Origin: Desulfuromonadales bacterium
Lineage (GTDB): Bacteria > Desulfobacterota > Desulfuromonadia > Desulfuromonadales > BM103
DNA length: 64,000 nucleotides
Assembly: GCA_014860225.1 (NCBI GenBank)
Contig: JACZKE010000030.1
Coordinates: forward strand, 1-64,000
Direction of reading: 5' to 3'
Numbering within the stretch: the stretch's first letter is position 1; every line of letters begins with the position of its first letter. Positions 1 through 64,000 of the stretch are shown piece by piece. A program made the translations under genes and the position numbers. A model generated the notes under the pieces. The model was given only the letters and a program-made list of their open reading frames with translations. It had not been told where the DNA came from and ran no database searches.

Positions 1-30
1 ACATGGGGCATTCGATCCAGAGACATTAAA

Positions 31-56
31 GGGGGCGCTTGCTTTCAAGCGCCCCC
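31..56 (-). terminator. Rho-independent terminator
   Basis: A perfect 11-bp stem (31-41 with 46-56) has a 4-nt loop. On the minus strand it is followed by a short T stretch. It lies just past the stop of the DJ-1/PfpI gene and probably ends that transcript. Confidence 0.7.
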
Positions 57-79
57 TTTCCCAACGGTTTTCAGCGGCT

Positions 80-664
80 TCACAATTCGATCTTTGTACC
101 AAGGACCTCCAAGAATTTGGAGAGCCAGTCTGGATGAGCAGGCCAGGCCGGAGCAGTGACCAGATTTCCATCAACGTGAGCCTGATCAATGGGGATGTCG
201 ACGAACGTTCCTCCAGCAATCGTGACGTCCGGTCCAACCGCAGGATAACAGGAACAGGATCGGCCCTTGAGAACCCCGGCCGCGGCCAAGACCTGAGCAC
301 CATGACAAACGGCCGCGATCGGCTTGTTGCCTGAGGTAAAATGCCGCACGATCTTCAATACGGCTTCATTGAGGCGAATATACTCCGGGGCCCGACCTCC
401 GGGGATAACCAGAGCGTCATAATCTGCAACCTTGATCTCGTCGAAGGTCGCATTCAAGGCAAAGTTATGACCAGGCTTTTCACTATAAGTCTGATCACCC
501 TCGAAATCATGGACTGCCGTACGCACCGACTCGCCTGCATTCTTGCCCGGACAGACAGCATGGACGGTGTGGCCAATCATCAGCAGCGCCTGGAAGGGCA
601 CCATGGCCTCATAGTCTTCGACAAAATCACCTACCAGCATCAGGATTTTTTTGGCTGCCATCAT
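80..664 (-). CDS. DJ-1/PfpI family protein
   Basis: Class I glutamine amidotransferase-like protein of the DJ-1/PfpI superfamily (194 aa). Members act as cysteine proteases, deglycases or glyoxalases; which applies here cannot be told from sequence. The nucleophile elbow AVCHGAQ lies at residues 118-124 with Cys120 followed by His121. The N-terminal strand and acidic loop GDFVEDYE sit at 12-19, the usual site of the glutamate that contacts the cysteine. Two ATGs lie in tandem; an AAAGGA ribosome-binding site lies 5 nt before the first. The gene is alone between a terminator and an opposite-spaced lipoprotein gene. No signal peptide is visible, so it should be cytoplasmic. Confidence 0.85.
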
Positions 665-753
665 GAATTCCTTTCAGGTTAGGGTAATCCCAGGATGAAC
701 CAATGACATTATTTGCCAATACTGGCAACCTGGAGGCTATCTTTCGCTTCCCT

Positions 754-1827
754 TTACCTCAACTGCACGAGGATAATGTTCTCAGAGCCATAAGGTATGC
801 CGTAGATTTTATTATTAACAATGTCTCCCATGACCCACTTGCCTGCCACGGTCTCCTCTACACCATCAACCGGGGTACGAGAAGCCGTTCCAGACTCCGG
901 GTCAATAATCAGAATGTCGGAAGCTGTATAAGGAACGGCATAGATCTTATTGTCTGGTCCAAGAATCGCCTCTGACCACCCTGACTCGGAAAGATCCGCG
1001 CCCATAGTGGTGAGAGTAGCAATGCTGGCAACCGGATCAATGATCAGGATGGCAGAGGAGTTGTTGTAGGGGATGGCATAGATATTCCCGTCCGGAGCTA
1101 AAATCCCGTCAGCATATCTGTGATCGCTTGATAAAGGAGCTCCCATAGTGTCACGAGAGGCACTCCCATTTAACGGCTGAATGATCAAAATGTCCTGAGA
1201 ATCGCGGGGGACGCCAAAAATTTTTCCGTTTTTTGCTAAAATACCCCCGGACCATTTGTTGGAACCGGCAAGGTCGGCCCCCATAGAGCTACGCATGGCA
1301 GTGCCGGTGGACGGATCAATGATCAGGATGTCCGTTGAATCTCGAGGGATACAATAAATTTTGTTATCAGTCCCCAAAACCGCGCCAGCCCATTTGCTGG
1401 TATCGCTGAGATCCAATCCAAAGTTGGTGCGCGTAGCAGTTCCAGCGAATGTGTCAATAATTAGAACATCTGCAGCATTGTAAGGAACACAATAGATTTT
1501 TCCGTCAGTCCCGAGGCTTCCGTTCGCCCATTTGCCAGAACCGGAAAGGTCCGCCCCCATAGTGCTGTTGGTCGCTGTGTTCGTCACAGGATCTATAATC
1601 AAGATATCGTCTGCCGAGAATGGTACGCCGTAAATCTTACCGTCCGGTCCCTTAACTCCGCCCCACCACTTTGAATCTGCATCGGAGATGTTGGCACCAA
1701 GCTTCCCGATAGAAACGGAGATGTTCACTGTCGTTGGAGTGGAATCGTTGTCATCGCCATCACCGCCACTTCCGCAAGAGAATAGGCATAAAGTCATCAA
1801 GCAAATCGCCAAGGCCTTAGTTTTCAT
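754..1827 (-). CDS. Seven-repeat beta-propeller-like lipoprotein
   Basis: Predicted lipoprotein of 357 aa. Residues 1-18 form a signal peptide ending in a lipobox with Cys at about 18 (LFSCGSG), followed by an Asp/Gly/Ser-rich linker. The rest is seven tandem repeats of about 45 aa, each with the pattern G-x-DGKIY-x-VP, then DILIIDP, then a GTA and MGADLS segment and a KW pair. Seven such units suggest a seven-bladed beta-propeller exported to the periplasm or cell surface. It resembles Kelch/NHL-like extracellular repeat proteins, but no enzymatic residues can be recognised. The first ATG is preceded by AGCAAAG, a weak ribosome-binding site. Function unknown. Confidence 0.75.
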   Translation of the reverse strand: MKTKALAICLMTLCLFSCGSGGDGDDNDSTPTTVNISVSIGKLGANISDADSKWWGGVKGPDGKIYGVPFSADDILIIDPVTNTATNSTMGADLSGSGKWANGSLGTDGKIYCVPYNAADVLIIDTFAGTATRTNFGLDLSDTSKWAGAVLGTDNKIYCIPRDSTDILIIDPSTGTAMRSSMGADLAGSNKWSGGILAKNGKIFGVPRDSQDILIIQPLNGSASRDTMGAPLSSDHRYADGILAPDGNIYAIPYNNSSAILIIDPVASIATLTTMGADLSESGWSEAILGPDNKIYAVPYTASDILIIDPESGTASRTPVDGVEETVAGKWVMGDIVNNKIYGIPYGSENIILVQLR

Positions 1828-2269
1828 GCTTTGCTCCCAGGCTGAGGTCCGTTACAGGACTTTATAAATACTTAAGAACAGCGAATCTATTGTTTAATCG
1901 AAGGTGTTTCGTTCGCCGCGGAGTTATATTTCTCTGAATTTTCTGTTTGTTTTATCCCTGAACTTTGCCATCCTACTTGAATGAATTTAGCTCAAATTCT
2001 TTATTTGTCAAAGATTTAGCCCAATGGGATTCCCACTATAAATGCACCATGTGCGACATCGATAATTCCGACTTTGGAGTATGACGAGAGCATGTCAATT
2101 GAGCCGCCGGACTTGCACCGGACGTCCGCGAGCGATTGGCCTTGAGTGCCTTCTGGGACGTCCATTCAGGTGGTTCGTGGAGAGATTGGTTTCGGACACA
2201 TGATCTTGGGAGTGAGATGACTTGTGATTGCCCGAAAATGAAGTTCACTGGCACGTGATACAGAAAACT
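1828..2269. other. Intergenic region, no convincing gene
   Basis: The stretch upstream of the repeat lipoprotein starts AT-rich and turns GC-rich after about 2090. The open frames here have no start signal or recognisable motif. It may hold remnants of a lost gene, but nothing can be named. Confidence 0.4.
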
Positions 2270-2300
2270 AAAGGCCGATCCCCGAAGAGGACGGCCTTTT
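2270..2300 (-). terminator. Terminator after twin small-peptide genes
   Basis: An AAGGCCG arm at 2271-2277 pairs with CGGCCTT at 2292-2298, with T runs on either side on opposite strands. It lies 45 nt past the stop of the downstream small membrane peptide and could also stop transcription from the plus strand. Confidence 0.6.
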
Positions 2301-2344
2301 TGCTTTGCTTATTCAGAGCAAGATTAATCTGCTCGCGTGATTCC

Positions 2345-2491
2345 TTAGTTGAACATCTTGGCGCCGAGATAGGCGAGGGCTGGCCAAGCGATCAGAATAG
2401 CGGAGACAAAGGCGAAGACGCCAAGGACACCCATTACGGCGATTGTGTAGCTTGCTTTTACGGTGCTGACGATATTGGCTGCGGTTGTCAT
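2345..2491 (-). CDS. Small single-span membrane peptide, copy A
   Basis: 48-aa peptide starting MTTAANIV. A short polar N-terminus (residues 1-14) precedes one long hydrophobic helix containing the shared core FAF-S-A-LIAWPALAY, and a C-terminal KMFN. The start is fixed by a GGAG ribosome-binding site before the ATG at 2491 and by equal length with its neighbour: upstream in-frame codons have no such support. It is a tandem paralogue of the next gene, with about half the residues identical and the helix best conserved. The family is not recognised; a small inner-membrane regulator, a membrane-protein subunit or a toxin-like peptide are all possible. Confidence 0.7.
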   Translation of the reverse strand: MTTAANIVSTVKASYTIAVMGVLGVFAFVSAILIAWPALAYLGAKMFN

Positions 2492-2543
2492 GGTGTTTCT
2501 CCTATGGTTTCTCTCACCGGATGAGAGGGTTGGTTGCCTAAGG

Positions 2544-2690
2544 CTAGTTAAAAAGTTTCGAGCCGATGTAAGCAAGTGCAGGCCACGCGATCAATACGGC
2601 CGAGATGAAAGCAAAGATTCCGAGTATGGCAATAACCAGAACCAGGTAACTGCTTTTCACATTATCCATAAAGCGGCTTTGAGTTTTCAT
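2544..2690 (-). CDS. Small single-span membrane peptide, copy B
   Basis: 48-aa peptide starting MKTQSRFMDNVKSSY, with the same length and architecture as copy A and the same IAWPALAY core near the C-terminus, ending SKLFN. A strong AGGAGG ribosome-binding site stands 6 nt before the ATG at 2690. The two genes lie head to tail 52 nt apart, so they should be co-transcribed and end at the shared hairpin near 2285. Purifying pressure on the helix while the N-terminus drifts suggests a real protein pair. Function unknown. Confidence 0.7.
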   Translation of the reverse strand: MKTQSRFMDNVKSSYLVLVIAILGIFAFISAVLIAWPALAYIGSKLFN

Positions 2691-3180
2691 GACGTCCTCC
2701 TATCGATTTTGTTTGTGACTTGTTCCTCACTGTTGATTAAACTTTTAACATTAAAATTAGTTCATGTCAACAAAAAAGTTAAGATATTCTCATCTTTAAT
2801 TATTTAATTCCAAGCAGCTGTTATTAAAGAGATTTATTTATGGAGATTTTGATAGGCAAGGCGATCTAAGGATATCCATTCGAATTAGTTTTCGTCCGGA
2901 AACGGCCCTTTTCCACAATCTCTGCGTCAATCGGCGGATTTAATTGTGCGGCGTAAAGGACTACGCCTCCGCTCAAATCCTTGATTTCCTTGACCTTGCG
3001 AAAAATTGCTCGTTTCCAGATCGAAACTGTGACTGTTTTATCCGGAGTTTCCGGATGACAACATGCTAATTTCCGGGTTTATTAAAGCATTAGAACATGA
3101 GGGACTGTCCCCAACCACCTGGATGGCGTCGGTGATGGCTATGTGGCAGACGCTGGAGATTAGAAGCACAGGTGCAGATG
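2691..3180. other. Intergenic region with possible MITE-like element
   Basis: No gene seen. An AT-rich stretch up to about 2870 probably holds the promoter of the twin peptides. From 2887 to 3028 an approximately 140-bp segment is bounded by imperfect 18-bp inverted ends (14 of 18 positions pair, 2887-2904 with 3011-3028), as in a small non-autonomous element. The interior has no coding signal. Confidence 0.35.
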
Positions 3181-3247
3181 TTGATACCGAAGACATAAAA
3201 AAGGGCCAGTGATTAGACTGGCCCTCTGATTTGATGGCTCCCCGAGC
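3181..3247 (-). repeat. Duplicated tRNA-Asn 3' end plus terminator
   Basis: This segment matches, at roughly 85-90 percent, the region just downstream of the intact tRNA-Asn at 6773-6843. It has the same ATACCGAAGACA leader, the same hairpin (here perfect, AGGGCCAGT with ACTGGCCCT) and then the last 13 nt of the tRNA, including the CCA end (3235-3247). The rest of the tRNA is missing. It forms a direct repeat with the intact locus and brackets the thiol-redox cluster, as in an attachment-site duplication. Confidence 0.7.
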
Positions 3248-3295
3248 GCAACATCTTGGGCACTGGGGTGATGGCTTTGAAGTTTAAATCCTATC

Positions 3296-3315
3296 TAGTT
3301 TCCGGATGGAAACTA
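3296..3315 (-). terminator. Hairpin at end of DsbA-like gene
   Basis: Perfect 8-bp arms TAGTTTCC and GGAAACTA with a 4-nt loop overlap the DsbA-like stop codon. The T run is poor, so its strength as a terminator is uncertain. Confidence 0.4.
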
Positions 3316-3966
3316 ATTCGGGTAATTTGCATTGAGCTCAGATTGAATCAATTGATGCAATTGTTTGTAGCCAAAGTTCTGGAGAGGTTTCCCATTTGCA
3401 AAGTACCCTGGAGTTTTTTGTACATTCAGCGTTTTGGCATCGGCAAGGTCTTGCTCAATGATTTTTATAATAGCAGGGTCATTCATGTCTTTTTTTAATT
3501 GCTCAATATCGAGGCCTACTCTCGGAAGAAATTCCCATATCCTTTGCGGCTGAGGGTTGCTGTGACTGGCCCAGTAGGGTTGCGATTTAAACATGATATC
3601 CAAGGTTTCCCAGTATTTCCCCTGTTTCCTGGAGGCCTCAAGAATTTTGACGAAATAGTCGGCGCCATCATGAAAAGGGGCGTAACGCAGAACCAGTTTA
3701 ATTTTACCTGGATTGTCGGCCATTATCTTCTTAATAAAAGGTGCAAAAGCTGCGCAGGTTTCACAGGCAGGGTCCATAAACTCTACCAGATAAACTTTCG
3801 CATCATCGCTGCCGAGCGTCTGAGAATGATCTCTTACGAAAAGTTCAGCATTTTCTTGGGCCAAAAATCCATACTTTTCAGCCTGTTGTCCTTTGTAATA
3901 GGAACTGCCGAACACAAAGGCCAAGACCAATACAAGACATGCGGCTCCAAACAGAACGTACTTCAT
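3313..3966 (-). CDS. DsbA-like thiol:disulfide protein
   Basis: Periplasmic thioredoxin-fold protein (217 aa) of the DsbA/BdbD/DsbG type (thioredoxin_4-like). Residues 1-20 are a signal anchor; the active site CETC lies in the segment FMDPACETCAAF, and a cis-Pro loop TPGYF sits near the C-terminus. It should introduce or exchange disulfides in exported proteins. The start ATG at 3966 has an AAGGAG site and overlaps the dsbB stop by one base (TAATG), so translation is coupled to the membrane partner that would reoxidise it. A longer reading upstream is not supported. Confidence 0.85.
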   Translation of the reverse strand: MKYVLFGAACLVLVLAFVFGSSYYKGQQAEKYGFLAQENAELFVRDHSQTLGSDDAKVYLVEFMDPACETCAAFAPFIKKIMADNPGKIKLVLRYAPFHDGADYFVKILEASRKQGKYWETLDIMFKSQPYWASHSNPQPQRIWEFLPRVGLDIEQLKKDMNDPAIIKIIEQDLADAKTLNVQKTPGYFANGKPLQNFGYKQLHQLIQSELNANYPN

Positions 3967-4400
3967 TATGATGTTCTCCTTTTCAGGATAAGTAAAAGGG
4001 CTATAATTGTTGAAAACGCGAAGAATGAAAGCATTGGTATTGACACAACACCAAACAGCTCTATGTATTTTTCTGTACATGAGACACCCTGCGAGCAGGG
4101 CTGTAAGTTCGCCGGGATGACACCACCATACAGCAAGGTATGATAAAGGGCCGTTAGACCGCCTACGATTGCAAGAGGGAGAGCATATTTAACAACGCTT
4201 TTATCAAAGGGGAAAAGGCCTACCGCCAGAATCAAGACCAAAGGGAACAAACATATCCTCTGATACCAGCACAAGACACAGGGTGCAAAATCCAGCACAG
4301 AACTGAAAAAGACACTTATCGTGGTTGACACGCTGGCTAAAAGCCAACACAAAAAAAGCAGCGTCCAGTTTGCCTTGGCTGCCTGGTCAGACTGTGACAT
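3966..4400 (-). CDS. DsbB/BdbC-type disulfide oxidoreductase
   Basis: Inner-membrane protein of 144 aa with four predicted helices. The first cysteine pair CVLC stands in PCVLCWYQR (about 40-48), the family signature; the second pair lies in the loop PCSQGVSC (about 101-108). It should oxidise the adjacent DsbA-like protein and pass electrons to quinone. The gene lies between ccdA and the dsbA-like gene on the same strand, with a one-base overlap with the latter. Confidence 0.88.
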   Translation of the reverse strand: MSQSDQAAKANWTLLFLCWLLASVSTTISVFFSSVLDFAPCVLCWYQRICLFPLVLILAVGLFPFDKSVVKYALPLAIVGGLTALYHTLLYGGVIPANLQPCSQGVSCTEKYIELFGVVSIPMLSFFAFSTIIALLLILKRRTS

Positions 4401-4459
4401 ATCTATAGTCCTCTAAAATTAAAAGATAGGTTAATAAGGGCTGTTTCACCATACGAAAA

Positions 4460-5209
4460 TCATCCCCGGACAGGAACCCACTGATAGAAAAACATAGTGA
4501 TCTCCCCCAACAAATTGAACATGAGCATGATGCCGACAGTAATCAGCATAACGCCGGTGGCGATTTCAATCAGGCGAATGTACTTACGGAACCGTTTAAA
4601 GGCGGTCAGAAATTGGTGAAAAAGCAGACCCGAGAGCAAGAAAGGAACGCCCAGTCCCAAGGAGTAGACCGCAAGCAAACCGACACCTTCACCGACCTGA
4701 CCTGAAGAGGCGGCTACCACCAGAATCGATGCGAGGATTGGGCCAATGCAAGGGGTCCAACCAGCCGCAAAAGCAATCCCAACCATGAAAGTCCCGATGA
4801 AACCACCCGGTTTCTTATGGAGTTGCACCCTTTTCTCGCCGAGGAGAGCTCCAAAATGAAACAAACCGGTCAGATGCACGCCAAACAGGATAATCAACAA
4901 TCCGCCGATCTTTTCGATCCACTCCAGGCCCTCACGCAGGTAACCCTCAATTTGACTGGAAGCAATACCGGCAATTGCACCCAGCAGGATAAAAATGACG
5001 GAAAAACCGAAAATGAAGCAGAGAGAATGGAGAACAACCGTCAAGCGTACCTTGGCGTTTGGGTGCGCTTCGTCAAGTTGACTGAAGGACAACCCGGTAA
5101 TGTAGGTCAGGTACGAGGGAATCAGCGGTAACACGCAGGGCGAGGCGAAAGATAGAGTTCCGGCGGTAAACGCAATCCAGTAGGTTATATCAGTAGTTTG
5201 TTGCAGCAA
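4460..5209 (-). CDS. ccdA: CcdA/DsbD-type transmembrane electron carrier
   Basis: Six- to seven-helix membrane protein of 249 aa. The N-terminal SFASPCVLPLIPSYLTYI motif and the second motif AFAAGWTPCIGPIL carry the two cysteines that shuttle reducing power from cytoplasmic thioredoxin to periplasmic partners. The adjacent TlpA-like lipo- or anchored thioredoxin (5 nt upstream) is the likely acceptor, for example in cytochrome c haem ligation or repair of oxidised thiols. Presence of both an oxidising pair (DsbA/DsbB) and this reducing pair makes the cluster self-contained. Confidence 0.88.
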   Translation of the reverse strand: MLQQTTDITYWIAFTAGTLSFASPCVLPLIPSYLTYITGLSFSQLDEAHPNAKVRLTVVLHSLCFIFGFSVIFILLGAIAGIASSQIEGYLREGLEWIEKIGGLLIILFGVHLTGLFHFGALLGEKRVQLHKKPGGFIGTFMVGIAFAAGWTPCIGPILASILVVAASSGQVGEGVGLLAVYSLGLGVPFLLSGLLFHQFLTAFKRFRKYIRLIEIATGVMLITVGIMLMFNLLGEITMFFYQWVPVRG

Positions 5210-5214
5210 TTTGA

Positions 5215-5751
5215 TTATCCTTTGATCAGAGTCTTGAAATAGGCAATAGTGTCAGGACTGGCCCAGTCGAGCGGACCAATGATCTTCTCGGCAACAGTTC
5301 CGTCTTTCCGAATGATAAAAGATTCCGGGAACTTATAAACTCCATAAAGTTTCTGTACGACACCGTTGTCATCAAAAAAAATGGGAAAGGTATAGGGGGT
5401 CTTCTCCAGAAATGCTGGAACAACAGTTCGGCCATTACCCTCCGTATTTATCGCCAGCATGACAAAGTCGTTGCCAGCCATGACCTCATTGAGTTTCTCC
5501 ATCGAAGGCATCTCTTCTATGCATGGTGGACACCAGGTTGCCCAGAAATTTACCAGCACAACCTTGCCACGCAAATCCGACAAGGACACCTGGTTGCCTT
5601 TTGTATCCTCAAGCTGAAAGTCAGGCGCCATATCACCAGAAACTACTGAGCTAACCAGCTCTTGAGATGGCTGAAAACTGCTTTTAGAACTAAGATAAAC
5701 AGCACCACCAACCAACACGATTGCCACAATGAGTAACACCATTCGACGCAT
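5215..5751 (-). CDS. TlpA/ResA-like membrane-anchored thioredoxin
   Basis: 178-aa protein with an N-terminal signal anchor (about 1-22) and a TlpA/AhpC-TSA thioredoxin fold. The catalytic WCPPC is in NFWATWCPPCIEEMP; cis-Pro lies in YKFPESF. It should keep cytochrome c apoprotein or other periplasmic thiols reduced, taking electrons from CcdA. The ATG at 5751 has an AAAGG site; an upstream TTG at 5769 has none and was not used. Confidence 0.87.
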   Translation of the reverse strand: MRRMVLLIVAIVLVGGAVYLSSKSSFQPSQELVSSVVSGDMAPDFQLEDTKGNQVSLSDLRGKVVLVNFWATWCPPCIEEMPSMEKLNEVMAGNDFVMLAINTEGNGRTVVPAFLEKTPYTFPIFFDDNGVVQKLYGVYKFPESFIIRKDGTVAEKIIGPLDWASPDTIAYFKTLIKG

Positions 5752-5901
5752 AACGAACCTTTCAATCAATTGTTAAAGGAGCAGTTTGGTTGTCTGGCTG
5801 TGTATTGATTCTCTTGCGGTTCCATTACCAACAGAGGTTGGTGCAGGGAACGGAACCGGTTCACATAACCAGAATATGGGCCGGTTAAAAGAACAATCGG
5901 T

Positions 5902-6255
5902 TTAAATGCCTACCATTTTGAGAAAACAGGGAGTTTCAGGAGGATAATCGATTGATCGTATACAACCGGATGAAGGTTCAGAAATCGGGGACCATTGCAA
6001 TGTTTCTGGGTCTTTGGGCAAGGAGGTGAGTTGAGCATGACTGGTTAGAGTAAATGCATTACAGCAGGAGTGGCTACAGCTATGGTCTGTACAATCGTCA
6101 TCAGTTACCGGAGCCTGCTGTTCGTCTGTAGAGTCGCAGCATAAATCAGCTACGGCACTAGATTTACCGACTGAAGCAGAGACAATGCCGGACAGAGACA
6201 CCAGGGTTAGGAGTAGCATAAGGGGTACTGCGAATTTAACCAGAGATCTAAACAT
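5902..6255 (-). CDS. Exported cysteine-rich small protein
   Basis: 117-aa protein with a clear signal peptide (cleavage near residue 28, after SGIVSASV). The mature part has a CCDS pair, then a dense DDDCTDHSCSHSCCN segment, and a late isolated pair of cysteines. Clustered Cys and His suggest metal binding or a substrate of the adjacent thiol-redox genes. It lies about 150 nt upstream of the TlpA-like gene on the same strand and may be co-transcribed. Family not recognised. Confidence 0.65.
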   Translation of the reverse strand: MFRSLVKFAVPLMLLLTLVSLSGIVSASVGKSSAVADLCCDSTDEQQAPVTDDDCTDHSCSHSCCNAFTLTSHAQLTSLPKDPETLQWSPISEPSSGCIRSIDYPPETPCFLKMVGI

Positions 6256-6501
6256 GGCGTGACATTATTCCATTCTCTGAAAATTGTCAACCGGTGACAA
6301 CACCGGGAACAACGGGGAATAATGGGAAGGTCTGCTCCGGATTATATGTAGCTCAGCTCTTGATTGTTCAGGCAAGCCCCCCGGCGTTTTTCCCAAACAT
6401 TCTGTTGCACATTGAAATTGTCTCAGGATGTTACGTCACCAATTCGTATGTATTCACAGCCAGGCAAATGCCGTCTGATTGACGCCTTACCAAGCTATGT
6501 C

Positions 6502-6741
6502 TCAGTCCATGCGAACACCCCTTGGTGGCTGATCCGTAAAGACCTGTTGCAACTTCGCATCGGCATCCGAGACAACCTTACTGACGGCTTCAGCGATATC
6601 TTTGGCTTGTTTTCTCGCGGCCGGATCATCTTGTTTCTTTATCGTCACAGTGAATGTCAGTTTGTACTCGTTCACAACTTTTCCCTGCGTATCATGTAGT
6701 TGGACGCCGTGAAAGGGTTGGAGCCCCGATAATCTTCGCAA
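6502..6741 (-). CDS. Hypothetical protein, N-terminus uncertain
   Basis: Open frame of up to 79 aa. The core VNEYKLTFTVTIKKQDD followed by an Ala/Lys-rich amphipathic helix (AKDIAEAVSKVVSDADAKLQQVF) has the composition of a real soluble domain: a beta hairpin then a helix. No ATG with a ribosome-binding site is visible; the longest frame would begin at TTG, directly against the tRNA-Asn downstream region. It may be the 3' end of a gene truncated when this segment was rearranged. Function unknown. Confidence 0.4.
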   Translation of the reverse strand: MRRLSGLQPFHGVQLHDTQGKVVNEYKLTFTVTIKKQDDPAARKQAKDIAEAVSKVVSDADAKLQQVFTDQPPRGVRMD

Positions 6742-6792
6742 TGACTGATTTCAGATCCGCTAAGTTTATACCGATCTTCATACCGAAGACAC

Positions 6793-6822
6793 AAAAAAGG
6801 GCCAGCCGTTAAGCTGACCCTC
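6793..6822 (-). terminator. tRNA-Asn terminator
   Basis: An AGGGCCAGC arm and GCTGACCCT arm (one mismatch) are followed on the minus strand by TTTTTT. It is the counterpart of the hairpin in the repeat at 3.2 kb. Confidence 0.75.
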
Positions 6823-6830
6823 TGATTTGT

Positions 6831-6906
6831 TGGCTCCCCGAGCTGGACTCGAACCAGCGACAAGCGGATTAACAGTCCGCTGCTCTACCAACTGAGCTAT
6901 CGGGGA
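6831..6906 (-). tRNA. tRNA-Asn(GUU)
   Basis: Complete cloverleaf of 76 nt with encoded CCA. The acceptor arms TCCCCGA and TCGGGGA pair; the D arm has AGCTCAGTTGGTAGAGC, the anticodon loop is CTGTTAA (GTT), and the T arm has GGTTCGAGTCC. It is the only intact member among several tRNA-Asn pieces in the window (3.2, 19.1 and 31.1 kb). Confidence 0.97.
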
Positions 6907-6952
6907 TCGGAATATTGCTTCGCTGTTACTGAAAACACAGAAGCAAGGCGAC

Positions 6953-6981
6953 TTTATACACTTTGTTCCTCGTGGTGTCAA
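6953..6981 (-). promoter_or_regulatory. Sigma-70 promoter of tRNA-Asn
   Basis: On the minus strand TTGACA (6976-6981) and TATAAA (6953-6958) are separated by 17 nt, about 47 nt before the tRNA. The same arrangement recurs at 19.2 kb. Confidence 0.85.
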
Positions 6982-7720
6982 TACAGATTAGACAAAAAAT
7001 AGTGTCCAAACGCTGGACGTTGGTTGATAAATTTACATAACCGGAAACGATTGTTAATAAGACGTCCTCACCTGGATTAGCATGAATTTGGCGTGAGTTG
7101 ATGGGACACTCCCTACTGTCGCCAAACATTTCTAAGTACCTGAAATTAATCTGAAAGGTCTTCTCAGCAAGTGCGTTGCGGGTCATTCTTGTGTAACAAA
7201 TTGTGGCACAAATTTCAACGTAATTCGCTGTGTTTGGCCTAACATCTTTTGCAACAGCCAGGCCAATGTTGATGTTGCCGTCAAATATTCTTCGGTTCAG
7301 TTCTCAGGGGGCTTTAGAGGGGAATAGGATAATACTCGCATGCTGATTCTATGAATTGTCAATGAGGAACAACTTCATGTGAATACCCGAACCAACATCA
7401 TATAAAAGTATATATATAAAAGTATATAGTAGATTGCCAGAATCCTTTAATTTCTTTGCGTGTTCAGCGAAGTGTTCCTTCCGATTTTCTTCGAGCCTTT
7501 TTTTCTGCCGTATTAGATATATAAAAGCCCAACACGTATTTCATTGGTAATGCTTTTCCCAAGCAATGTCACATGGAACTTCTTCCGCACAGCGGACATT
7601 CTGAGGATAATGGGTCTTTCATTTTCTCTCTCGTAACTTATTTTGAGTTCATGTCTGAATCATAATTGTCAATAAAATCTGCTAGTTTATGAAACTTAAA
7701 TTTGAAGTCTTCTTTATATG
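6982..7720. other. Gene-poor AT-rich stretch
   Basis: About 740 bp between the tRNA-Asn promoter and the regulatory region of the PAP2 gene. It contains a simple TATATA-rich tract near 7405-7430 but no frame with a start signal or recognisable motif. Confidence 0.4.
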
Positions 7721-7726
7721 CCCCGA

Positions 7727-7771
7727 AGATAACCAAATGGTTATCTTCTCGTCATGCCCCAGTCATATGCT
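7727..7771 (+). promoter_or_regulatory. Probable OmpR-type regulator box and hairpin upstream of PAP2 gene
   Basis: A perfect 10-bp inverted repeat (GAAGATAACC with GGTTATCTTC, 7727-7750) runs into two direct GTCAT repeats at 7751-7755 and 7762-7766, exactly 11 bp apart. A TATGCT -10-like hexamer follows at 7766-7771. A closely similar block precedes the histidine phosphatase gene at 13.44 kb. Such 11-bp direct repeats are how OmpR/PhoB-family dimers bind, and an OmpR-type gene lies between the two sites. Confidence 0.6.
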
Positions 7772-7794
7772 CTCTCCATACTGACATAATCTTG

Positions 7795-7868
7795 GACGGC
7801 ATAGATAGCCCTCCGGCCAAACTTAACTCACAACCTGCCCCGGTTGAAGTTTGGTTTTCTATGCCGTC
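7795..7868 (+). ncRNA. Structured leader RNA candidate
   Basis: Outer arms GACGGCATAG (7795-7804) and CTATGCCGTC (7859-7868) pair perfectly. Nested inside, CCAAACTT (7817-7824) pairs with AAGTTTGG (7847-7854). A TATTTTTG stretch follows the outer arm. It lies between the predicted promoter and the PAP2 start 84 nt downstream, so an attenuator or 5' regulatory leader is plausible. No known riboswitch is recognised. Confidence 0.5.
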
Positions 7869-7952
7869 TATTTTTGAATCATTTCAATCGAACCCCGTAA
7901 TGACTCGTCTTTTTAGGCGGGGGTAATGTTGTCCGGTGACGAGTGATAAAGC

Positions 7953-8684
7953 ATGCTCAAACGACAATTTGCAGTGAATTATACGGTACCATGCGTTGCT
8001 GCCCTGTTTGCCATCTGTTCCGAATATACCGGCTTGGATATCTGGATAAGTCAACATTTCTATGACTCCGCCCTGGGGAAGTGGACTTATAAGTCCCACT
8101 GGTTGACCCAAGACCTGCTCCATAACGGTGGGCGTTACCTGGTTGTCGCCATGGCTATCATCCTGCTGCTTCTGCTCGTGGGATCATTTTTTCTCCCCAA
8201 ATTGAAGCCTTATCGTAGGGACCTGGCTTTTGCTTTGCTTGCCGGAATCAGTGGACCGGCCATTATTGGCGGGCTTAAAGCTGTGACACATATCTATTCA
8301 CCCTGGGACCTGAAAATCTTCGGCGGTGCCCAGCCCTATATCCGCATCTTCGACCACGTGCCTCTTCACGCCTCGGTCGGGCATGCTTTTCCCGCAGCCC
8401 ATTCAAGCGGCGGTTTTGCCTGGTTCAGCCTTTTTTTCGCCCTCCGTCGTCGTGCCGCCCCCTGGCCTCGGTTCAGTCTGCTGCTGCCCCTGTTCCTCGG
8501 GATTTTGTTCGGGTTTGCACAACAGGTTCGTGGCGCGCACTTCTTGAGTCATGACCTGACCACGCTGGCCATCTGCTGGATGAGTGCTGTTGTGTGGGCC
8601 CGATTGTTTTATGCCGACGCGTATTGCCCGATAATCACGGACCGGCTCACACCTGAAGCTTCAGGCACAATAACAAGGAATTAA
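7953..8684 (+). CDS. PAP2-family membrane lipid phosphatase
   Basis: Inner-membrane phosphatase of 243 aa with about six helices. The three PAP2 motifs are present in variant form: KAVTHIYSPWDL (109-120), GHAFPAAHSSG (143-153, catalytic-site His150) and R193 with H200 and D201 in RGAHFLSHD. Related enzymes dephosphorylate undecaprenyl pyrophosphate, phosphatidic acid or the 1-phosphate of lipid A. It starts a run of envelope genes and ends one nucleotide before the next gene, a transferase. A role in lipid A or phospholipid headgroup remodelling is inferred from the neighbours. Confidence 0.85.
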   Translation: MLKRQFAVNYTVPCVAALFAICSEYTGLDIWISQHFYDSALGKWTYKSHWLTQDLLHNGGRYLVVAMAIILLLLLVGSFFLPKLKPYRRDLAFALLAGISGPAIIGGLKAVTHIYSPWDLKIFGGAQPYIRIFDHVPLHASVGHAFPAAHSSGGFAWFSLFFALRRRAAPWPRFSLLLPLFLGILFGFAQQVRGAHFLSHDLTTLAICWMSAVVWARLFYADAYCPIITDRLTPEASGTITRN

Positions 8685-8685
8685 C

Positions 8686-10656
8686 ATGAGATCCTCACGC
8701 TTCAACCTGTTGGTGATTATTGCTGTTGTTGCCATGACCTTGTCTTTTCTTACCCGCCTGGCGCTGCTCGCTTACAGTTGGTCGGAAGCGGATCTTTCCC
8801 TGGGTGGTTTTCTCCAGGTCTTCGGTCGAGGAATGCTCTTCGATTTTGGATTCTGCGCCTATGCGTTGATCTTGCCTGCTCTCTATCTATGGCTGGTCCC
8901 GGAACGGCTCTGGCGGTCACGCCTGCATCGTTACTGGGTTCAGTTTATGCTCTTCGCCGGCTTTTATGCCCTGACCTTTATCGCGATCGCCGAATACTTT
9001 TTTTGGGACGAATTCAGTGTCCGTTTCAATTTCATTGCCATCGATTATCTGATCTACCGGCGCGAGGTAACGGATAATATCTTTCAGTCCTACCCGGTCG
9101 TCCCGCTCTTGGCCGGGTTGGTGGTGGTGGCTGCGTTCGTCTACTACGGCCTGCGTCATCCCATCAAGAAGGCTCTGTTCACAGAGGAACGATTCTCCCG
9201 GCGCACCATGGCCGCTGGATTGGCGCTGCTGTTGCCTCTCGCCGTGTATGGCGGGCTCGATCAGTCAGTGTGCACTGTTTCCGCAAACGTCTACCAGAAC
9301 GAACTTGCCGGCAATGGCCCTTACCAGTTCGTCGCTGCCTTTCGAAACAATGATCTCGATTACCTGCATTTCTACGAACATCTCCCCCCAGAGGAAGCTT
9401 CCGCTCTGTTGAAACAGGAAATTTCCGAACCGAACGCTACCTTTGTGGGTAGCAACCTTTTTGACATCAGACGCGATATTGTGCAGACCGGCCCGGAAAA
9501 AAAGCTGAATGTCATTCTGGTAATGGTGGAAAGTCTAAGTTCCGATTATCTTGCTTTTTTCGGTAATGATGAGCATCTGACCCCAAATCTCGACGCTCTC
9601 ATCGCCCAGAGTTTGTTCTTCTCAAATTTCTACGCAACCGGCACCAGAACCACTCGCGGTCTTGAAGCGGTGACCCTGTCGATCCCACCAACACCGGGGC
9701 GTTCTATCGTCAAACGGATCGGGCGGGAGTCAGATCAATGGTCGCTCGGCAATGTCCTCAATAGCAAAGGTTACCAATCGTTTTTTATGTATGGTGGTCG
9801 TAGCTACTTTGACAACATGGGGGCGTTTTTCAGCGGCAATGGCTATCAGGTTGTGGATCAGTCAAGTGTACCGGATAGCGAAATTAGCTTTTCCAACGCC
9901 TGGGGTATGTCTGATGCCGATCTTTTCCAACAGGCGATCAAGGTGGCCGACCAATCAAATGCCGAGGGGCAACCCTTCTTCCTGCACCTGATGACGACTT
10001 CCAATCATCGCCCTTATTCCTATCCGGAAGGACAAATAGACATCCCCTCTGGCACGGGGCGTAACGGCGCAGTAAAATATACCGATCACGCTATCGGAGA
10101 GTTTCTGTCTAAAGCCAGGCAACAACCCTGGTTTGGTAACACCCTGTTCGTCATCGTTGCCGACCATCAGTCGGGTAGTGCCGGCAAACGTGCATTGCCG
10201 GTGGAACGCTACCATGTTCCACTTTGGATCTATGCTCCGAAATCCATCATCCCGGGACAAGTCGATCGCGTGTCAAGCCAGATCGATCTCGCTCCGACCC
10301 TGCTCAGCCTGCTTAATATGAGTTATCGCTCTGCATTCTTTGGCAAGGATATCCTTGCAATGGCGCCTGATCAGGGGCGGTCCTTGATTGGTAATTACCA
10401 GAACCTGGGTTTATTTGATGGTAAGTCCATGGCAATCCTCAGTCCTCAACATAAAATGCAGTTGCAGGAGGGGTTGGCTTCAGCTCAGGCCACCGAACAT
10501 CCTGCACAAAAGTCAGAAATTCTGGTACAAAGGAATATTAGCTATTATCAGGGGGCGGACTATGTTTACCGGAACCGACTCAATGCCTGGCAGCCACCGG
10601 TCGCCGGCATGGCACATATCAAGGTAGCGGGCCAAAGATCCATCCCTGCCTTGTAA
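8686..10656 (+). CDS. LTA synthase-like phosphoglycerol/phosphoethanolamine transferase 1
   Basis: Inner-membrane enzyme of 656 aa with five N-terminal helices (to about residue 190) and a periplasmic alkaline-phosphatase/sulfatase domain. Metal and nucleophile signatures are VMVESLSSDYL (Glu282), FYATGTRTTRG with the likely nucleophile Thr322, and VADHQ near 490. Family members (LtaS, OpgB, EptA) move a phospholipid headgroup onto a polymer or lipid A, leaving diacylglycerol or phosphatidate. An AAGGA site precedes the ATG. The gene forms an operon with the PAP2 gene; a 66-nt gap separates it from the response regulator. Confidence 0.87.
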   Translation: MRSSRFNLLVIIAVVAMTLSFLTRLALLAYSWSEADLSLGGFLQVFGRGMLFDFGFCAYALILPALYLWLVPERLWRSRLHRYWVQFMLFAGFYALTFIAIAEYFFWDEFSVRFNFIAIDYLIYRREVTDNIFQSYPVVPLLAGLVVVAAFVYYGLRHPIKKALFTEERFSRRTMAAGLALLLPLAVYGGLDQSVCTVSANVYQNELAGNGPYQFVAAFRNNDLDYLHFYEHLPPEEASALLKQEISEPNATFVGSNLFDIRRDIVQTGPEKKLNVILVMVESLSSDYLAFFGNDEHLTPNLDALIAQSLFFSNFYATGTRTTRGLEAVTLSIPPTPGRSIVKRIGRESDQWSLGNVLNSKGYQSFFMYGGRSYFDNMGAFFSGNGYQVVDQSSVPDSEISFSNAWGMSDADLFQQAIKVADQSNAEGQPFFLHLMTTSNHRPYSYPEGQIDIPSGTGRNGAVKYTDHAIGEFLSKARQQPWFGNTLFVIVADHQSGSAGKRALPVERYHVPLWIYAPKSIIPGQVDRVSSQIDLAPTLLSLLNMSYRSAFFGKDILAMAPDQGRSLIGNYQNLGLFDGKSMAILSPQHKMQLQEGLASAQATEHPAQKSEILVQRNISYYQGADYVYRNRLNAWQPPVAGMAHIKVAGQRSIPAL

Positions 10657-10722
10657 GAACTTACATCAATTTAATCTATTGTCTTTTTAAGTCCACGTCG
10701 GCTGTCTGAGGAATGAGAAGAG

Positions 10723-11400
10723 ATGCGCATCCTGCTTGTGGAAGATGATGACCGGACGGCTCAGTTCGTCAAAAAGGGCTTTAGTCAGGCGGGCTATGCC
10801 GTAGATCGTGCCGGCGATGGTATAGAAGGGTTGTTCATGGCACAGAGTGCACCCTACGATGTTGCCGTGGTTGACATCATGTTGCCGAGGCTTGATGGCC
10901 TGTCTTTGATTGAGCGATTGCGCAAAGAGAAAATCAAACTCCCAATTATCGTTTTAAGTGCCAAAAAAACGGTTGATGACCGTATTGTTGGCCTTCAGAC
11001 CGGTGGCGATGATTATCTTGTCAAACCGTTTGCTTTTTCAGAACTTTTGGCACGAGTCCAGGCCTTGTTGCGGCGTAGTCAGCTTCAAGAAGAACCGACC
11101 CGTTTGACGGTCAACAACCTAACTATGGACATTGTCCGGCGCAAGGTCTTTCGCGACGAGAGGGAAATTGAACTCCAGCAGCGTGAGTTCGCTTTGTTGG
11201 AATATCTGATGCGCAATGCCGGGCGGGTGGTCTCCAAGACAATGATCATGGAGCATGTCTGGGATTACAACTTCGATCCGGAAAGCAATGTGGTCGAATC
11301 AAGGATCTGCCGTTTACGCGAAAAAATCGACAAGTCCTTTTCGCACAAACTGATTCATACCATTCACGGTGTTGGTTACCTACTGGAGAAGAGAGACTGA
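10723..11400 (+). CDS. OmpR/PhoB-family response regulator
   Basis: 225-aa two-domain regulator. The receiver domain has the acidic pair (EDDD, 7-10), phosphoacceptor Asp51 in VVDIMLPRLDG and Lys near 101 (LSAKK). The C-terminal winged helix ends with RVVSKTMIMEHVWDY and RICRLREKI, the DNA-reading segment of the OmpR family. The kinase gene follows after one nucleotide. It is the obvious candidate to bind the shared GTCAT-N6-GTCAT boxes at 7.75 and 13.45 kb. By gene context it resembles PmrA/BasR, CusR and QseB types; sequence alone does not decide. Confidence 0.92.
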   Translation: MRILLVEDDDRTAQFVKKGFSQAGYAVDRAGDGIEGLFMAQSAPYDVAVVDIMLPRLDGLSLIERLRKEKIKLPIIVLSAKKTVDDRIVGLQTGGDDYLVKPFAFSELLARVQALLRRSQLQEEPTRLTVNNLTMDIVRRKVFRDEREIELQQREFALLEYLMRNAGRVVSKTMIMEHVWDYNFDPESNVVESRICRLREKIDKSFSHKLIHTIHGVGYLLEKRD

Positions 11401-11401
11401 C

Positions 11402-12787
11402 ATGTTTCGTAAACTATCCGTCCGTCTGACACTTCTCTACACCATCCTTTTTTCATCACTGTCCTTAGTTGTCTTCAGCATGGTTTATTACAGTTTGTCT
11501 AAAGACCTGATGTTGCGGATCGACACCGAACTGCTTGGGGATGCGCAGGAATTAGCTCGTATCTATCAAGAGGAGGGATTTGCTGATCTGCTTACCGAAG
11601 CTCAGAAAGAAGCCGATGAGGAGGGGAACGATAAGACCTTCTTTCGTATCTATTCACCGAAAAAAGAAAAAATCATGTCTTCGGACACTCCTGAATGGAA
11701 CGTTCCAGCCCAACAAGATCTACTTAATGTCTCACAGGAAAGCCGTTATGAGACAATCAGAGACTCAATCCATGGCAACCGTGCACGGAGTATCTTCCAT
11801 GATCTTGGTAAGGGTTCTATCGTGCAGATCGGGACTTCGTTGACTCAAGATGACCGTTTGCTAAAAAACTTCGTTGAAACCTTTCTCTTTGCATTTGCCC
11901 TGCTGCTGCTAAGTGGTGGCAGTATCGGATTTGCGATGGCTCGCCATGCCCTGACAGGCATTGAGAAAGTCCGCCAATCTGCCAATCGCATCAGCGCTGG
12001 GGATTTGTCACAACTGATCCCATCTAACGGCGGCAGCATGGAAATCAACAACCTGATCAGTTCGTTCAATAGAATGCAAGTGCGAATACAGGTTTTGCTC
12101 AGAGAACTTCAGGATGTTACCAACAACGTCGCCCATGATCTGCGCAGCCCTGTGACTCGCATACGCGGTCTGGCCGAGACAACTTTGACCGGTCCACAGA
12201 CTCTGGAAGAATATCAAGAACTAGCCAGTGCTGTGATCGAGGAGAGCGACCGCTTGGTCGGCATTATCAACACAATGCTCGAAATTGCCGAAACTGATGC
12301 CGGAATTCGCCCGTTATCAGGAGAGACTGTCGATCTGAATGAAATTGTTCGTGACGTCAGCGACCTCTTTGCCACGGTAGCCGATGATAAAGACATCATT
12401 TTCACAACAGAGATCCCCACGCAGGCTCTAATTGTGGTCGGTGATCGCAGTCGTCTACAGCGTGCCTTTGCCAATCTGCTCGACAATGCCATAAAGTTCA
12501 CTTCCAAAGGTGGCCGGGTTTCCATAACTTTACTCAAAAGCGATGACCGTGCCTTACTTATTTTTGATGATAGCGGCCCCGGCATACCTGTTGAACACTT
12601 GCCACGTATCTACGATCGTTTTTTTCGGGGAGAACGGAGCAGGACAACCACTGGCAGCGGTCTCGGCCTTAGCCTGGTCAAGTCGATTATTAATATTCAC
12701 GGTGGTCAGGTCGATGTCGTGAGTGCCATTGATCAAGGTACTAGATTCACGATCAGCCTGCCGTTGCAGGAAAACCTTCTGTCGTAG
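11402..12787 (+). CDS. Sensor histidine kinase
   Basis: Membrane kinase of 461 aa. A first helix (about 10-30), a periplasmic loop of about 125 aa and a second helix (about 160-182) are followed by a HAMP linker, a dimerisation helix with phospho-His in VAHDLRSPVTRI (about 245), and an ATPase domain with NLLDNAIKFT, DDSGPGIP and GSGLGLSLVKS. The periplasmic loop is acidic with runs of Glu and Asp (EEGF, EADEEGND), the sort of feature used by PmrB-type kinases to sense cations, though this is inference. The ATG at 11402 is one base past the regulator stop. Confidence 0.92.
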   Translation: MFRKLSVRLTLLYTILFSSLSLVVFSMVYYSLSKDLMLRIDTELLGDAQELARIYQEEGFADLLTEAQKEADEEGNDKTFFRIYSPKKEKIMSSDTPEWNVPAQQDLLNVSQESRYETIRDSIHGNRARSIFHDLGKGSIVQIGTSLTQDDRLLKNFVETFLFAFALLLLSGGSIGFAMARHALTGIEKVRQSANRISAGDLSQLIPSNGGSMEINNLISSFNRMQVRIQVLLRELQDVTNNVAHDLRSPVTRIRGLAETTLTGPQTLEEYQELASAVIEESDRLVGIINTMLEIAETDAGIRPLSGETVDLNEIVRDVSDLFATVADDKDIIFTTEIPTQALIVVGDRSRLQRAFANLLDNAIKFTSKGGRVSITLLKSDDRALLIFDDSGPGIPVEHLPRIYDRFFRGERSRTTTGSGLGLSLVKSIINIHGGQVDVVSAIDQGTRFTISLPLQENLLS

Positions 12788-12834
12788 GCGCTGCTTGTCA
12801 GTTAATCGTAAAAAACGGTATTTTATTAACCAGA

Positions 12835-13242
12835 ATGAGGCACATTGTGAGCTATGACATTGATAGACCGGCAGAAGAACAACGTCGCGGTTTCGACCAT
12901 TTCATACATGCATTTAGCTGGTCCATGAAGGGATTCGTTGCAACGTATCGCTTCGAAGCGGCTTTCAGACAGGAACTGTTTTTTTGTATTATTCTTGTTC
13001 CTGTAGCCCTTTGGCTGGGAGAAACAGGAACAGAACGGGCTCTAATGGTCGCGTCATTACTGCTGGTACTAATTGTTGAAATCATCAACAGTGCCATCGA
13101 ATCCATTGTCAACCGTATTGGCATTGAACACCACCAGCTCTCAGGTCGTGCCAAAGATCAGGGTTCGGCAGCCGTATTCCTCAGCCTCCTGTTAGCCGCA
13201 TTCCTTTGGGCGTTAATTCTCTTGCCAAAATTCGGTTCATGA
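12835..13242 (+). CDS. dgkA: Diacylglycerol kinase
   Basis: Small integral-membrane kinase of 135 aa with three helices. The family signature EIINSAIESIVNRIG (about 82-96) with both catalytic Glu residues, an N-terminal amphipathic segment and the NH2-terminal GF-H-F-HAFSWSMKGF stretch are present. It phosphorylates diacylglycerol to phosphatidic acid. Diacylglycerol is the by-product when LTA synthase/OpgB-type transferases use phosphatidylglycerol, so its place beside three such enzymes is functionally coherent. It lies 47 nt past the kinase gene and probably belongs to the same transcript. Confidence 0.93.
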   Translation: MRHIVSYDIDRPAEEQRRGFDHFIHAFSWSMKGFVATYRFEAAFRQELFFCIILVPVALWLGETGTERALMVASLLLVLIVEIINSAIESIVNRIGIEHHQLSGRAKDQGSAAVFLSLLLAAFLWALILLPKFGS

Positions 13243-13578
13243 TTCGAGCATAGTCAGGTCTACTTCCCCGTTTAACCGTGCGACATAGTTCATAGATATA
13301 CAGGTCGGCCAGGGGCTTTCATTAAAGATGAACGTCTCACGAATGCCCTTATCTATTTATTGCTCATGAAACCCAGCCTGTCACTTGTAGGGAAAAGTAA
13401 ATAGTGCTCCTTTACGCTGAAAAATGACAAAAAAGTTAACTTCCCGTCATGGTCTGGTCATCTGGTTTCCCTATGCTCTCTTCATTTAGTTTGTCAGGAA
13501 CCACCTCAATAAAAGACCCCACTTATTAGGGCCTTTTCAGTCGATCTGGCACATATATAAGAGAATAAGGGTGAGCTC
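13243..13578 (+). promoter_or_regulatory. Regulatory region of histidine phosphatase gene with shared GTCAT box
   Basis: Two GTCAT repeats at 13446-13450 and 13457-13461 are 11 bp apart, in a block that otherwise matches the PAP2 upstream region (CGTCATG then GTCAT, later TATGCT at 13472-13477). Relative to that copy, 11 bp, one helical turn, are inserted between the box and the TATGCT hexamer. No gene is seen in this 336-bp gap. Confidence 0.6.
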
Positions 13579-14247
13579 ATGAAAAAGCAGGGCACTGGTT
13601 ATGCTGTTCTAGCTATTGTGTTTTTTACTTTTTTTATTGTAGTAACCTGGGGTTTTTTAGAAGCAAAAGAAACAGGCAGTGTTTTAGAGAATAACGGGAA
13701 AGAGGCTTTCAACCTGACAGCACAATGGGCTCAGGGGAATGTTGTTGCTCTGGTAAGGCATGCTGAACGCTGCGATAGATCAGAGAACCAATGTTTGGAT
13801 GGGGATAGCGGCATTACCGTGTCTGGAAAATCGATGAGCATAAAGCTTGGCAATGATTTCAGATCTCTGTTGGACGTTGGTAATGCAGATATCTACAACA
13901 GTCCGGTAAAGCGTACTCAACAAACAGCTCAATTCATGTTTGGGCGATCAAGTATCGATAAGAATTGGTTGGTTGATGATTGCCGCAGCAAACTCCTGGG
14001 CGACATATTCGATAATAAAGAGAATGGCAGAAACATGGTGCTGGTTACCCACTCCACTTGTATTAATAACCTGAAAGACCCGGACGGTAAAACATTGATC
14101 AATTTGCATGAGATCGAAAAAGAAACATATGGAATCACAATCTTTCTGGCAGTCAATAAACATTCCAAACAAGCGTATGTTTTAGGCTACCTTGGCCCTA
14201 ATGATTGGTCAAAAGTGGCGAACTATGGTCTGCGGCATCATATCTAA
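13579..14247 (+). CDS. Histidine phosphatase superfamily protein, Ais/PmrG-like
   Basis: 222-aa exported phosphatase. A signal anchor covers residues 1-27. The catalytic core is VALVRHAERCD (phospho-His about 61) with YNSPVKRTQQTAQF and the second His in LVTHSTCINNL. Length and the RHAE start match the Ais/PmrG group, which removes phosphate from the heptose II of the lipopolysaccharide core and is PmrA-controlled in enteric bacteria. Only the fold and active site are seen here; the substrate is inferred. A fragment of this gene is duplicated at 16.54 kb. Confidence 0.8.
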   Translation: MKKQGTGYAVLAIVFFTFFIVVTWGFLEAKETGSVLENNGKEAFNLTAQWAQGNVVALVRHAERCDRSENQCLDGDSGITVSGKSMSIKLGNDFRSLLDVGNADIYNSPVKRTQQTAQFMFGRSSIDKNWLVDDCRSKLLGDIFDNKENGRNMVLVTHSTCINNLKDPDGKTLINLHEIEKETYGITIFLAVNKHSKQAYVLGYLGPNDWSKVANYGLRHHI

Positions 14248-14289
14248 CCGCTTTATTTGCGCCGCTTGGAGCGGCGCGAAAGTTGAGTT

Positions 14290-16356
14290 ATGAAGAAACC
14301 CCATGACATGAACACTAATAAAAACATCCATCGAAAGGCAGGGCTGTTACAATGTCTCCCGTTGCCTGAAATCCGTTTTGTGACAGGCGTCTACATGCTC
14401 CTTTTGCTGGTCTTCGCGGCATTGCGCGGCATGTTGTTATGGCGCAACAGCCTGCATGCCACCGGAATTGCGGCAGAGACTCTGACTGAAAGCTTCCTGG
14501 TCGGCATGCGCTTTGATGTGGCCATCAGCTCCTATCTGCTGATCCCTTTGTTTTTATGCCTTGTGTTGCTGCCGTTACGCTGTCGCAAAGTGCTGGTACA
14601 GGGGTTTTGCGCCCTGGTGGGGCTGGTTATCTTTTCCGGCCTGGCGGAGATCGAGTTTTATCGTGAACTCGAAATGCGTTTCAACACCCTGGTGTTTGAA
14701 TACATGAGCCACCCGAAGATTGTTGCCGGAATGGTCTGGGAAGGATATCCGATCTTTCGATACCTGCTGGTCTGGGCGCTCCTGTTTGTGCTCTTCAGTT
14801 ACGGCGTACGTTGGCTTTCGCGAAAGGTGGGCTTGCAAAGTCGGGACCCCGGTTCGACAGGGTTGCTGATACGTATAGTGACAGCAGTGGTTTTTATCGC
14901 GGTCATGATCATCGGTGCCCGGGGAGGATTGACGAATTCGCCATTACGCTGGGGGGATGCTTTCTTCTCGGAAGACGCTTTTGCCAACAATCTCGCTCTC
15001 AACGGCGTTTATACATTAGGCCGCAGTGCCCTGGAAAAGATCACCGGCGGACAGCAGTTCTGGATCACGGCAATGCCGCGGCAGGAAGCGCTACAGACAA
15101 CAAAAGCCATGCTGTTCCAGTCGGATGAAAAAGATCTTTCGAGCTCTGAGTTTCCTCTTTTGCGCCAAGAAAACAATCTTTCTGGCGAGGGGCAGCAACC
15201 TCTTAACGTGGTGGTTATCCTGATCGAGAGCTTCTCGGGCCGGCACGTCGGCGCCCTCGGTGCGCCCTTTTCCCTGACTCCTGATTTCGATGCCTTGAGT
15301 CGTGAAGGGCTTCTGTTCGACCATGCGTTTTCCAATGGCACGCATACCCACCAGGGAGTGTTTGCCTCGTTGGCCGGGTTTCCCAATCTTCCCGGTTATG
15401 AATACCTGATGAAGACCATGGAAGCAAACCAGGAGTTTTCAGGGATCCCCAATCTTCTTGAACAAATGGGTTATGGGTCGGTCTTTCTCTACAACGGCCT
15501 CTTCTCGTGGGACAACAAGGAAGGGTTCTTCCGCCAACACGGCATTGATCGTTTTGTCGGTCGCTATGATTACGTGAATCCGACCTTTGTCGACCCGGTC
15601 TGGGGGGTCTCTGATTACGATGTCTTCATGCGCGCCAACGATGAATTTCGCGACCTGGCCGAGAAAGGTCCTTTCTTCGGCGCAATCTTGACCCTGACCA
15701 ACCATTCGCCATTCAACCTGCCTGACCCGCTGCCCTTTGCAAAGATTGAAACCGGCAATAGTTTTGAGGGGCGGGCGAACTCCATGCGCTATGCCGATTG
15801 GGCACTCGGCGAGTTTTTCAGAAAGGCCAGCCAGGAAGACTATTTTGCCAACACCTTGTTCGTGGTCACCGGCGACCATGGCTTCGGATCCGCTCCGGCC
15901 ATTACCGGCATGCAGCTAGACCGCTTCCATGTACCGCTGCTCTTTTACAGCCCCAAGCTTACAGCGCTGCGCGGACAGCAGCGCAGCATGATCGCCAGCC
16001 AGGTCGACATCGGGCCGACGATCCTGGGCTTGCTCGGTTCCAACGCCCCCCATCAGGCGTGGGGCCGCAACCTCTTGTCTGTCGATCCAACTGAAGCGGG
16101 CTTTGCCGTGGTTAAGCCTTCCGGTGGCAATGAGGAAGTCGCTCTTATCGAGGGCGATCTGCTGCTGATGCGCTCTCCCAAGGAGAAACCGGTCCTGTAT
16201 CGATATTCCCTCGATTTCCCGCCCGTCTCCGAGCGTATTGATGACCCGGCCAAAGCCAGGGCGATGGAGCATCGACTCAAGGCTTATGTGGAAACGGGTC
16301 TGCTCACCCTAGGTGAAAGACACGTCGGCACACCTGCTAAACTCGGAAAACCCTAA
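14290..16356 (+). CDS. LTA synthase-like phosphoglycerol/phosphoethanolamine transferase 2
   Basis: 688-aa inner-membrane enzyme with five N-terminal helices and a periplasmic sulfatase-fold domain. Active-site marks are VVILIESFSGRHVG (about 308-321), SNGTHTHQGVFASL with the likely Thr nucleophile (about 347), and VTGDHGFGS (about 527). It is only distantly similar to the 8.7-kb enzyme, so the two may add different headgroups or act on different acceptors. It lies 42 nt past the phosphatase gene with no clear terminator between. An alternative ATG at 14308 is possible. Confidence 0.86.
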   Translation: MKKPHDMNTNKNIHRKAGLLQCLPLPEIRFVTGVYMLLLLVFAALRGMLLWRNSLHATGIAAETLTESFLVGMRFDVAISSYLLIPLFLCLVLLPLRCRKVLVQGFCALVGLVIFSGLAEIEFYRELEMRFNTLVFEYMSHPKIVAGMVWEGYPIFRYLLVWALLFVLFSYGVRWLSRKVGLQSRDPGSTGLLIRIVTAVVFIAVMIIGARGGLTNSPLRWGDAFFSEDAFANNLALNGVYTLGRSALEKITGGQQFWITAMPRQEALQTTKAMLFQSDEKDLSSSEFPLLRQENNLSGEGQQPLNVVVILIESFSGRHVGALGAPFSLTPDFDALSREGLLFDHAFSNGTHTHQGVFASLAGFPNLPGYEYLMKTMEANQEFSGIPNLLEQMGYGSVFLYNGLFSWDNKEGFFRQHGIDRFVGRYDYVNPTFVDPVWGVSDYDVFMRANDEFRDLAEKGPFFGAILTLTNHSPFNLPDPLPFAKIETGNSFEGRANSMRYADWALGEFFRKASQEDYFANTLFVVTGDHGFGSAPAITGMQLDRFHVPLLFYSPKLTALRGQQRSMIASQVDIGPTILGLLGSNAPHQAWGRNLLSVDPTEAGFAVVKPSGGNEEVALIEGDLLLMRSPKEKPVLYRYSLDFPPVSERIDDPAKARAMEHRLKAYVETGLLTLGERHVGTPAKLGKP

Positions 16357-16404
16357 TGGAAAGGTTCTCTAATCCAACAAAAGGTTTAGTACGAAGTAGA
16401 AACC

Positions 16405-16514
16405 CCCGTCCTTTGGACGGGGTCAGAGTTCTTTGGCTTTGCCAAAAGGGCTCATGACAATCCATATTCAGAGGTTGTTCCCACAACCAACTGAAAAGAA
16501 AGGAAAGTCATGAG
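16405..16514. repeat. Nested hairpin element, IS200/IS605-end-like
   Basis: Three perfect inverted repeats follow each other: CCCCGTCC/GGACGGGG with a 3-nt loop (16405-16423), then CTCATGAC (16451-16458) with GTCATGAG (16507-16514) enclosing GGTTGT/ACAACC (16473-16488). Subterminal short-stem hairpins of this kind mark IS200/IS605 ends and their non-autonomous derivatives. No transposase is present, so this is a suggestion only; the first hairpin could equally end the preceding gene. Confidence 0.4.
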
Positions 16515-16532
16515 TTGTTTTCTGACCCATTG

Positions 16533-16585
16533 GTCAATATCTACAACAGTTTGGTAAAGCGTACTCTACAAACACGGCTCCATAT
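16533..16585 (+). repeat. Fragment of the histidine phosphatase gene
   Basis: About 50 bp match, at roughly 80 percent, positions 13888-13940 inside the phosphatase gene (ATCTACAACAGT, GGTAAAGCGTACTC and ACAAACA segments are shared in order). It abuts the start of the third transferase gene. This suggests that a phosphatase-transferase unit was once duplicated and then lost most of the second phosphatase. Confidence 0.7.
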
Positions 16586-16603
16586 ATGGAGCAGGAAATA
16601 CTT

Positions 16604-18425
16604 ATGTTTAGACATGTCAATATAACGATATATTTCATATGCACATGGATATTTAGCCTGTTTTTATGCACGAATTTTTTAAACGGAATCCCAGTCGAGA
16701 CCTTTCGAGATCAACTTCACACTCCTTTGATCTTGTTAACCTATGCAGCAATGTATCAAGCACCAGCCATAATAAGTTATGGGATATTCAGGCGATGGCG
16801 TGTCTTTGCGGTGTTCTTTGCAGTCTTATTGTCGATGCTTGGCCACCTGTTTGTCTTTTTTGATAGTCGCTTGTACGACTTGTATACATTTCATTTGAAT
16901 GGTTTCGTCTGGAATTTAATCACAACACCAGGTGGCATCGAGTCATTGGGGGCTGACCAAACCAGTTTTCTGCTCGTTGCAGGCTACTCCTCGATGCTTA
17001 TCGCTGTGCACGTTTTCAGCCTATCATTATCTGCCAAATTCCCCCGGATGCAAATTCACTTTGGCAGAATATTCATCTTGTTCCTTTTGGCAACAATTGC
17101 AGAACGTGGCATTTATGGCTACAGCAGGGCGAACATGTCCGGTCATGTGTTAGAGCGGGGTGATGCGATGCCCCTGTATCAGCCCATGAAGATGAACACT
17201 TTTTTGCAGCGGTTGGGGATGGATGTCAAAAAAACGTCGACAATCAAACTGGACCAATCGAACAGTCAGTTGGTGTACCCGAAACACCCCTTGGTATTTT
17301 CTGAAGTCGAAAAACCACTAAACATCATAATGCTTGTTTCAGAGTCAATGCGATGGGATCTGTTGACCTCGCAAATCATGCCCAATATGTCGAGCTTTGC
17401 CCAGAAAGCATGGGACTTCACCGAGCATTATTCCGGGGGAAACGGTACTCGCCAAGGCCTTTTTGCGCTCTTTTATGGAATTCATGGAAATTCGTGGGAC
17501 ATGTTTCTACGCAACAAGCAGGGCCCTGTTTTTTTTTGATGTTCTCAACAAATACGGTTACCAATACTTCATCTATTCCGGTGCCAGTTTCACGTATCCC
17601 GAGTTCGATCAAACCATTTTCAGTCAAATTCCCCGTGACAAGTTGATCGAAAACAATGAAGGTGAACCCTGGCAGCGTGATGAAACGAATACTACCGCTC
17701 TTATTCGAGATATAGAAAAACGGGATCGTTCGAAACCTTTTTTTGGTTTTCTGTTTTATGAATCAACCCATGCTCGCTATTCATTCCCGGAAAATGCCAT
17801 TGTCCGTAAAGATTATCTGGAACAGGTTGATTATGCCGGATTATCAAGGGAAGAACTTGCCCCGCAGATTAATGGACTGAAGGCTCGTTACGACAATGCA
17901 GCCCGTGGCATCGATATCCAGCTACAGCGTGTCGTAGATGATTTGGAACAATCTGGTGATATCGATACTACTCTAATTATTATAACAGGCGATCACGGTG
18001 AAGAATTCATGGAGCGTGGCCGGTGGGGCCACAACTCGGCATTTAACGATTGGCAGGTCCGAGTACCCATGATTTTCTGGATGCCCAACAGTCTTCCAAG
18101 AACCATTACACAACGTACCAGCCATATGGATGTCGGGCCAACGATCCTGACCCGTCTGGGTGTGCAGAACCCCATCAAGGATTATAGCCTGGGTATTGAT
18201 TTGGCGACACCACATGACCATCGCAACGTTACCGTTGCAAGTTGGAGTGACATAGGGTTAATCAATGATCATGGCAAGCTGGTTATCCCCTTCAAATCGA
18301 CGACACAGCATCACAATTTGGCAACAGACCTTAATGACAACCCGATTGACGGCGGCGACTTAGCCACCAGAACGCAGGACGTGATCTTCCAGGTCCTTCG
18401 TGATACGCGCTACTACAGCAAATAG
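16604..18425 (+). pseudogene. Frameshifted YejM/LTA synthase-like sulfatase-fold protein
   Basis: Third transferase-fold gene. The first part (16604-17539) encodes five helices and the start of the periplasmic domain (MLVSESMRWDLL, GGNGTRQGLFALFYG with the usual Thr position). It stops after a run of nine T (17529-17537). Removing one T restores the frame to 18425, giving a full domain with IITGDHGEEFMERGRWGHNS and a C-terminal MDVGPTILTRLG. The joined product of about 605 aa resembles the YejM/PbgA-like group. A real mutation, a sequencing error in the homopolymer and transcriptional slippage are all possible. ATG 16604 has an AGGA site. Confidence 0.75.
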
Positions 18426-18890
18426 CTTAAATCTGATGGCCGTCCACATGACTTCTGAGAAGAAAAACAATGTAACCATCTGCCTCTGTTGGCACGCATC
18501 AAAACGCCCCCATTTTTCATCACCTGGGGGCATACTGCTAACACAAAAAGCTCAAAATGCATGTCGATTGAGCAAACCCCTCCCTCGGCCAGTGCAGTCA
18601 AGCATAGCATAGAATTTCACCGATACTGATACGGAATGTGTAAATTGGCATCTTGGATATCTCAATCAATAATACGCTCGTTTATGTCTCGGCAGTCGTG
18701 ACATATAAGCCGTAAGAAATGTTGCGAGAAATCGTTCTCAATTCTTCTCTCAAAAGACCGTGCCACAGTGATACTCCGGAGGATGTCCCAAACTTCTGTA
18801 ACTCGAATTGATTCTTGAGCTACTCTGATCAATTACCAACAACTCTTTGAGTCTATTGATAAGATATGTAAGGCTCGAACATCAAAGCCT
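18426..18890. other. Intergenic region, no gene seen
   Basis: A GCCCCCA/TGGGGGC hairpin lies at about 18506-18532, 80 nt past the transferase, and may weaken transcription though no T run follows. The remainder has no supported frame. Confidence 0.4.
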
Positions 18891-19195
18891 TCATCCCAGA
18901 ATCCAGTGTCCTTTCGCTCGCCCATGCCTGACTCAAGTATCATCTAATATTGCCTTCAATCAGGAATTAAAGAAGGTGATATGTGTAAACGCTACAAACG
19001 GTAAGTTATTGATAAATAGATGTTATTCCCAGTTTCTCTATATGACAAGAAAACGCGTTTGTAGCCCTGAATCAAACAAAAAGCCCGCTAAGTCGATGAC
19101 TTGCGGGCTTTAATATTATCTTCGTGTCCACCTGCTCTACCAACTGAGCTATCGGGGATCGGAACATCATCTCAGTTGGTTACGAATAACGCCGA
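18891..19195 (+). repeat. Direct repeat, left copy (about 300 bp)
   Basis: This block matches 30830-31120 in the same orientation, with high identity over the last 220 bp and weaker similarity before. It contains GCTACAAACG/CGTTTGTAGC inverted arms (18991-19000 with 19056-19065), a strong terminator hairpin and a tRNA-Asn 5' half on the minus strand. The two copies bracket 11.6 kb of accessory genes. Confidence 0.75.
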
Positions 19196-19200
19196 GACAG
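19076..19200 (-). ncRNA. tRNA-Asn 5'-half small RNA candidate, copy A
   Basis: Read on the minus strand, a promoter (19207-19235) is followed by GTTA-TTCG-TAAC, a UUCG-type mini-hairpin. Next come ACCAACTGAG-complementary arms: CTCAGTTGGT on the plus strand at 19171-19180 pairs with ACCAACTGAG at 19139-19148. The latter is the D-arm sequence of the 28-nt tRNA-Asn 5' half. The RNA ends in a long hairpin (AAGCCCGC/GCGGGCTT with inner AAGTC/GACTT) followed by TTTTT at 19076-19081. The 3' half of the tRNA is absent. The leader arm that covers the D arm is not present at the intact tRNA gene, and it is kept in copy B, which argues for a function rather than plain decay. Confidence 0.55.
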
Positions 19201-19206
19201 GGCGTT

Positions 19207-19235
19207 TTTATACACTTTGCGCTGTTTGATGTCAA
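19207..19235 (-). promoter_or_regulatory. Sigma-70 promoter of tRNA-half RNA copy A
   Basis: TTGACA (19230-19235) and TATAAA (19207-19212) on the minus strand, 17 nt apart, homologous to the promoter of the intact tRNA-Asn including the AAAGTG before the -10. Confidence 0.8.
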
Positions 19236-19289
19236 TAGATTTATGTGTAGTAGTCGCGACTTGATTGCTTGTGGACTACAAGCAGGACT

Positions 19290-19565
19290 TCACTTGTCTG
19301 TAATTATAAATCCCATGTTGCCAATCATTACTTTCTCGTTCTTGTCACCCAACCATAGCCGAACAGAACGTTCCCCAACCAGCTCAAACCTCATACTTTT
19401 ATCTTCGATAGTTGCAACCTTGTTGCCTGCTTCGGTATAGACTTCAACAACTCGGTGTGTACCGATTGTATCTGCCTTCAGATCATAAGCCTTCTGTTGG
19501 GCGCTCTCACAGCCAACCAAAAACACAAGAATAACCATCAAGCCAAACACCAATATTTTTTTCAT
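19290..19565 (-). CDS. Small lipoprotein
   Basis: 91-aa predicted lipoprotein. Signal peptide with lipobox VFLVGC (Cys19), then a short mature domain of mostly beta character (RVVEVYTEAGNKVATIED, MRFELVGERSVRLWLGD). An AAGGGACG ribosome-binding site precedes the ATG. Family not recognised; it sits alone just inside the left direct repeat. Confidence 0.7.
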   Translation of the reverse strand: MKKILVFGLMVILVFLVGCESAQQKAYDLKADTIGTHRVVEVYTEAGNKVATIEDKSMRFELVGERSVRLWLGDKNEKVMIGNMGFIITDK

Positions 19566-19627
19566 TGTCGTCCCTTTCTATGAGTCGATCCTGGCTTTAA
19601 CCTAGCACAAGTTGAATCAACTTCAAG

Positions 19628-19990
19628 TTAAAGACCAGATGCTCCTGACAGAACAAAAAACAAAGTCAGAAAAGGCCACTCGATTCCTTCAATCGCATTG
19701 AAAGGTCTGGCATGATGTTTAGCCAAGTTGACCACGACAACACCCATGACCATTGAGGAAAGTAGAAAAGAGACTTCCATCCAGAAAGAGATGCCGGCAC
19801 AAAGGAAGACGAATCCCAAGGCTTCCACCAGAGTCGGTTCCCCGGGTCGAACCCGGCCGCTTAGATTGGCCATAGGCATCCCCATCAAGATTCCCAGAAT
19901 GATTGCGCCACCAACACCCCAAATTCCCGCAGCAAAAACCTCGGTAACGCCATGTGCGCCCGTGATTGCCATGGCAATGGACAGTATCAT
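19628..19990 (-). pseudogene. Cation:proton antiporter fragment (CPA1, NhaP-like)
   Basis: 120 aa corresponding to the C-terminal part of a CPA1-family membrane domain (segments VGGAIILGILMGMPMANLSGRV, FVFLCAGISFWMEVSFLLSSMVMG and EWPFLTLFFVLSGAS). Full-length members have more than 380 aa and continue past the GAS motif, while this frame stops two codons later and has no N-terminal half. It is a remnant truncated at both ends. Confidence 0.75.
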
Positions 19991-20078
19991 GGTGAATGAC
20001 CGGCTTTAGATATTCGACTGAACAAAAATAGCGATCGCGGAGAGTCTTATATTAGCTGTTTCCGATTGAGTTAAACTC

Positions 20079-20104
20079 AAAAAAAAAACGCCTTGAGAGC
20101 GTTT
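20079..20104 (-). terminator. Hsp20 terminator
   Basis: AACGC/GCGTT stem with a 7-nt loop followed on the minus strand by ten T residues, about 50 nt past the Hsp20 stop. Confidence 0.85.
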
Positions 20105-20152
20105 ACTAATTCATTGAGGGCGAACGACTGCCTTTATATTGAAATCCTTTAG

Positions 20153-20644
20153 CTAATGGGTTTTTTTCTCCTTTTGCTCACCTTCCGGACCTTCGATCAA
20201 CACCTTGCGACCAGTAGTCAACTTCTTCTCAATAGGCATGCTGATGCGCAGGACGCCATCTTTGAATTTTGCGTGAATTTCGTCAGCATTTACTCCTTCT
20301 GGCAGAGTCAATCTCCGCAGGAAAGAGCCATAGTGGGATTCACGGATGAAATAATCATCTTCCTTTGTTTCCTTGTCCTCTTTGCGCTCACCGCTGATGG
20401 AGAGTATCCCGCCATCAATACTCACGTCCACTTCATCCTTGTTCACGCCGGGTAGTTCGGCCTCGACAAAATATTTATTTCCCTTCGTGTAGGTGTTAAC
20501 TGCCGGCGCCATAGAGAAACCGGCTTGTTCCGGAGTTTCCTTGGTTAAGCCGAAGGTTCTCCTGAACAGATCATCCATCTCGCGGTGCAGGGAGCCCAAC
20601 TCATGAGTCAGGTTACGGAACGGATCCCAACGGGTTGGCAACAT
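20153..20644 (-). CDS. Hsp20/alpha-crystallin small heat-shock protein
   Basis: 163-aa holdase chaperone. N-terminal arm with WDPFRNLTHELGSLHREMDDLFRR, an alpha-crystallin domain from about 45 to 145 (FVEAELPGVNKDEVDVSI, GILSISGERK, YGSFLRRLTLPEGV, DGVLRISMP) and a Lys/Glu-rich tail. GVLRI is the usual strand-closing motif. The start ATG at 20644 has a GGAGGTG site; the longer frame to 20677 has none. It binds unfolded proteins in the cytoplasm under heat or redox stress. Confidence 0.93.
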   Translation of the reverse strand: MLPTRWDPFRNLTHELGSLHREMDDLFRRTFGLTKETPEQAGFSMAPAVNTYTKGNKYFVEAELPGVNKDEVDVSIDGGILSISGERKEDKETKEDDYFIRESHYGSFLRRLTLPEGVNADEIHAKFKDGVLRISMPIEKKLTTGRKVLIEGPEGEQKEKKTH

Positions 20645-21076
20645 AGTTTCTTCACCTCCTCTCGCTGTATCGTCCACCCTTCAAGTATTGCATTTCTAGT
20701 ATTAAAATTTCTTACTTTTATTGTGGCACGATAATGTCCTCTGTCAAGATGAGGAAATATTAAAAGAGAATGTCGACGGCTGTTCGTTATCGTGACAAAG
20801 AATCTCAAAATGGACGTCATGTTCCCTTATAAATACATGGAGAGACAATTTTGAAAAACGTCTTCGTGACTTACTTGGACCACTACATTCATCAATATTG
20901 ATAAAGCCAAACTGGCTTTGAAGTATTCGAGCAGAGCAGGCGGAGTTGGGTTGGCAACCACCAAACGCATTAACCTTGCAAAGAAATTTACGCTAATTGC
21001 TTACGCCCTTTTTCGCTGTAAAATGTGCTTAGTTGATTCAAGGTTCATACCTTTTATAGTCGAAAGGATCAGAAAC

Positions 21077-21595
21077 ATGAATACTCGTCGAAACAATATG
21101 ATTTTGCAGTTTATTCTCCTGATCGGTCTTGTTTTCATTGGTGGTGTGATGGCGGAGGAGAATAAACCATTAAAACCTCTTGACGGGTTCAATATGGACC
21201 AAGTGGAGAGGGGCAGATATCTTTCGAAGATTGCAGGGTGCAATGATTGTCACACGCCGGGGTATTTACTTTCAGAGGGGAATGTCGCAGAGGAAAATTG
21301 GTTCACCGGCGATACCTTTGGATGGCGTGGCCCATGGGGGACAACCTACGGATCCAATTTGCGAATCTATATCAATGCCTTAACTGAAGATCAGTGGATC
21401 ACGACTTCTCATGCTCTCCGTTCCAGGCCGCCGATGCCCTGGTTTAATTTGAACGCGATGCACGATGAGGACTTAAAAGACATTTACAAATTTATTAAAT
21501 ATCTTGGTCCACGCGGTGTGGCAGCTCCAGCATATTTGTCTCCGGATATTGAGCCAAAAACACCATATGCTTTGTTCCCACCACCGCCCAAATAG
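21077..21595 (+). CDS. Monohaem cytochrome c
   Basis: 172-aa exported protein. Signal peptide to about residue 25 (MAEEN after the cleavage region), then one haem site CNDCH in YLSKIAGCNDCHTPGY, and candidate distal Met in RPPMPWFNLNAMHDEDL. The pattern VERGRYL followed by CNDCHTPG resembles the cytochrome c subunits that accompany dehydrogenases. It should be a periplasmic electron carrier and needs the kind of thiol machinery seen at 3-6 kb. The ATG at 21077 has an AAAGGA site; the longer upstream frame is rejected. Its 3' end holds a GCCCAAA core-site-like motif. Confidence 0.82.
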   Translation: MNTRRNNMILQFILLIGLVFIGGVMAEENKPLKPLDGFNMDQVERGRYLSKIAGCNDCHTPGYLLSEGNVAEENWFTGDTFGWRGPWGTTYGSNLRIYINALTEDQWITTSHALRSRPPMPWFNLNAMHDEDLKDIYKFIKYLGPRGVAAPAYLSPDIEPKTPYALFPPPPK

Positions 21596-21662
21596 CATGC
21601 GACTGCTGCTTTTCCATAAATTAGCTAGTTGGACGCCTTAACATCGAGCGCGCAAGCTTGGC

Positions 21663-22226
21663 ATGGCAATCGGAGGTGTTCTTTTGCGTCAGTTGAAACT
21701 GAGCAAGGCTTTTACTCTGATGGAATCAGGGCCTGTGGTCCTCGTGACAACCCATGATGGGGAGAAAGATAACATCATGACTATCTCCTGGACCATGGTG
21801 ATGGATTTCACTCCGATATTTGCTATCACCACAGGCGAATGGAATCACTCCTTCGCGGCGTTGCAAAAGAATCGGGAGTGCGTCATTGCAATTCCCACCG
21901 TCGATTTGCTGGATAAGGCTGTTGGCATAGGGACGTGCTCAGGGGCAGACACAGACAAGTTTGCCAAGTTCAAGCTCACTCCGGTGCAGGCCAAGTTCGT
22001 CAGGCCGCCCTTGATCAAGGAGTGCCTCGCCAACATTGAGTGCAAGGTCATCGACATCGTTAAAAAGCACAATATTGTTGTGTTAGAGGCGGTTGCCGCA
22101 TACGTCGATACCGCACGCAAGGAGAAGCGCACGGTTCACGCTGTTGGTGATGGAACTTTCATCGTCGACGGGCGCAAGATTGACCGGAAGAAGATGATGG
22201 CCTCCAAGCTTCCATCGGGCGTTTAG
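21663..22226 (+). CDS. Flavin reductase-like FMN-binding protein
   Basis: 187-aa protein of the flavin reductase-like/DIM6-NTAB fold. Typical features are SGPVVLVTTHDGEKDNIMTISWTMVMDFTP (FMN-binding start), NRECVIAIPTVDLLDKAVGIG and GTCSGADTDKF. Members bind FMN and reduce flavin or oxygen-derived compounds with NAD(P)H. No partner oxygenase is nearby. The gene is followed after 55 nt by an attC-like site and appears to be a captured cassette. GGAGGTG stands downstream of the first ATG, so a later start (TTG at about 21684, MRQLKL) is possible. Confidence 0.82.
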   Translation: MAIGGVLLRQLKLSKAFTLMESGPVVLVTTHDGEKDNIMTISWTMVMDFTPIFAITTGEWNHSFAALQKNRECVIAIPTVDLLDKAVGIGTCSGADTDKFAKFKLTPVQAKFVRPPLIKECLANIECKVIDIVKKHNIVVLEAVAAYVDTARKEKRTVHAVGDGTFIVDGRKIDRKKMMASKLPSGV

Positions 22227-22281
22227 CGTTCATTGGCAGCCACGAAGAAGTTCTGGGAGCCAAAATGAAAAGCACAGCGGC

Positions 22282-22345
22282 GCCCAAAAAATTCGTCCAG
22301 GCAGACAGGCCCTGTCGGGCCTGCCGCTTAACTCAAATGTTATGC
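22282..22345 (+). repeat. attC-like integron recombination site
   Basis: 64-bp site: R'' box GCCCAAA at 22282-22288, AATTCGTCCAGGC spacer and L'', a central stem (GGCAG..GGCCC with GGGCCTGCC, 3-nt bulge) and GCTTAACTCAAAT before R' GTTATGC (22339-22345). The TTCGTCCA and CTTAACTCAA stretches are the classic sequences of 59-base elements. Confidence 0.8.
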
Positions 22346-22431
22346 ATTATCCCAAAAGTCACGATTGCCGAGACAAAAACGGGCGTGTTATTAATAGAGA
22401 TACTTCGGACACCCTTTAATCCATGAAATGA

Positions 22432-22470
22432 TGGCCAACTAGTGATTAACGGTTGGCCACTCTCTTTTTT
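22432..22470 (+). terminator. Plus-strand terminator
   Basis: TGGCCAAC (22432-22439) pairs with GTTGGCCA (22452-22459), followed by CTCTCTTTTTT. It would end transcription from the cassette and abuts the convergent exported-protein gene. Confidence 0.65.
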
Positions 22471-22472
22471 AA

Positions 22473-22799
22473 TTACTTGTGTTTCCCTTTGCCACCGCCC
22501 ATGCTACCGCCTCTTGGAGGTGGCGTATCCGGCATGCTAAGACCTTGTGACTTGGCCCTCTCTCTCATGCGCTCATGGTGCTCCATGCGTATTTGCTCTC
22601 GCTCCTCATTAGTTTTTGCTGCTTGCATTTTTGCGCGATACTCATTTCGTTCCTGCTCTGTCATCATTTGGCTTCCATAGATATGCTCCTGCTCTTGTAT
22701 TCTTTCCTGCTCGTTTGCTTGGTTAGCAGCCAAGGCAAAAGATGATGTCAACAAGAGTGAACATACCAATGCAACAAAGATTGCCAGCTTTCTCTTCAT
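22473..22799 (-). CDS. Exported Glu/Arg-rich small protein
   Basis: 108-aa protein with a signal peptide (MKRKLAIFVALVCSLLLTSSFALA). The mature part is a long charged helix (QERIQEQEHIYGSQMMTEQERNEY and repeated ER/EE/RM units) and a Gly/Pro tail PPPRGGSMGGG. It resembles short periplasmic proteins of the Spy/CpxP size class, but lacks their LTxxQ motif. The start at 22799 has an AAAGGAG site. Function unknown. Confidence 0.65.
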   Translation of the reverse strand: MKRKLAIFVALVCSLLLTSSFALAANQANEQERIQEQEHIYGSQMMTEQERNEYRAKMQAAKTNEEREQIRMEHHERMRERAKSQGLSMPDTPPPRGGSMGGGKGKHK

Positions 22800-23160
22800 G
22801 GTCAAACTCCTTTCGTCATGGAAATGGGCTTTCTTAGTCATACAAATTAGACGAGGCTTAATATTTAAAGTTTACAGCTTGGTTGCAATTTGTCAGAGAT
22901 TTTGCATAAATCACGAAAGCCCTCGATTTTGAATTGTGGGCTTTCTTGTTTGTCAGGGTCAGCAAGAAACACCAGTTCCAGGCATATTCACACCCTCCAT
23001 ACAATGCAGTAGCATAAATAAGAAACACATCTCTTTGAACTTGCACTTCGATTGTTGTAGATTGGCAAACATCTTATTTGTGTGGGTATCCGATAATGAA
23101 GGGGGTACGACGAAAGATGACTACAGGCCATCCGTAGAATAGCGGATGGGTCATTTATAA
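22800..23160. other. Intergenic region, no gene seen
   Basis: Promoter-side of the exported-protein gene, then a stretch with no supported frame. A GGGTCAGCAAGAA segment at about 22955 recurs near 28903 by the decayed reverse transcriptase, a short dispersed repeat. Confidence 0.35.
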
Positions 23161-23174
23161 CCCACCGAGGTGGG
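23161..23174 (-). terminator. Weak hairpin after antiporter gene
   Basis: CCCACC/GGTGGG with a 2-nt centre, followed on the minus strand by TTATAA, about 90 nt past the antiporter stop. Confidence 0.35.
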
Positions 23175-23261
23175 CACAGATCGCGTGACGTCAGAGACCA
23201 AGAAGGAATCATTTTCAGCAACTGCCATGATTTCCAGCTTGACTGGCCTTGAGAACGCAGC

Positions 23262-24914
23262 TCATCCCGGTATCACCGGGGCAACCTGTCCCAGGATCCG
23301 GTCTGCTGCCTCGCGAGCGGCATCGGCAAGCGGCACTAACACTAGGTCGGCGCCCGCCTGCTCCAATCTGGCAACCTCACCGGGGCCATGGACGGTTACG
23401 GCGATCCGGCCCGCATAACCCAAACTTCGCAGGGTGTGAATCAGCGCTTGATTGACCTGCCGTTCGCGCGCCGTGCTCACCACCCACTGGACATGGGCAA
23501 GCGGGAGTGAGGCTACAAACTCCGGATCTTCGGCATCTCCGTAAAGCACCGGATTGCCCATGGGCTCGGAGCTTACCAAGTCCGGGTTGTAGTCGACACT
23601 CAGCAATCGAGCACCACGCCCACGCAGTACCTGAGCGATACCAGAGCCGTAGCGCCCTAGGCCAAAAAGAATGATCTCCGCGCCGCCGCCCTCAGGCTCC
23701 ACACCCAGTTCGATCTCCCTGTGGGGCCGCTGGCGCTCGAAGATTTTAAGCCAAGGGGCCAACCATTCATAAAGCGGATAGGAAAATATAATCATATAGG
23801 TCGAGGCGCAGATGGTGATGAGACCAACCAGGGTAATCAAACCCATGATCTCGGCATCTATATGACCGAGGCTCAGTCCCAACGCCCCAAGAATCAAGGA
23901 AAATTCGCTGATTTGCGCCACCGTGAGCCCGGCCAAAAAACCGGTACGCTTGCGGTATCCCAATAGCCCCATAATAATCATGACGATCAGCGGGTTGCCG
24001 ATCAGCACGAATAAGGAGAACACCAAAGCCTCCCCGAGTTGAGCACCCAGCATTCCAAGGTCCAGGCGCGCCCCAAGGTCGATGAAGAAAAACAACAGCA
24101 GGAAATCCCGCAGGCTTACCAGGCGGGCCCCCAGCGCATCCCGGTAGGGTGTGGAAGCCAGCGATACCCCGGCCACGAAGGCGCCCACCTCCTTGCTGAG
24201 GCCCAGCGTGTCGCCCAGAATCGCCAGGCTTACGGCCCAGGCAATGCCAAACAGCACCAGCAGTTCCTGGGAGCGGGAAAGCACAAGGAGCAGACGCGGC
24301 AGGAGATAGCGCGTGATCAACACCACGACCACAAGAAACGCAATCCCCTTCCACAACACGGTAAGGGCCCCATGCGCCACAGAGGTCTCACCGGTTTCGC
24401 CCAAGGCATTGAGGCCAATCATGACCAACACGACGACCAGGTCCTGCACTATCAGGAAACCCAGGGCGATACGGCCGTGCAGCGTATCCACCTCGCGTTT
24501 GTCCGAAAGCAGCTTGACGATAATGATGGTGCTTGAGAAGGTTAATGCGACAGCCACATACAGGGCGGCAATCGGTGTCATACTCAGCGCCAAGGCAATC
24601 AGATAGCCAATGACGCTGGTAAAGAGGACCTGACCAAGTCCCGTCGCCAACGCCACAGGCCCCATGGTGCGGATAATGTGCAGGTCCAACTTGAGACCGA
24701 CGACGAACAACAACAAGGTGATGCCAAATTTGGCCAGCAGATCGATCTGGTCATTCGCGCTCACCCAGCCCAGCACCGAGGGCCCGGCCAAAATTCCCAC
24801 CGCAATAAAGGCAACAATCAGCGGTTGCCGCAGGCGCATACAGAGCGCACCCACACCGGCCGCCAACAGCAGAAGTACCGCCATTTCAGTGAAGATGTCG
24901 GGAAACACGCCCAT
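23262..24914 (-). CDS. CPA2-family cation:proton antiporter with TrkA-N domain (KefB/RosB-like)
   Basis: 550-aa membrane transporter: about twelve helices (to about residue 390) followed by a cytoplasmic nucleotide-binding TrkA-N/RCK domain beginning AEIILFGLGRYGSGIAQVL. The membrane core includes GILAGPSVLGW and DTLGLSKEVGAFVAGVSLA, the family's ion-path segments. Members exchange K+ or Na+ for protons, gated by NAD(H) or glutathione adducts. Its ATG directly follows the stop of the upstream P-type ATPase with no gap, so both cation transporters are made together. Confidence 0.9.
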   Translation of the reverse strand: MGVFPDIFTEMAVLLLLAAGVGALCMRLRQPLIVAFIAVGILAGPSVLGWVSANDQIDLLAKFGITLLLFVVGLKLDLHIIRTMGPVALATGLGQVLFTSVIGYLIALALSMTPIAALYVAVALTFSSTIIIVKLLSDKREVDTLHGRIALGFLIVQDLVVVLVMIGLNALGETGETSVAHGALTVLWKGIAFLVVVVLITRYLLPRLLLVLSRSQELLVLFGIAWAVSLAILGDTLGLSKEVGAFVAGVSLASTPYRDALGARLVSLRDFLLLFFFIDLGARLDLGMLGAQLGEALVFSLFVLIGNPLIVMIIMGLLGYRKRTGFLAGLTVAQISEFSLILGALGLSLGHIDAEIMGLITLVGLITICASTYMIIFSYPLYEWLAPWLKIFERQRPHREIELGVEPEGGGAEIILFGLGRYGSGIAQVLRGRGARLLSVDYNPDLVSSEPMGNPVLYGDAEDPEFVASLPLAHVQWVVSTARERQVNQALIHTLRSLGYAGRIAVTVHGPGEVARLEQAGADLVLVPLADAAREAADRILGQVAPVIPG

Positions 24915-27638
24915 TTAGTTGCCTTTCTCACCGTCGGCACGACGACGCAGCCACTTCTCGGTACCCACCATGCCGTAGATCGCCAATCCTCCGGTCAGAA
25001 CCCAGGCCCATTCGGCGATTCCCATGGGGGCGGTTCCAAACAGCTGATTCATTACCGGGGAGTAAGTGAAGATAATTTGCAACAACGCCATTACAACCAC
25101 ACCAAGGAGGAGCCATCGGTTGGAAAAAACGCCCAGCTTGAACATCGAGTAACGCAGAGATCGGCAATTAAACAGATAGAAGAGCTCGCCGAACACGAAC
25201 ATATTGACTGCGACGGTGCGCGCCGTTTCGACACTCTGGCCATGCAGCAACGCCCATTCGAACAGACCAAAGGCGCCAAGCAATAACATCAGGCTCACAA
25301 GACCAATACGAAAACCGAGCACCCGGGTGAGTACTGGTGACCCCGGACGTCGCGGAGGGCGTTCCATGACTCCCGGCTCCTTCCCCTCGAAGGCCAACAT
25401 CAGACCAAGCAACACGGCTGTTGTCATATTGATCCAGAGAATCTGGACCGGGGTAATGGGGAGTGTGGCACCGGCGAATACGGCAACAAGTATTACCAGG
25501 GCCTCACCGATGTTGGTAGGCAAGGTCCAAGTGATGAACTTAACGAGGTTGTCAAACACCGCCCTGCCTTCCTCGACGGCCGCTTCGATGCTTGAAAAAT
25601 TGTCGTCGGTGAGTACCATATCAGCAGCCTCTTTAGCCACTTCGGTGCCACCTACACCCATAGCGACGCCGATATCGGCCTGCTTGAGCGCGGGCGCATC
25701 GTTGACACCATCGCCGGTCATCGCCACCACATGTCCTCTTGCCTGAAGCGCCTCTACCAGACGCAGCTTTTGTTCAGGGGAGACCCGTGCAAACACCACC
25801 GCCCGCTGGGCGACATCAACCAGCTCATGGTCGGCCAGTTGCGAGAGCCTATGCCCGCTGATTGCGAAACTGTCCGGATCGCTTTCAGCGGCACCGTTAA
25901 GACCGATCTGTCGAGCGATCGCCGCGGCGGTAACCACATGATCACCGGTGATCATCTTGACCTGGATTCCGGCCTTCTGACAGGCTCTGACGGCGGCTAT
26001 CGCCTCCGGCCGCGGGGGATCCATCATGGCCTGAAACCCAAGAAAAATCAGGCCATCCGCCACGTCAGAATGTGCGACTGATTGGCTGGAGGCCGTAACA
26101 ACCTTTCGGGCAAATGCCAGCACCCGAAGCCCTCTTGCTGCCATCTTCTCTACTTCGCGGTGGATACCTGCCTGATCAAGTAACTCGGGTTCAGGACCCG
26201 CCCCGTAGGCGTCGCGACAGCGGGACAACACACTTTCAACCGAACCTTTCATATAAATGACAGCCGCTGCGTCTGTTCCGGCGTCGTGTAGCGTCGCCAT
26301 GTATTGATGCTGGGATTCGAACGGCAGCGTATCGATGCGGGGAAACTCCTGCTCAAGCGCCTCTCGTGAAAGCCCTGCCTTGGCTGCAGCGGTGATCAAC
26401 GCGACCTCTGTTGGATCACCCTCGATGCCCCACTGCTCGCCGTTTTGGAGTAAACGTGAATCGTTGCATAACAGGCCTGCTTTCAGACATTCCATCAGGG
26501 CGGGATGCGATTTCGGATCGATCGCGGATCCGTCAAACCAAACCTCTCCTTGTGGCGCATAACCCACACCCGAGAAGTGGTAACCGCTGCCTCCGGTACA
26601 GATCTGCTGCACCGTCATCTGATTCTGGGTCAGTGTCCCGGTCTTGTCGGAACAGATAACTGTCGTGCTGCCCAAGGTTTCAACCGCGGGCATCTTGCGG
26701 ATAATCGCGTTACGCCGCGCCATATTGCCCACGCCGATCGCCAGCATGATGGTCATCGCCGCAGGCAATCCTTCTGGTATCGCACCGACGGCCAGTGCCA
26801 CCGCCGCCATAAAGGTGTCGAGCAGGGGTTCCCCGTGTAACCAGCCCGCCAGCAAGGTCAATCCGGCAAGGCCCAAAATGACCCAGAGCAAGATCCCACT
26901 GAAGTCCGCAACTTTCTTGGTCAGCGGAGTTGCCAGTGTCGCGGCGCCGGCGATCAGAGCGTTGATTCGTCCGATCTCCGTGCCGTCACCTGTCGCGACG
27001 GCAATCCCTGCACCGGTACCATAGGTAACCAGGGTGGACGAATACGCCATATTGCTGCGGTCGGCAAGCACCGTTTCCTGGGCCAGCCGTTCCGTCTGTT
27101 TCTGAACCGGGACGGATTCACCCGTCAACGCCGATTCATCGATTTGAAGCTCCCGGGAACGCAACAATCGCAGATCCGTCGGCACCTTATCCCCGGACTG
27201 TAGCAGCACGATGTCTCCAGGAACTAGGTCGAAGGCGGCGATTTTTTCTTTTTTTCCTGCCCTCACGACCGTCGCCACACCCTCCATGGCGCGCGCCAGT
27301 GCCTCAATGGCCTTTAACGCCTTGGATTCCTGGATGTAACCGATAACCGTATTGACCAGCACGACACCGAAGATGACTCCACTGTCTACCCATTCTTGCA
27401 ATGCAAAAGTGACTACCGTGGCGGCCAACAGAATATAGATAAGCGGCTGATGAAACTGCAGCAGAAATAAAACTAGGGGGCTTTTGCCTTTCTTCAGCGT
27501 GAGGCGATTGGGCCCGAAATGCGTCTGCCGGTGGGCCACCTCAAACATATCGAGGCCCTTGGCGCCGTCCGACTCCAGGAGCGTTGCGACCTCGTCTTGC
27601 GGCAAATGATGCCAATGTCTTGAAAGTAAGGTATCCAT
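24915..27638 (-). CDS. P-type II cation-transporting ATPase
   Basis: 907-aa pump with the P-type order: N-terminal cation ATPase domain, TGES (about 172) in the actuator domain, PEGLP in helix 4 (about 293), phosphorylated Asp of CSDKTGTLTQNQM (about 333), nucleotide-binding domain, and TGDGVNDAPALKQADIGVAMG hinge. The PEGLP helix and a six-helix C-terminus place it among Ca2+/Na+/K+-type (IIA-like) pumps; the transported ion cannot be fixed. It is paired with a KefB-like antiporter. Both genes are visibly more GC-rich than the flanking intergenic DNA, consistent with transfer. Confidence 0.92.
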   Translation of the reverse strand: MDTLLSRHWHHLPQDEVATLLESDGAKGLDMFEVAHRQTHFGPNRLTLKKGKSPLVLFLLQFHQPLIYILLAATVVTFALQEWVDSGVIFGVVLVNTVIGYIQESKALKAIEALARAMEGVATVVRAGKKEKIAAFDLVPGDIVLLQSGDKVPTDLRLLRSRELQIDESALTGESVPVQKQTERLAQETVLADRSNMAYSSTLVTYGTGAGIAVATGDGTEIGRINALIAGAATLATPLTKKVADFSGILLWVILGLAGLTLLAGWLHGEPLLDTFMAAVALAVGAIPEGLPAAMTIMLAIGVGNMARRNAIIRKMPAVETLGSTTVICSDKTGTLTQNQMTVQQICTGGSGYHFSGVGYAPQGEVWFDGSAIDPKSHPALMECLKAGLLCNDSRLLQNGEQWGIEGDPTEVALITAAAKAGLSREALEQEFPRIDTLPFESQHQYMATLHDAGTDAAAVIYMKGSVESVLSRCRDAYGAGPEPELLDQAGIHREVEKMAARGLRVLAFARKVVTASSQSVAHSDVADGLIFLGFQAMMDPPRPEAIAAVRACQKAGIQVKMITGDHVVTAAAIARQIGLNGAAESDPDSFAISGHRLSQLADHELVDVAQRAVVFARVSPEQKLRLVEALQARGHVVAMTGDGVNDAPALKQADIGVAMGVGGTEVAKEAADMVLTDDNFSSIEAAVEEGRAVFDNLVKFITWTLPTNIGEALVILVAVFAGATLPITPVQILWINMTTAVLLGLMLAFEGKEPGVMERPPRRPGSPVLTRVLGFRIGLVSLMLLLGAFGLFEWALLHGQSVETARTVAVNMFVFGELFYLFNCRSLRYSMFKLGVFSNRWLLLGVVVMALLQIIFTYSPVMNQLFGTAPMGIAEWAWVLTGGLAIYGMVGTEKWLRRRADGEKGN

Positions 27639-27780
27639 ATTGGTTCATCTGGATAGGCCATGGGTCGATCTCGAACGAACTCTACCCAAACGAAATTATA
27701 TGTTAAATCGGATGTATTACAATCAGGCTGCGCTATCTGATGGATCGACTACCTGTGGCACTGCCTCCAGCCTCTTTCGG

Positions 27781-28795
27781 TTACCTTTTCCCGTGAATCA
27801 ATACGGCGATCCTCAAACGTCGCTGGTTATGGCATCTCCGGTTCATCGTCCAACATTTCAACCCAGAACGTACAGCCGCCGATGCTTCGTTGTGACGCAC
27901 CTTGCTCGTAAAGCCGGGAACTGCGTTCGGCGAAGCGTACCAGGGCTGCTTCAGAAACCCTACAGCCTTGGCGGTTAAACTGAATACCCAGAAAATCAAA
28001 CCCCCGTTCGATCTTCCCGGTGAAAGTTTTGTCAGGGTGCTGCTCCAGTCCAAGCGAAGTCAGCACCCGGTTCATGACAGCGACCACCCTGCGCAAGCGG
28101 CCCCGATTAGCTGCAAGGATCACCCAGTCGTCCATGTAACGTACATAGACAACCTTGTGTTTCGCCATGGCACGATCGAGTGGCAACAGGTAGAGCGAAC
28201 CATCAAGGGCGACAGGGACGAACGCAGCGGGATACCGCAACGGATATCCCGGTAGTTTTCACCCCGGCAAATTGTTCGGTGCAAGTATTGACGCAGCAGC
28301 CTGAGCAGCGCCAGGTCCGAAATGTAATCTGCCAGCATGGTCTCCAGTCGGTCATGGTCGATGTTGACATAATAACTACGGACATCACTGCGACAGACAA
28401 AGCGGGCTGCTGGCAAGAGACTCTGAACCCTGCGCAACGCCCCTGGCACCCCGCCTCGTCCTTTAAGGTGATGGCAGTTGATGGACAGTTCCGGCAGTAA
28501 GCTCCGTGTCAGGACGATAGCCAGCGATTTCATCACCAGAGCACCGCGGGCTGAGTAACATTCGATCACGTCTCCTTCCTCTGAAAGAAACCACTCCAGC
28601 GGTGAGAGTTGATAATTTCTACCCAACAGTTCCGCCTGGATAAGAGACTTCTCCGTTTTCCATCGCCAGCGCAGATCTCAGATGTCGGCGTTGTGGTGTT
28701 GTTTTCTTCGACTGTTGCATAACCAGGCATAAGCCGCATCGATCACGGCATCCGATGCGACGTCGTAGATGGCGGGCGGTTTGCTGAACAATCAT
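27781..28795 (-). pseudogene. Decayed group II-like reverse transcriptase
   Basis: Pieces of one reverse transcriptase lie in order on the minus strand. The N-terminal part reads KPPAIYDVASDAVIDAAYAWLC and is interrupted by a TGA at a position where relatives have Trp (NADI-stop-DLRW). The middle part has SDVRSYYVNIDHDRLE and GIPLRSSLSPL (template-grip motif). After a frameshift near 28200 comes LYLLPLDRAM with the catalytic YVRYMDDWVILA and HPDKTFTGKIERGFDFLG. A third frameshift near 27860 precedes VRSGL. No maturase or endonuclease domain or intron RNA was recognised, so it resembles a group II-like rather than a complete intron. Confidence 0.82.
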
Positions 28796-29009
28796 GGGGT
28801 CTTTTCGAGGGCATGTTGCCAAGTATAGCAACGTGGGGAGTTCCTGAAAGTCACGACTGCCAGGACGGATTAAAGGCTGCATCCGGATTCTTGGATTGCA
28901 GGGTCAGCAAGAATCGCTCATTTCTGCCAATCTGTGAACGTCAAAACAATGCAAGATAATTTATAAGAAAGAAAAGGGCGATCCCGGGAAGGTCACACCT
29001 TGTAAATAT
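28796..29009. other. Intergenic region after reverse transcriptase remnant
   Basis: No gene. It contains the second copy of the GGGTCAGCAAGAA segment and, at 28974-29000, a hairpin-like GGGCGATCC/GGTCACACC stretch before the tRNA-Pro remnant. Confidence 0.35.
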
Positions 29010-29065
29010 TAGTTGGAATGACTGGATTCGAGACAGACGCCCCTTGCTCCCGAAGCTTTGGGAAC
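29010..29065 (-). pseudogene. tRNA-Pro remnant, left copy
   Basis: The 3' part of a tRNA-Pro: T arm and acceptor strand (CGAATCCAGTCATTCC) and part of the anticodon arm (CTTCGGGAGC) are recognisable, but the 5' half is gone and CCA is mutated. It abuts the stop codon of the MFS gene. It is a direct repeat of the segment at 30627. Confidence 0.6.
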
Positions 29066-29067
29066 GT

Positions 29068-30321
29068 TTATATGAACTTGTGCGCTTGCTCTTCTTCGGT
29101 ATCTTCTGAATGAGGGTGAAGCGTGGTAATGATTGGTGAAGTTCTGGGGACAGAAACATATGGAACAGTCTCTTCCTTTTTGGGGGATTCAATTTGTATG
29201 TAAATGAGGACCGTTATACCGACTACAAATGAAATAACAGTGATGAAAGTATATAAGCCAATTGGCCCCATTATGGCCATGAACGATGCCGCTGCAATGG
29301 GCCCTATGCAGGCACCGAGGCCATAACAGAAAAGCAAGGCGGAACTCGCAGGAATAATTTCATGAGACTCCATTCTGTCGTTTGTATGAGCTACAGCAAC
29401 GGGATAAAGAGTGAAGGCCATCCCACCATAAAAACCAGTCGATAAAAATATTAACCATACAGGCCCATCGGAGGTTAATAGGATAGAGCTGCAGGCAAGA
29501 CTTATCATCAAGGCAATGCCTGCCAAAACATATTTACGATCTAATCGGTCAGAAAGACTTCCCACCGGCCACTGCATTAAAAAACCACAGATAATGGTCA
29601 GACTCATGTAATAGCCAATCATGTCAACATTTAGACCAATACGCTTAGCATATATTGGACCAAGGCTGTAAAATGCTCCAGAAATCATTCCAACAGTCAG
29701 CGAGCCTAATAGACCCATTGGAGCTTTATGAAGCAAATCAGACGTCTTTATTGATGTGATTTCTGGAAGAGTGGGCGAAATTGATCGGGTCAAGGCAACT
29801 GGGATAAGACTCAGTACAACAAAAATCGCTGCAACAAGAAAAAGCTCATTGCCGATAATTTTCCCTGTTTTTAAGAAAAGCTGACCGGTTCCCAGTCCAA
29901 TAAACGACATGGCCATATAGACAGAAAAAACACGGCCGCGCATGTGAGTTTCAGTGCGATCATTGAGCCAGCTCTCAATAACCATGTACATTCCCATCAT
30001 TGATAGGCCTGACATAATTCGACAGATGAACCAAAAAAAGGTTGATATAAACAATGGGTAAAAAAGGGTTGTCGCCGTATTTATTGCTGCGAAAACTGAA
30101 AAGGCCCTGATGTGACCGGCACGTTTAATAATTGAGGGACATAGGAAAGGGCCAATCAAAAGACCAATATAAAATCCGGATAATATTAATCCGGTCACTA
30201 GTTCTGAAAACCCTTCAGCATTCATGCGCAGGCTCAGAAGGCTCCCCAACAGGCCAGCACCAATCATCATGGTAAGTGTTGTTAAGAAAAGAGCAATAAA
30301 TAAAGTAAGAGTCGTAATCAT
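29068..30321 (-). CDS. MFS transporter, YcaD-like
   Basis: 417-aa major-facilitator protein with twelve helices. The inter-helix motif GRVFSVYMAMSFIGLGTGQLFL and the second-half loop SDRLDRKY (motif A equivalent) are present; the C-terminal tail is acidic (SEDTEEEQAHKFI). The two six-helix halves are separated by a loop near residue 200. The substrate is unknown; YcaD/TetA-like sugar or drug efflux are both possible. The gene is flanked by two tRNA-Pro fragments in direct orientation, so it may have arrived as a small insert. Confidence 0.85.
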   Translation of the reverse strand: MITTLTLFIALFLTTLTMMIGAGLLGSLLSLRMNAEGFSELVTGLILSGFYIGLLIGPFLCPSIIKRAGHIRAFSVFAAINTATTLFYPLFISTFFWFICRIMSGLSMMGMYMVIESWLNDRTETHMRGRVFSVYMAMSFIGLGTGQLFLKTGKIIGNELFLVAAIFVVLSLIPVALTRSISPTLPEITSIKTSDLLHKAPMGLLGSLTVGMISGAFYSLGPIYAKRIGLNVDMIGYYMSLTIICGFLMQWPVGSLSDRLDRKYVLAGIALMISLACSSILLTSDGPVWLIFLSTGFYGGMAFTLYPVAVAHTNDRMESHEIIPASSALLFCYGLGACIGPIAAASFMAIMGPIGLYTFITVISFVVGITVLIYIQIESPKKEETVPYVSVPRTSPIITTLHPHSEDTEEEQAHKFI

Positions 30322-30626
30322 ACGGTACAGGTTTTCATTTGAAAGAGGGGGAAGCTAAATCTTACTGCATCACTAGTTTTATGAGTTTATCAGTGCAGAG
30401 CCAGCGCACAAATAATTTGAAGACCACTACTGGCTATCAAACTTTTCCAGATGAATGAAGAAACATTGCGCTCCGGACATGATTCGGAGCAAAACTCCTG
30501 GACCGGAGAGAGAAGACTTGGCAAATATAGAGTTCTAAGTTGATGTAAATTTTGACGTGTGGACCGGAATAGGCCCGGAGGACAAAAAAGAATAGCGACC
30601 ACGGGAAGGTCTCTCTAGGTAAATGC
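30322..30626. other. Region upstream of MFS gene
   Basis: Holds the transporter promoter and, at 30578-30620, the terminator-like hairpin (AGCGACC/GGTCTCT) belonging to the tRNA-Pro remnant. No supported gene. Confidence 0.4.
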
Positions 30627-30716
30627 TGGTCGGAATGACTGGATTCAAATGCAAACCAGCGCCCCCTGCCCCCGAAACAGGTACGCTACCTAGTTACTCT
30701 ATATTCTCAAATGTCA
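30627..30716 (-). pseudogene. tRNA-Pro(GGG) pseudogene, right copy
   Basis: Read on the minus strand, TAGCGTACCTGTTTCGGGGGCAGG gives a D-arm piece and an anticodon loop with GGG. Then a T arm with an insertion and an acceptor strand ending CATTCCGACCA with encoded CCA follow. The 5' acceptor strand is lost (TATAGAGTAAC instead of CGGAATGTAGC). A terminator follows on the minus strand. Shares about 50 bp with the copy at 29010. Confidence 0.7.
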
Positions 30717-30829
30717 CGATTAACAATAAGCAATGGACGCCCCTCTGGATGTATTCTTATTGATGCTCTCGCAACGGATTCTCGTATCTCCTGATATGTA
30801 TGAGTCAAATTCCAAAGCAACCACCCGGT

Positions 30830-31120
30830 GGCCAGTAACGCCTTAAGCGCCATGCTGGACTCAGGTCACATCTCATTTTGCGTTCAAATCAGAAGCTGAA
30901 GGGGTATATCTGTAAACGCTACAAACAGTAGGTTGCTGATAAATAGAAATTATTTCCATTTTATCTATATGACAAGAAAACTCGTTTGTAGCCAAAAGGC
31001 AACAAAAAGCCCGTTAAGTTGATGACTTGCGGGCTTTAATATTATTTTCGTGTCCACCTGCTCTACCAACTGAGCTATCGGGGGATCGTAATATCATCTC
31101 AGTTGGTTACGAGTAACGCC
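30830..31120 (+). repeat. Direct repeat, right copy (about 290 bp)
   Basis: Partner of 18891-19195 in the same orientation. It keeps the GCTACAAAC/GTTTGTAGC inverted arms (30918-30926 with 30984-30992), the terminator hairpin and the tRNA-Asn 5' half. Confidence 0.75.
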
Positions 31121-31127
31121 CTTGTCT
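31000..31127 (-). ncRNA. tRNA-Asn 5'-half small RNA candidate, copy B
   Basis: Same layout as copy A: GTTA-CTCG-TAAC mini-hairpin (loop changed, stem kept), leader arm CTCAGTTGGT (31098-31107) pairing with the D-arm segment ACCAACTGAG (31065-31074), tRNA 5' half, the GGTGGACACGAA linker, and a terminator at 31001-31036. A TATAAT -10 (minus strand, 31134-31139) is present but no good -35, so its promoter differs from copy A. Confidence 0.5.
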
Positions 31128-31214
31128 CATTCCATTATAGATCCCCTGGTTTCGGCAGTACGATGACTCTGATGGCCTGATGCTTGGTGGTGTGTGGCAA
31201 ATATCATTTTATTC

Positions 31215-31263
31215 TTGACCAAACAGCGTTTTATGATAATGTTACCTAACAAACGTTAGGTAA
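31215..31263 (+). promoter_or_regulatory. Promoter and TetR operator of leucine operon
   Basis: A TTGACC -35 (31215-31220) and a TAATGT -10 (31237-31242, 16-nt spacer) are followed by a perfect palindrome: arms TTACCTAAC (31242-31250) and GTTAGGTAA (31255-31263) with a 4-nt centre. It overlaps the expected transcription start, 11 nt before the TetR ATG, as in auto-repression. Confidence 0.75.
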
Positions 31264-31273
31264 GCGAGGGCCA

Positions 31274-31864
31274 ATGGCGGACGATAAAATATCACGCAAG
31301 CAAATCATCCTCAAGGAAGCAGCCCGGCTGTTTCGCGAGAAGGGCTATATCGCATCCAACTTGCGTGAACTTGCCAAGCGGGCCGGAATTCAGGGTGGCA
31401 GCCTCTATCATCACTTTGGCTCCAAGCAGGACATCCTCTTCCAGTTAATGGATAACACCATGACCGATATGGTCACCAGTTTGTCAACCCTCCTTGCCGA
31501 AACGACTGACCCGGAAGAGAAACTGCGTCGTTTGCTGCGCTTCCACATCAGTTACACTGTCTGCGGACCTGATGAAACCTACATCACTGATGACGAGCTG
31601 CGTAATCTCAACGCAGACAACTACCTGCAGATAATTGCCAAGCGCGATGCGTATCAGAAATTGTTTGAAGAGGTCTTTCAGGACGGCTGCCAGCAGAAAG
31701 GTTGGATGGTTGTCGACTACAAGCTGGTCGCCCGTGCGGCGATTCAGATGGGAACGGGGGTGGCGAGCTGGTATCGCCCTGGTGGTCCGATGAGCATAGA
31801 TCAGATCTCTGAACACTATGCCGAACTGCTCTGTAAAGGGTTGTTGCCGAGAAAAGCGGATTGA
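31274..31864 (+). CDS. TetR-family regulator of the leucine catabolic operon
   Basis: 196-aa repressor. The N-terminal helix-turn-helix (ILKEAARLFREKGYIASNLRELAKRAGIQGGSLYHHFGSKQDIL, about 10-53) is textbook TetR/AcrR; the C-terminal ligand domain has MSIDQISEHYAELL near the end. It is the first gene of a same-strand run of branched-chain acid catabolism genes, so an acyl-CoA such as isovaleryl- or methylcrotonyl-CoA is a plausible ligand. TetR-type LiuQ/FadP regulators control such genes in other proteobacteria. An exact palindrome lies just upstream. Confidence 0.9.
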   Translation: MADDKISRKQIILKEAARLFREKGYIASNLRELAKRAGIQGGSLYHHFGSKQDILFQLMDNTMTDMVTSLSTLLAETTDPEEKLRRLLRFHISYTVCGPDETYITDDELRNLNADNYLQIIAKRDAYQKLFEEVFQDGCQQKGWMVVDYKLVARAAIQMGTGVASWYRPGGPMSIDQISEHYAELLCKGLLPRKAD

Positions 31865-31957
31865 CGAAATAGCAGGGAAATGTTGTTTGAGAACTGGCTG
31901 GAAAATATCGGTACGACATGGACAGAAAGTTAATTGGAATACAGAAAGGACGATACT

Positions 31958-32764
31958 GTGAACTTGCCAACACTTATTGATTCGGCCCTCGAAGTGACCA
32001 AGCAGGTTGCCACGCTGACCTTTCTACGGGACGATGTCCGTAATGCTCTCACCGGCACGTCTTTGGTCGAGGACATAATCAAGACCATCTGCTGGGTCAA
32101 TCAATGTCAGGATGTTTCGGTACTGATACTGACTGGAGCAGGTTCGGCGTTTTGCTCCGGCGGCAATATCAAGGATATGGCGGAGAAGCAAGGTGTTTTC
32201 AGCGGCAGCGTGCTGGAAATCCAAGAACAATACCGTCGCGGGATACAACAGCTGCCGCTGGCATTGAATAAAGCCGAGATCCCCCTGATCGCTGCAGTTA
32301 ACGGTCCGGCGGTTGGTGCCGGACTTGATCTGGCCTGTATGTGCGATCTGCGCATCGGTTCCAGTCGGGCGCGGGTGGGAGAGACCTTTATTAACCTGGG
32401 ACTTGTTCCCGGAGATGGCGGTGCCTGGTTTTTGCAGCGACTGGTAGGTTATCAGCGTGCTGCCGAAATGACCTTGAGCGGTCGCCTGCTCGATGCAAGG
32501 GAAGCGCTTGAAATAGGGTTGTTCCTGGAGGTCGTGGAACCGGAGGAGTTACTGCCCCGCGCTCAGAGGCTAGCCGCAGATATAGCTGGCCGGCCGCCGC
32601 AGGCTTTGCGATTAACCAAGCGGCTGTTGAAACTGGCCCAACGCATGGAATTGCCGGATTTCCTGGACTTGTGCGCCAGTTTTCAGGGGATGGCACATCA
32701 CACTGAAGAACACAGCGTTGCCGTGAACGATTTTTTGCAAAAAGCCAAGCAGCGGAAAGAATAA
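31958..32764 (+). CDS. Enoyl-CoA hydratase/isomerase family protein
   Basis: 268-aa crotonase-fold enzyme. The oxyanion-hole segment [15 protein letters not shown] (with SGGN), the second segment [19 protein letters not shown] and the catalytic-loop Glu/Asp region [17 protein letters not shown] are visible. The second residue of the usual catalytic pair (Glu in GxxPEGG relatives) is Asp or absent (PGDGG), so hydratase activity may be altered. GTG start at 31958 with AGAAAGGA. It sits between the regulator and isovaleryl-CoA dehydrogenase; a separate methylglutaconyl-CoA hydratase lies downstream. Confidence 0.85.
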
Positions 32765-32777
32765 GGAGGCACGTCTT

Positions 32778-33947
32778 ATGATCAGCTATCCGACACTCAA
32801 TTTTGACATGGGTGACACCATTGACCTGCTACGCGGGTCTGTCAGGGATTTTGCCGCAAAGGAGGTTGCCCCACGGGCTGCGGATATCGATCGGGACAAC
32901 CTGTTTCCTGCCGATCTCTGGCAAAAAATGGGAGCCCTCGGAGTACTCGGCATCACCGTTGACGAACAATACGGCGGTGCCGAAATGGGTTATCTGGAAC
33001 ATGTGGTCGCTATGGAAGAGATCAGCCGTGCTTCAGCGTCGGTAGGTTTGAGCTACGGTGCTCACTCCAACCTTTGTGTCAACCAGATCTACCGCAACGG
33101 CAATGACGCGCAAAAAGCACGCTACCTGCCTAAGCTGGTTTCCGGCGAACATGTTGGCGCCCTGGCAATGAGCGAGATCGGAGCCGGTTCCGACGTGGTC
33201 GGCATGAAGCTGCGGGCGGATAAAAAAGGCGATCATTACGTCCTGAACGGCCACAAAATGTGGATCACCAACGGGCCGGATGCCGATGTCCTGGTCGTCT
33301 ATGCCAAGACCGACATGGCGGCCGGCGCGCACGGCATCACCGCTTTTTTGATCGAAAAAAGGTTTAAGGGGTTCTCCACGGCGCAGAAGCTCGACAAACT
33401 CGGCATGCGTGGCTCGAACACCTGCGAGCTGGTGTTTGAGAACTGCGAAGTTCCAGAAGAGAATGTCATGGGTCAGGTCAATCAGGGCGTCAAGGTGTTG
33501 ATGAGCGGCCTTGATTACGAGCGCACGGTTCTCAGCGGCGGCCCCTTGGGGATCATGCAGGCCTGTCTGGACGTGGTTGTCCCCTACATTCATGATCGCA
33601 AGCAATTCGGCAAAGCAATCGGCGAGTTCCAGCTGATACAGGGCAAGGTTGCCGATATGTATACAACCATGAGCGCTTGCCGGGCTTACGCCTACACGGT
33701 TGCCAGGGCCTGCGACAAGAAACTCAAAGTCCGTAAGGACGCAGCCGGGGTCATCCTGTACTGTGCCGAAAAGGCGACCTGGATGGCGCTTGAAGCGATT
33801 CAGATCCTGGGCGGCAATGGCTATATCAACGAGTACCCCACCGGCCGGTTTCTGCGTGACGCCAAGCTCTACGAGATCGGTGCCGGGACCAGTGAAATCC
33901 GCCGGATGCTGATCGGTCGCGAACTGTTTAACGAGTCCGCTACCTGA
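32778..33947 (+). CDS. liuA: Isovaleryl-CoA dehydrogenase
   Basis: 389-aa acyl-CoA dehydrogenase. It oxidises isovaleryl-CoA to 3-methylcrotonyl-CoA with FAD and passes electrons to ETF. Substrate-loop and FAD segments include [37 protein letters not shown], and [18 protein letters not shown] with the catalytic Glu in the DYER position used by isovaleryl-CoA dehydrogenases. The C-terminus has [42 protein letters not shown] stands 7 nt before the ATG. Identification rests on this plus operon context. Confidence 0.9.
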
Positions 33948-34003
33948 TCTCTGGGCGCCGATTTTCCCCTGCAAGTTTTACCCAGACGAAAAGGTAATGC
34001 ATC

Positions 34004-35611
34004 ATGACGATATACAAAAGTGCCCTCAACACAAACTCGGCAGAGTATGCGGCGAACATTGCGATGATGGATGGTCTGGTCAGCGACCTGCGCGAGAAGG
34101 TTGCGGTCATCATGCAGGGTGGCGGTGAAAAAGCCAGGGCCAAACATGCCTTCCGCGGCAAATTACTGCCCCGCGAACGGATTCGTCAACTGCTCGACGC
34201 CGGTTCACCTTTTCTTGAGCTTTCTCAGTTTGCCGCCTGGGACATGTATGGTGGTGACGTTCACGCTGCCGGCGTCATTACTGGCATCGGACGGGTATCG
34301 GGGCGCGAGTGCGTGATCGTCGCAAACGACGCCACGATCAAGGGCGGCACCTACTACCCGCTCACGGTCAAGAAACATCTGCGCGCACAGGAAATTGCCG
34401 AAGCCAACCATCTCCCCTGCATCTACCTGGTCGACTCGGGCGGTGTTTTTCTGCCCAGACAGGAGGAGGTCTTCCCCGATCGAGAGCACTTCGGCCGCAT
34501 TTTCTATAACCAGGCCAACATGTCGAGCCAGGGGATTCCTCAGATTGCTGTAGTGATGGGCTCGTGTACAGCGGGCGGTGCATATGTTCCGGCTATGGCC
34601 GACGAGAGCATCATTGTCAAGCAGCAGGGGACGATCTTTTTGGGTGGACCGCCGCTGGTCAAGGCCGCCACCGGAGAAGTCGTCAGCGCCGAAGAACTGG
34701 GTGGTGCTGACGTGCACTGCCGTACTTCGGGAGTGACCGACCACTATGCCCAGAATGATGCCCATGCTCTGGGCCTGGCGCGCAAGGTCGTTGCGAATCT
34801 CAATCGGGTCAAGCTCCCATGTCTCGAGCTGCGTGAAATGCGCGAGCCGTATTATGATGCACAGGAGCTTCACGGCATCATTCCGACCGACAGCCGCAAG
34901 CCCTTTGATGTGCGCGAGGTGATTGCCCGGATTGTCGATGGTTCTGAGTTCGACGAGTTCAAGAAACTCTACGGCGAGACTCTGGTGTGCGTTTTTGCCC
35001 ATATCTTCGGATATCCGGTAGGGATCGTCGCCAATAACGGTATCCTCTTTTCTGAATCAGCACAAAAAGGGGCACACTTCGTTGAGTTGTGCAGCCAGCG
35101 CGGCATACCGTTGATCTTCCTGCAGAACATCACCGGCTTCATGGTCGGCAGCAAGTATGAGAGGGGCGGAATTGCCAAGGATGGAGCCAAGATGGTCACC
35201 GCGGTGGCCTGCGCCAAGGTTCCCAGGCTTACGGTGATCATCGGCGGCAGCTTCGGCGCCGGCAACTATGGCATGTGTGGTCGGGCCTACAGCCCCAATT
35301 TCCTCTGGATGTGGCCAAACGCGCGCATCTCGGTCATGGGCGGCGAGCAGGCCGCCAGCGTCCTCTCGCAGATCCGACGTGACGGCATCGAAGCGAGGGG
35401 CGGCAGCTGGACCGCGGAGGAGGAAGAGGCGTTCAAGGCACCGTTGCGCGAGCAATATGAAACCGAGGGTCATCCCTACTATGCCAGCGCCCGGCTTTGG
35501 GATGACGGGATTATTGATCCGGCCGACACTCGCATGGTGCTGGGGCTGGGCCTCTCGGCAACCCTTAATGCACCCCGGCGCGAAACCAAATTCGGCGTCT
35601 TCAGGATGTGA
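34004..35611 (+). CDS. liuB: Methylcrotonyl-CoA carboxylase, carboxyltransferase (beta) subunit
   Basis: 535-aa carboxyltransferase. It carries both halves of the carboxyltransferase fold ([30 protein letters not shown] and [43 protein letters not shown]). Length and the C-terminal [16 protein letters not shown] tail match methylcrotonyl rather than propionyl carboxylases. It transfers carboxyl from biotin to methylcrotonyl-CoA. The biotin-bearing subunit follows one gene later. Confidence 0.93.
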
Positions 35612-35614
35612 ACC

Positions 35615-36403
35615 ATGAACAAAAACCTGCTGACAAAAATTGACGCACGGGGTCTGGCAACCGTGACCATGAATCGGCCCGCACTGCACAACGCCTTCGA
35701 TGATCTGCTGATCACAGATTTGACCAGCGTACTGCAGCGGCTCGAGAGCGAGCCGTTGGTGCGTGTCGTGCTGCTTGCAGCCAGCGGCAAGAGCTTCTCA
35801 GCCGGAGCTGATCTGAACTGGATGCGGCGGATGGCCGACTACTCCCGGGAGGAGAATCTGGCAGACTCCATGGCCCTGGCAGGCTTGATGAGCACTCTGA
35901 ACGGGCTCTCCAAACCGACCATAGCCCTGGTCCAGGGTGCGGCCTATGGCGGCGGAGTGGGATTGGTCGCCTGCTGTGACATTGCTCTGGCGACCGACCG
36001 GGCGGCCTTCTGCCTCTCGGAGGTGAAGCTCGGCCTGATTCCGGCGGTTATCTCTCCTTATGTGGTCGAGGCCATCGGCAGTCGCGCTGCCCGCCGTTAT
36101 TTCCTGACTGCCGAGCGTTTTGACGCTGTCGAGGCGCGGCACCTCGGCCTGATCCATGAACTGGTGGCCGCAGACGACCTGCATCCACGGGGAGAAGCCC
36201 TGGCGGAATTGCTGATTCAAAATGGCCCTGCTGCCCTGGCAGCAGCCAAAAACCTGGTGGCGGTCCACGCCAAGGCCCCCATTGACGATGCCATGATCGC
36301 GGATACTGCCAGGCGCATTGCCGAGATTCGTTCCAGTGATGAAGGTAAGGATGGAGTGAGCGCCTTCCTGCAAAAACGTCCGCCCGCGTGGGTGAAAGGA
36401 TAG
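35615..36403 (+). CDS. liuC: Methylglutaconyl-CoA hydratase
   Basis: 262-aa crotonase-fold enzyme. Oxyanion motifs are GKSFSAGADLNWMRRMADY and GAAYGGGVGLVACCDIALA; the catalytic loop is EVKLGLIPAVISPYVV, with the GLIPAVISPYV signature found in methylglutaconyl-CoA hydratases (AUH/LiuC). It hydrates 3-methylglutaconyl-CoA to HMG-CoA. It lies three nucleotides after liuB and six before the alpha subunit. Confidence 0.9.
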   Translation: MNKNLLTKIDARGLATVTMNRPALHNAFDDLLITDLTSVLQRLESEPLVRVVLLAASGKSFSAGADLNWMRRMADYSREENLADSMALAGLMSTLNGLSKPTIALVQGAAYGGGVGLVACCDIALATDRAAFCLSEVKLGLIPAVISPYVVEAIGSRAARRYFLTAERFDAVEARHLGLIHELVAADDLHPRGEALAELLIQNGPAALAAAKNLVAVHAKAPIDDAMIADTARRIAEIRSSDEGKDGVSAFLQKRPPAWVKG

Positions 36404-36409
36404 CCGATC

Positions 36410-38416
36410 ATGTTTGACAAGATACTTATCGCCAATCGCGGCGAAATTGCCTGTCGTATCATCCGTACTGCCAAACAGATGGGGATCCGTACCGTAGCGG
36501 TGTATTCCGATGCCGATGCCAGGGCCATGCACGTTGTCCTGGCCGACGAAGCTTATCATATCGGCCCGGCTCCGGCGCGCGAGAGTTACCTGCAGGCGGA
36601 CCGGATCCTTGAGGTGGCACTTGCGAGTGGTGCCCAGGCGATTCACCCCGGCTATGGGTTTATGGCCGAAAATGCCGCGTTTGCCGCCGCCTGTGCCAAG
36701 GCAGGGGTCGTGTTCATCGGACCGCCCGTCGCCGCGATCGAGGCGATGGGATCGAAAAGCGCCGCCAAGGCCATCATGGCGCAAGTGAACGTGCCGTTGG
36801 TCCCCGGTTATCACGGTGACAACCAGGACCCCGGACTGCTGCAGGCTGAATCAGAAAAAATCGGTTACCCGCAGTTGATCAAGGCCTGTGCCGGCGGCGG
36901 TGGCAAAGGGATGCGTGTGGTGCAGAATGCCAGCGCGTTCATCACTGCCCTTGAGGCCGTCAAGCGCGAGGCGACCGCTTCTTTTGGTGATGACAATGTA
37001 CTGCTAGAGCGCTACCTGACCAAGCCCCGCCATGTCGAGATCCAGGTCTTTGCCGACACGCAAGGCAACGTCTTGCACCTGTTTGAGCGAGATTGTTCGA
37101 TTCAGCGCCGGCATCAAAAGATTCTGGAAGAGGCTCCGGCCCCAGGAATAACCAGCCGGTTGCGAGCCCGAATGGGGGAAACCGCGGTCGCTGCAGCCAA
37201 AGCCATTGGCTACGTCGGTGCCGGCACGGTAGAATTCTTGTTTGATGAGGACGATTCTTTTTACTTCATGGAGATGAACACCCGCTTGCAGGTAGAACAT
37301 CCGGTCACCGAGATGATCACCGGTCAGGACCTGGTTGAATGGCAGCTGCTGGTCGCTTGCGGAGAACCACTGCCTTGTGGCCAAAAGGACCTCGCCATCG
37401 CTGGCCATGCCATCGAAACCCGTATTTACGCCGAAGATGCCGACCGTGACTTTCTGCCTTCAATTGGCCTGCTAAGACACCTGCGTACCCCTGCCGAGAC
37501 TACCAACGTGCGCATCGACACCGGCGTTCGCCAGGGCGATGAGGTGAGCATGCATTACGACCCGATGATCGCCAAGTTGATCGTCTGGGATACAGACCGT
37601 GCCGCAGCGCTGCGTCGTTTGCGCCAGGCCCTGAGTGAATTTCAGATCGTCGGAGTGACCACCAACATTGAGTTCTTAAGTGCAATCGCAGCGCATTCGG
37701 CCTTTGCCGGGGCAGAGCTGCATACCGGTTTTATCGCCAATCACAGTGATGAGCTTTTCCCCGACACTGCGCCGGCCTCGGACAGGGTTCTGGCCCTGGC
37801 CGCTCTGGATATCCTGTTGCAGCGGGGTGAAGAGGCCAAGCGCGATGCCTTCGCGTCATCTGATCCATATTCACCCTGGAATCTGACCAATGGTTGGCAA
37901 TTGAACGGTGACAACTTCCACGAACTGATATTCCTGGACGGTGATGAGGCTGTTCAGGTGGTGGCACACTACCGGGCCGACAGTTTCCTGCTTGATTTGC
38001 CTGGCGGTCCTCAGCTGGTGCGTGGCGAACGGGATGTTGCCGGCGATCTTTGCGCCGACCTCGGAGGAACACGCATCAAGGCAACCGTCGTCCGTCATGG
38101 TGCGGATTTAACGGTTATGAGCCATGGCTTCAGCCACCGTTTAACTTTGCACGATCCCCATGCCCTTGCAGGTGAACTCGATGAGGCAGGTGGCAAGCTG
38201 ACCGCTCCGATGCCTGGTAAGGTCATTGCCGTCATGGTCAAGGTCGGCGACGAGGTTAAAAAAGGTACGCCGCTGGTGATTCTCGAAGCGATGAAAATGG
38301 AGCATACCATCGTCGCTCCCGTCGATGGTATCGTCAGCCAGGTGAACTTCAAGGTAGGGGGGCAGGTTAGTGATGGCGACGCCTTGCTCGCTTTCGAGGT
38401 TGTGGAGGTCTGCTGA
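36410..38416 (+). CDS. liuD: Methylcrotonyl-CoA carboxylase, biotin-carboxylase (alpha) subunit
   Basis: 668-aa biotin enzyme. Biotin-carboxylase domain from the N-terminus ([23 protein letters not shown]-grasp [39 protein letters not shown]), a BT domain, and a C-terminal biotinyl domain with the biotinylated Lys in [16 protein letters not shown] (about residue 631). Carries out the ATP- and bicarbonate-dependent carboxylation half-reaction; subunit length matches MccA/LiuD. Confidence 0.93.
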
Positions 38417-38417
38417 G

Positions 38418-39332
38418 ATGAAGCTGCCGAAACAGGTCAAAATTGTCGAGGTCGGACCGCGAGACGGCCTGCAAAACGAAGTGGCGATCATGCCGACTGC
38501 CGTCAAGATTGAATTCATCGACCTTTTGACCGCTGCCGGTTTGCCGTCCATTGAGGTCACCAGCTTTGTATCGCCCAAGTGGGTCCCGCAGATGGCAGAT
38601 AATGCCCGTGTAATGGCCGGCATCAAACAGCGTGCCGGTGTCAGCTACCCGGTGCTGACTCCCAATCTTATGGGGCTGGATGCTGCGGTGACAGCCGGAG
38701 CGCAGGAAGTTGCCGTGTTCGGAGCCGCTTCCGAGAGTTTCTCACAAAAAAACATCAACTGTTCCATCGAGACAAGCTTGAGCCGTTTCGAAGAACTCGT
38801 GACTTCGGCCCACCGGCAGGGTCTCAAAGTGCGTGGCTATGTTTCCTGTGCCCTCGGCTGTCCTTACGAGGGTGAAATCAGCCCAAACAGGGTCGCGGGG
38901 GTGGCAGAGCGTTTATATCAGATGGGATGCTACGAAATCTCTCTGGGAGACACGATCGGTGTCGGCACTCCCGGTAAAGTCGAGAAGATGCTGCGGGCGG
39001 TTGCTGCAAAGATGCCGGTGGCGCAGATGGCAGTGCATTTTCACGACACCTACGGCCAGGCACTGGCCAATATCCTGACAGCCTTGCAATGTGGCGTTGC
39101 TGTTGTTGACAGTTCGGTGGCAGGTCTCGGTGGTTGCCCCTATGCCGTAGGCGCCTCCGGAAATGTAGCTAGCGAGGATTTGCTCTATATGCTTGATGGT
39201 CTCGGTATCGAGACAGGGGTTGATCTGGAAAAGCTCTTGGCGGCAGGGCAGTTCATCTGCACTCACCTTGGCCGTCGTTCCGGTTCCAGGGTCGCCCTGG
39301 CCCTTGGCTCCAGACATAAAAACGTATTATGA
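38418..39332 (+). CDS. liuE: Hydroxymethylglutaryl-CoA lyase
   Basis: 304-aa TIM-barrel lyase splitting HMG-CoA into acetyl-CoA and acetoacetate, the last step of leucine catabolism. Signatures are [12 protein letters not shown] (metal- and substrate-binding), [12 protein letters not shown] (metal His pair region) and [20 protein letters not shown] with the catalytic Cys. The ATG at 38418 is one nucleotide past the liuD stop. It ends 13 nt before the convergent mglA gene, with no obvious terminator. Confidence 0.94.
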
Positions 39333-39345
39333 TTAAGATCAGCTT

Positions 39346-39942
39346 CTAAGCGGCAGCCCCACCTCTTTTGAGTTCCATAAGAATCAGCTTTGCAACCGCT
39401 TTCAGGGTCTCGAAGACCCCCTCTCCGGTCTGGGCGCAGGCAGTGAATTCGGTTACGCCATTTGGGTTCAATAACTCACGCAACTCATCGAGCGGTGTAC
39501 AGTTGGGCAGGTCCTGCTTGTTGTACTGAATGACGAAAGGAAGTTTCTCCAGTTCGTATCCTTGCTCTTCGAGGTTGTCCTTGAGGTTTTCCATGCTCTC
39601 GATGTTGGCATCGAGTCGCTCTTCTTGTGAGTCGGCAACAAAGACAACACCGTCAACACCTTTGAGGATCAGTTTGCGAGAAGCATCGTAAAAGACCTGA
39701 CCGGGAACAGTATAAAGGTGGAAACGGGTTTTGAAGCCACGGATTTCACCAAGTGCCAGTGGTAGAAAGTCGAAAAAAAGAGTTCGCTCGGTTTCCGTTG
39801 CCAGCGAGATCATTTTCCCTTTGGCTTCAGGAGCGGTCTTCTGGTAGACAAACTGCAGGTTGGTTGTCTTGCCGCACAGTCCCGGACCATAGTAAACGAT
39901 TTTGCAGTTTATTTCGCGGGATGCGTAGTTGATGAAAGACAT
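39346..39942 (-). CDS. MglA-like small GTPase
   Basis: 198-aa Ras-like GTPase of the MglA family. The P-loop is variant ([11 protein letters not shown], 18-28), with [10 protein letters not shown] and [12 protein letters not shown] (switch II, PG instead of DxxG), QYNKQDLP (NKxD) and a C-terminal base motif. MglA proteins set cell polarity for motility or protein placement and need a roadblock partner as activator; that partner is encoded just upstream. Reading direction and 12-nt gap indicate an operon. Confidence 0.9.
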
Positions 39943-39954
39943 GGTCCGGTATCC

Positions 39955-40455
39955 TCAGCTGAACAGGTTGTCTATGTCGTCGTCTGTGATCTCGGCAAAA
40001 GGACTATCGGCGTTGCCGGTTTTCTCCATTTCCGCCGCTTTAACCGCAAGATCGTGGAAAATCCCGGCCAGTTCATCGCTTGCCTTTTTGACGCGCAGCC
40101 TGACAAGACCAAGAGAGCTGCGATTGTCAAAAATGACGACCAGGATAACACGCTGGGCAATGATCGAAATGTGAATGTTGTCCTTTTCCCCCTCGTGGAA
40201 CAGAATGGAAAATTCTTTCTCGCCGATCAGTTTGGCGAGCCCGCCAGTAGCCGCAATGTTGCCGGCCGTCAGTGATGCAAGGCTGGTGGTGTCGAGATTT
40301 TCGGTTTCGCCACAACCTGCGATCAGCTGCCCGTTTTTGTCAACCAGGAAGATGACTTTGGCGTTGGATTCGCGCAACAGTTTTTCAATGACTGCGCTGA
40401 TCCTTTGAAATTCCTCTTCGTACATGACAAAGGAATTGTTCTGTGGCTCGAGCAT
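39955..40455 (-). CDS. Roadblock/LC7-domain protein, MglB-like GTPase-activating partner
   Basis: 166-aa protein. A roadblock fold runs from about 15 to 130 (FQRISAVIEKLLRESNAKVIFLVDKNGQLIAGCG, LASLTAGNIAATGGLAKLIGEKEFSILF), with an acidic tail EITDDDIDNLF resembling the C-terminus of MglB homologues. MglB binds MglA-GDP/GTP and speeds GTP hydrolysis. ATG 40455 is backed by AAGGAG; an internal ATG at 40425 is weaker. Confidence 0.88.
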   Translation of the reverse strand: MLEPQNNSFVMYEEEFQRISAVIEKLLRESNAKVIFLVDKNGQLIAGCGETENLDTTSLASLTAGNIAATGGLAKLIGEKEFSILFHEGEKDNIHISIIAQRVILVVIFDNRSSLGLVRLRVKKASDELAGIFHDLAVKAAEMEKTGNADSPFAEITDDDIDNLFS

Positions 40456-40593
40456 TCGGGTTCTCCTTGATAGGGGGGTACACCAATAGCCCTTATAGCA
40501 TTTCATCTGCCCCCTTATCAAGGGTTTTTGCCTTGCCTCTCAAGGGTGATCAAGGTTTGTCCCGTGGCTCCCCGGAGTAGAATTTTGCAAAAA

Positions 40594-40625
40594 AAAGCTC
40601 CCGACGCAAACGCCGGGAGCTTTTT
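40594..40625 (-). terminator. Bidirectional terminator after PFOR
   Basis: AAAGCTCCCG/CGGGAGCTTT stem with flanking T runs on both strands, 20 nt past the PFOR stop and between it and the roadblock gene start. Confidence 0.85.
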
Positions 40626-40643
40626 CCATGACAGTAGGATTGC

Positions 40644-44231
<3,588 letters not shown>

Positions 44232-44307
44232 CAGGCTTTCTCCTTGACTGGAATGTTGTATCGATAAATTGGTTCTATACGATATTCTGAAAAACGTTTG
44301 AACCAGT

Positions 44308-44907
44308 TCAGATGTCCCGCCGACCTTCGACGGCACGGTTCACGGTTGCCTCATCAACATACTCGAGTTCACTGCCCATCGGGATGCCATAAGCCAGGCG
44401 GGTCAGCCTGATGCCGAGGGGTTGAATCAGCTTGGTCAGATAGAGTGCTGTAGCGTCACCCTCAACAGTAAAATTGGTTGCTATGATAACCTCCTTGACA
44501 TCGCTTTGTTGCAGACGCTTGATCAGAGGGGCGATCTTGAGATCTTCCGGGCCGATGCCGTCGAGCGGTGACAGTGCACCATGCAGCACATGGTAGCGAC
44601 CTTTGAAAGATCGACTGCGCTCGATTGCCAATAATGCCTGAGGTTCTTCAACAATGCAGAGCAGGCTCTCGTCCCGCCCCGTGTCGCTGCAGAGGGAACA
44701 GGGATCCTGTTCCGTGATATGGAAACAGGTGGAGCAGAAACGCGTGTTGCGCCGAAGTTCCAGAATCGCCGATGCCAGGGCCTCGGTCTGAGTCGTGGGT
44801 TGACGGAGCAAAAAAAAGGCCAACCGGGTTGCCGTTTTGTTGCCGACACCTGGAAACTTGGCTAGTTCTGCCACTAATCGTGTGAAAGACGGAATGGAGT
44901 TTAACAT
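44308..44907 (-). CDS. recR: Recombination protein RecR
   Basis: 199-aa RecR: helix-hairpin-helix start (ELAKFPGVGNKTATRLAFFLL), Cys4 zinc finger CSTCFHITEQDPCSLC, Toprim segment (LCIVEEPQALLAIER) and the conserved C-terminal RLAYGIPMGSELEYVDEATVNRAVEGRR. Acts in RecFOR loading of RecA at gaps. Ordered dnaX-ybaB-recR, as in many bacteria. Confidence 0.97.
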   Translation of the reverse strand: MLNSIPSFTRLVAELAKFPGVGNKTATRLAFFLLRQPTTQTEALASAILELRRNTRFCSTCFHITEQDPCSLCSDTGRDESLLCIVEEPQALLAIERSRSFKGRYHVLHGALSPLDGIGPEDLKIAPLIKRLQQSDVKEVIIATNFTVEGDATALYLTKLIQPLGIRLTRLAYGIPMGSELEYVDEATVNRAVEGRRDI

Positions 44908-45153
44908 AATTTTTCGCAGAGATTCAACAGTTTATGAGATTCCAGGGATATTTTAAGAGGGCCAAATATTTTTCGTATCACTGAAAAAACACCGTAAATA
45001 ATTTTTACTTTTAATAAAAAAAATTATCATAACTTTAAATTTCTGCTGTTTGCAAGGATTAAGTTCAGTCTGATGGCTCACAGACAAGGCCGCGAGTTCA
45101 GCTAAATTATAAAATTTTCCTTCGTATGTGGCGGCTGTCCGCCGAATATTTTA
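44908..45153. other. AT-rich gap before recR
   Basis: Upstream of recR on the minus strand, a stretch rich in A/T (45000-45050) that probably supplies a separate promoter for recR and nifJ. No gene. Confidence 0.4.
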
Positions 45154-45471
45154 CTAAAAGAGGCCGGGAAGATTCATGCCGCCGGTAAGTTTGCTCATCT
45201 CTTCCTGAGCCATCTGCTGGCTCTGCTTGATTGCTTCGTTGACAGCTGCAGTCACCAGATCCTGGAGCATTTCCACATCGTCCGGATCAACAGCTGTGGG
45301 ATCAATCTTTAACTCAAGCAGCAGCTGTTTGCCGTTGACAACGGCAGTGACCATGCCGCCTCCTGCAGACGCCTCAACCTGCTTATGCTCGAGTTCTTCC
45401 TGCAATTCTGCCATGCGACGTTGCATTTGCTGGGCCTGCTTCATGATGTTGCCGAGACCACCTTTAGACAT
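45154..45471 (-). CDS. YbaB/EbfC nucleoid-associated protein
   Basis: 105-aa DNA-binding protein of the YbaB/EbfC family: helical start (NIMKQAQQMQRRMAELQEELEHKQVEASAGGGMVTAVVNGKQLLLELKIDPTAV is too long to be coincidental) and a Gln/Met-rich end. Lies between dnaX and recR as usual. GGAGG precedes the ATG at 45471; the upstream in-frame ATG is disfavoured. Confidence 0.9.
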   Translation of the reverse strand: MSKGGLGNIMKQAQQMQRRMAELQEELEHKQVEASAGGGMVTAVVNGKQLLLELKIDPTAVDPDDVEMLQDLVTAAVNEAIKQSQQMAQEEMSKLTGGMNLPGLF

Positions 45472-45557
45472 AGTGATTCCTCCGATTATGGGTATTGACA
45501 CGATCGCTGATATAGAAGAGCTGGCAATTCTGGAGCCAGCTCCCGGGTCTGACGTTT

Positions 45558-47234
45558 TTAAACAAACCCCTTGTCGATAGGGATGACTTTCTTGATTTTC
45601 CCGTCAAACACACTCTGAACCGCTTTCAGAGCAGGATGCTCCATGGCGTCCTCACGCAGGCGTCGCATGCGATCCGTTTCTTTGGCGTGACGGGCCTCTA
45701 CAAGAGACGGTGGTGTATCCAGCTGCTTGACATCAATAGCAGACACTCGCAGCTTTATCGGTTGTCCAAAATATTCAGCCGCCAGGATTTCAAGGTCTTG
45801 ACTGATCTCCTGCTCCTGCAGTTGGCTGATCATGAATGACTCTTTTGGGTAACCGATCTCCAGAACAGGCGGCTCCAGTTTAAGCAGGCGGCCATGTTCC
45901 ATGACCGAACCGAGCATCGGCCGGCTTTGTTTGACTTTCTCAACCAGCCCCTGCCATCCCTTACTGTCAGTCGATACGGCGACGGGGGCTTCAGGCTTTT
46001 TTGGCGGTGGCGCTTCTGGGGTAGAACGTTGCGGTATTTCGGGTGTTGACTGCCGTGGAATGCTCTGGGCCTTCTGCAAAGGCATTGTGCTCAGGCGTTT
46101 TTCCAGATTTTCGATGTGGCTGATGAGTTTGCCGATCTCCTGCGAGGGGGCAAGAGTGGCCAGGCGAACCAGGCTCATCTCCAGGGTCAACAGAGGGTAA
46201 CTGCTATGGACCAGCTCGCTTTGGGTCTTCATGAGCAAGGTGACGATACGCTGCAGATCCTCAAGAGAAGCCTCTTCTGCCAGAGCTTTCAGGTCCTTCA
46301 ACTCATCACCGACCAGGTCGAGCATTTCTGCGGGTTCTTCAACTACTTTACAGATAACCATGCCGCGGAACATCTCGAGCAGGTCCTGGGTGAATTGACG
46401 CAGGGCCAGTCCGAGTTGATCAATCCGGCGCGCTGCATCGAGTGCCCGCCGACTGTCACGTTGAATTACTGCTTCAACAGTATCGATCAGCAGGCGACGA
46501 TCAACCATGCCGAGCAGGGTTTGCACGGCTTCATCGTCGACCTCATCACCAGAAAAGGCAATCACCTGATCGAGAGTGGAGAGCGAATCGCGCATGCTCC
46601 CTTCGCCCTGACGAGCAACCAGGCTGAGGCTCCGGTCAGAAATCGTCAACTTTTCTGCGTCCGAAATTTCACGCAGGCGGGCAGCCACTCGAACCAACGG
46701 GATCTTGCGGAAATCGAAACGCTGGCAGCGTGACAGGATGGTGATCGGAATCTTGTGAGGTTCCGTGGTTGCAAAGATAAATTTAGCATGCTCAGGAGGC
46801 TCTTCAAGGGTCTTCAGCAACGCATTGAAGGCGTTGGTCGAGAGCATGTGGACTTCGTCGATGATGAAAATCTTGTAGCGCGATCGGTTGGGCAGGTAGC
46901 GGATGTTTTCGCGTAACTCGCGGACGTCGTCGACACCAGTATTTGAAGCACCGTCGATTTCGAGGACATCCAGGCCCTGCCCGGCTGTGATTTCAGTACA
47001 GGATGAACAGATGCCACAAGGCAGGTCGGAGAGTCCCTGATCACAGTTCAGCGCTTTGGCAAGGATGCGGGCCGCAGAAGTTTTGCCGACACCACGTGCG
47101 CCGGTGAAGAGGAAGGCATGATGAATACGACCGGAACGGATGGCGTTCGCCAAGGTCTGGCTGACATGTTCCTGGCCAATCAGATCGGTAAAATTTTGTG
47201 GTCGCCACTTACGGGCGAGAACCAGGTAGGCCAT
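45558..47234 (-). CDS. dnaX: DNA polymerase III tau/gamma subunit
   Basis: 558-aa clamp-loader ATPase. Walker A GARGVGKTSAARILAKALNC, zinc finger CGICSSC, Walker B IIDEVHML, sensor 1 FIFATTEPHKIPITILSRCQRF, and a Pro-rich linker before a C-terminal tail are in order. Start ATG 47234 (MAYLVLARKWRPQNFTDLIGQ) is the family start; upstream codons overlap the SRP RNA and were not used. Confidence 0.95.
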   Translation of the reverse strand: MAYLVLARKWRPQNFTDLIGQEHVSQTLANAIRSGRIHHAFLFTGARGVGKTSAARILAKALNCDQGLSDLPCGICSSCTEITAGQGLDVLEIDGASNTGVDDVRELRENIRYLPNRSRYKIFIIDEVHMLSTNAFNALLKTLEEPPEHAKFIFATTEPHKIPITILSRCQRFDFRKIPLVRVAARLREISDAEKLTISDRSLSLVARQGEGSMRDSLSTLDQVIAFSGDEVDDEAVQTLLGMVDRRLLIDTVEAVIQRDSRRALDAARRIDQLGLALRQFTQDLLEMFRGMVICKVVEEPAEMLDLVGDELKDLKALAEEASLEDLQRIVTLLMKTQSELVHSSYPLLTLEMSLVRLATLAPSQEIGKLISHIENLEKRLSTMPLQKAQSIPRQSTPEIPQRSTPEAPPPKKPEAPVAVSTDSKGWQGLVEKVKQSRPMLGSVMEHGRLLKLEPPVLEIGYPKESFMISQLQEQEISQDLEILAAEYFGQPIKLRVSAIDVKQLDTPPSLVEARHAKETDRMRRLREDAMEHPALKAVQSVFDGKIKKVIPIDKGFV

Positions 47235-47288
47235 TGTCTCACAGTTCGGCAGAAGGGGAGCACAGCAACCGGCGACTTGCCGGCACAA

Positions 47289-47394
47289 GTGACAGCCAGG
47301 CGCTCCCGCGGCACACGGCTGAGACCGCTGCCGCTGCTCCCTTCCGGGCCTGACGGAGTTCACGGTCGTCCGTTGCGCGGGACCCGGCTGTCAC
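47289..47394 (-). ncRNA. ffs: Signal recognition particle 4.5S RNA
   Basis: 106-nt bacterial SRP RNA. Terminal arms GTGACAGCC/GGCTGTCAC close it; the conserved SRP domain (CAGGCCCGGAAGGGAGCAGC on the minus strand) includes the GGAA tetraloop region and asymmetric internal loop. Located between tRNA-Ser and dnaX, a common arrangement. Confidence 0.93.
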
Positions 47395-47463
47395 TTCTGA
47401 CGGCAAATACTTATCATGGCGAGAGTCAATTCTTAAATCCAAATGCCTCCTGTAACCGGAAAA

Positions 47464-47556
<93 letters not shown>

Positions 47557-47567
47557 GCAGAACAGGG

Positions 47568-47597
47568 AAAGTACACTAAAGTGCGCTTTTCTGTAAA
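47568..47597 (-). promoter_or_regulatory. Promoter of tRNA-Ser
   Basis: TTTACA (47592-47597) and TACTTT (47568-47573) on the minus strand with an 18-nt spacer, 12 nt before the tRNA 5' end. Confidence 0.55.
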
Positions 47598-47686
47598 GGG
47601 TTTTCTCCGCAAGGCGAAACGTTGAAAATTGAGTGTACCCGGTTCCCTGGTTAGAAAAGCAGGAACAACCAGTGCTCGTATGGAAA

Positions 47687-49537
47687 CTAATTAATCTGCA
47701 CAATCGCGCCTTTCTGCACCTGCAGCAGGAAAAGGACCTTATCGGCCTCGCCGATCAAATCAAAGCGGGTTGCGCCGGTGACACCCGGATAATTCTGCAG
47801 CTGAGCCAGCGCGCGGCGCAGGTCTTCCCGGTTGCGTACGCTTGAATCGTTGAGAAGCGTCAACAGGATTCCGGCGATATCGTAGCCCTGGGCTTCGAGG
47901 ATCGTCGGATCTTCACCATATCGGCTGAAATAGTGTTCAACAAATTCCTGGACGAAGGGGTAATCGCTGTGGCGGAAGAAGCCATCGGTAAAAACGGCGC
48001 CCTCTACGAACTCGCGGGTCTGTCGCGGTAAATCGGCATCGTTCCAGCCATTGGGACCAAGCAGTTGCACGCCTTCCAGGCCATAGAATGCCAATTGCGG
48101 AGCAATCAATTTGATACGGTCTGCGTAATCGGGAAGAAAGAGTGCTTGAAAAGGAGGCGGGTTGTTGTTTTCCTCCCCCTCGTCGGTTGTATTCGGATTC
48201 AGGCCTTGCAGCAGGCGAATCTGGTGACGGAAGTCCGTCTGGTCGCTGAGATAACTCTGTTCAGCAACGATCTTACCACCGCGCCTTGTCACCTCTTTGC
48301 GGAAGATTTCGGCGAATTGCTCGCCCTGACGGGTTTGCGGACTCATTATGCCGAATTGAGAAAAGCCACGAACGTCCATGGCATAGTTGATCAGCGTCCG
48401 AACCTGTAATTGCGGGGTCAGCGAATTGCGGAAAACATAGAGGCTGGAGGCCGCCAGGCCCTCCTTCTGTGACATTGTCAAAAGTGGAGTATGCTCCTGA
48501 TTGGCACGTCTGACTGCACCCAGGGCGGCATTGCCGACCAATGGACCGGCGATACCCATGACACGGTCACTGATTGCCAGCTCGGCAACCTGTTGGGCGG
48601 CGACAGTTTCATCCCCGGCCGTATCACGAAAAATGAAACGAACCGGGATATGGGGCCGGAACGTCTCTTGTGCCAGTTCCATGCCGCGTTGGACCCGTTG
48701 CCCGAAAGCAGCGTAGCGGCCACTTAAAGGGAGTAGTACACCGATTGCGCGCTGTAGCTGTGTCTGGTCGGTCAGTTGCGACAGCAATGCCAGGACTTCA
48801 TCACGGTAGGCGAAACCAGCCGGCGCAGCCATTGCCGCTGATGCCCATTTCTGGGCCAGATCCTTCTGGTCTGCGGCCAGAGCCCTCCAGCCAAGTTGCA
48901 GCATAGCCAGGTAGGCGACTGGTTTGTCACGATACATGAAAGCAGCTTCTGCGAGGTCTGCTTCATCGAAACGATCACTCTGGAGGGTATAGATACGGGT
49001 CAGAACATCGCGGGGCGATTCATCCCCTTCAACGACCAGGGCCTGCTGATAGAAATAAAGAGCTTTGTGAGGTTCATCAAGGGCGAGTAGCCCTTCAGCC
49101 AGAGTAAGATATCGCTCCTGACGCTCTTGCAAAGACCAGTTCTGCGTATCGGATTGCAGGAGTTGATCAATGGCGCGGACTGTGTCGCCCATCTTCAACA
49201 GCAATTCACTCTGCAAGAGTATACCGGCCGGGCTGTTAACTTTTCCAGCCATCTTTTCAAGATAGCCGATGGCTGTTACCGGGTCATCAAGGTCGCGATG
49301 GATGCGGGCCAGATAGTAGTAGGCCTGGTTGATCAGAGCAGAATCCGGCTGGCTGACGACGAAACCGCGCAAAAGGCCGGCCGCCTCATTCAGCTTGCCC
49401 GCATGATAATGATCGAGTGCCCGGCGAATGGCGCTGTCAGCCTGCGGTGCGCTTGTGTCATGCTGTTGTGCCAGGACATGCGATGCAGCTATACTCAAGA
49501 ACATGAGTATAAAGAGACTGACGATCTTAAGGCGCAT
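47687..49537 (-). CDS. LpoA/periplasmic-binding-like protein with TPR N-terminus
   Basis: 616-aa exported protein: signal peptide (to about residue 23), TPR-like helical repeats (about 30-255, e.g. DHYHAGKLNEAAGLLRGF), and a C-terminal type 1 periplasmic-binding fold starting IGVLLPLSGRYAAFGQRV. This is the LpoA/LppC architecture, which activates a class A penicillin-binding protein in enterics, but branched-chain amino acid receptor-like proteins share it. No lipobox Cys is seen, unlike LpoA. Its ATG overlaps the dnaJ stop by one base. Confidence 0.8.
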   Translation of the reverse strand: MRLKIVSLFILMFLSIAASHVLAQQHDTSAPQADSAIRRALDHYHAGKLNEAAGLLRGFVVSQPDSALINQAYYYLARIHRDLDDPVTAIGYLEKMAGKVNSPAGILLQSELLLKMGDTVRAIDQLLQSDTQNWSLQERQERYLTLAEGLLALDEPHKALYFYQQALVVEGDESPRDVLTRIYTLQSDRFDEADLAEAAFMYRDKPVAYLAMLQLGWRALAADQKDLAQKWASAAMAAPAGFAYRDEVLALLSQLTDQTQLQRAIGVLLPLSGRYAAFGQRVQRGMELAQETFRPHIPVRFIFRDTAGDETVAAQQVAELAISDRVMGIAGPLVGNAALGAVRRANQEHTPLLTMSQKEGLAASSLYVFRNSLTPQLQVRTLINYAMDVRGFSQFGIMSPQTRQGEQFAEIFRKEVTRRGGKIVAEQSYLSDQTDFRHQIRLLQGLNPNTTDEGEENNNPPPFQALFLPDYADRIKLIAPQLAFYGLEGVQLLGPNGWNDADLPRQTREFVEGAVFTDGFFRHSDYPFVQEFVEHYFSRYGEDPTILEAQGYDIAGILLTLLNDSSVRNREDLRRALAQLQNYPGVTGATRFDLIGEADKVLFLLQVQKGAIVQIN

Positions 49538-50634
49538 TAGCCGAACAACTCCTTGACTTTATCAATGAAGCCTTTGCCCATTGGATGGATATCTTCGCCA
49601 GCTTCCTTGGCAAACTCGCTGAGCAGTTCCTTCTGCCGGGTCGTTAAACTGGTTGGGGTTTCTACCCGTACAACCACCAGCTCATCACCGCGTCCATAGC
49701 CTTGCAGAACCGGTATCCCTTTGCCGGAAAGTTTGAATATTTTGCCGCTCTGGGTTCCTGCAGGAACCTTTAGTTTGACTTTGCCTTCCAGGGTCGGGAC
49801 TTCAAGCTCACAACCCAGAGACGCCTGAGGGAAGGAGATAGGTATCTCACAAATGAGTTCATTCCCTTCCCGTTGGAAAATCGGGTGGTCTTTGACGGTG
49901 ATGACAACATAAAGGTCGCCAGGAGGCCCACCTTTACTTCCCGGGTCCCCTTCACCGTTCATCTTGAGCCGGATGCCCGATTCTACGCCAGCCGGGATTT
50001 TCAGGGAAAGGGTCTTTTGTCCGCGTGTCAGACCGGAACCTCGACAGTCTTTACAGGGTTCGCTTATTTTTTTCCCCTCGCCGTTGCAGTCGGGGCACGT
50101 GCGGGTCATGGAGAAGAACCCTTGCTGGAAGCGAACCTGGCCGTTGCCGGAACAGGTCCTGCAGGTCTCGGCGTGGGTTCCCGGTTTGGCGCCGGAACCT
50201 TTACAGGTCTCGCATGGTTGATGGCGGGGCACCTGAATTTTGGTTTCGAGACCAAAGGCAGCCTCTTCAAAGCTGATTGTCAGGTTGTAGCGCAGGTCAT
50301 CACCACGTCGTCCGCCGCCGCGTCGGCTGCCGCCGCCGAAAATATCGCCGAAAATATCCTCAAAAGGAGCGCTTCCAAAGCCGCCGGAAGAGAAGCCGCC
50401 TCCCTGCTGATCAACTCCGGCATGGCCATATTGGTCATAGAGTGCGCGCTTTTGACCATCTGAGAGGACAGTATAGGCTTCGGACAGTTCCTTGAAGCGA
50501 TCTTCGGACTGTTTATCACCGGGATTTTTGTCTGGATGACATTTTAACGCCAGTTTGCGATAGGCTTTTTTGATTTCTGTTTCGCTGGCGTTTTTGTGGA
50601 CTTCAAGAACTTCATAATAATCGCGTTTTGCCAA
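49537..50634 (-). CDS. dnaJ: Chaperone protein DnaJ
   Basis: 365-aa type I DnaJ. J domain with HPD at about 33 ([10 protein letters not shown]), a Gly/Phe-rich linker, four CxxCxGxG zinc repeats ([46 protein letters not shown]) and the C-terminal substrate-binding domains. Stimulates DnaK ATPase and delivers clients. Separated from dnaK by a long hairpin. Confidence 0.97.
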
Positions 50635-50661
50635 AATAAATATCCTTGCAATGAAAGGCTA

Positions 50662-50713
50662 AAGGCCAAGGGTGTTGGGGATACACACAGTACTCCCTTA
50701 AACCCTTGGCCTT
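50662..50713 (-). promoter_or_regulatory. dnaK-dnaJ intergenic stem-loop
   Basis: AAGGCCAAGGGT (50662-50673) and ACCCTTGGCCTT (50702-50713) form a perfect 12-bp stem in the gap. It lacks a full T run and may be a processing or partial-termination site. Confidence 0.6.
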
Positions 50714-50728
50714 ATATCCTTCATTAAT

Positions 50729-52636
<1,908 letters not shown>

Positions 52637-52709
52637 GATAAGAATCCTCCTTAACTATTTCGAGTCGTTCACGGTTGTTATGCGGACAATCAGTTTACCG
52701 TCCGTCGCT

Positions 52710-53348
52710 TTATTCTTGAGTGTTTGTCGGCTCTTGAGTGTCTGAACCTGAGGCCGGGTCAGTCGGGGACTTGGCCACCATGACCAGCGACGGACGCAAG
52801 AGACGATCATGCAGCAGGTAACCTTTCTGGAACTCGGTGACAACGGTGTTCGGGGCTTGTTCTGCTGACTCGATATGACCCATCGCCTGATGCAGGTTCG
52901 GGTCAAAATCTGCACCGATAGCGTTGATCGGTTTGACGCCGAAGTCTTCCAGGGCTTTGCGAAACTGGCTGATCGTCATATTGACACCCTCCAGAAGCCC
53001 CTGATTGTTATCTCCAGCCTGTTCGGCATGAGCAACAGCGCGCTCGAGATTGTCCAGTACTGGGACCATCTCCTTGAGCAGGCGATCATTGGCATAACGG
53101 AGCGCGTCTTCCTTTTCGCGCTGATGACGTTTGCGGGCATTCTCAAGGTCGGCCCGTTCACGCAAATAAAGATCCCAGTTCTTGCTGGCCTCCGCCCTGG
53201 CAGCTTCCATTTCATTCTTGATTTTGGTCACAGGGTCGAGGGCTTCTTCAGTTACGAGATCTTCGGTTTTTTCAGCAGTCATTTCTTCCAGAATTTCGGA
53301 AGCGGATTCATGCTCCGGCTTCTCCTGATTCTTACGTTTCTTTACCAA
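52710..53348 (-). CDS. grpE: Nucleotide exchange factor GrpE
   Basis: 212-aa GrpE. A long coiled coil (about 60-110, with NWDLYLRERADLENARKRHQREKEDALRYANDRLL) is followed by the beta domain with DPNLHQAMG and VVTEFQKGYLLHDRLLRPSLVMVAK. Releases ADP from DnaK. The TTG at 53348 follows AGGAG and lies 15 nt past the hrcA stop; an ATG at 53282 would give 190 aa but lacks a good ribosome-binding site. Confidence 0.94.
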   Translation of the reverse strand: MVKKRKNQEKPEHESASEILEEMTAEKTEDLVTEEALDPVTKIKNEMEAARAEASKNWDLYLRERADLENARKRHQREKEDALRYANDRLLKEMVPVLDNLERAVAHAEQAGDNNQGLLEGVNMTISQFRKALEDFGVKPINAIGADFDPNLHQAMGHIESAEQAPNTVVTEFQKGYLLHDRLLRPSLVMVAKSPTDPASGSDTQEPTNTQE

Positions 53349-53362
53349 TGCTTTATTTTCTC

Positions 53363-54403
53363 CTAATCGTTGTCTGTATCCAGCAGGCGACTGATCAAAT
53401 TTGCCGTGTAATCGACAATCGGAATGATGGTTGAATAGGGCATGCGGTTTGGACCGATGACACCGAGAGTGCCAAGGGTGCCGCGTTTGCCGGAATAGGC
53501 CGCTGTGATCAAGCTGCAGTCCGAGAGCTCGCTGCACTCGGTTTCGCTGCCGATGATGACCTGAACTCCCTCTGACTCGAGGCCGCGGTCGAGAAGATCG
53601 ACAAGTATACTTTTCTGCTCAAAGGTCTGAACGATGCGCTTCATGCACTTGAGATCGGAAAATTCGGGCTGTTCGAGAAAATGGCTGGTTCCCTCAATAA
53701 TGATATCACCTGAGGTTTCATCTATCAACGCGGCGCTGGAAAGGGCAAAGGCGCGCCGTAAGAGATGATCATAGAGGGCCTTCTCCTGGGCCATCTCGGT
53801 AACGACCCGAGCGCGCACTTCTTGAATGCTCAGGCCGGTCATGGTCTGGTTCAGGTAGTTGGTGATCTGCTCAAGATCGCGCGGGGTCAAATCCTCATCA
53901 ATTTCTACCAGTTTGTTCTGTACCAATCCGGACTGGGTGACAAAGACTGCCAGGACCAGGCGTGGAGATAGCTTGATAAATTCGATATGTCGGAAAATAG
54001 TCGCCTTGAGGCGCGGCACCATGACCAGCCCGGTATAATGGGAGAATGATGACAGGGTGCGACTGGCTTCTCGCAGCATGTCTGCCATGTGCAGACCGTG
54101 ATGCTGGTACTGTATTTCGATCTGGTCTTTCTGCTCGCTGTCCAGGTCGCTGATGTGCAGCAGGGTGTCTACGTAGAAGCGGTAGCCTTTTTCAGTCGGG
54201 ATCCGTCCGGCAGAAGTGTGGGGCGAGGCAAGGTAACCGAGCTCTTCCAGTTCGGCCATGACATTGCGCACCGATGCCGGAGACAGCTTGATCCCCTGGT
54301 TCCGGGTCAGGGCCTTGGAGCCTACCGGTTGGGCGGTTGCAATATATTCCTCGATGATTGCTTCGAGGATTTTCTGACTGCGATCAGTCAGGGTGTCTGC
54401 CAT
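53363..54403 (-). CDS. hrcA: Heat-inducible transcription repressor HrcA
   Basis: 346-aa repressor. N-terminal winged helix (QKILEAIIEEYIATAQPVGSKAL, LSPASVRNVMAELEELGYLASPHTSAGRIPTEKGYRFYVD) and C-terminal dimer domain (SVKGTLGVIGPNRMPYSTIIPIVDYTA-type end). Binds CIRCE when GroE-folded, linking repression to chaperone load. First gene of the operon. Confidence 0.97.
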   Translation of the reverse strand: MADTLTDRSQKILEAIIEEYIATAQPVGSKALTRNQGIKLSPASVRNVMAELEELGYLASPHTSAGRIPTEKGYRFYVDTLLHISDLDSEQKDQIEIQYQHHGLHMADMLREASRTLSSFSHYTGLVMVPRLKATIFRHIEFIKLSPRLVLAVFVTQSGLVQNKLVEIDEDLTPRDLEQITNYLNQTMTGLSIQEVRARVVTEMAQEKALYDHLLRRAFALSSAALIDETSGDIIIEGTSHFLEQPEFSDLKCMKRIVQTFEQKSILVDLLDRGLESEGVQVIIGSETECSELSDCSLITAAYSGKRGTLGTLGVIGPNRMPYSTIIPIVDYTANLISRLLDTDND

Positions 54404-54456
54404 GATGGACTCCGTGCTAAAAAGCTCAAGCCGGATAATCCGGCCCGGCGCGATAT

Positions 54457-54483
54457 TTAGCACTCTTTTGCGGCGAGTGCTAA
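54457..54483 (-). promoter_or_regulatory. CIRCE operator
   Basis: Perfect TTAGCACTC and GAGTGCTAA arms with a 9-nt spacer, 54 nt before hrcA, the canonical HrcA site. Confidence 0.98.
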
Positions 54484-54493
54484 AAGCATGGTC

Positions 54494-54522
54494 AAGATAA
54501 CAACGCCAAATATCTTTGTCAA
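54494..54522 (-). promoter_or_regulatory. hrcA operon promoter
   Basis: TTGACA (54517-54522) and TATCTT (54494-54499) on the minus strand, 17 nt apart. The expected start lies just before CIRCE. Confidence 0.75.
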
Positions 54523-54556
54523 GGGACGGAAGCTGATTTTCTGCGGGGAAAGGCTC

Positions 54557-55687
54557 TTAAAGAAAAGGGAGAATCAGGCGATTAAAGAGGAGCCAGCCGG
54601 AAGGTGTCAAAGACCAGCGGCCATCGTCATTAACCAGCCATTGAGCGCTGGCGGCAACCGCTTCAGGAAAAGCGTCCTGAAGAGTGCAGCCGAAATGTTG
54701 CAGCAGTTCGGTGTCGGCAATGCCGTGCCGGGTACGCAGGCCCAGATAAATGGTTTCAGACAACGCGGATTGGCGGTCAAACGTTTCAAGGCATTTCATC
54801 GGTTCCTGCCCGTCGAGCAGTGCTTGGCGATAAGCTGACAGGTCGGCCGGGACTTCCCAGCGACTGCCCCATTGGCTGTCGAAAAAAGAATGCGCTCCGG
54901 CACCTATGCCGAGGTAGGGGCGGCGTTGCCAATAGCCGAGATTGTGACGACAGGTATAGCCGTCGCGGGCATAGTTGGCGATTTCGTAATGTTCGTAGCC
55001 GGCTGTGGCCAGTTGTTCATGAATCAACATGAACGCATCAGCGTAGAACTCCCCGTCCGGCAGCGCCAGCTCACCTGAGGCGACTCTTTGTTGAAATGGC
55101 GTCTCCGGCTCAGCGGTCAGCCCATAGCAGGAAAGATGTTCGGGAGCGAGTTCGAGGTAGCGACAAAGATCATCTTCAAGGTCGCGAAGCGTTTGATCTG
55201 GCAGGGCAAACATCAAGTCAAGCGAGAGGTTGTCAAAGCCTGCCTCACGGGCCCAGTTGCAGGCATCAATCCCACCCTGGCGATTATGCAGGCGGCCAAG
55301 CAGGGTCAGCTGGTCGTTACTGCAGGTCTGCAGACCGAGGGAGAGGCGGTTGACACCGGCGTTACGATAACCGTTCAAGCTGTTCAGAGAAACAGTGCCC
55401 GGGTTGGCTTCGAGCGTGATCTCTGCGTTTATTGACAGATCAAAGGTCTGGTCGACGGTTTGAAGGATTCTTGCAATTGCCGTTGGCTCGAGCAGGGAAG
55501 GCGTCCCGCCACCAAAGTAGATTGTGTCGATCGGCTGAATCTCGCGGTGTTCGGCAGCCCAGGTAAGGTGCCGTTCGAGATAGCTCGGGTAATCAGAGAT
55601 GGTCGCTGCACAGACTTCTCTGGAATAGAAGTCGCAATAGGGACATTTTTGCCGGCAAAAAGGGATGTGCAGATAAAGACCGGCCAT
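54557..55687 (-). CDS. hemW: Radical SAM HemW (coproporphyrinogen III oxidase-like)
   Basis: 376-aa radical SAM protein of the HemW family. The CxxxCxxC cluster site is in HIPFCRQKCPYCDFYS, with the GGGTPSLL (SAM) motif and the HemN_C-type ending (GLRTRHGIADTELLQHFG). HemW is considered a haem chaperone or oxygen-independent coproporphyrinogen oxidase relative. It ends about 35 nt before the heat-shock promoter. Confidence 0.9.
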   Translation of the reverse strand: MAGLYLHIPFCRQKCPYCDFYSREVCAATISDYPSYLERHLTWAAEHREIQPIDTIYFGGGTPSLLEPTAIARILQTVDQTFDLSINAEITLEANPGTVSLNSLNGYRNAGVNRLSLGLQTCSNDQLTLLGRLHNRQGGIDACNWAREAGFDNLSLDLMFALPDQTLRDLEDDLCRYLELAPEHLSCYGLTAEPETPFQQRVASGELALPDGEFYADAFMLIHEQLATAGYEHYEIANYARDGYTCRHNLGYWQRRPYLGIGAGAHSFFDSQWGSRWEVPADLSAYRQALLDGQEPMKCLETFDRQSALSETIYLGLRTRHGIADTELLQHFGCTLQDAFPEAVAASAQWLVNDDGRWSLTPSGWLLFNRLILPFL

Positions 55688-55712
55688 TTAGTCTCGTCTT
55701 CGCGGCACAGCG

Positions 55713-57494
55713 TTACATGAGGAACAGGAGCATGGATGTCAGGGCAAGAATCAAGACAGCCAGAAGAACGCCGATTCCAACAGGATAGGACGCAGTGCGG
55801 CTGCGGATGGAAATTTTCCTGATAGTTTGCTCATGCTGGCCCTCGATGCCGCTGGTTTCGACCAAAAGCCGGTAGCCATGCTTCTGCAAGTTTGCGCCCG
55901 GGTCTTCGAAGAACTGGGCCAGCAGACTGGTAAATTGCTGGGCGAAGGTCCGATTGGCCCACTCGTTGATGCCATCGAAAGCCCATCGGCTGAAACGGTA
56001 AATCTGGCGACAGCCCTTGCGGTAAATCCAGTCGGCGTCAACATTGATTGATCGGATTTCTGCTGGATAGATTCCTGCGAGCAGCAGCAGGGTAAAGGCC
56101 AGTGCTGAGAAGAAGAGTAGCTGGGTCTGTGCCAGCACATGACTGGTTGTGTAGGGCTGGTAGTCGATGGTGTAAGGCAGCAAGCTGTATAGATATTGCG
56201 GGAAACACCCGATCAGGATACAGAGTGCTGCCGAGATGCCCATGGCCAGCAACATATGCGGAGGAGCCTCTTTGCAACGGATGCCGGAGTCGTGGGAGAA
56301 GAAGGCGAAAAACGGGATCTTGATGCCGGCATGATGGAAGACCCCTGCCGAGGCGAAGAGCAGGATAAACCAGACCCAGCGCATCTCACCGAGAGCTGCC
56401 GCCTCCATGACCATCGATTTGCTGACGAAGCCGGAAAAGAGCGGAAAGGCTGAGATCGAAGCAGCTCCGACAATACAGAAAGCGCAGGTCCAGGGCATCG
56501 ATTTGTAAAGACCGCCGAGATCGGTGGCGTTAATTTTGCCGGTGCGGTACATAACTGCGCCCATGGTCATGAAGAGCAGCCCTTTAAAGAGGATGTCATT
56601 AAAAGCATGGGCAATGGCGCCGTTAATGGAAAGGGCCGTGCCGATACCGATACCGACCACCATGAAGCCGACCTGGTTGATCAGGCTGTAGGCGAGAACC
56701 CGGCGCAGGTCATTTTCGATAACGGCATAAAAGATCGGGAAAGCCGCCATGGTGGCGCCAATGAAGATCAACTCCTCGGTGCCGGGAAATGCTCTGGCCA
56801 GAGCGTAGATCGCTGTTTTCGTGGTGAAGGCTGAGAGGAAAACCGTGCCGGTAATAGTTGCTTCAGGGTAGGCATCGGTCAGCCAGGGATGCAGTACCGG
56901 CCAGGCACAGTTGACGCCGATGCCGATGAATATCAACCAGGATGCGATTGTTCCCAGTCCAATCAGGTCAAAGGCCGCTGAACCAGTCTGGGAGACGTGC
57001 ATGATGATGCCGGCCAGCAGACAGAGGCCGCCGGCTACGTGGACCATAAAGTAGCGGAACCCGGCGCCGAGTGCCCGTTCGGTACGGCGTGCCAGGATCA
57101 GGAAGGTGGCGCTGATCGTCAGCAGTTCCCAGAAGACAAACAAGGTGAACATGTCACCAGCGAAGATTGCGCCAAGAGCCGCCCCGGCGTAAACGGTACC
57201 GGCGACGTTCTGCACGGTATCATCGACGTGCAGGGCATAGATTGCCGAGAGGAAGGCGATGAGATGGAAAATATAGCCGAAAATCAAGCTCAACTTGTCG
57301 ACTCGGCCGAGTACGATCTGGTCGCTCAGGAACGGCAAGATCCAGTGGCTGCCGACCGGAATCTGCAGCAGGTTGATGAAGCTGATCACCGGCAGCAGCA
57401 GCAACAGGGCCTGGCGGGCCCGACCCTTGAAGAGCGGTACCAGCAGCCCGCCGAGAATCATGATCAGTGCCGGCGGCAGGGCGTTAATCATCAT
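55713..57494 (-). CDS. NuoL/MrpA-type antiporter-like subunit
   Basis: 593-aa membrane protein of the proton-conducting transporter family (NuoL/MrpD-like). Helix motifs include FVFWELLTISATFLILA (with the ion-path Glu), IGATMAAFPIFYAVIENDLRRVLAYSLINQVG and DILFKGLLFMTMGAVMYRTG with the conserved Lys. A long extra C-terminal region (from about 470) ends in a single hydrophobic helix, as in NuoL's lateral helix. Third antiporter-type protein of the operon. Start at MM (57494) overlaps the previous gene by 11 nt. Confidence 0.85.
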   Translation of the reverse strand: MMINALPPALIMILGGLLVPLFKGRARQALLLLLPVISFINLLQIPVGSHWILPFLSDQIVLGRVDKLSLIFGYIFHLIAFLSAIYALHVDDTVQNVAGTVYAGAALGAIFAGDMFTLFVFWELLTISATFLILARRTERALGAGFRYFMVHVAGGLCLLAGIIMHVSQTGSAAFDLIGLGTIASWLIFIGIGVNCAWPVLHPWLTDAYPEATITGTVFLSAFTTKTAIYALARAFPGTEELIFIGATMAAFPIFYAVIENDLRRVLAYSLINQVGFMVVGIGIGTALSINGAIAHAFNDILFKGLLFMTMGAVMYRTGKINATDLGGLYKSMPWTCAFCIVGAASISAFPLFSGFVSKSMVMEAAALGEMRWVWFILLFASAGVFHHAGIKIPFFAFFSHDSGIRCKEAPPHMLLAMGISAALCILIGCFPQYLYSLLPYTIDYQPYTTSHVLAQTQLLFFSALAFTLLLLAGIYPAEIRSINVDADWIYRKGCRQIYRFSRWAFDGINEWANRTFAQQFTSLLAQFFEDPGANLQKHGYRLLVETSGIEGQHEQTIRKISIRSRTASYPVGIGVLLAVLILALTSMLLFLM

Positions 57495-57777
57495 AGTGAT
57501 CCTCTTTGCGCATGACCATTGGCCGCAGTACATATTTCGCCACGATGACCAGAATGACACAGGCGACAAAGCCGTAAACCGCGTAGAAACCGAAGTAGCC
57601 TTCCCAGGCGAAGATGGCATGTTTGTGATAGAAGATGTCGACGACCAGGAGTAGGACCACGCAGGTGTAGAATATTCTCAGCAGGCGCTTGACGTTCTCA
57701 GGCTTGTCAAACATTCCCAACTCTTCGTCTATGTCTATTGGTGGTTTTTCGTCTATGTCTATCGGTAGTTGGGACAT
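57484..57777 (-). CDS. Small membrane protein of Mrp-like operon, with IDIDE repeat
   Basis: 97-aa protein. An acidic N-terminus has PIDIDE twice in tandem (from a repeated GTCTATGTCTAT segment), followed by two helices (LLRIFYTCVVLLLVVDIFY and AVYGFVACVILVIVAKYVL). AAGGAG precedes ATG 57777. No family recognised; position suggests an accessory subunit of the complex. Confidence 0.7.
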   Translation of the reverse strand: MSQLPIDIDEKPPIDIDEELGMFDKPENVKRLLRIFYTCVVLLLVVDIFYHKHAIFAWEGYFGFYAVYGFVACVILVIVAKYVLRPMVMRKEDHYDD

Positions 57778-57787
57778 CCGTTGCTCC

Positions 57788-57943
57788 TTACCAGGTCCGC
57801 CAGAAGACAAAGGCCAGATAGAAAATGCCTATAGTGATGCAGATATAAAAGATCGGCCGGTAGCCTTTTACCGCGTCGTGGGAGAGGACCATCGGGCCGT
57901 CTTCTGACTGGCCATGAGTGTTGTTTTGTTCGTCGGCTTTCAT
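57788..57943 (-). CDS. Small single-span membrane protein of Mrp-like operon
   Basis: 51-aa protein: polar N-terminus with KADEQNNTHGQSEDG, one C-terminal helix (FYICITIGIFYLAFVFW). ATG 57943 chosen over longer frames. It lies 10 nt before the 97-aa gene and after the antiporter gene. Function unknown. Confidence 0.6.
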   Translation of the reverse strand: MKADEQNNTHGQSEDGPMVLSHDAVKGYRPIFYICITIGIFYLAFVFWRTW

Positions 57944-57986
57944 CTTGTATACTCTCTTGTTCCAGAAACTTAAAGCCATCGAAAGG

Positions 57987-59453
57987 TCAGATGCCAAGGG
58001 CCATGCGTGCCAGTTTCAGCAGCGTGTCGGGATAGAAAAACAGGGCCAGCGAAACAAGGGCCGTCACCGAAAGTGGTATCAGACAGAAGAGCGGTGCTTC
58101 TTTGATGCCATCGCCTTCACCGTCCGTTGCAGGTACAAAAAAACCGCGATAGATAATCGGGAAGAAATAGGCGGCATTCAGCAGGGAGCTGATCAGCAGA
58201 ACGACAATCAGCACCAGTTGGTCACCCTCAACGGCGCCGATCAGCAGATTCCATTTGCTGATGAAGCCGCCAAGTGGCGGCATGCCTATGATACTCAGGG
58301 AACCGAGGAAAAAGGCCAGATAGGTGATCGGCATACGCCGCCCGAGACCGTCCATCTGGCTGATATTTTTTTTCTTGCTGGCGACGTAGATCGCCCCGGC
58401 ACAAAAGAACAGCGTGATCTTGCCAAAGGCGTGCATCGCCAGGTGCATGACTCCACCAAGCATGCCGGTTGCCGAGAGCATGCCGGCGCCGAGCACCATG
58501 TAGGCAAGCTGGCCGATGGTCGAATAGGCCAACCGGCGTTTCAGGCTGTCTTGTGTCAAGGCCACCATGGATGCGATCAACAAAGTCACCGAAGCGATAT
58601 ACGTGATCAACGAACCGAGGTCGGCAGACTGTAGCGTCTCAGGTCCGAGGATGTCAAAGATGATCCGGAAGATTGAGAAGACTCCGGCCTTGACCACGGC
58701 CACGCCATGCAGGAAAGAGCTGACGGGCGTTGGCGCCACCATTGCTGCAGGCAGCCAGCCATGAAACGGCATCAATCCCGCCTTGGCAAAACCAAACAAA
58801 AAGAGCACCACCAGCAGTGCCAGCAATTCCGGAGAGGCCTTGCCTGCCAGGATGCCGCCAGAGGTAAAGTCGAGAGTTCCGGCCACAGAATAGGTGATCA
58901 TCATGGCCGGCAAGGCCAGGCCGATGGATGTGCCGAGAATGTAAGTCAGATACTTGCGTCCCGAGGAGCGGGCTTCAGCATTCTGCTCATGGGTGACCAG
59001 TGGGTAGGTTGAGAGTGACAGCATCTCGTAGAAGAGATACATGGTCAGCAGGTTGCCGGCAAAGGCGACACCCAGGGTGGCCGAGATGGCCACGGCAAAC
59101 GAGGCATAATACCGGGTCTGGGCGTGCTCGTCGAGCGCTCGCATGTAACCGATTGAATAGATCGAGGTAAACAGCCAGAGACTGGAGGCCACCAGGGCAA
59201 AGATCATTCCCAGGGCATCGACGCGCAGTTCGATCGGCACGCCCGGGATAACCTGGGCAATGGTGAAGACGTAGCTGTTGCCCTCCAGAACCCCCGGCAG
59301 CAGCGAGGCAACAATCATCAGCTTGACCAGGGCGATCAGGATGGTCCAGCTCTCGCGCAGGTTTGGCTGCCGATTAGCAAGGATAATCGGCAAGGCTCCC
59401 AGCAGGGAGACAAGAATTGCGGCCAGCGGCCAGATGGAAACAATCGGTGTCAT
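57987..59453 (-). CDS. NuoM/MrpD-type antiporter-like subunit
   Basis: 488-aa proton-conducting transporter with fourteen helices. Ion-path motifs LLTMYLFYEMLSLSTYPLVTHE, GLMPFHGWLPAAMVAPTPVSSFLHGVAVVKAGVF and QDSLKRRLAYSTIGQLAYMVLG are present. Second antiporter subunit in the operon; 53-nt gap to the upstream gene. Confidence 0.88.
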   Translation of the reverse strand: MTPIVSIWPLAAILVSLLGALPIILANRQPNLRESWTILIALVKLMIVASLLPGVLEGNSYVFTIAQVIPGVPIELRVDALGMIFALVASSLWLFTSIYSIGYMRALDEHAQTRYYASFAVAISATLGVAFAGNLLTMYLFYEMLSLSTYPLVTHEQNAEARSSGRKYLTYILGTSIGLALPAMMITYSVAGTLDFTSGGILAGKASPELLALLVVLFLFGFAKAGLMPFHGWLPAAMVAPTPVSSFLHGVAVVKAGVFSIFRIIFDILGPETLQSADLGSLITYIASVTLLIASMVALTQDSLKRRLAYSTIGQLAYMVLGAGMLSATGMLGGVMHLAMHAFGKITLFFCAGAIYVASKKKNISQMDGLGRRMPITYLAFFLGSLSIIGMPPLGGFISKWNLLIGAVEGDQLVLIVVLLISSLLNAAYFFPIIYRGFFVPATDGEGDGIKEAPLFCLIPLSVTALVSLALFFYPDTLLKLARMALGI

Positions 59454-59506
59454 ATTTCTCTCAAAACGGGTTCTGGACAGAGTTGCCCGAATCCATCAAG
59501 TCGTAG

Positions 59507-60994
59507 TTAAAAACCGACCGGTATCATTAATCGGATGATATTGTTAACCAGGGGCCCGGTGCTTAAGCCAACCACAATCAGGAGTACAGCGGTCAGGGCC
59601 AGAGGACTGAGTATCCACCATGGCGCCTCTTGCGGTTCAGCGCTTGCATGTGCATGGTGCTCGCTGTCTTGCAGAGAACCAAAATATGCCAGCTCGATAA
59701 TCCGGAAGAAGAGGACGGCGTTGACCAGGCTACTGAAGATCAGAGCGACGACAAATTCCCACTGGCCTGCTTCGATGCCACCGAGAAGCAGATACCACTT
59801 GCTGTAAAAGCCGCAGGTCGGTGGCACCCCGATCATAGCGAAAGCACCTATTGTGAAGAACGCCATAGTCCAGGGCATCCGGCGGTAAAGGCCTTTCAAG
59901 TTGTCGAAGTGGAGACTGCCGGTACGATATGCAATGGCGACGGCGGCCAGGAACAGACAAAGAGTCATCAGCGCGTCGTTGACGATATGCAGCAGGGTTC
60001 CTGTCATGCCCTGATCGTTGGCCAGCCAGGCGCCGCCGACCATGTAACCGACCTCGGCGATGATGATGTAGGTCAGCATCTGTTTAAGGTTGCGCTGCGC
60101 CAGTGCCAGTGATGATGCGCAAACAATGCCGATCGCCGCAGCCCATATAACAAGAGTGCGGACATCCATACTGATCAGTGGGAATGTCGGTGATTGAAAG
60201 GTGAGCATCAGGCGAACCATCAGATAGATGGTCACCTTGGTCATCAGCGGTGCGATGAGCACCCCGGCTCCGTCTGGTGCATCTGTGTAGGCTCTCGGCA
60301 GCCAACCGTGCAGGGGGAAAAAGGCCATCTTGATCCACAGGCCGATCAGGATGAAAGCCAGGGCGGTTGACAAGGCGGCAGTTCCCTGCAGGGCCGGCAG
60401 GTAACGGGCGATGTCGGCCATGTTGAGAGTGCCGGTCAGCAGATAGAGATAGCCGACTCCGAGCAGATAGAAGGAGGCTGCCACCGAACCCATGATGATG
60501 TAGTTGAAGCTCGACAGTGGTGCCCGCCCGCGGCCCAGAGCGATCAGGCCATAGGTGGTGATCGAGGTAATCTCGAGCATGACGTAGAGGTTGAAGGCAT
60601 CGGCGGTCAACACCAGCCCCATCAATCCGGCGATCAGAATCAGATAAAGCGTGAAGAAGAGATGTTGCCGATCTTCCAGGTCGCGCTTGACGCAGGGCAG
60701 GGCGGCGAAGGTGGCGATGAAGGAGACTGCGGCGATGAGCAGCAGCATTAACGCCGAAAGTGGATCGACCAGCAGTTCGATCCCCCATGGCGGAGTCCAG
60801 GCTCCCGCGGTATAGCTCAGGTCACCGAGCATAAGTGTCCGTTTGAGCACGGCAATCGCCAACAGGCTCGAAAGCCCCAGAGCCCCCAACACCATCGGTG
60901 CAATGACCTTGCGGTTATTGCGGCCGAATATGTTGACCAGGAAGGCGGTCAACAACGGCGCCGCCATCACATACATGTGCAGGTTGGATTTCAT
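59507..60994 (-). CDS. NuoN/MrpD-type antiporter-like subunit
   Basis: 495-aa transporter. Has VLTADAFNLYVMLEITSITTYGLIALG, MAFFPLHGWLPRAYTDAPDGAGVLIAPLMTKV and QRNLKQMLTYIIIAEVGYMVGG. First antiporter subunit, overlapping MrpC by 4 nt. Confidence 0.88.
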   Translation of the reverse strand: MKSNLHMYVMAAPLLTAFLVNIFGRNNRKVIAPMVLGALGLSSLLAIAVLKRTLMLGDLSYTAGAWTPPWGIELLVDPLSALMLLLIAAVSFIATFAALPCVKRDLEDRQHLFFTLYLILIAGLMGLVLTADAFNLYVMLEITSITTYGLIALGRGRAPLSSFNYIIMGSVAASFYLLGVGYLYLLTGTLNMADIARYLPALQGTAALSTALAFILIGLWIKMAFFPLHGWLPRAYTDAPDGAGVLIAPLMTKVTIYLMVRLMLTFQSPTFPLISMDVRTLVIWAAAIGIVCASSLALAQRNLKQMLTYIIIAEVGYMVGGAWLANDQGMTGTLLHIVNDALMTLCLFLAAVAIAYRTGSLHFDNLKGLYRRMPWTMAFFTIGAFAMIGVPPTCGFYSKWYLLLGGIEAGQWEFVVALIFSSLVNAVLFFRIIELAYFGSLQDSEHHAHASAEPQEAPWWILSPLALTAVLLIVVGLSTGPLVNNIIRLMIPVGF

Positions 60995-61383
60995 TCGTTC
61001 TCAATCTTGTGCAGGATTTCGTCTTCTTCCAAGGTCCCGTACTTGCGGTAGATACGCTGCATGACCGCCAGGGCGACCCCGGTCACGCTAACCCCGACGA
61101 CGATTGCAGTCAGCATGAGTACGTGGGGCAGGGGGTTGACCACCTGGTTCACATCCACTTGTCCCTGCAGTGCGGCGTACTTATCAAGAATCGGAATGCT
61201 GCCACCCTTCTTTGCCCCGGTAGAGATAAAAAACAGGATGATCGCTGTCTGAAAGATGTTCATGCCGAGCAGTTTCTTGACCAGATTGCGTTTGCCGATC
61301 ATGGCATAAAAGCCGATCATCATCAGGACCACATAGATCCAGTAGTTATACTTGGCGATGACGTGATCCAGTATACTTTCCAT
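60991..61383 (-). CDS. mrpC: MrpC/NuoK-like subunit
   Basis: 130-aa three-helix subunit with IGFYAMIGKRNLVKKLLGMNIFQTAIILFF and PHVLMLTAIVVGVSVTGVALAVMQRIY, the MnhC/MrpC pattern with its charged residues. The gene starts immediately after MrpB and overlaps the next gene. Confidence 0.9.
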   Translation of the reverse strand: MESILDHVIAKYNYWIYVVLMMIGFYAMIGKRNLVKKLLGMNIFQTAIILFFISTGAKKGGSIPILDKYAALQGQVDVNQVVNPLPHVLMLTAIVVGVSVTGVALAVMQRIYRKYGTLEEDEILHKIENE

Positions 61384-61863
61384 TTACAAGCCCTCGTCGA
61401 GGCGGCCGGCAGAGGCCATGTCCCAGTAGATCGAGACCATTATTGTCGTAACTCCCATGCCAACGCCAACCTCGACCAGAAAGATTCCATGGGAATGCCA
61501 GGAGATCGGGTCGATCGGCAGAATTTTTGCGAGCGCGCTGTAATCGAGGAACATCCCGCCAAGCAGCGCACAGAGAGTGGCAATACCCGTGTAGATCAAG
61601 GCACCGGTGTTGGCAAGTATGATGTCCGTGCTTTCCGACAGATAGCGTTTGCTGGCCGGCAAACCAAAGGCAAGAGCGAACAGGATCACCGAAGCGCCGA
61701 GTACAACGCCACCTTGGAAGCCGCCACCCGGACTGTAGTGGCCATGGACGATGACATAAAGACCGTAGAGCTGGATGAAGGGGACCATCAGGCGCACTGT
61801 AGTTTCGAGAATGGTGTCGCGCTGCGGAATTCGATCCCGTGCCTCCTGTAAGCTGATCCTCAT
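61384..61863 (-). CDS. mrpB: MrpB/MnhB subunit
   Basis: 159-aa MnhB-like protein. Typical segments are TVRLMVPFIQLYGLYVIVHGHYSPGGGFQGGVVLGASVILFALAFG, the GHxSPGGGFQGG signature of the family. Four helices. Overlaps the upstream MbhE-like gene by one base. Confidence 0.92.
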   Translation of the reverse strand: MRISLQEARDRIPQRDTILETTVRLMVPFIQLYGLYVIVHGHYSPGGGFQGGVVLGASVILFALAFGLPASKRYLSESTDIILANTGALIYTGIATLCALLGGMFLDYSALAKILPIDPISWHSHGIFLVEVGVGMGVTTIMVSIYWDMASAGRLDEGL

Positions 61864-62135
61864 TAGTCTTCCCTCCGCCTCAGAATGCCCATGACTGCCA
61901 TGCCGGCGCTGTAGATGACCACCAGCTCGAACATGGTGTCGTAGCCCCGGTAATCACCGAGAACGGCAGTGACGATATTCGGCACATGGGTTTCTTTGAC
62001 CGCTTCTTCCACGTAACGCACCGAAATATTGCGGTTGGGCGGCGACTGCGGGTCGCCCCATGCAGCAAAATCAGCGGTACCGTAGAGCAGCAGCGCACCG
62101 GTGATCAGGGTTGCCAGTAAAGCCAGGGGTTTCAA
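61863..62135 (-). CDS. MbhE-like (MrpA C-terminal piece) subunit
   Basis: 90-aa protein. Resembles hydrogenase/antiporter subunit MbhE and the end of MrpA: NISVRYVEEAVKETHVPNIVTAVLGDYRGYDTMFELVVIY. In Mrp of Bacillus this is fused in MrpA; here, as in archaeal Mbh/Mbs, it is a separate gene. Overlaps the next gene. Confidence 0.82.
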   Translation of the reverse strand: MKPLALLATLITGALLLYGTADFAAWGDPQSPPNRNISVRYVEEAVKETHVPNIVTAVLGDYRGYDTMFELVVIYSAGMAVMGILRRRED

Positions 62136-62377
62136 TCTTTACTCCTGCGTGTGGTGCGGAAAATAGCTGAGATAAAAAATATGGTACTGACACCAGCGCC
62201 GACTGTCGCTTCGGTAAAAGCGACGTCGACCGCCCCCATCTCCGCCCAGAGCAGGCACATGAGGAAACTGTAGGCACTGAAGATGATGGTTGCCGAGAGT
62301 AGATCTTTCACGGTGATCGTCGCTACAGCGCAGAAAACCACCAGCAACAGAAGAACCAGGTCGAGTTGCCAGATCAT
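62132..62377 (-). CDS. MbhD/DUF4040-like (MrpA C-terminal piece) subunit
   Basis: 81-aa three-helix protein with VVFCAVATITVKDLLSATIIFSAYSFLMCLLWAEMGAVDVAFTEATVGAGVST, the DUF4040/MbhD core. The AFTEA Glu is the conserved membrane carboxylate. ATG 62377 overlaps MrpG's stop. Confidence 0.82.
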   Translation of the reverse strand: MIWQLDLVLLLLVVFCAVATITVKDLLSATIIFSAYSFLMCLLWAEMGAVDVAFTEATVGAGVSTIFFISAIFRTTRRSKD

Positions 62378-62697
62378 TTGCGCGTCCCCTTCCTCTGCCA
62401 AGGTTCGACACCGACGATCAGAGCGGCCTTGGTGATCGCATGGGTTGCTGTAGGACTGGCCATGAAAATAAAGAAAACAATGAAGAAAACTTTCCAGCTG
62501 ACCAGTATGCTGGCAAAGCTCAGGTCGTGCAGATTGTACAGGGCAATGGCTGACACAGCGAGGGTCGCCGCCAGAGTGTCACACTTGCCGGCAGCATGGA
62601 GCCGTGAATAGAAATCCGGCAGACGCAGGATGCCGATGGTGCCTATGGCAAAAAAGAAGACCCCTGAGACCATGAGTAATGTCACAAGCCAATTCAT
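62374..62697 (-). CDS. mrpG: MrpG subunit
   Basis: 107-aa MnhG/PhaG-like subunit: FFAIGTIGILRLPDFYSRLHAAGKCDTL is the family signature, then two more helices and a basic tail. Four-base overlaps with both neighbours. Confidence 0.9.
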   Translation of the reverse strand: MNWLVTLLMVSGVFFFAIGTIGILRLPDFYSRLHAAGKCDTLAATLAVSAIALYNLHDLSFASILVSWKVFFIVFFIFMASPTATHAITKAALIVGVEPWQRKGTRK

Positions 62698-63005
62698 GCC
62701 GAGGCCTCCTTTTCAATAGCCAGATCATCCTCGAGATGAACCCGCTTGCTGCGTCGGAAGTACTTGCAGGCGCCGATAGTTGCGATGAAATTGAGAAACG
62801 CATAAGCCAGGGCAATGTCGATGAACATCGGCATGTTTTCGTAGATTAAACCGATGAGCAGCAGCAACACGGTCGTTTTGGTGCCGATCATGTTCACGCC
62901 GACAATCCGGTCAAGGACCGTTGGCCCGCCGAGCGCCCGCACCAGGGTGAGAAAGATCAGCATCACCAGGGCCAGGGCAACCGAGAGGAACACCTGACTC
63001 ATCAT
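62694..63005 (-). CDS. mrpF: MrpF subunit
   Basis: 103-aa MrpF-like subunit with LVRALGGPTVLDRIVGVNMIGTKTTVLLLLIG and three helices. A basic region (YFRRSKRVHLED) follows the last helix. Overlaps MrpE by 4 nt. Confidence 0.9.
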   Translation of the reverse strand: MMSQVFLSVALALVMLIFLTLVRALGGPTVLDRIVGVNMIGTKTTVLLLLIGLIYENMPMFIDIALAYAFLNFIATIGACKYFRRSKRVHLEDDLAIEKEASA

Positions 63006-63490
63006 GCTTCCTCCGGTTCCAGAGCACGAGCGATGCGTCTTTCCATTTCACCGGGCAGACTTTCGGCGGCGCTCCTGGTAAGCGCGTAGACCGTCATTTC
63101 ATCATCCTGCAAGCTGACCGTAATGGTACCGGGCGTCAAGGTGATTGACTGGGCAAAGGTCACTCGGGCAAAGTTCGATTTGAGCTTGGTCTTGAAACGG
63201 ATCAACTGCGGTTCCATCTTGTCGAGCATCTGCGGATGCAGAACGATATATGCAACTTGCAGGCTGGACAGCACAATTGCCCACAACAGCCAGGGGAAGT
63301 AGGCGAGCATGCCGAAGATTTGCTTGACCCGCACTTCAACGCGCAGGCCCTCGAACAACATCTCCCCGGAGAAGAGCGCAACCAGCAGACAGCAGATCAC
63401 CCCGAGGGATAGATGAAAGGCATCGAACATACCAGACAGGATGGCCCAGAAACTCAACATGACTGCAAACGTGGCAAGCTTCGCTTTCAT
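63002..63490 (-). CDS. mrpE: MrpE subunit
   Basis: 162-aa MrpE-like protein with two N-terminal helices and a cytoplasmic domain: LLWAIVLSSLQVAYIVLHP, NFARVTFAQSITLTPGTITVSLQDDEMTVYALT. First gene of the operon. Together the genes form an E-F-G-(MbhD)-(MbhE)-B-C-D order, mixing Mrp and Mbh styles. Confidence 0.9.
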   Translation of the reverse strand: MKAKLATFAVMLSFWAILSGMFDAFHLSLGVICCLLVALFSGEMLFEGLRVEVRVKQIFGMLAYFPWLLWAIVLSSLQVAYIVLHPQMLDKMEPQLIRFKTKLKSNFARVTFAQSITLTPGTITVSLQDDEMTVYALTRSAAESLPGEMERRIARALEPEEA

Positions 63491-63744
63491 AATCCTCTAC
63501 AACCAGGTGAGCCTTTCAGTGAAGTTCGACTGCAAAGGCAGAATAAGAATGGAGAGATATAAAACATGAATCTAATTATCAAAACGCTACATGTCTTAGC
63601 ATGACTGCTGCCGGTTGGTCAATAGTATCAGTGCATTGCAGAGATTTCTTGTATGCCTCCCCGGCCTCGCTTATAATTGTTCAAACGGCAGATTCCTCAT
63701 TAGATTTGAAGTGACTGTAAAACCTTGTTTGTTTTGGGGCGCTA
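63491..63744. other. Divergent promoter region
   Basis: Gap of about 250 bp between mrpE (leftward) and the nitrilase gene (rightward); AT-rich around 63560-63600. It probably carries promoters for both. No gene seen. Confidence 0.45.
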
Positions 63745-64000
63745 ATGAAAAAAAAACTGTGTGCGGCAGCCATTCAATTCAATATCACTCTTGGCGAGAT
63801 AGACCGGAACCTGATGACAGTTGAGGCGGCTCTGGACCGGGTTGCAAAACAGAACGTGCAGTTGGCTGTGCTTCCGGAAATGTGGAGTGTCGGTTACGAT
63901 TACAAGCGATTGGCAAAACATGCTGCTCAAACTCCCCGGGTGATTGAGGCCCTCTGCCGACAAACGGCTGAGCTCAGCTTGGTGGTCGTCGGCAGCCTGC
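63745..64000 (+). CDS. Carbon-nitrogen hydrolase (nitrilase family), partial
   Basis: N-terminal 85 residues of a gene running off the edge. It starts MKKKLCAAAIQFNITLGEIDRNL and contains AVLPEMWSVGYDY, the Glu-containing core of the nitrilase/omega-amidase fold (catalytic Glu in LPEMW). The remaining catalytic Lys and Cys lie beyond the window. The likely substrate (omega-amide, as in NIT2-like proteins) is a guess. Confidence 0.8.
   Translation, partial: MKKKLCAAAIQFNITLGEIDRNLMTVEAALDRVAKQNVQLAVLPEMWSVGYDYKRLAKHAAQTPRVIEALCRQTAELSLVVVGSL

Follow-up and report, generated by a model that had tools for sequence, protein, structure and literature searches.

The operon read from position 63490 to position 55713 on the minus strand of the window (the whole 64,000-nucleotide stretch of Desulfuromonadales DNA analyzed here) likely encodes a secondary antiporter of the Mrp type (CPA3) with three channel subunits, in which a distal D2-(s51)-s97-Lx cassette is portable and the small membrane protein s97 is an obligate structural partner of the NuoL/MrpA-like subunit Lx. 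This interpretation builds on the observed gene content and order, the conservation of the small proteins, a two-way linkage between s97 and Lx, repeated changes of genomic context, and a distinctive residue pattern in Lx.

Gene content of the operon

All twelve ORFs occur in the order proposed by a sequence-only reading of this DNA: MrpE (63002–63490, 162 aa; PF01899), MrpF (62694–63005, 103 aa; PF04066), MrpG (62374–62697, 107 aa; PF03334), an MbhD-like subunit (62132–62377, 81 aa; PF13244), an MbhE-like subunit (61863–62135, 90 aa; PF20501), MrpB (61384–61863, 159 aa; PF04039), the NuoK-like MrpC (60991–61383, 130 aa; PF00420), the antiporter-like subunits D1 (59507–60994, 495 aa) and D2 (57987–59453, 488 aa), s51 (57788–57943, 51 aa), s97 (57484–57777, 97 aa), and Lx (55713–57491, 592 aa), all on the minus strand. 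Pfam assigns all eight known parts that were submitted (E, F, G, MbhD, MbhE, B, C, and Lx), and Proton_antipo_M (PF00361) exceeds its cut-off in D1, D2, and Lx, in keeping with the three antiporter-like subunits originally described. Among NCBIfam models, Lx scores above the curated cut-off of NF009310 (756 bits vs. 564), D2 falls just below that of NF006236 (642 vs. 663), and D1 matches NF009305 best, far under its cut-off (331 vs. 700); MbhD and MbhE cover the two halves of NF009159, with a score under the cut-off. The MbhD gene probably starts at 62377, the second possible start of an ORF listed from 62401, because the resulting 81 aa is the ORF length in 16 of 23 relatives' MbhD ORFs. For Lx, the probable start is 57491, which gives 592 aa and an 8-nt overlap with the s97 gene. 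The operon is flanked by genes that, by eye, are HemW-like and nitrilase-like.

The E, F, G, B, C, and D subunits of Mrp all lie within this one operon. The parts of MrpA (NuoL-like unit, MbhD, and MbhE) are likewise all present, each on its own gene, as the sequence-only reading had recognized, and not as the single long polypeptide that defines Mrp group 1. Another locus in the source genome (L048), in contrast, carries an MrpA-like ORF of 731 aa. No catalytic module of the MBH, MBS, or MBX kind was found among the operon's ORFs, consistent with the earlier remark that the operon holds no hydrogenase or ferredoxin module. The description of the operon as a hybrid of Mrp and Mbh is better replaced by that of an Mrp operon with split MrpA and a portable distal cassette.

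Linkage of the small proteins to Lx

s97 has two predicted TM helices, conserved residues, and a conserved acidic tail of the EDYYD type; its predicted structure is of low confidence (pTM 0.43). Its profile draws on 23 loci, of which 22 were retrieved for their similarity to the s97 of the window and one by way of Lx. Pairing was scored where s97 lay −60 to 600 nt upstream of Lx on the same strand. Across 297 genomes of the phylum, s97 is directly upstream in 147 of the 150 Lx (NF009310) matches listed, and Lx directly downstream in 147 of the 150 s97 matches listed. The exceptions on the Lx side are two genes at contig starts (G331, G264) and one genome (G185) in which an s97 match is present (2.9e-7) and absent among the matches listed; those on the s97 side are matches without a listed Lx (G389, G248, G295). 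Sixty loci, a subset of the 150 listed Lx matches chosen down the list rather than randomly, all contain s97, with a worst E of 1.7e-8. In a scan of named genomes, for which 80 of 580 confirmed candidates were kept, s97 adjoins Lx in 76 of the 80 loci found by Lx, and in the other four the sequence ahead of Lx spans no more than 112 nt; the commonest spacing, as in the window, is an 8-nt overlap (34 of 76). s97 is absent from four loci of the source genome that carry ordinary antiporter subunits. A near one-to-one linkage with Lx is thus seen throughout one phylum and also in named genomes from several.

s51, with one predicted membrane stretch (by eye), is patchier than s97: 43 of the 80 named loci lack it, as do 17 of the 27 Mrp loci of relatives. 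Of its 48 HMM matches, 47 lie directly upstream of s97, within 500 nt. Against three close relatives (L050–L052), dN/dS is 0.09–0.17 for s97 and 0.24–0.30 for s51; such low values, as expected under purifying selection, make both genes look coding. The s51 value against the more distant L053 is 0.74, on 46 codons. The sequence-only reading had made its case depend on conservation of the small proteins, which is found almost without exception for s97 beside Lx and in part of the loci for s51.

Because s97 adjoins the same channel subunit in many genomes, respiratory enzymes included, it appears likely to be an overlooked subunit. We regard as rather unlikely the alternative in which s97 (and s51) would serve Lx as dedicated factors for assembly or membrane insertion and would not be stoichiometric subunits. 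A chaperone, too, could be strictly paired with one subunit and encoded by an overlapping gene, and a few s97-Lx pairs stand alone; however, s97 lies among structural genes, directly before Lx, wherever operon neighbors are readable, and it resembles an embedded subunit in its two helices, its conserved residues, and its acidic tail, which is conserved as well; both indications are circumstantial. Should s97 prove to be a genuine subunit, one part is missing from the descriptions of a common form of Mrp and of complex I, overlooked because its gene is short and annotated as hypothetical.

The cassette also occurs well beyond Mrp. The 36 relatives' loci chosen for an s97 match include 27 Mrp operons and nine complex-I operons, and 42 of the 60 loci taken from the NF009310 list are in complex-I operons. 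Altogether, s97-Lx is found in Mrp operons, in "green"-type complex-I operons, occasionally as an isolated pair, and twice in a bd-oxidase-like operon (L103 and L128), where a bd-oxidase-like protein lies beside the cassette and the operon holds D2, s51, s97, and Lx. Homologs of the small proteins occupy the equivalent position in complex-I operons and in the two bd-oxidase-like operons, so these proteins are not the orphans they were taken to be. The Lx tree requires seven changes between Mrp and complex-I contexts, as compared with at least 37 in 200 shuffles; the context label is missing in 23 of its 178 loci, mostly at contig ends. As a portable module, D2-(s51)-s97-Lx has switched on several occasions between Mrp antiporters and machines of the complex-I type, so that a secondary transporter and respiratory enzymes have traded antiporter modules. 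Pairs of s97 and Lx without D2 exist (L109, L093, a second copy in L101, and probably L152, which has little upstream DNA), so s97 is not merely a clamp between D2 and Lx.

The occurrence of the cassette in redox machines, complex I and a bd-like oxidase, together with other operons in the source genome that contain NuoB- and NuoD-like genes, could be taken to mean that the complex is redox-driven, with a catalytic module encoded elsewhere in the genome docking onto it. We consider this improbable: the Mrp accessory subunit types are all present, the source genome's NuoB/D-like operons carry their own antiporter subunits, and a NuoA-, B-, C-, or D-like ORF on the Lx strand occurs in 0 of 98 Mrp-labeled loci (with a reference set that leaves aside NuoH and NuoI). 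The sequence-only reading had left the driving partner open and had counted as evidence against itself any catalytic module already known from operons of this type; such modules do occur with the cassette, but none was seen with the Mrp operon. Its question presumes a redox partner, whereas Mrp, as a secondary antiporter, draws on the proton motive force, and none of the Mrp subunit types is missing here. A redox partner as a requirement was likewise set aside given this complete set of subunit types and the existence of a described three-antiporter Mrp operon (PMC7784846).

The TM7 position of Lx and the identity of the small proteins

The AlphaFold2 model of Lx (mean pLDDT 85.5, with only 53–74 per ten-residue block over residues 471–590) has C-terminal helices at 488–529, 531–547, and 553–564, followed by a last helix at 572–591, and supports the predicted lateral helix that had been read from the sequence. 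Comparison with the MrpA and MrpD chains of Mrp structures gives Z of 42–44, a match that barely tests the part of Lx beyond residue 531; the best PDB sequence matches are antiporter subunits of MBS and MBH. Lx keeps the TM5 glutamate (Glu122) and has Asn194 in the column of the TM7 lysine, so that the canonical Glu/Lys pair is incomplete. This asparagine had gone unmentioned in the sequence-only reading.

Asparagine occupies the TM7 position in 155 of 178 Lx sequences. Universality, which held for the first 38 sequences, was rejected, as 23 of the 80 named loci carry lysine. A single Asn/Lys change suffices on the tree of 178 sequences; in an outgroup-rooted subset tree (77 sequences), the Lys clade is nested, with support of only 0.65 for one of the two basal branches, and this nested placement favors interpreting Lys-type Lx as a probable reversion. 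The TM7 lysine has been called strictly conserved in MrpA and MrpD (PMC9568556), and its removal in either (K223A, K219A) is reported to abolish antiport (PMC5703873). Since most Lx lack a lysine whose loss abolishes antiport in MrpA and MrpD, Lx may have a function other than canonical antiport; its asparagine offers a natural experiment on the role of the TM7 lysine in complex I and its relatives.

A lysine in TM2 of s97 (K81) might conceivably replace the missing TM7 lysine in trans, an idea that we strongly doubt. In a comparison of 173 of the 178 loci (152 + 21), K or R is present in 147 of 152 partners of Asn-type Lx, as compared with 12 of 21 partners of Lys-type Lx; four of the eight inferred changes fall in the Lys-type clade, which makes up 11.5% of tree length (binomial p 0.008), and this was the sole column with p < 0.05 among the 10 conserved columns tested. 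However, the pattern was noticed post hoc, and p rises to ~0.08 after correction for 10 columns. Moreover, K81 is predicted to lie toward the cytoplasmic side of TM2, unlike the TM7 lysine, which is buried in the Lx core; 12 of the 21 Lys-type partners retain K or R; and K or R is missing in L074, L076, L128, L146, and L220 even though their Lx is of the Asn type. Similarly doubtful is the most far-reaching version of this proposal, a cassette whose unnamed obligate subunit serves secondary antiporters, complex I, and bd-like oxidases through a split transport site, the TM2 lysine of s97 standing for the TM7 lysine of Lx. If true, the transport site would be shared between two proteins, Lx and s97.

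Neither s51 nor s97 matched a curated family above cut-off in Pfam or NCBIfam. A PDB sequence search with the s97 profile returned nine rows, all with E of 0.37 or worse and no relative among them, and one with the s51 profile returned no rows. Weak matches among s97 members are to DUF3561 (Pfam 4/23, best 2.6e-5; NCBIfam 3/23, best 5.8e-5), AzlD (4/23), TMEM132_C (3/23), DUF3302 (1/23), and WD1261 (1/23); for s51, two of eight members match one family in NCBIfam at 0.0017, and none matches Pfam. The best DUF3561 match (member L070, 24.7 bits against a cut-off of 25) covers the membrane stretch only and is taken as similarity between hydrophobic segments, though a distant tie to DUF3561 is conceivable. 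These searches bear out the original description of two small membrane proteins without a known family. Descriptions of s97 or s51 were not found in the literature searched, the scope of which excluded papers on green complex I (2016) and 2M complex I (2018) and a complex I survey (2015). While the absence of a curated family above cut-off and of a PDB relative might suggest chance ORFs or lineage-specific decoration, this is scarcely credible given the near one-to-one s97-Lx linkage, phylum-wide among the matches listed and also in named genomes from several phyla, the purifying selection on both genes against close relatives, and the position of 47 of 48 s51 matches upstream of s97; the reading of the small genes as noise was rejected.

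Proposed organization and comparison with known systems

In the three-channel Mrp antiporter that we favor, MrpE, F, G, B, MbhD, MbhE, and C would be followed by D1, D2, and Lx as three antiporter-like subunits in a row, forming one CPA3 cation/proton antiporter. Lx would be the distal NuoL/MrpA-like unit, with its predicted lateral helix running back over its neighbors. We infer that s97 and s51 are structural subunits: s97, as a two-helix partner, would most likely sit beside Lx, either where Lx meets D2 or beneath the lateral helix, holding Lx in the complex, and s51, with one helix, would be an optional neighbor at the s97 site. The Mrp form would need no redox partner to exchange H+ for a monovalent cation, which precedent in the family suggests is Na+. 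With the TM7 lysine missing from Lx, D1 and D2 would be expected to carry most transport; Lx may be partly a distal cap and coupling strut, the least certain step of the proposal.

Canonical Mrp (6z16, 7d3u, 7qru) shares the subunit types E, F, G, B, C, and D with the window's operon, in which, by contrast, MrpA is distributed among Lx, MbhD, and MbhE, a third antiporter subunit is present along with s51 and s97, and Lx is without the TM7 lysine. Archaeal MBH and MBS (6cfw, 6u8y) likewise have separate MbhD and MbhE, but the window's operon contains no hydrogenase or sulfane reductase module and has three antiporter subunits.

In green complex I, two MrpD-like subunits stand in for NuoL (PMC9040806, PMC7415380), a D + Lx pair comparable to D2 and Lx in the window. 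On Sinorhizobium meliloti plasmid pB, the second complex I operon, which we infer to be a green one, encodes a D-family protein, an 84-aa s97 homolog, and an Lx homolog in the same order. Green complex I is, however, a redox enzyme with Nuo subunits; no catalytic or connecting subunits of complex I were found in the window's operon, which has Mrp accessory subunits instead. In "Ca. Manganitrophaceae," MrpD-like pairs are reported in complex I (Complex_I_3) and in a bd-like oxidase cluster (TO_2), with no small subunit in the text description (PMC9040806); L103 and L128, with D2, s51, s97, and Lx in oxidase-type operons, resemble TO_2 in gene content.

The Group 3 Mrp of "Ca. Nitrospira alkalitolerans" has nuoM- and nuoL-like genes after mrpD, which were judged to be extra mrpA/mrpD-like genes (PMC7784846). 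It shares the D1-D2-Lx arrangement with the window's operon, but its text description includes no small gene (PMC7784846). A three-antiporter Mrp operon is thus already known from that account; the small proteins are the real find.

Gene content of the operon and its relatives in the same genome

Twelve close-packed genes, as read from their ORFs, run along the minus strand of the window (positions 1-64000 of contig C40, genome G000) from 63490 to 55713 in the order MrpE, F, G, MbhD, MbhE, MrpB, MrpC, D1, D2, s51, s97, Lx; D1 and D2 are antiporter-like subunits, s51 and s97 are small membrane proteins of 51 and 97 residues, and Lx is a NuoL/MrpA-like subunit. All eight known operon parts submitted to Pfam were supported, and a separate search backed the three antiporter-like subunits. 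Lx scores 756 bits against the NCBIfam model NF009310 (cut-off 564), and therefore belongs to a subunit type already filed by NCBI as 'Na(+)/H(+) antiporter subunit D'. Pfam and NCBIfam scans reached no curated family for s51 or s97. The end of s97 and the start of Lx share 8 nt; by eye, AAGGAG lies six bases ahead of the s97 ATG. Downstream of Lx, a HemW-like radical SAM gene (recognized by eye) occupies 54557-55687 on the same strand; a similar gene, also judged by eye, precedes s97-Lx at another locus (L093:8163-9281), a recurrence that may be chance.

Further members of the superfamily occur in the same genome. NuoL-, M-, and N-type genes stand amid additional nuo genes in two operons (L046, L047), and L048 is a canonical Mrp. 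L049 (G000:C31:40000-58000) carries two L-like genes and one each of the D-, NuoD-, and NuoB-like types, and is perhaps, even probably, of the hydrogenase type. In four loci of this genome with other antiporter subunits, s97 is absent.

Distribution of the small proteins and pairing with Lx

Matches to s97 (E up to 0.01) occur in 69 of 98 genomes, the window's own included. Forty regions were retrieved, four of them from that genome; the remaining 36 were all chosen because they match s97. Of these, 27 are Mrp operons, with gene order as in the window so far as readable, and nine are complex-I operons with the order A-B-C-D-...-J-K-D-s97-Lx-M-N. A search for Lx by NF009310, independent of s97, gave matches above cut-off in 129 of 297 genomes of the phylum, and the s97 profile matched (1e-5) in 130 of 297. 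Among the matches listed from these genomes, 147 of 150 Lx genes have s97 directly upstream, and 147 of 150 s97 genes have Lx directly downstream; s97 is present in all 60 loci taken from the NF009310 list (42 complex-I and 18 Mrp operons). A broader set of 80 loci, kept from 580 confirmed candidates and collected by Lx alignment, carries record labels of Deltaproteobacteria and Desulfobacterales, Nitrospirae, gamma- and alphaproteobacteria, Planctomycetes, Opitutia/Verrucomicrobiales, Gemmatimonadetes, Latescibacteria, and others, including two MAGs labelled archaeal. In 76 of the 80, s97 adjoins Lx; the remaining four have no more than 112 nt ahead of Lx.

The distribution of s51 is patchier than that of s97: it was found in 37 of the 80 loci (0 of the 23 whose Lx has lysine at the TM7 position), 10 of the 60 phylum loci, and 10 of the 27 relatives' Mrp loci. 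Nearly all s51 matches (47 of 48) are found no more than 500 nt ahead of s97; only L162 departs from this (689 nt, start to start).

One Mrp operon (L217; G255:C13) contains two s97-Lx pairs in succession. Proteins resembling cyclic-nucleotide-binding regulators, by eye, are encoded downstream of Lx at L101:11804-12865, L088:2162-2644, and L135:2860-3408.

Structural and residue features of Lx and s97

The AlphaFold2 model of Lx (mean pLDDT 85.5, lower across the final 120 residues) comprises an antiporter fold, a long helix, and a final TM helix; its top structural matches are, grouped together, complex I subunit L/ND5 (8e9g_L; Z 45.2, rmsd 4.5 over 521 residues) and MrpA and MrpD (Z 42-44). 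Across the 80 loci, the TM5 Glu (80/80), TM8 Lys (80/80), and TM12 Lys (79/80) are retained, and Asp occupies the TM11 His column in the window's Lx and D1. Asn194 of the window's Lx occupies the expected TM7 Lys position, a column at which the MBS subunit 6u8y_X has Lys in a profile alignment. Among 178 Lx sequences this position is Asn in 155, including all 56 from complex I, and Lys in 23, with one change on the tree. The lysine is present in D1 (27/27), D2 (28/28), D_sm (10/10), NuoM (12/12), and NuoN (12/12). The Glu/Lys pair of MrpA and MrpD is called strictly conserved in an account of Bacillus pseudofirmus Mrp (PMC9568556), and antiport is reported to be lost in MrpA-K223A and MrpD-K219A mutants, whose complex still assembles (PMC5703873).

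Modeling of s97 predicted helices at 26-50 and 64-93 with low confidence (mean pLDDT 71.8, pTM 0.43); conserved positions include D47, F64, G69, C73, K81, and the tail E92-D93-x-Y95. Both ends are predicted to be cytoplasmic by the positive-inside rule, the side on which the MrpA lateral helix is described (PMC9568556); only this shared side points to a putative s97 site next to the lateral helix or where D2 meets Lx. With an Asn-type Lx as partner, s97 has a basic residue at K81 in 147 of 152 cases; with a Lys-type Lx, in 12 of 21. Four of eight inferred changes at K81 fall within 11.5% of tree length (p 0.008 uncorrected), a pattern spotted post hoc and borderline once corrected for ten columns; it suggests, as a hint from sequence, a trade-off between K81 and the Lx lysine. 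Two divergent Mrp operons (L074 in G087, L076 in G069) encode a 67-aa s97 variant without K81 beside an Asn-type Lx.

Movement of the cassette and comparison with known systems

On an Lx tree with 155 labelled tips, seven changes between Mrp and complex-I contexts were counted, versus at least 37 in 200 shuffles: Lx has been passed on largely along with its machine, with several moves in between. Pairs of s97-Lx without D2 on that strand occur at L109:9637-11755, L093:9745-11773, and L101:12966-15141, the last of which follows a complete Mrp operon as an extra pair; L152:837-3124 looks similar, but only 1.3 kb is available upstream. All four have Asn at TM7.

The main find is the two unnamed protein families, s97 and s51, with novelty claimed in a limited sense: in the portions of the literature covered, with important older papers outside that scope, no description was found of the conserved small subunits, the one-to-one s97/Lx pairing, or Asn at the Lx TM7 position. 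A three-antiporter Mrp operon is already noted for 'Ca. Nitrospira alkalitolerans' (PMC7784846), and green complex I is described as a complex I with an MrpD-like subunit pair (PMC9040806, PMC7415380). One operon of Sinorhizobium meliloti plasmid pB encodes NuoJ, NuoK, a D-family protein, an 84-aa 'hypothetical protein', an Lx homologue, NuoM, NuoN, and NuoA-G; across an alignment of 76 positions, this 84-aa protein and s97 are 38% identical (E 3e-16). A setting distinct from Mrp and complex I is seen in a Nitrospirae MAG (L103:3626-14723) and a gammaproteobacterial MAG (L128:5758-14596), where D2-s51-s97-Lx lies beside a bd-oxidase-like protein with domains of both cytochrome bd oxidase subunit I and cytochrome c, and more cytochromes c are nearby. 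These two clusters resemble the TO_2 cluster as outlined in PMC9040806.
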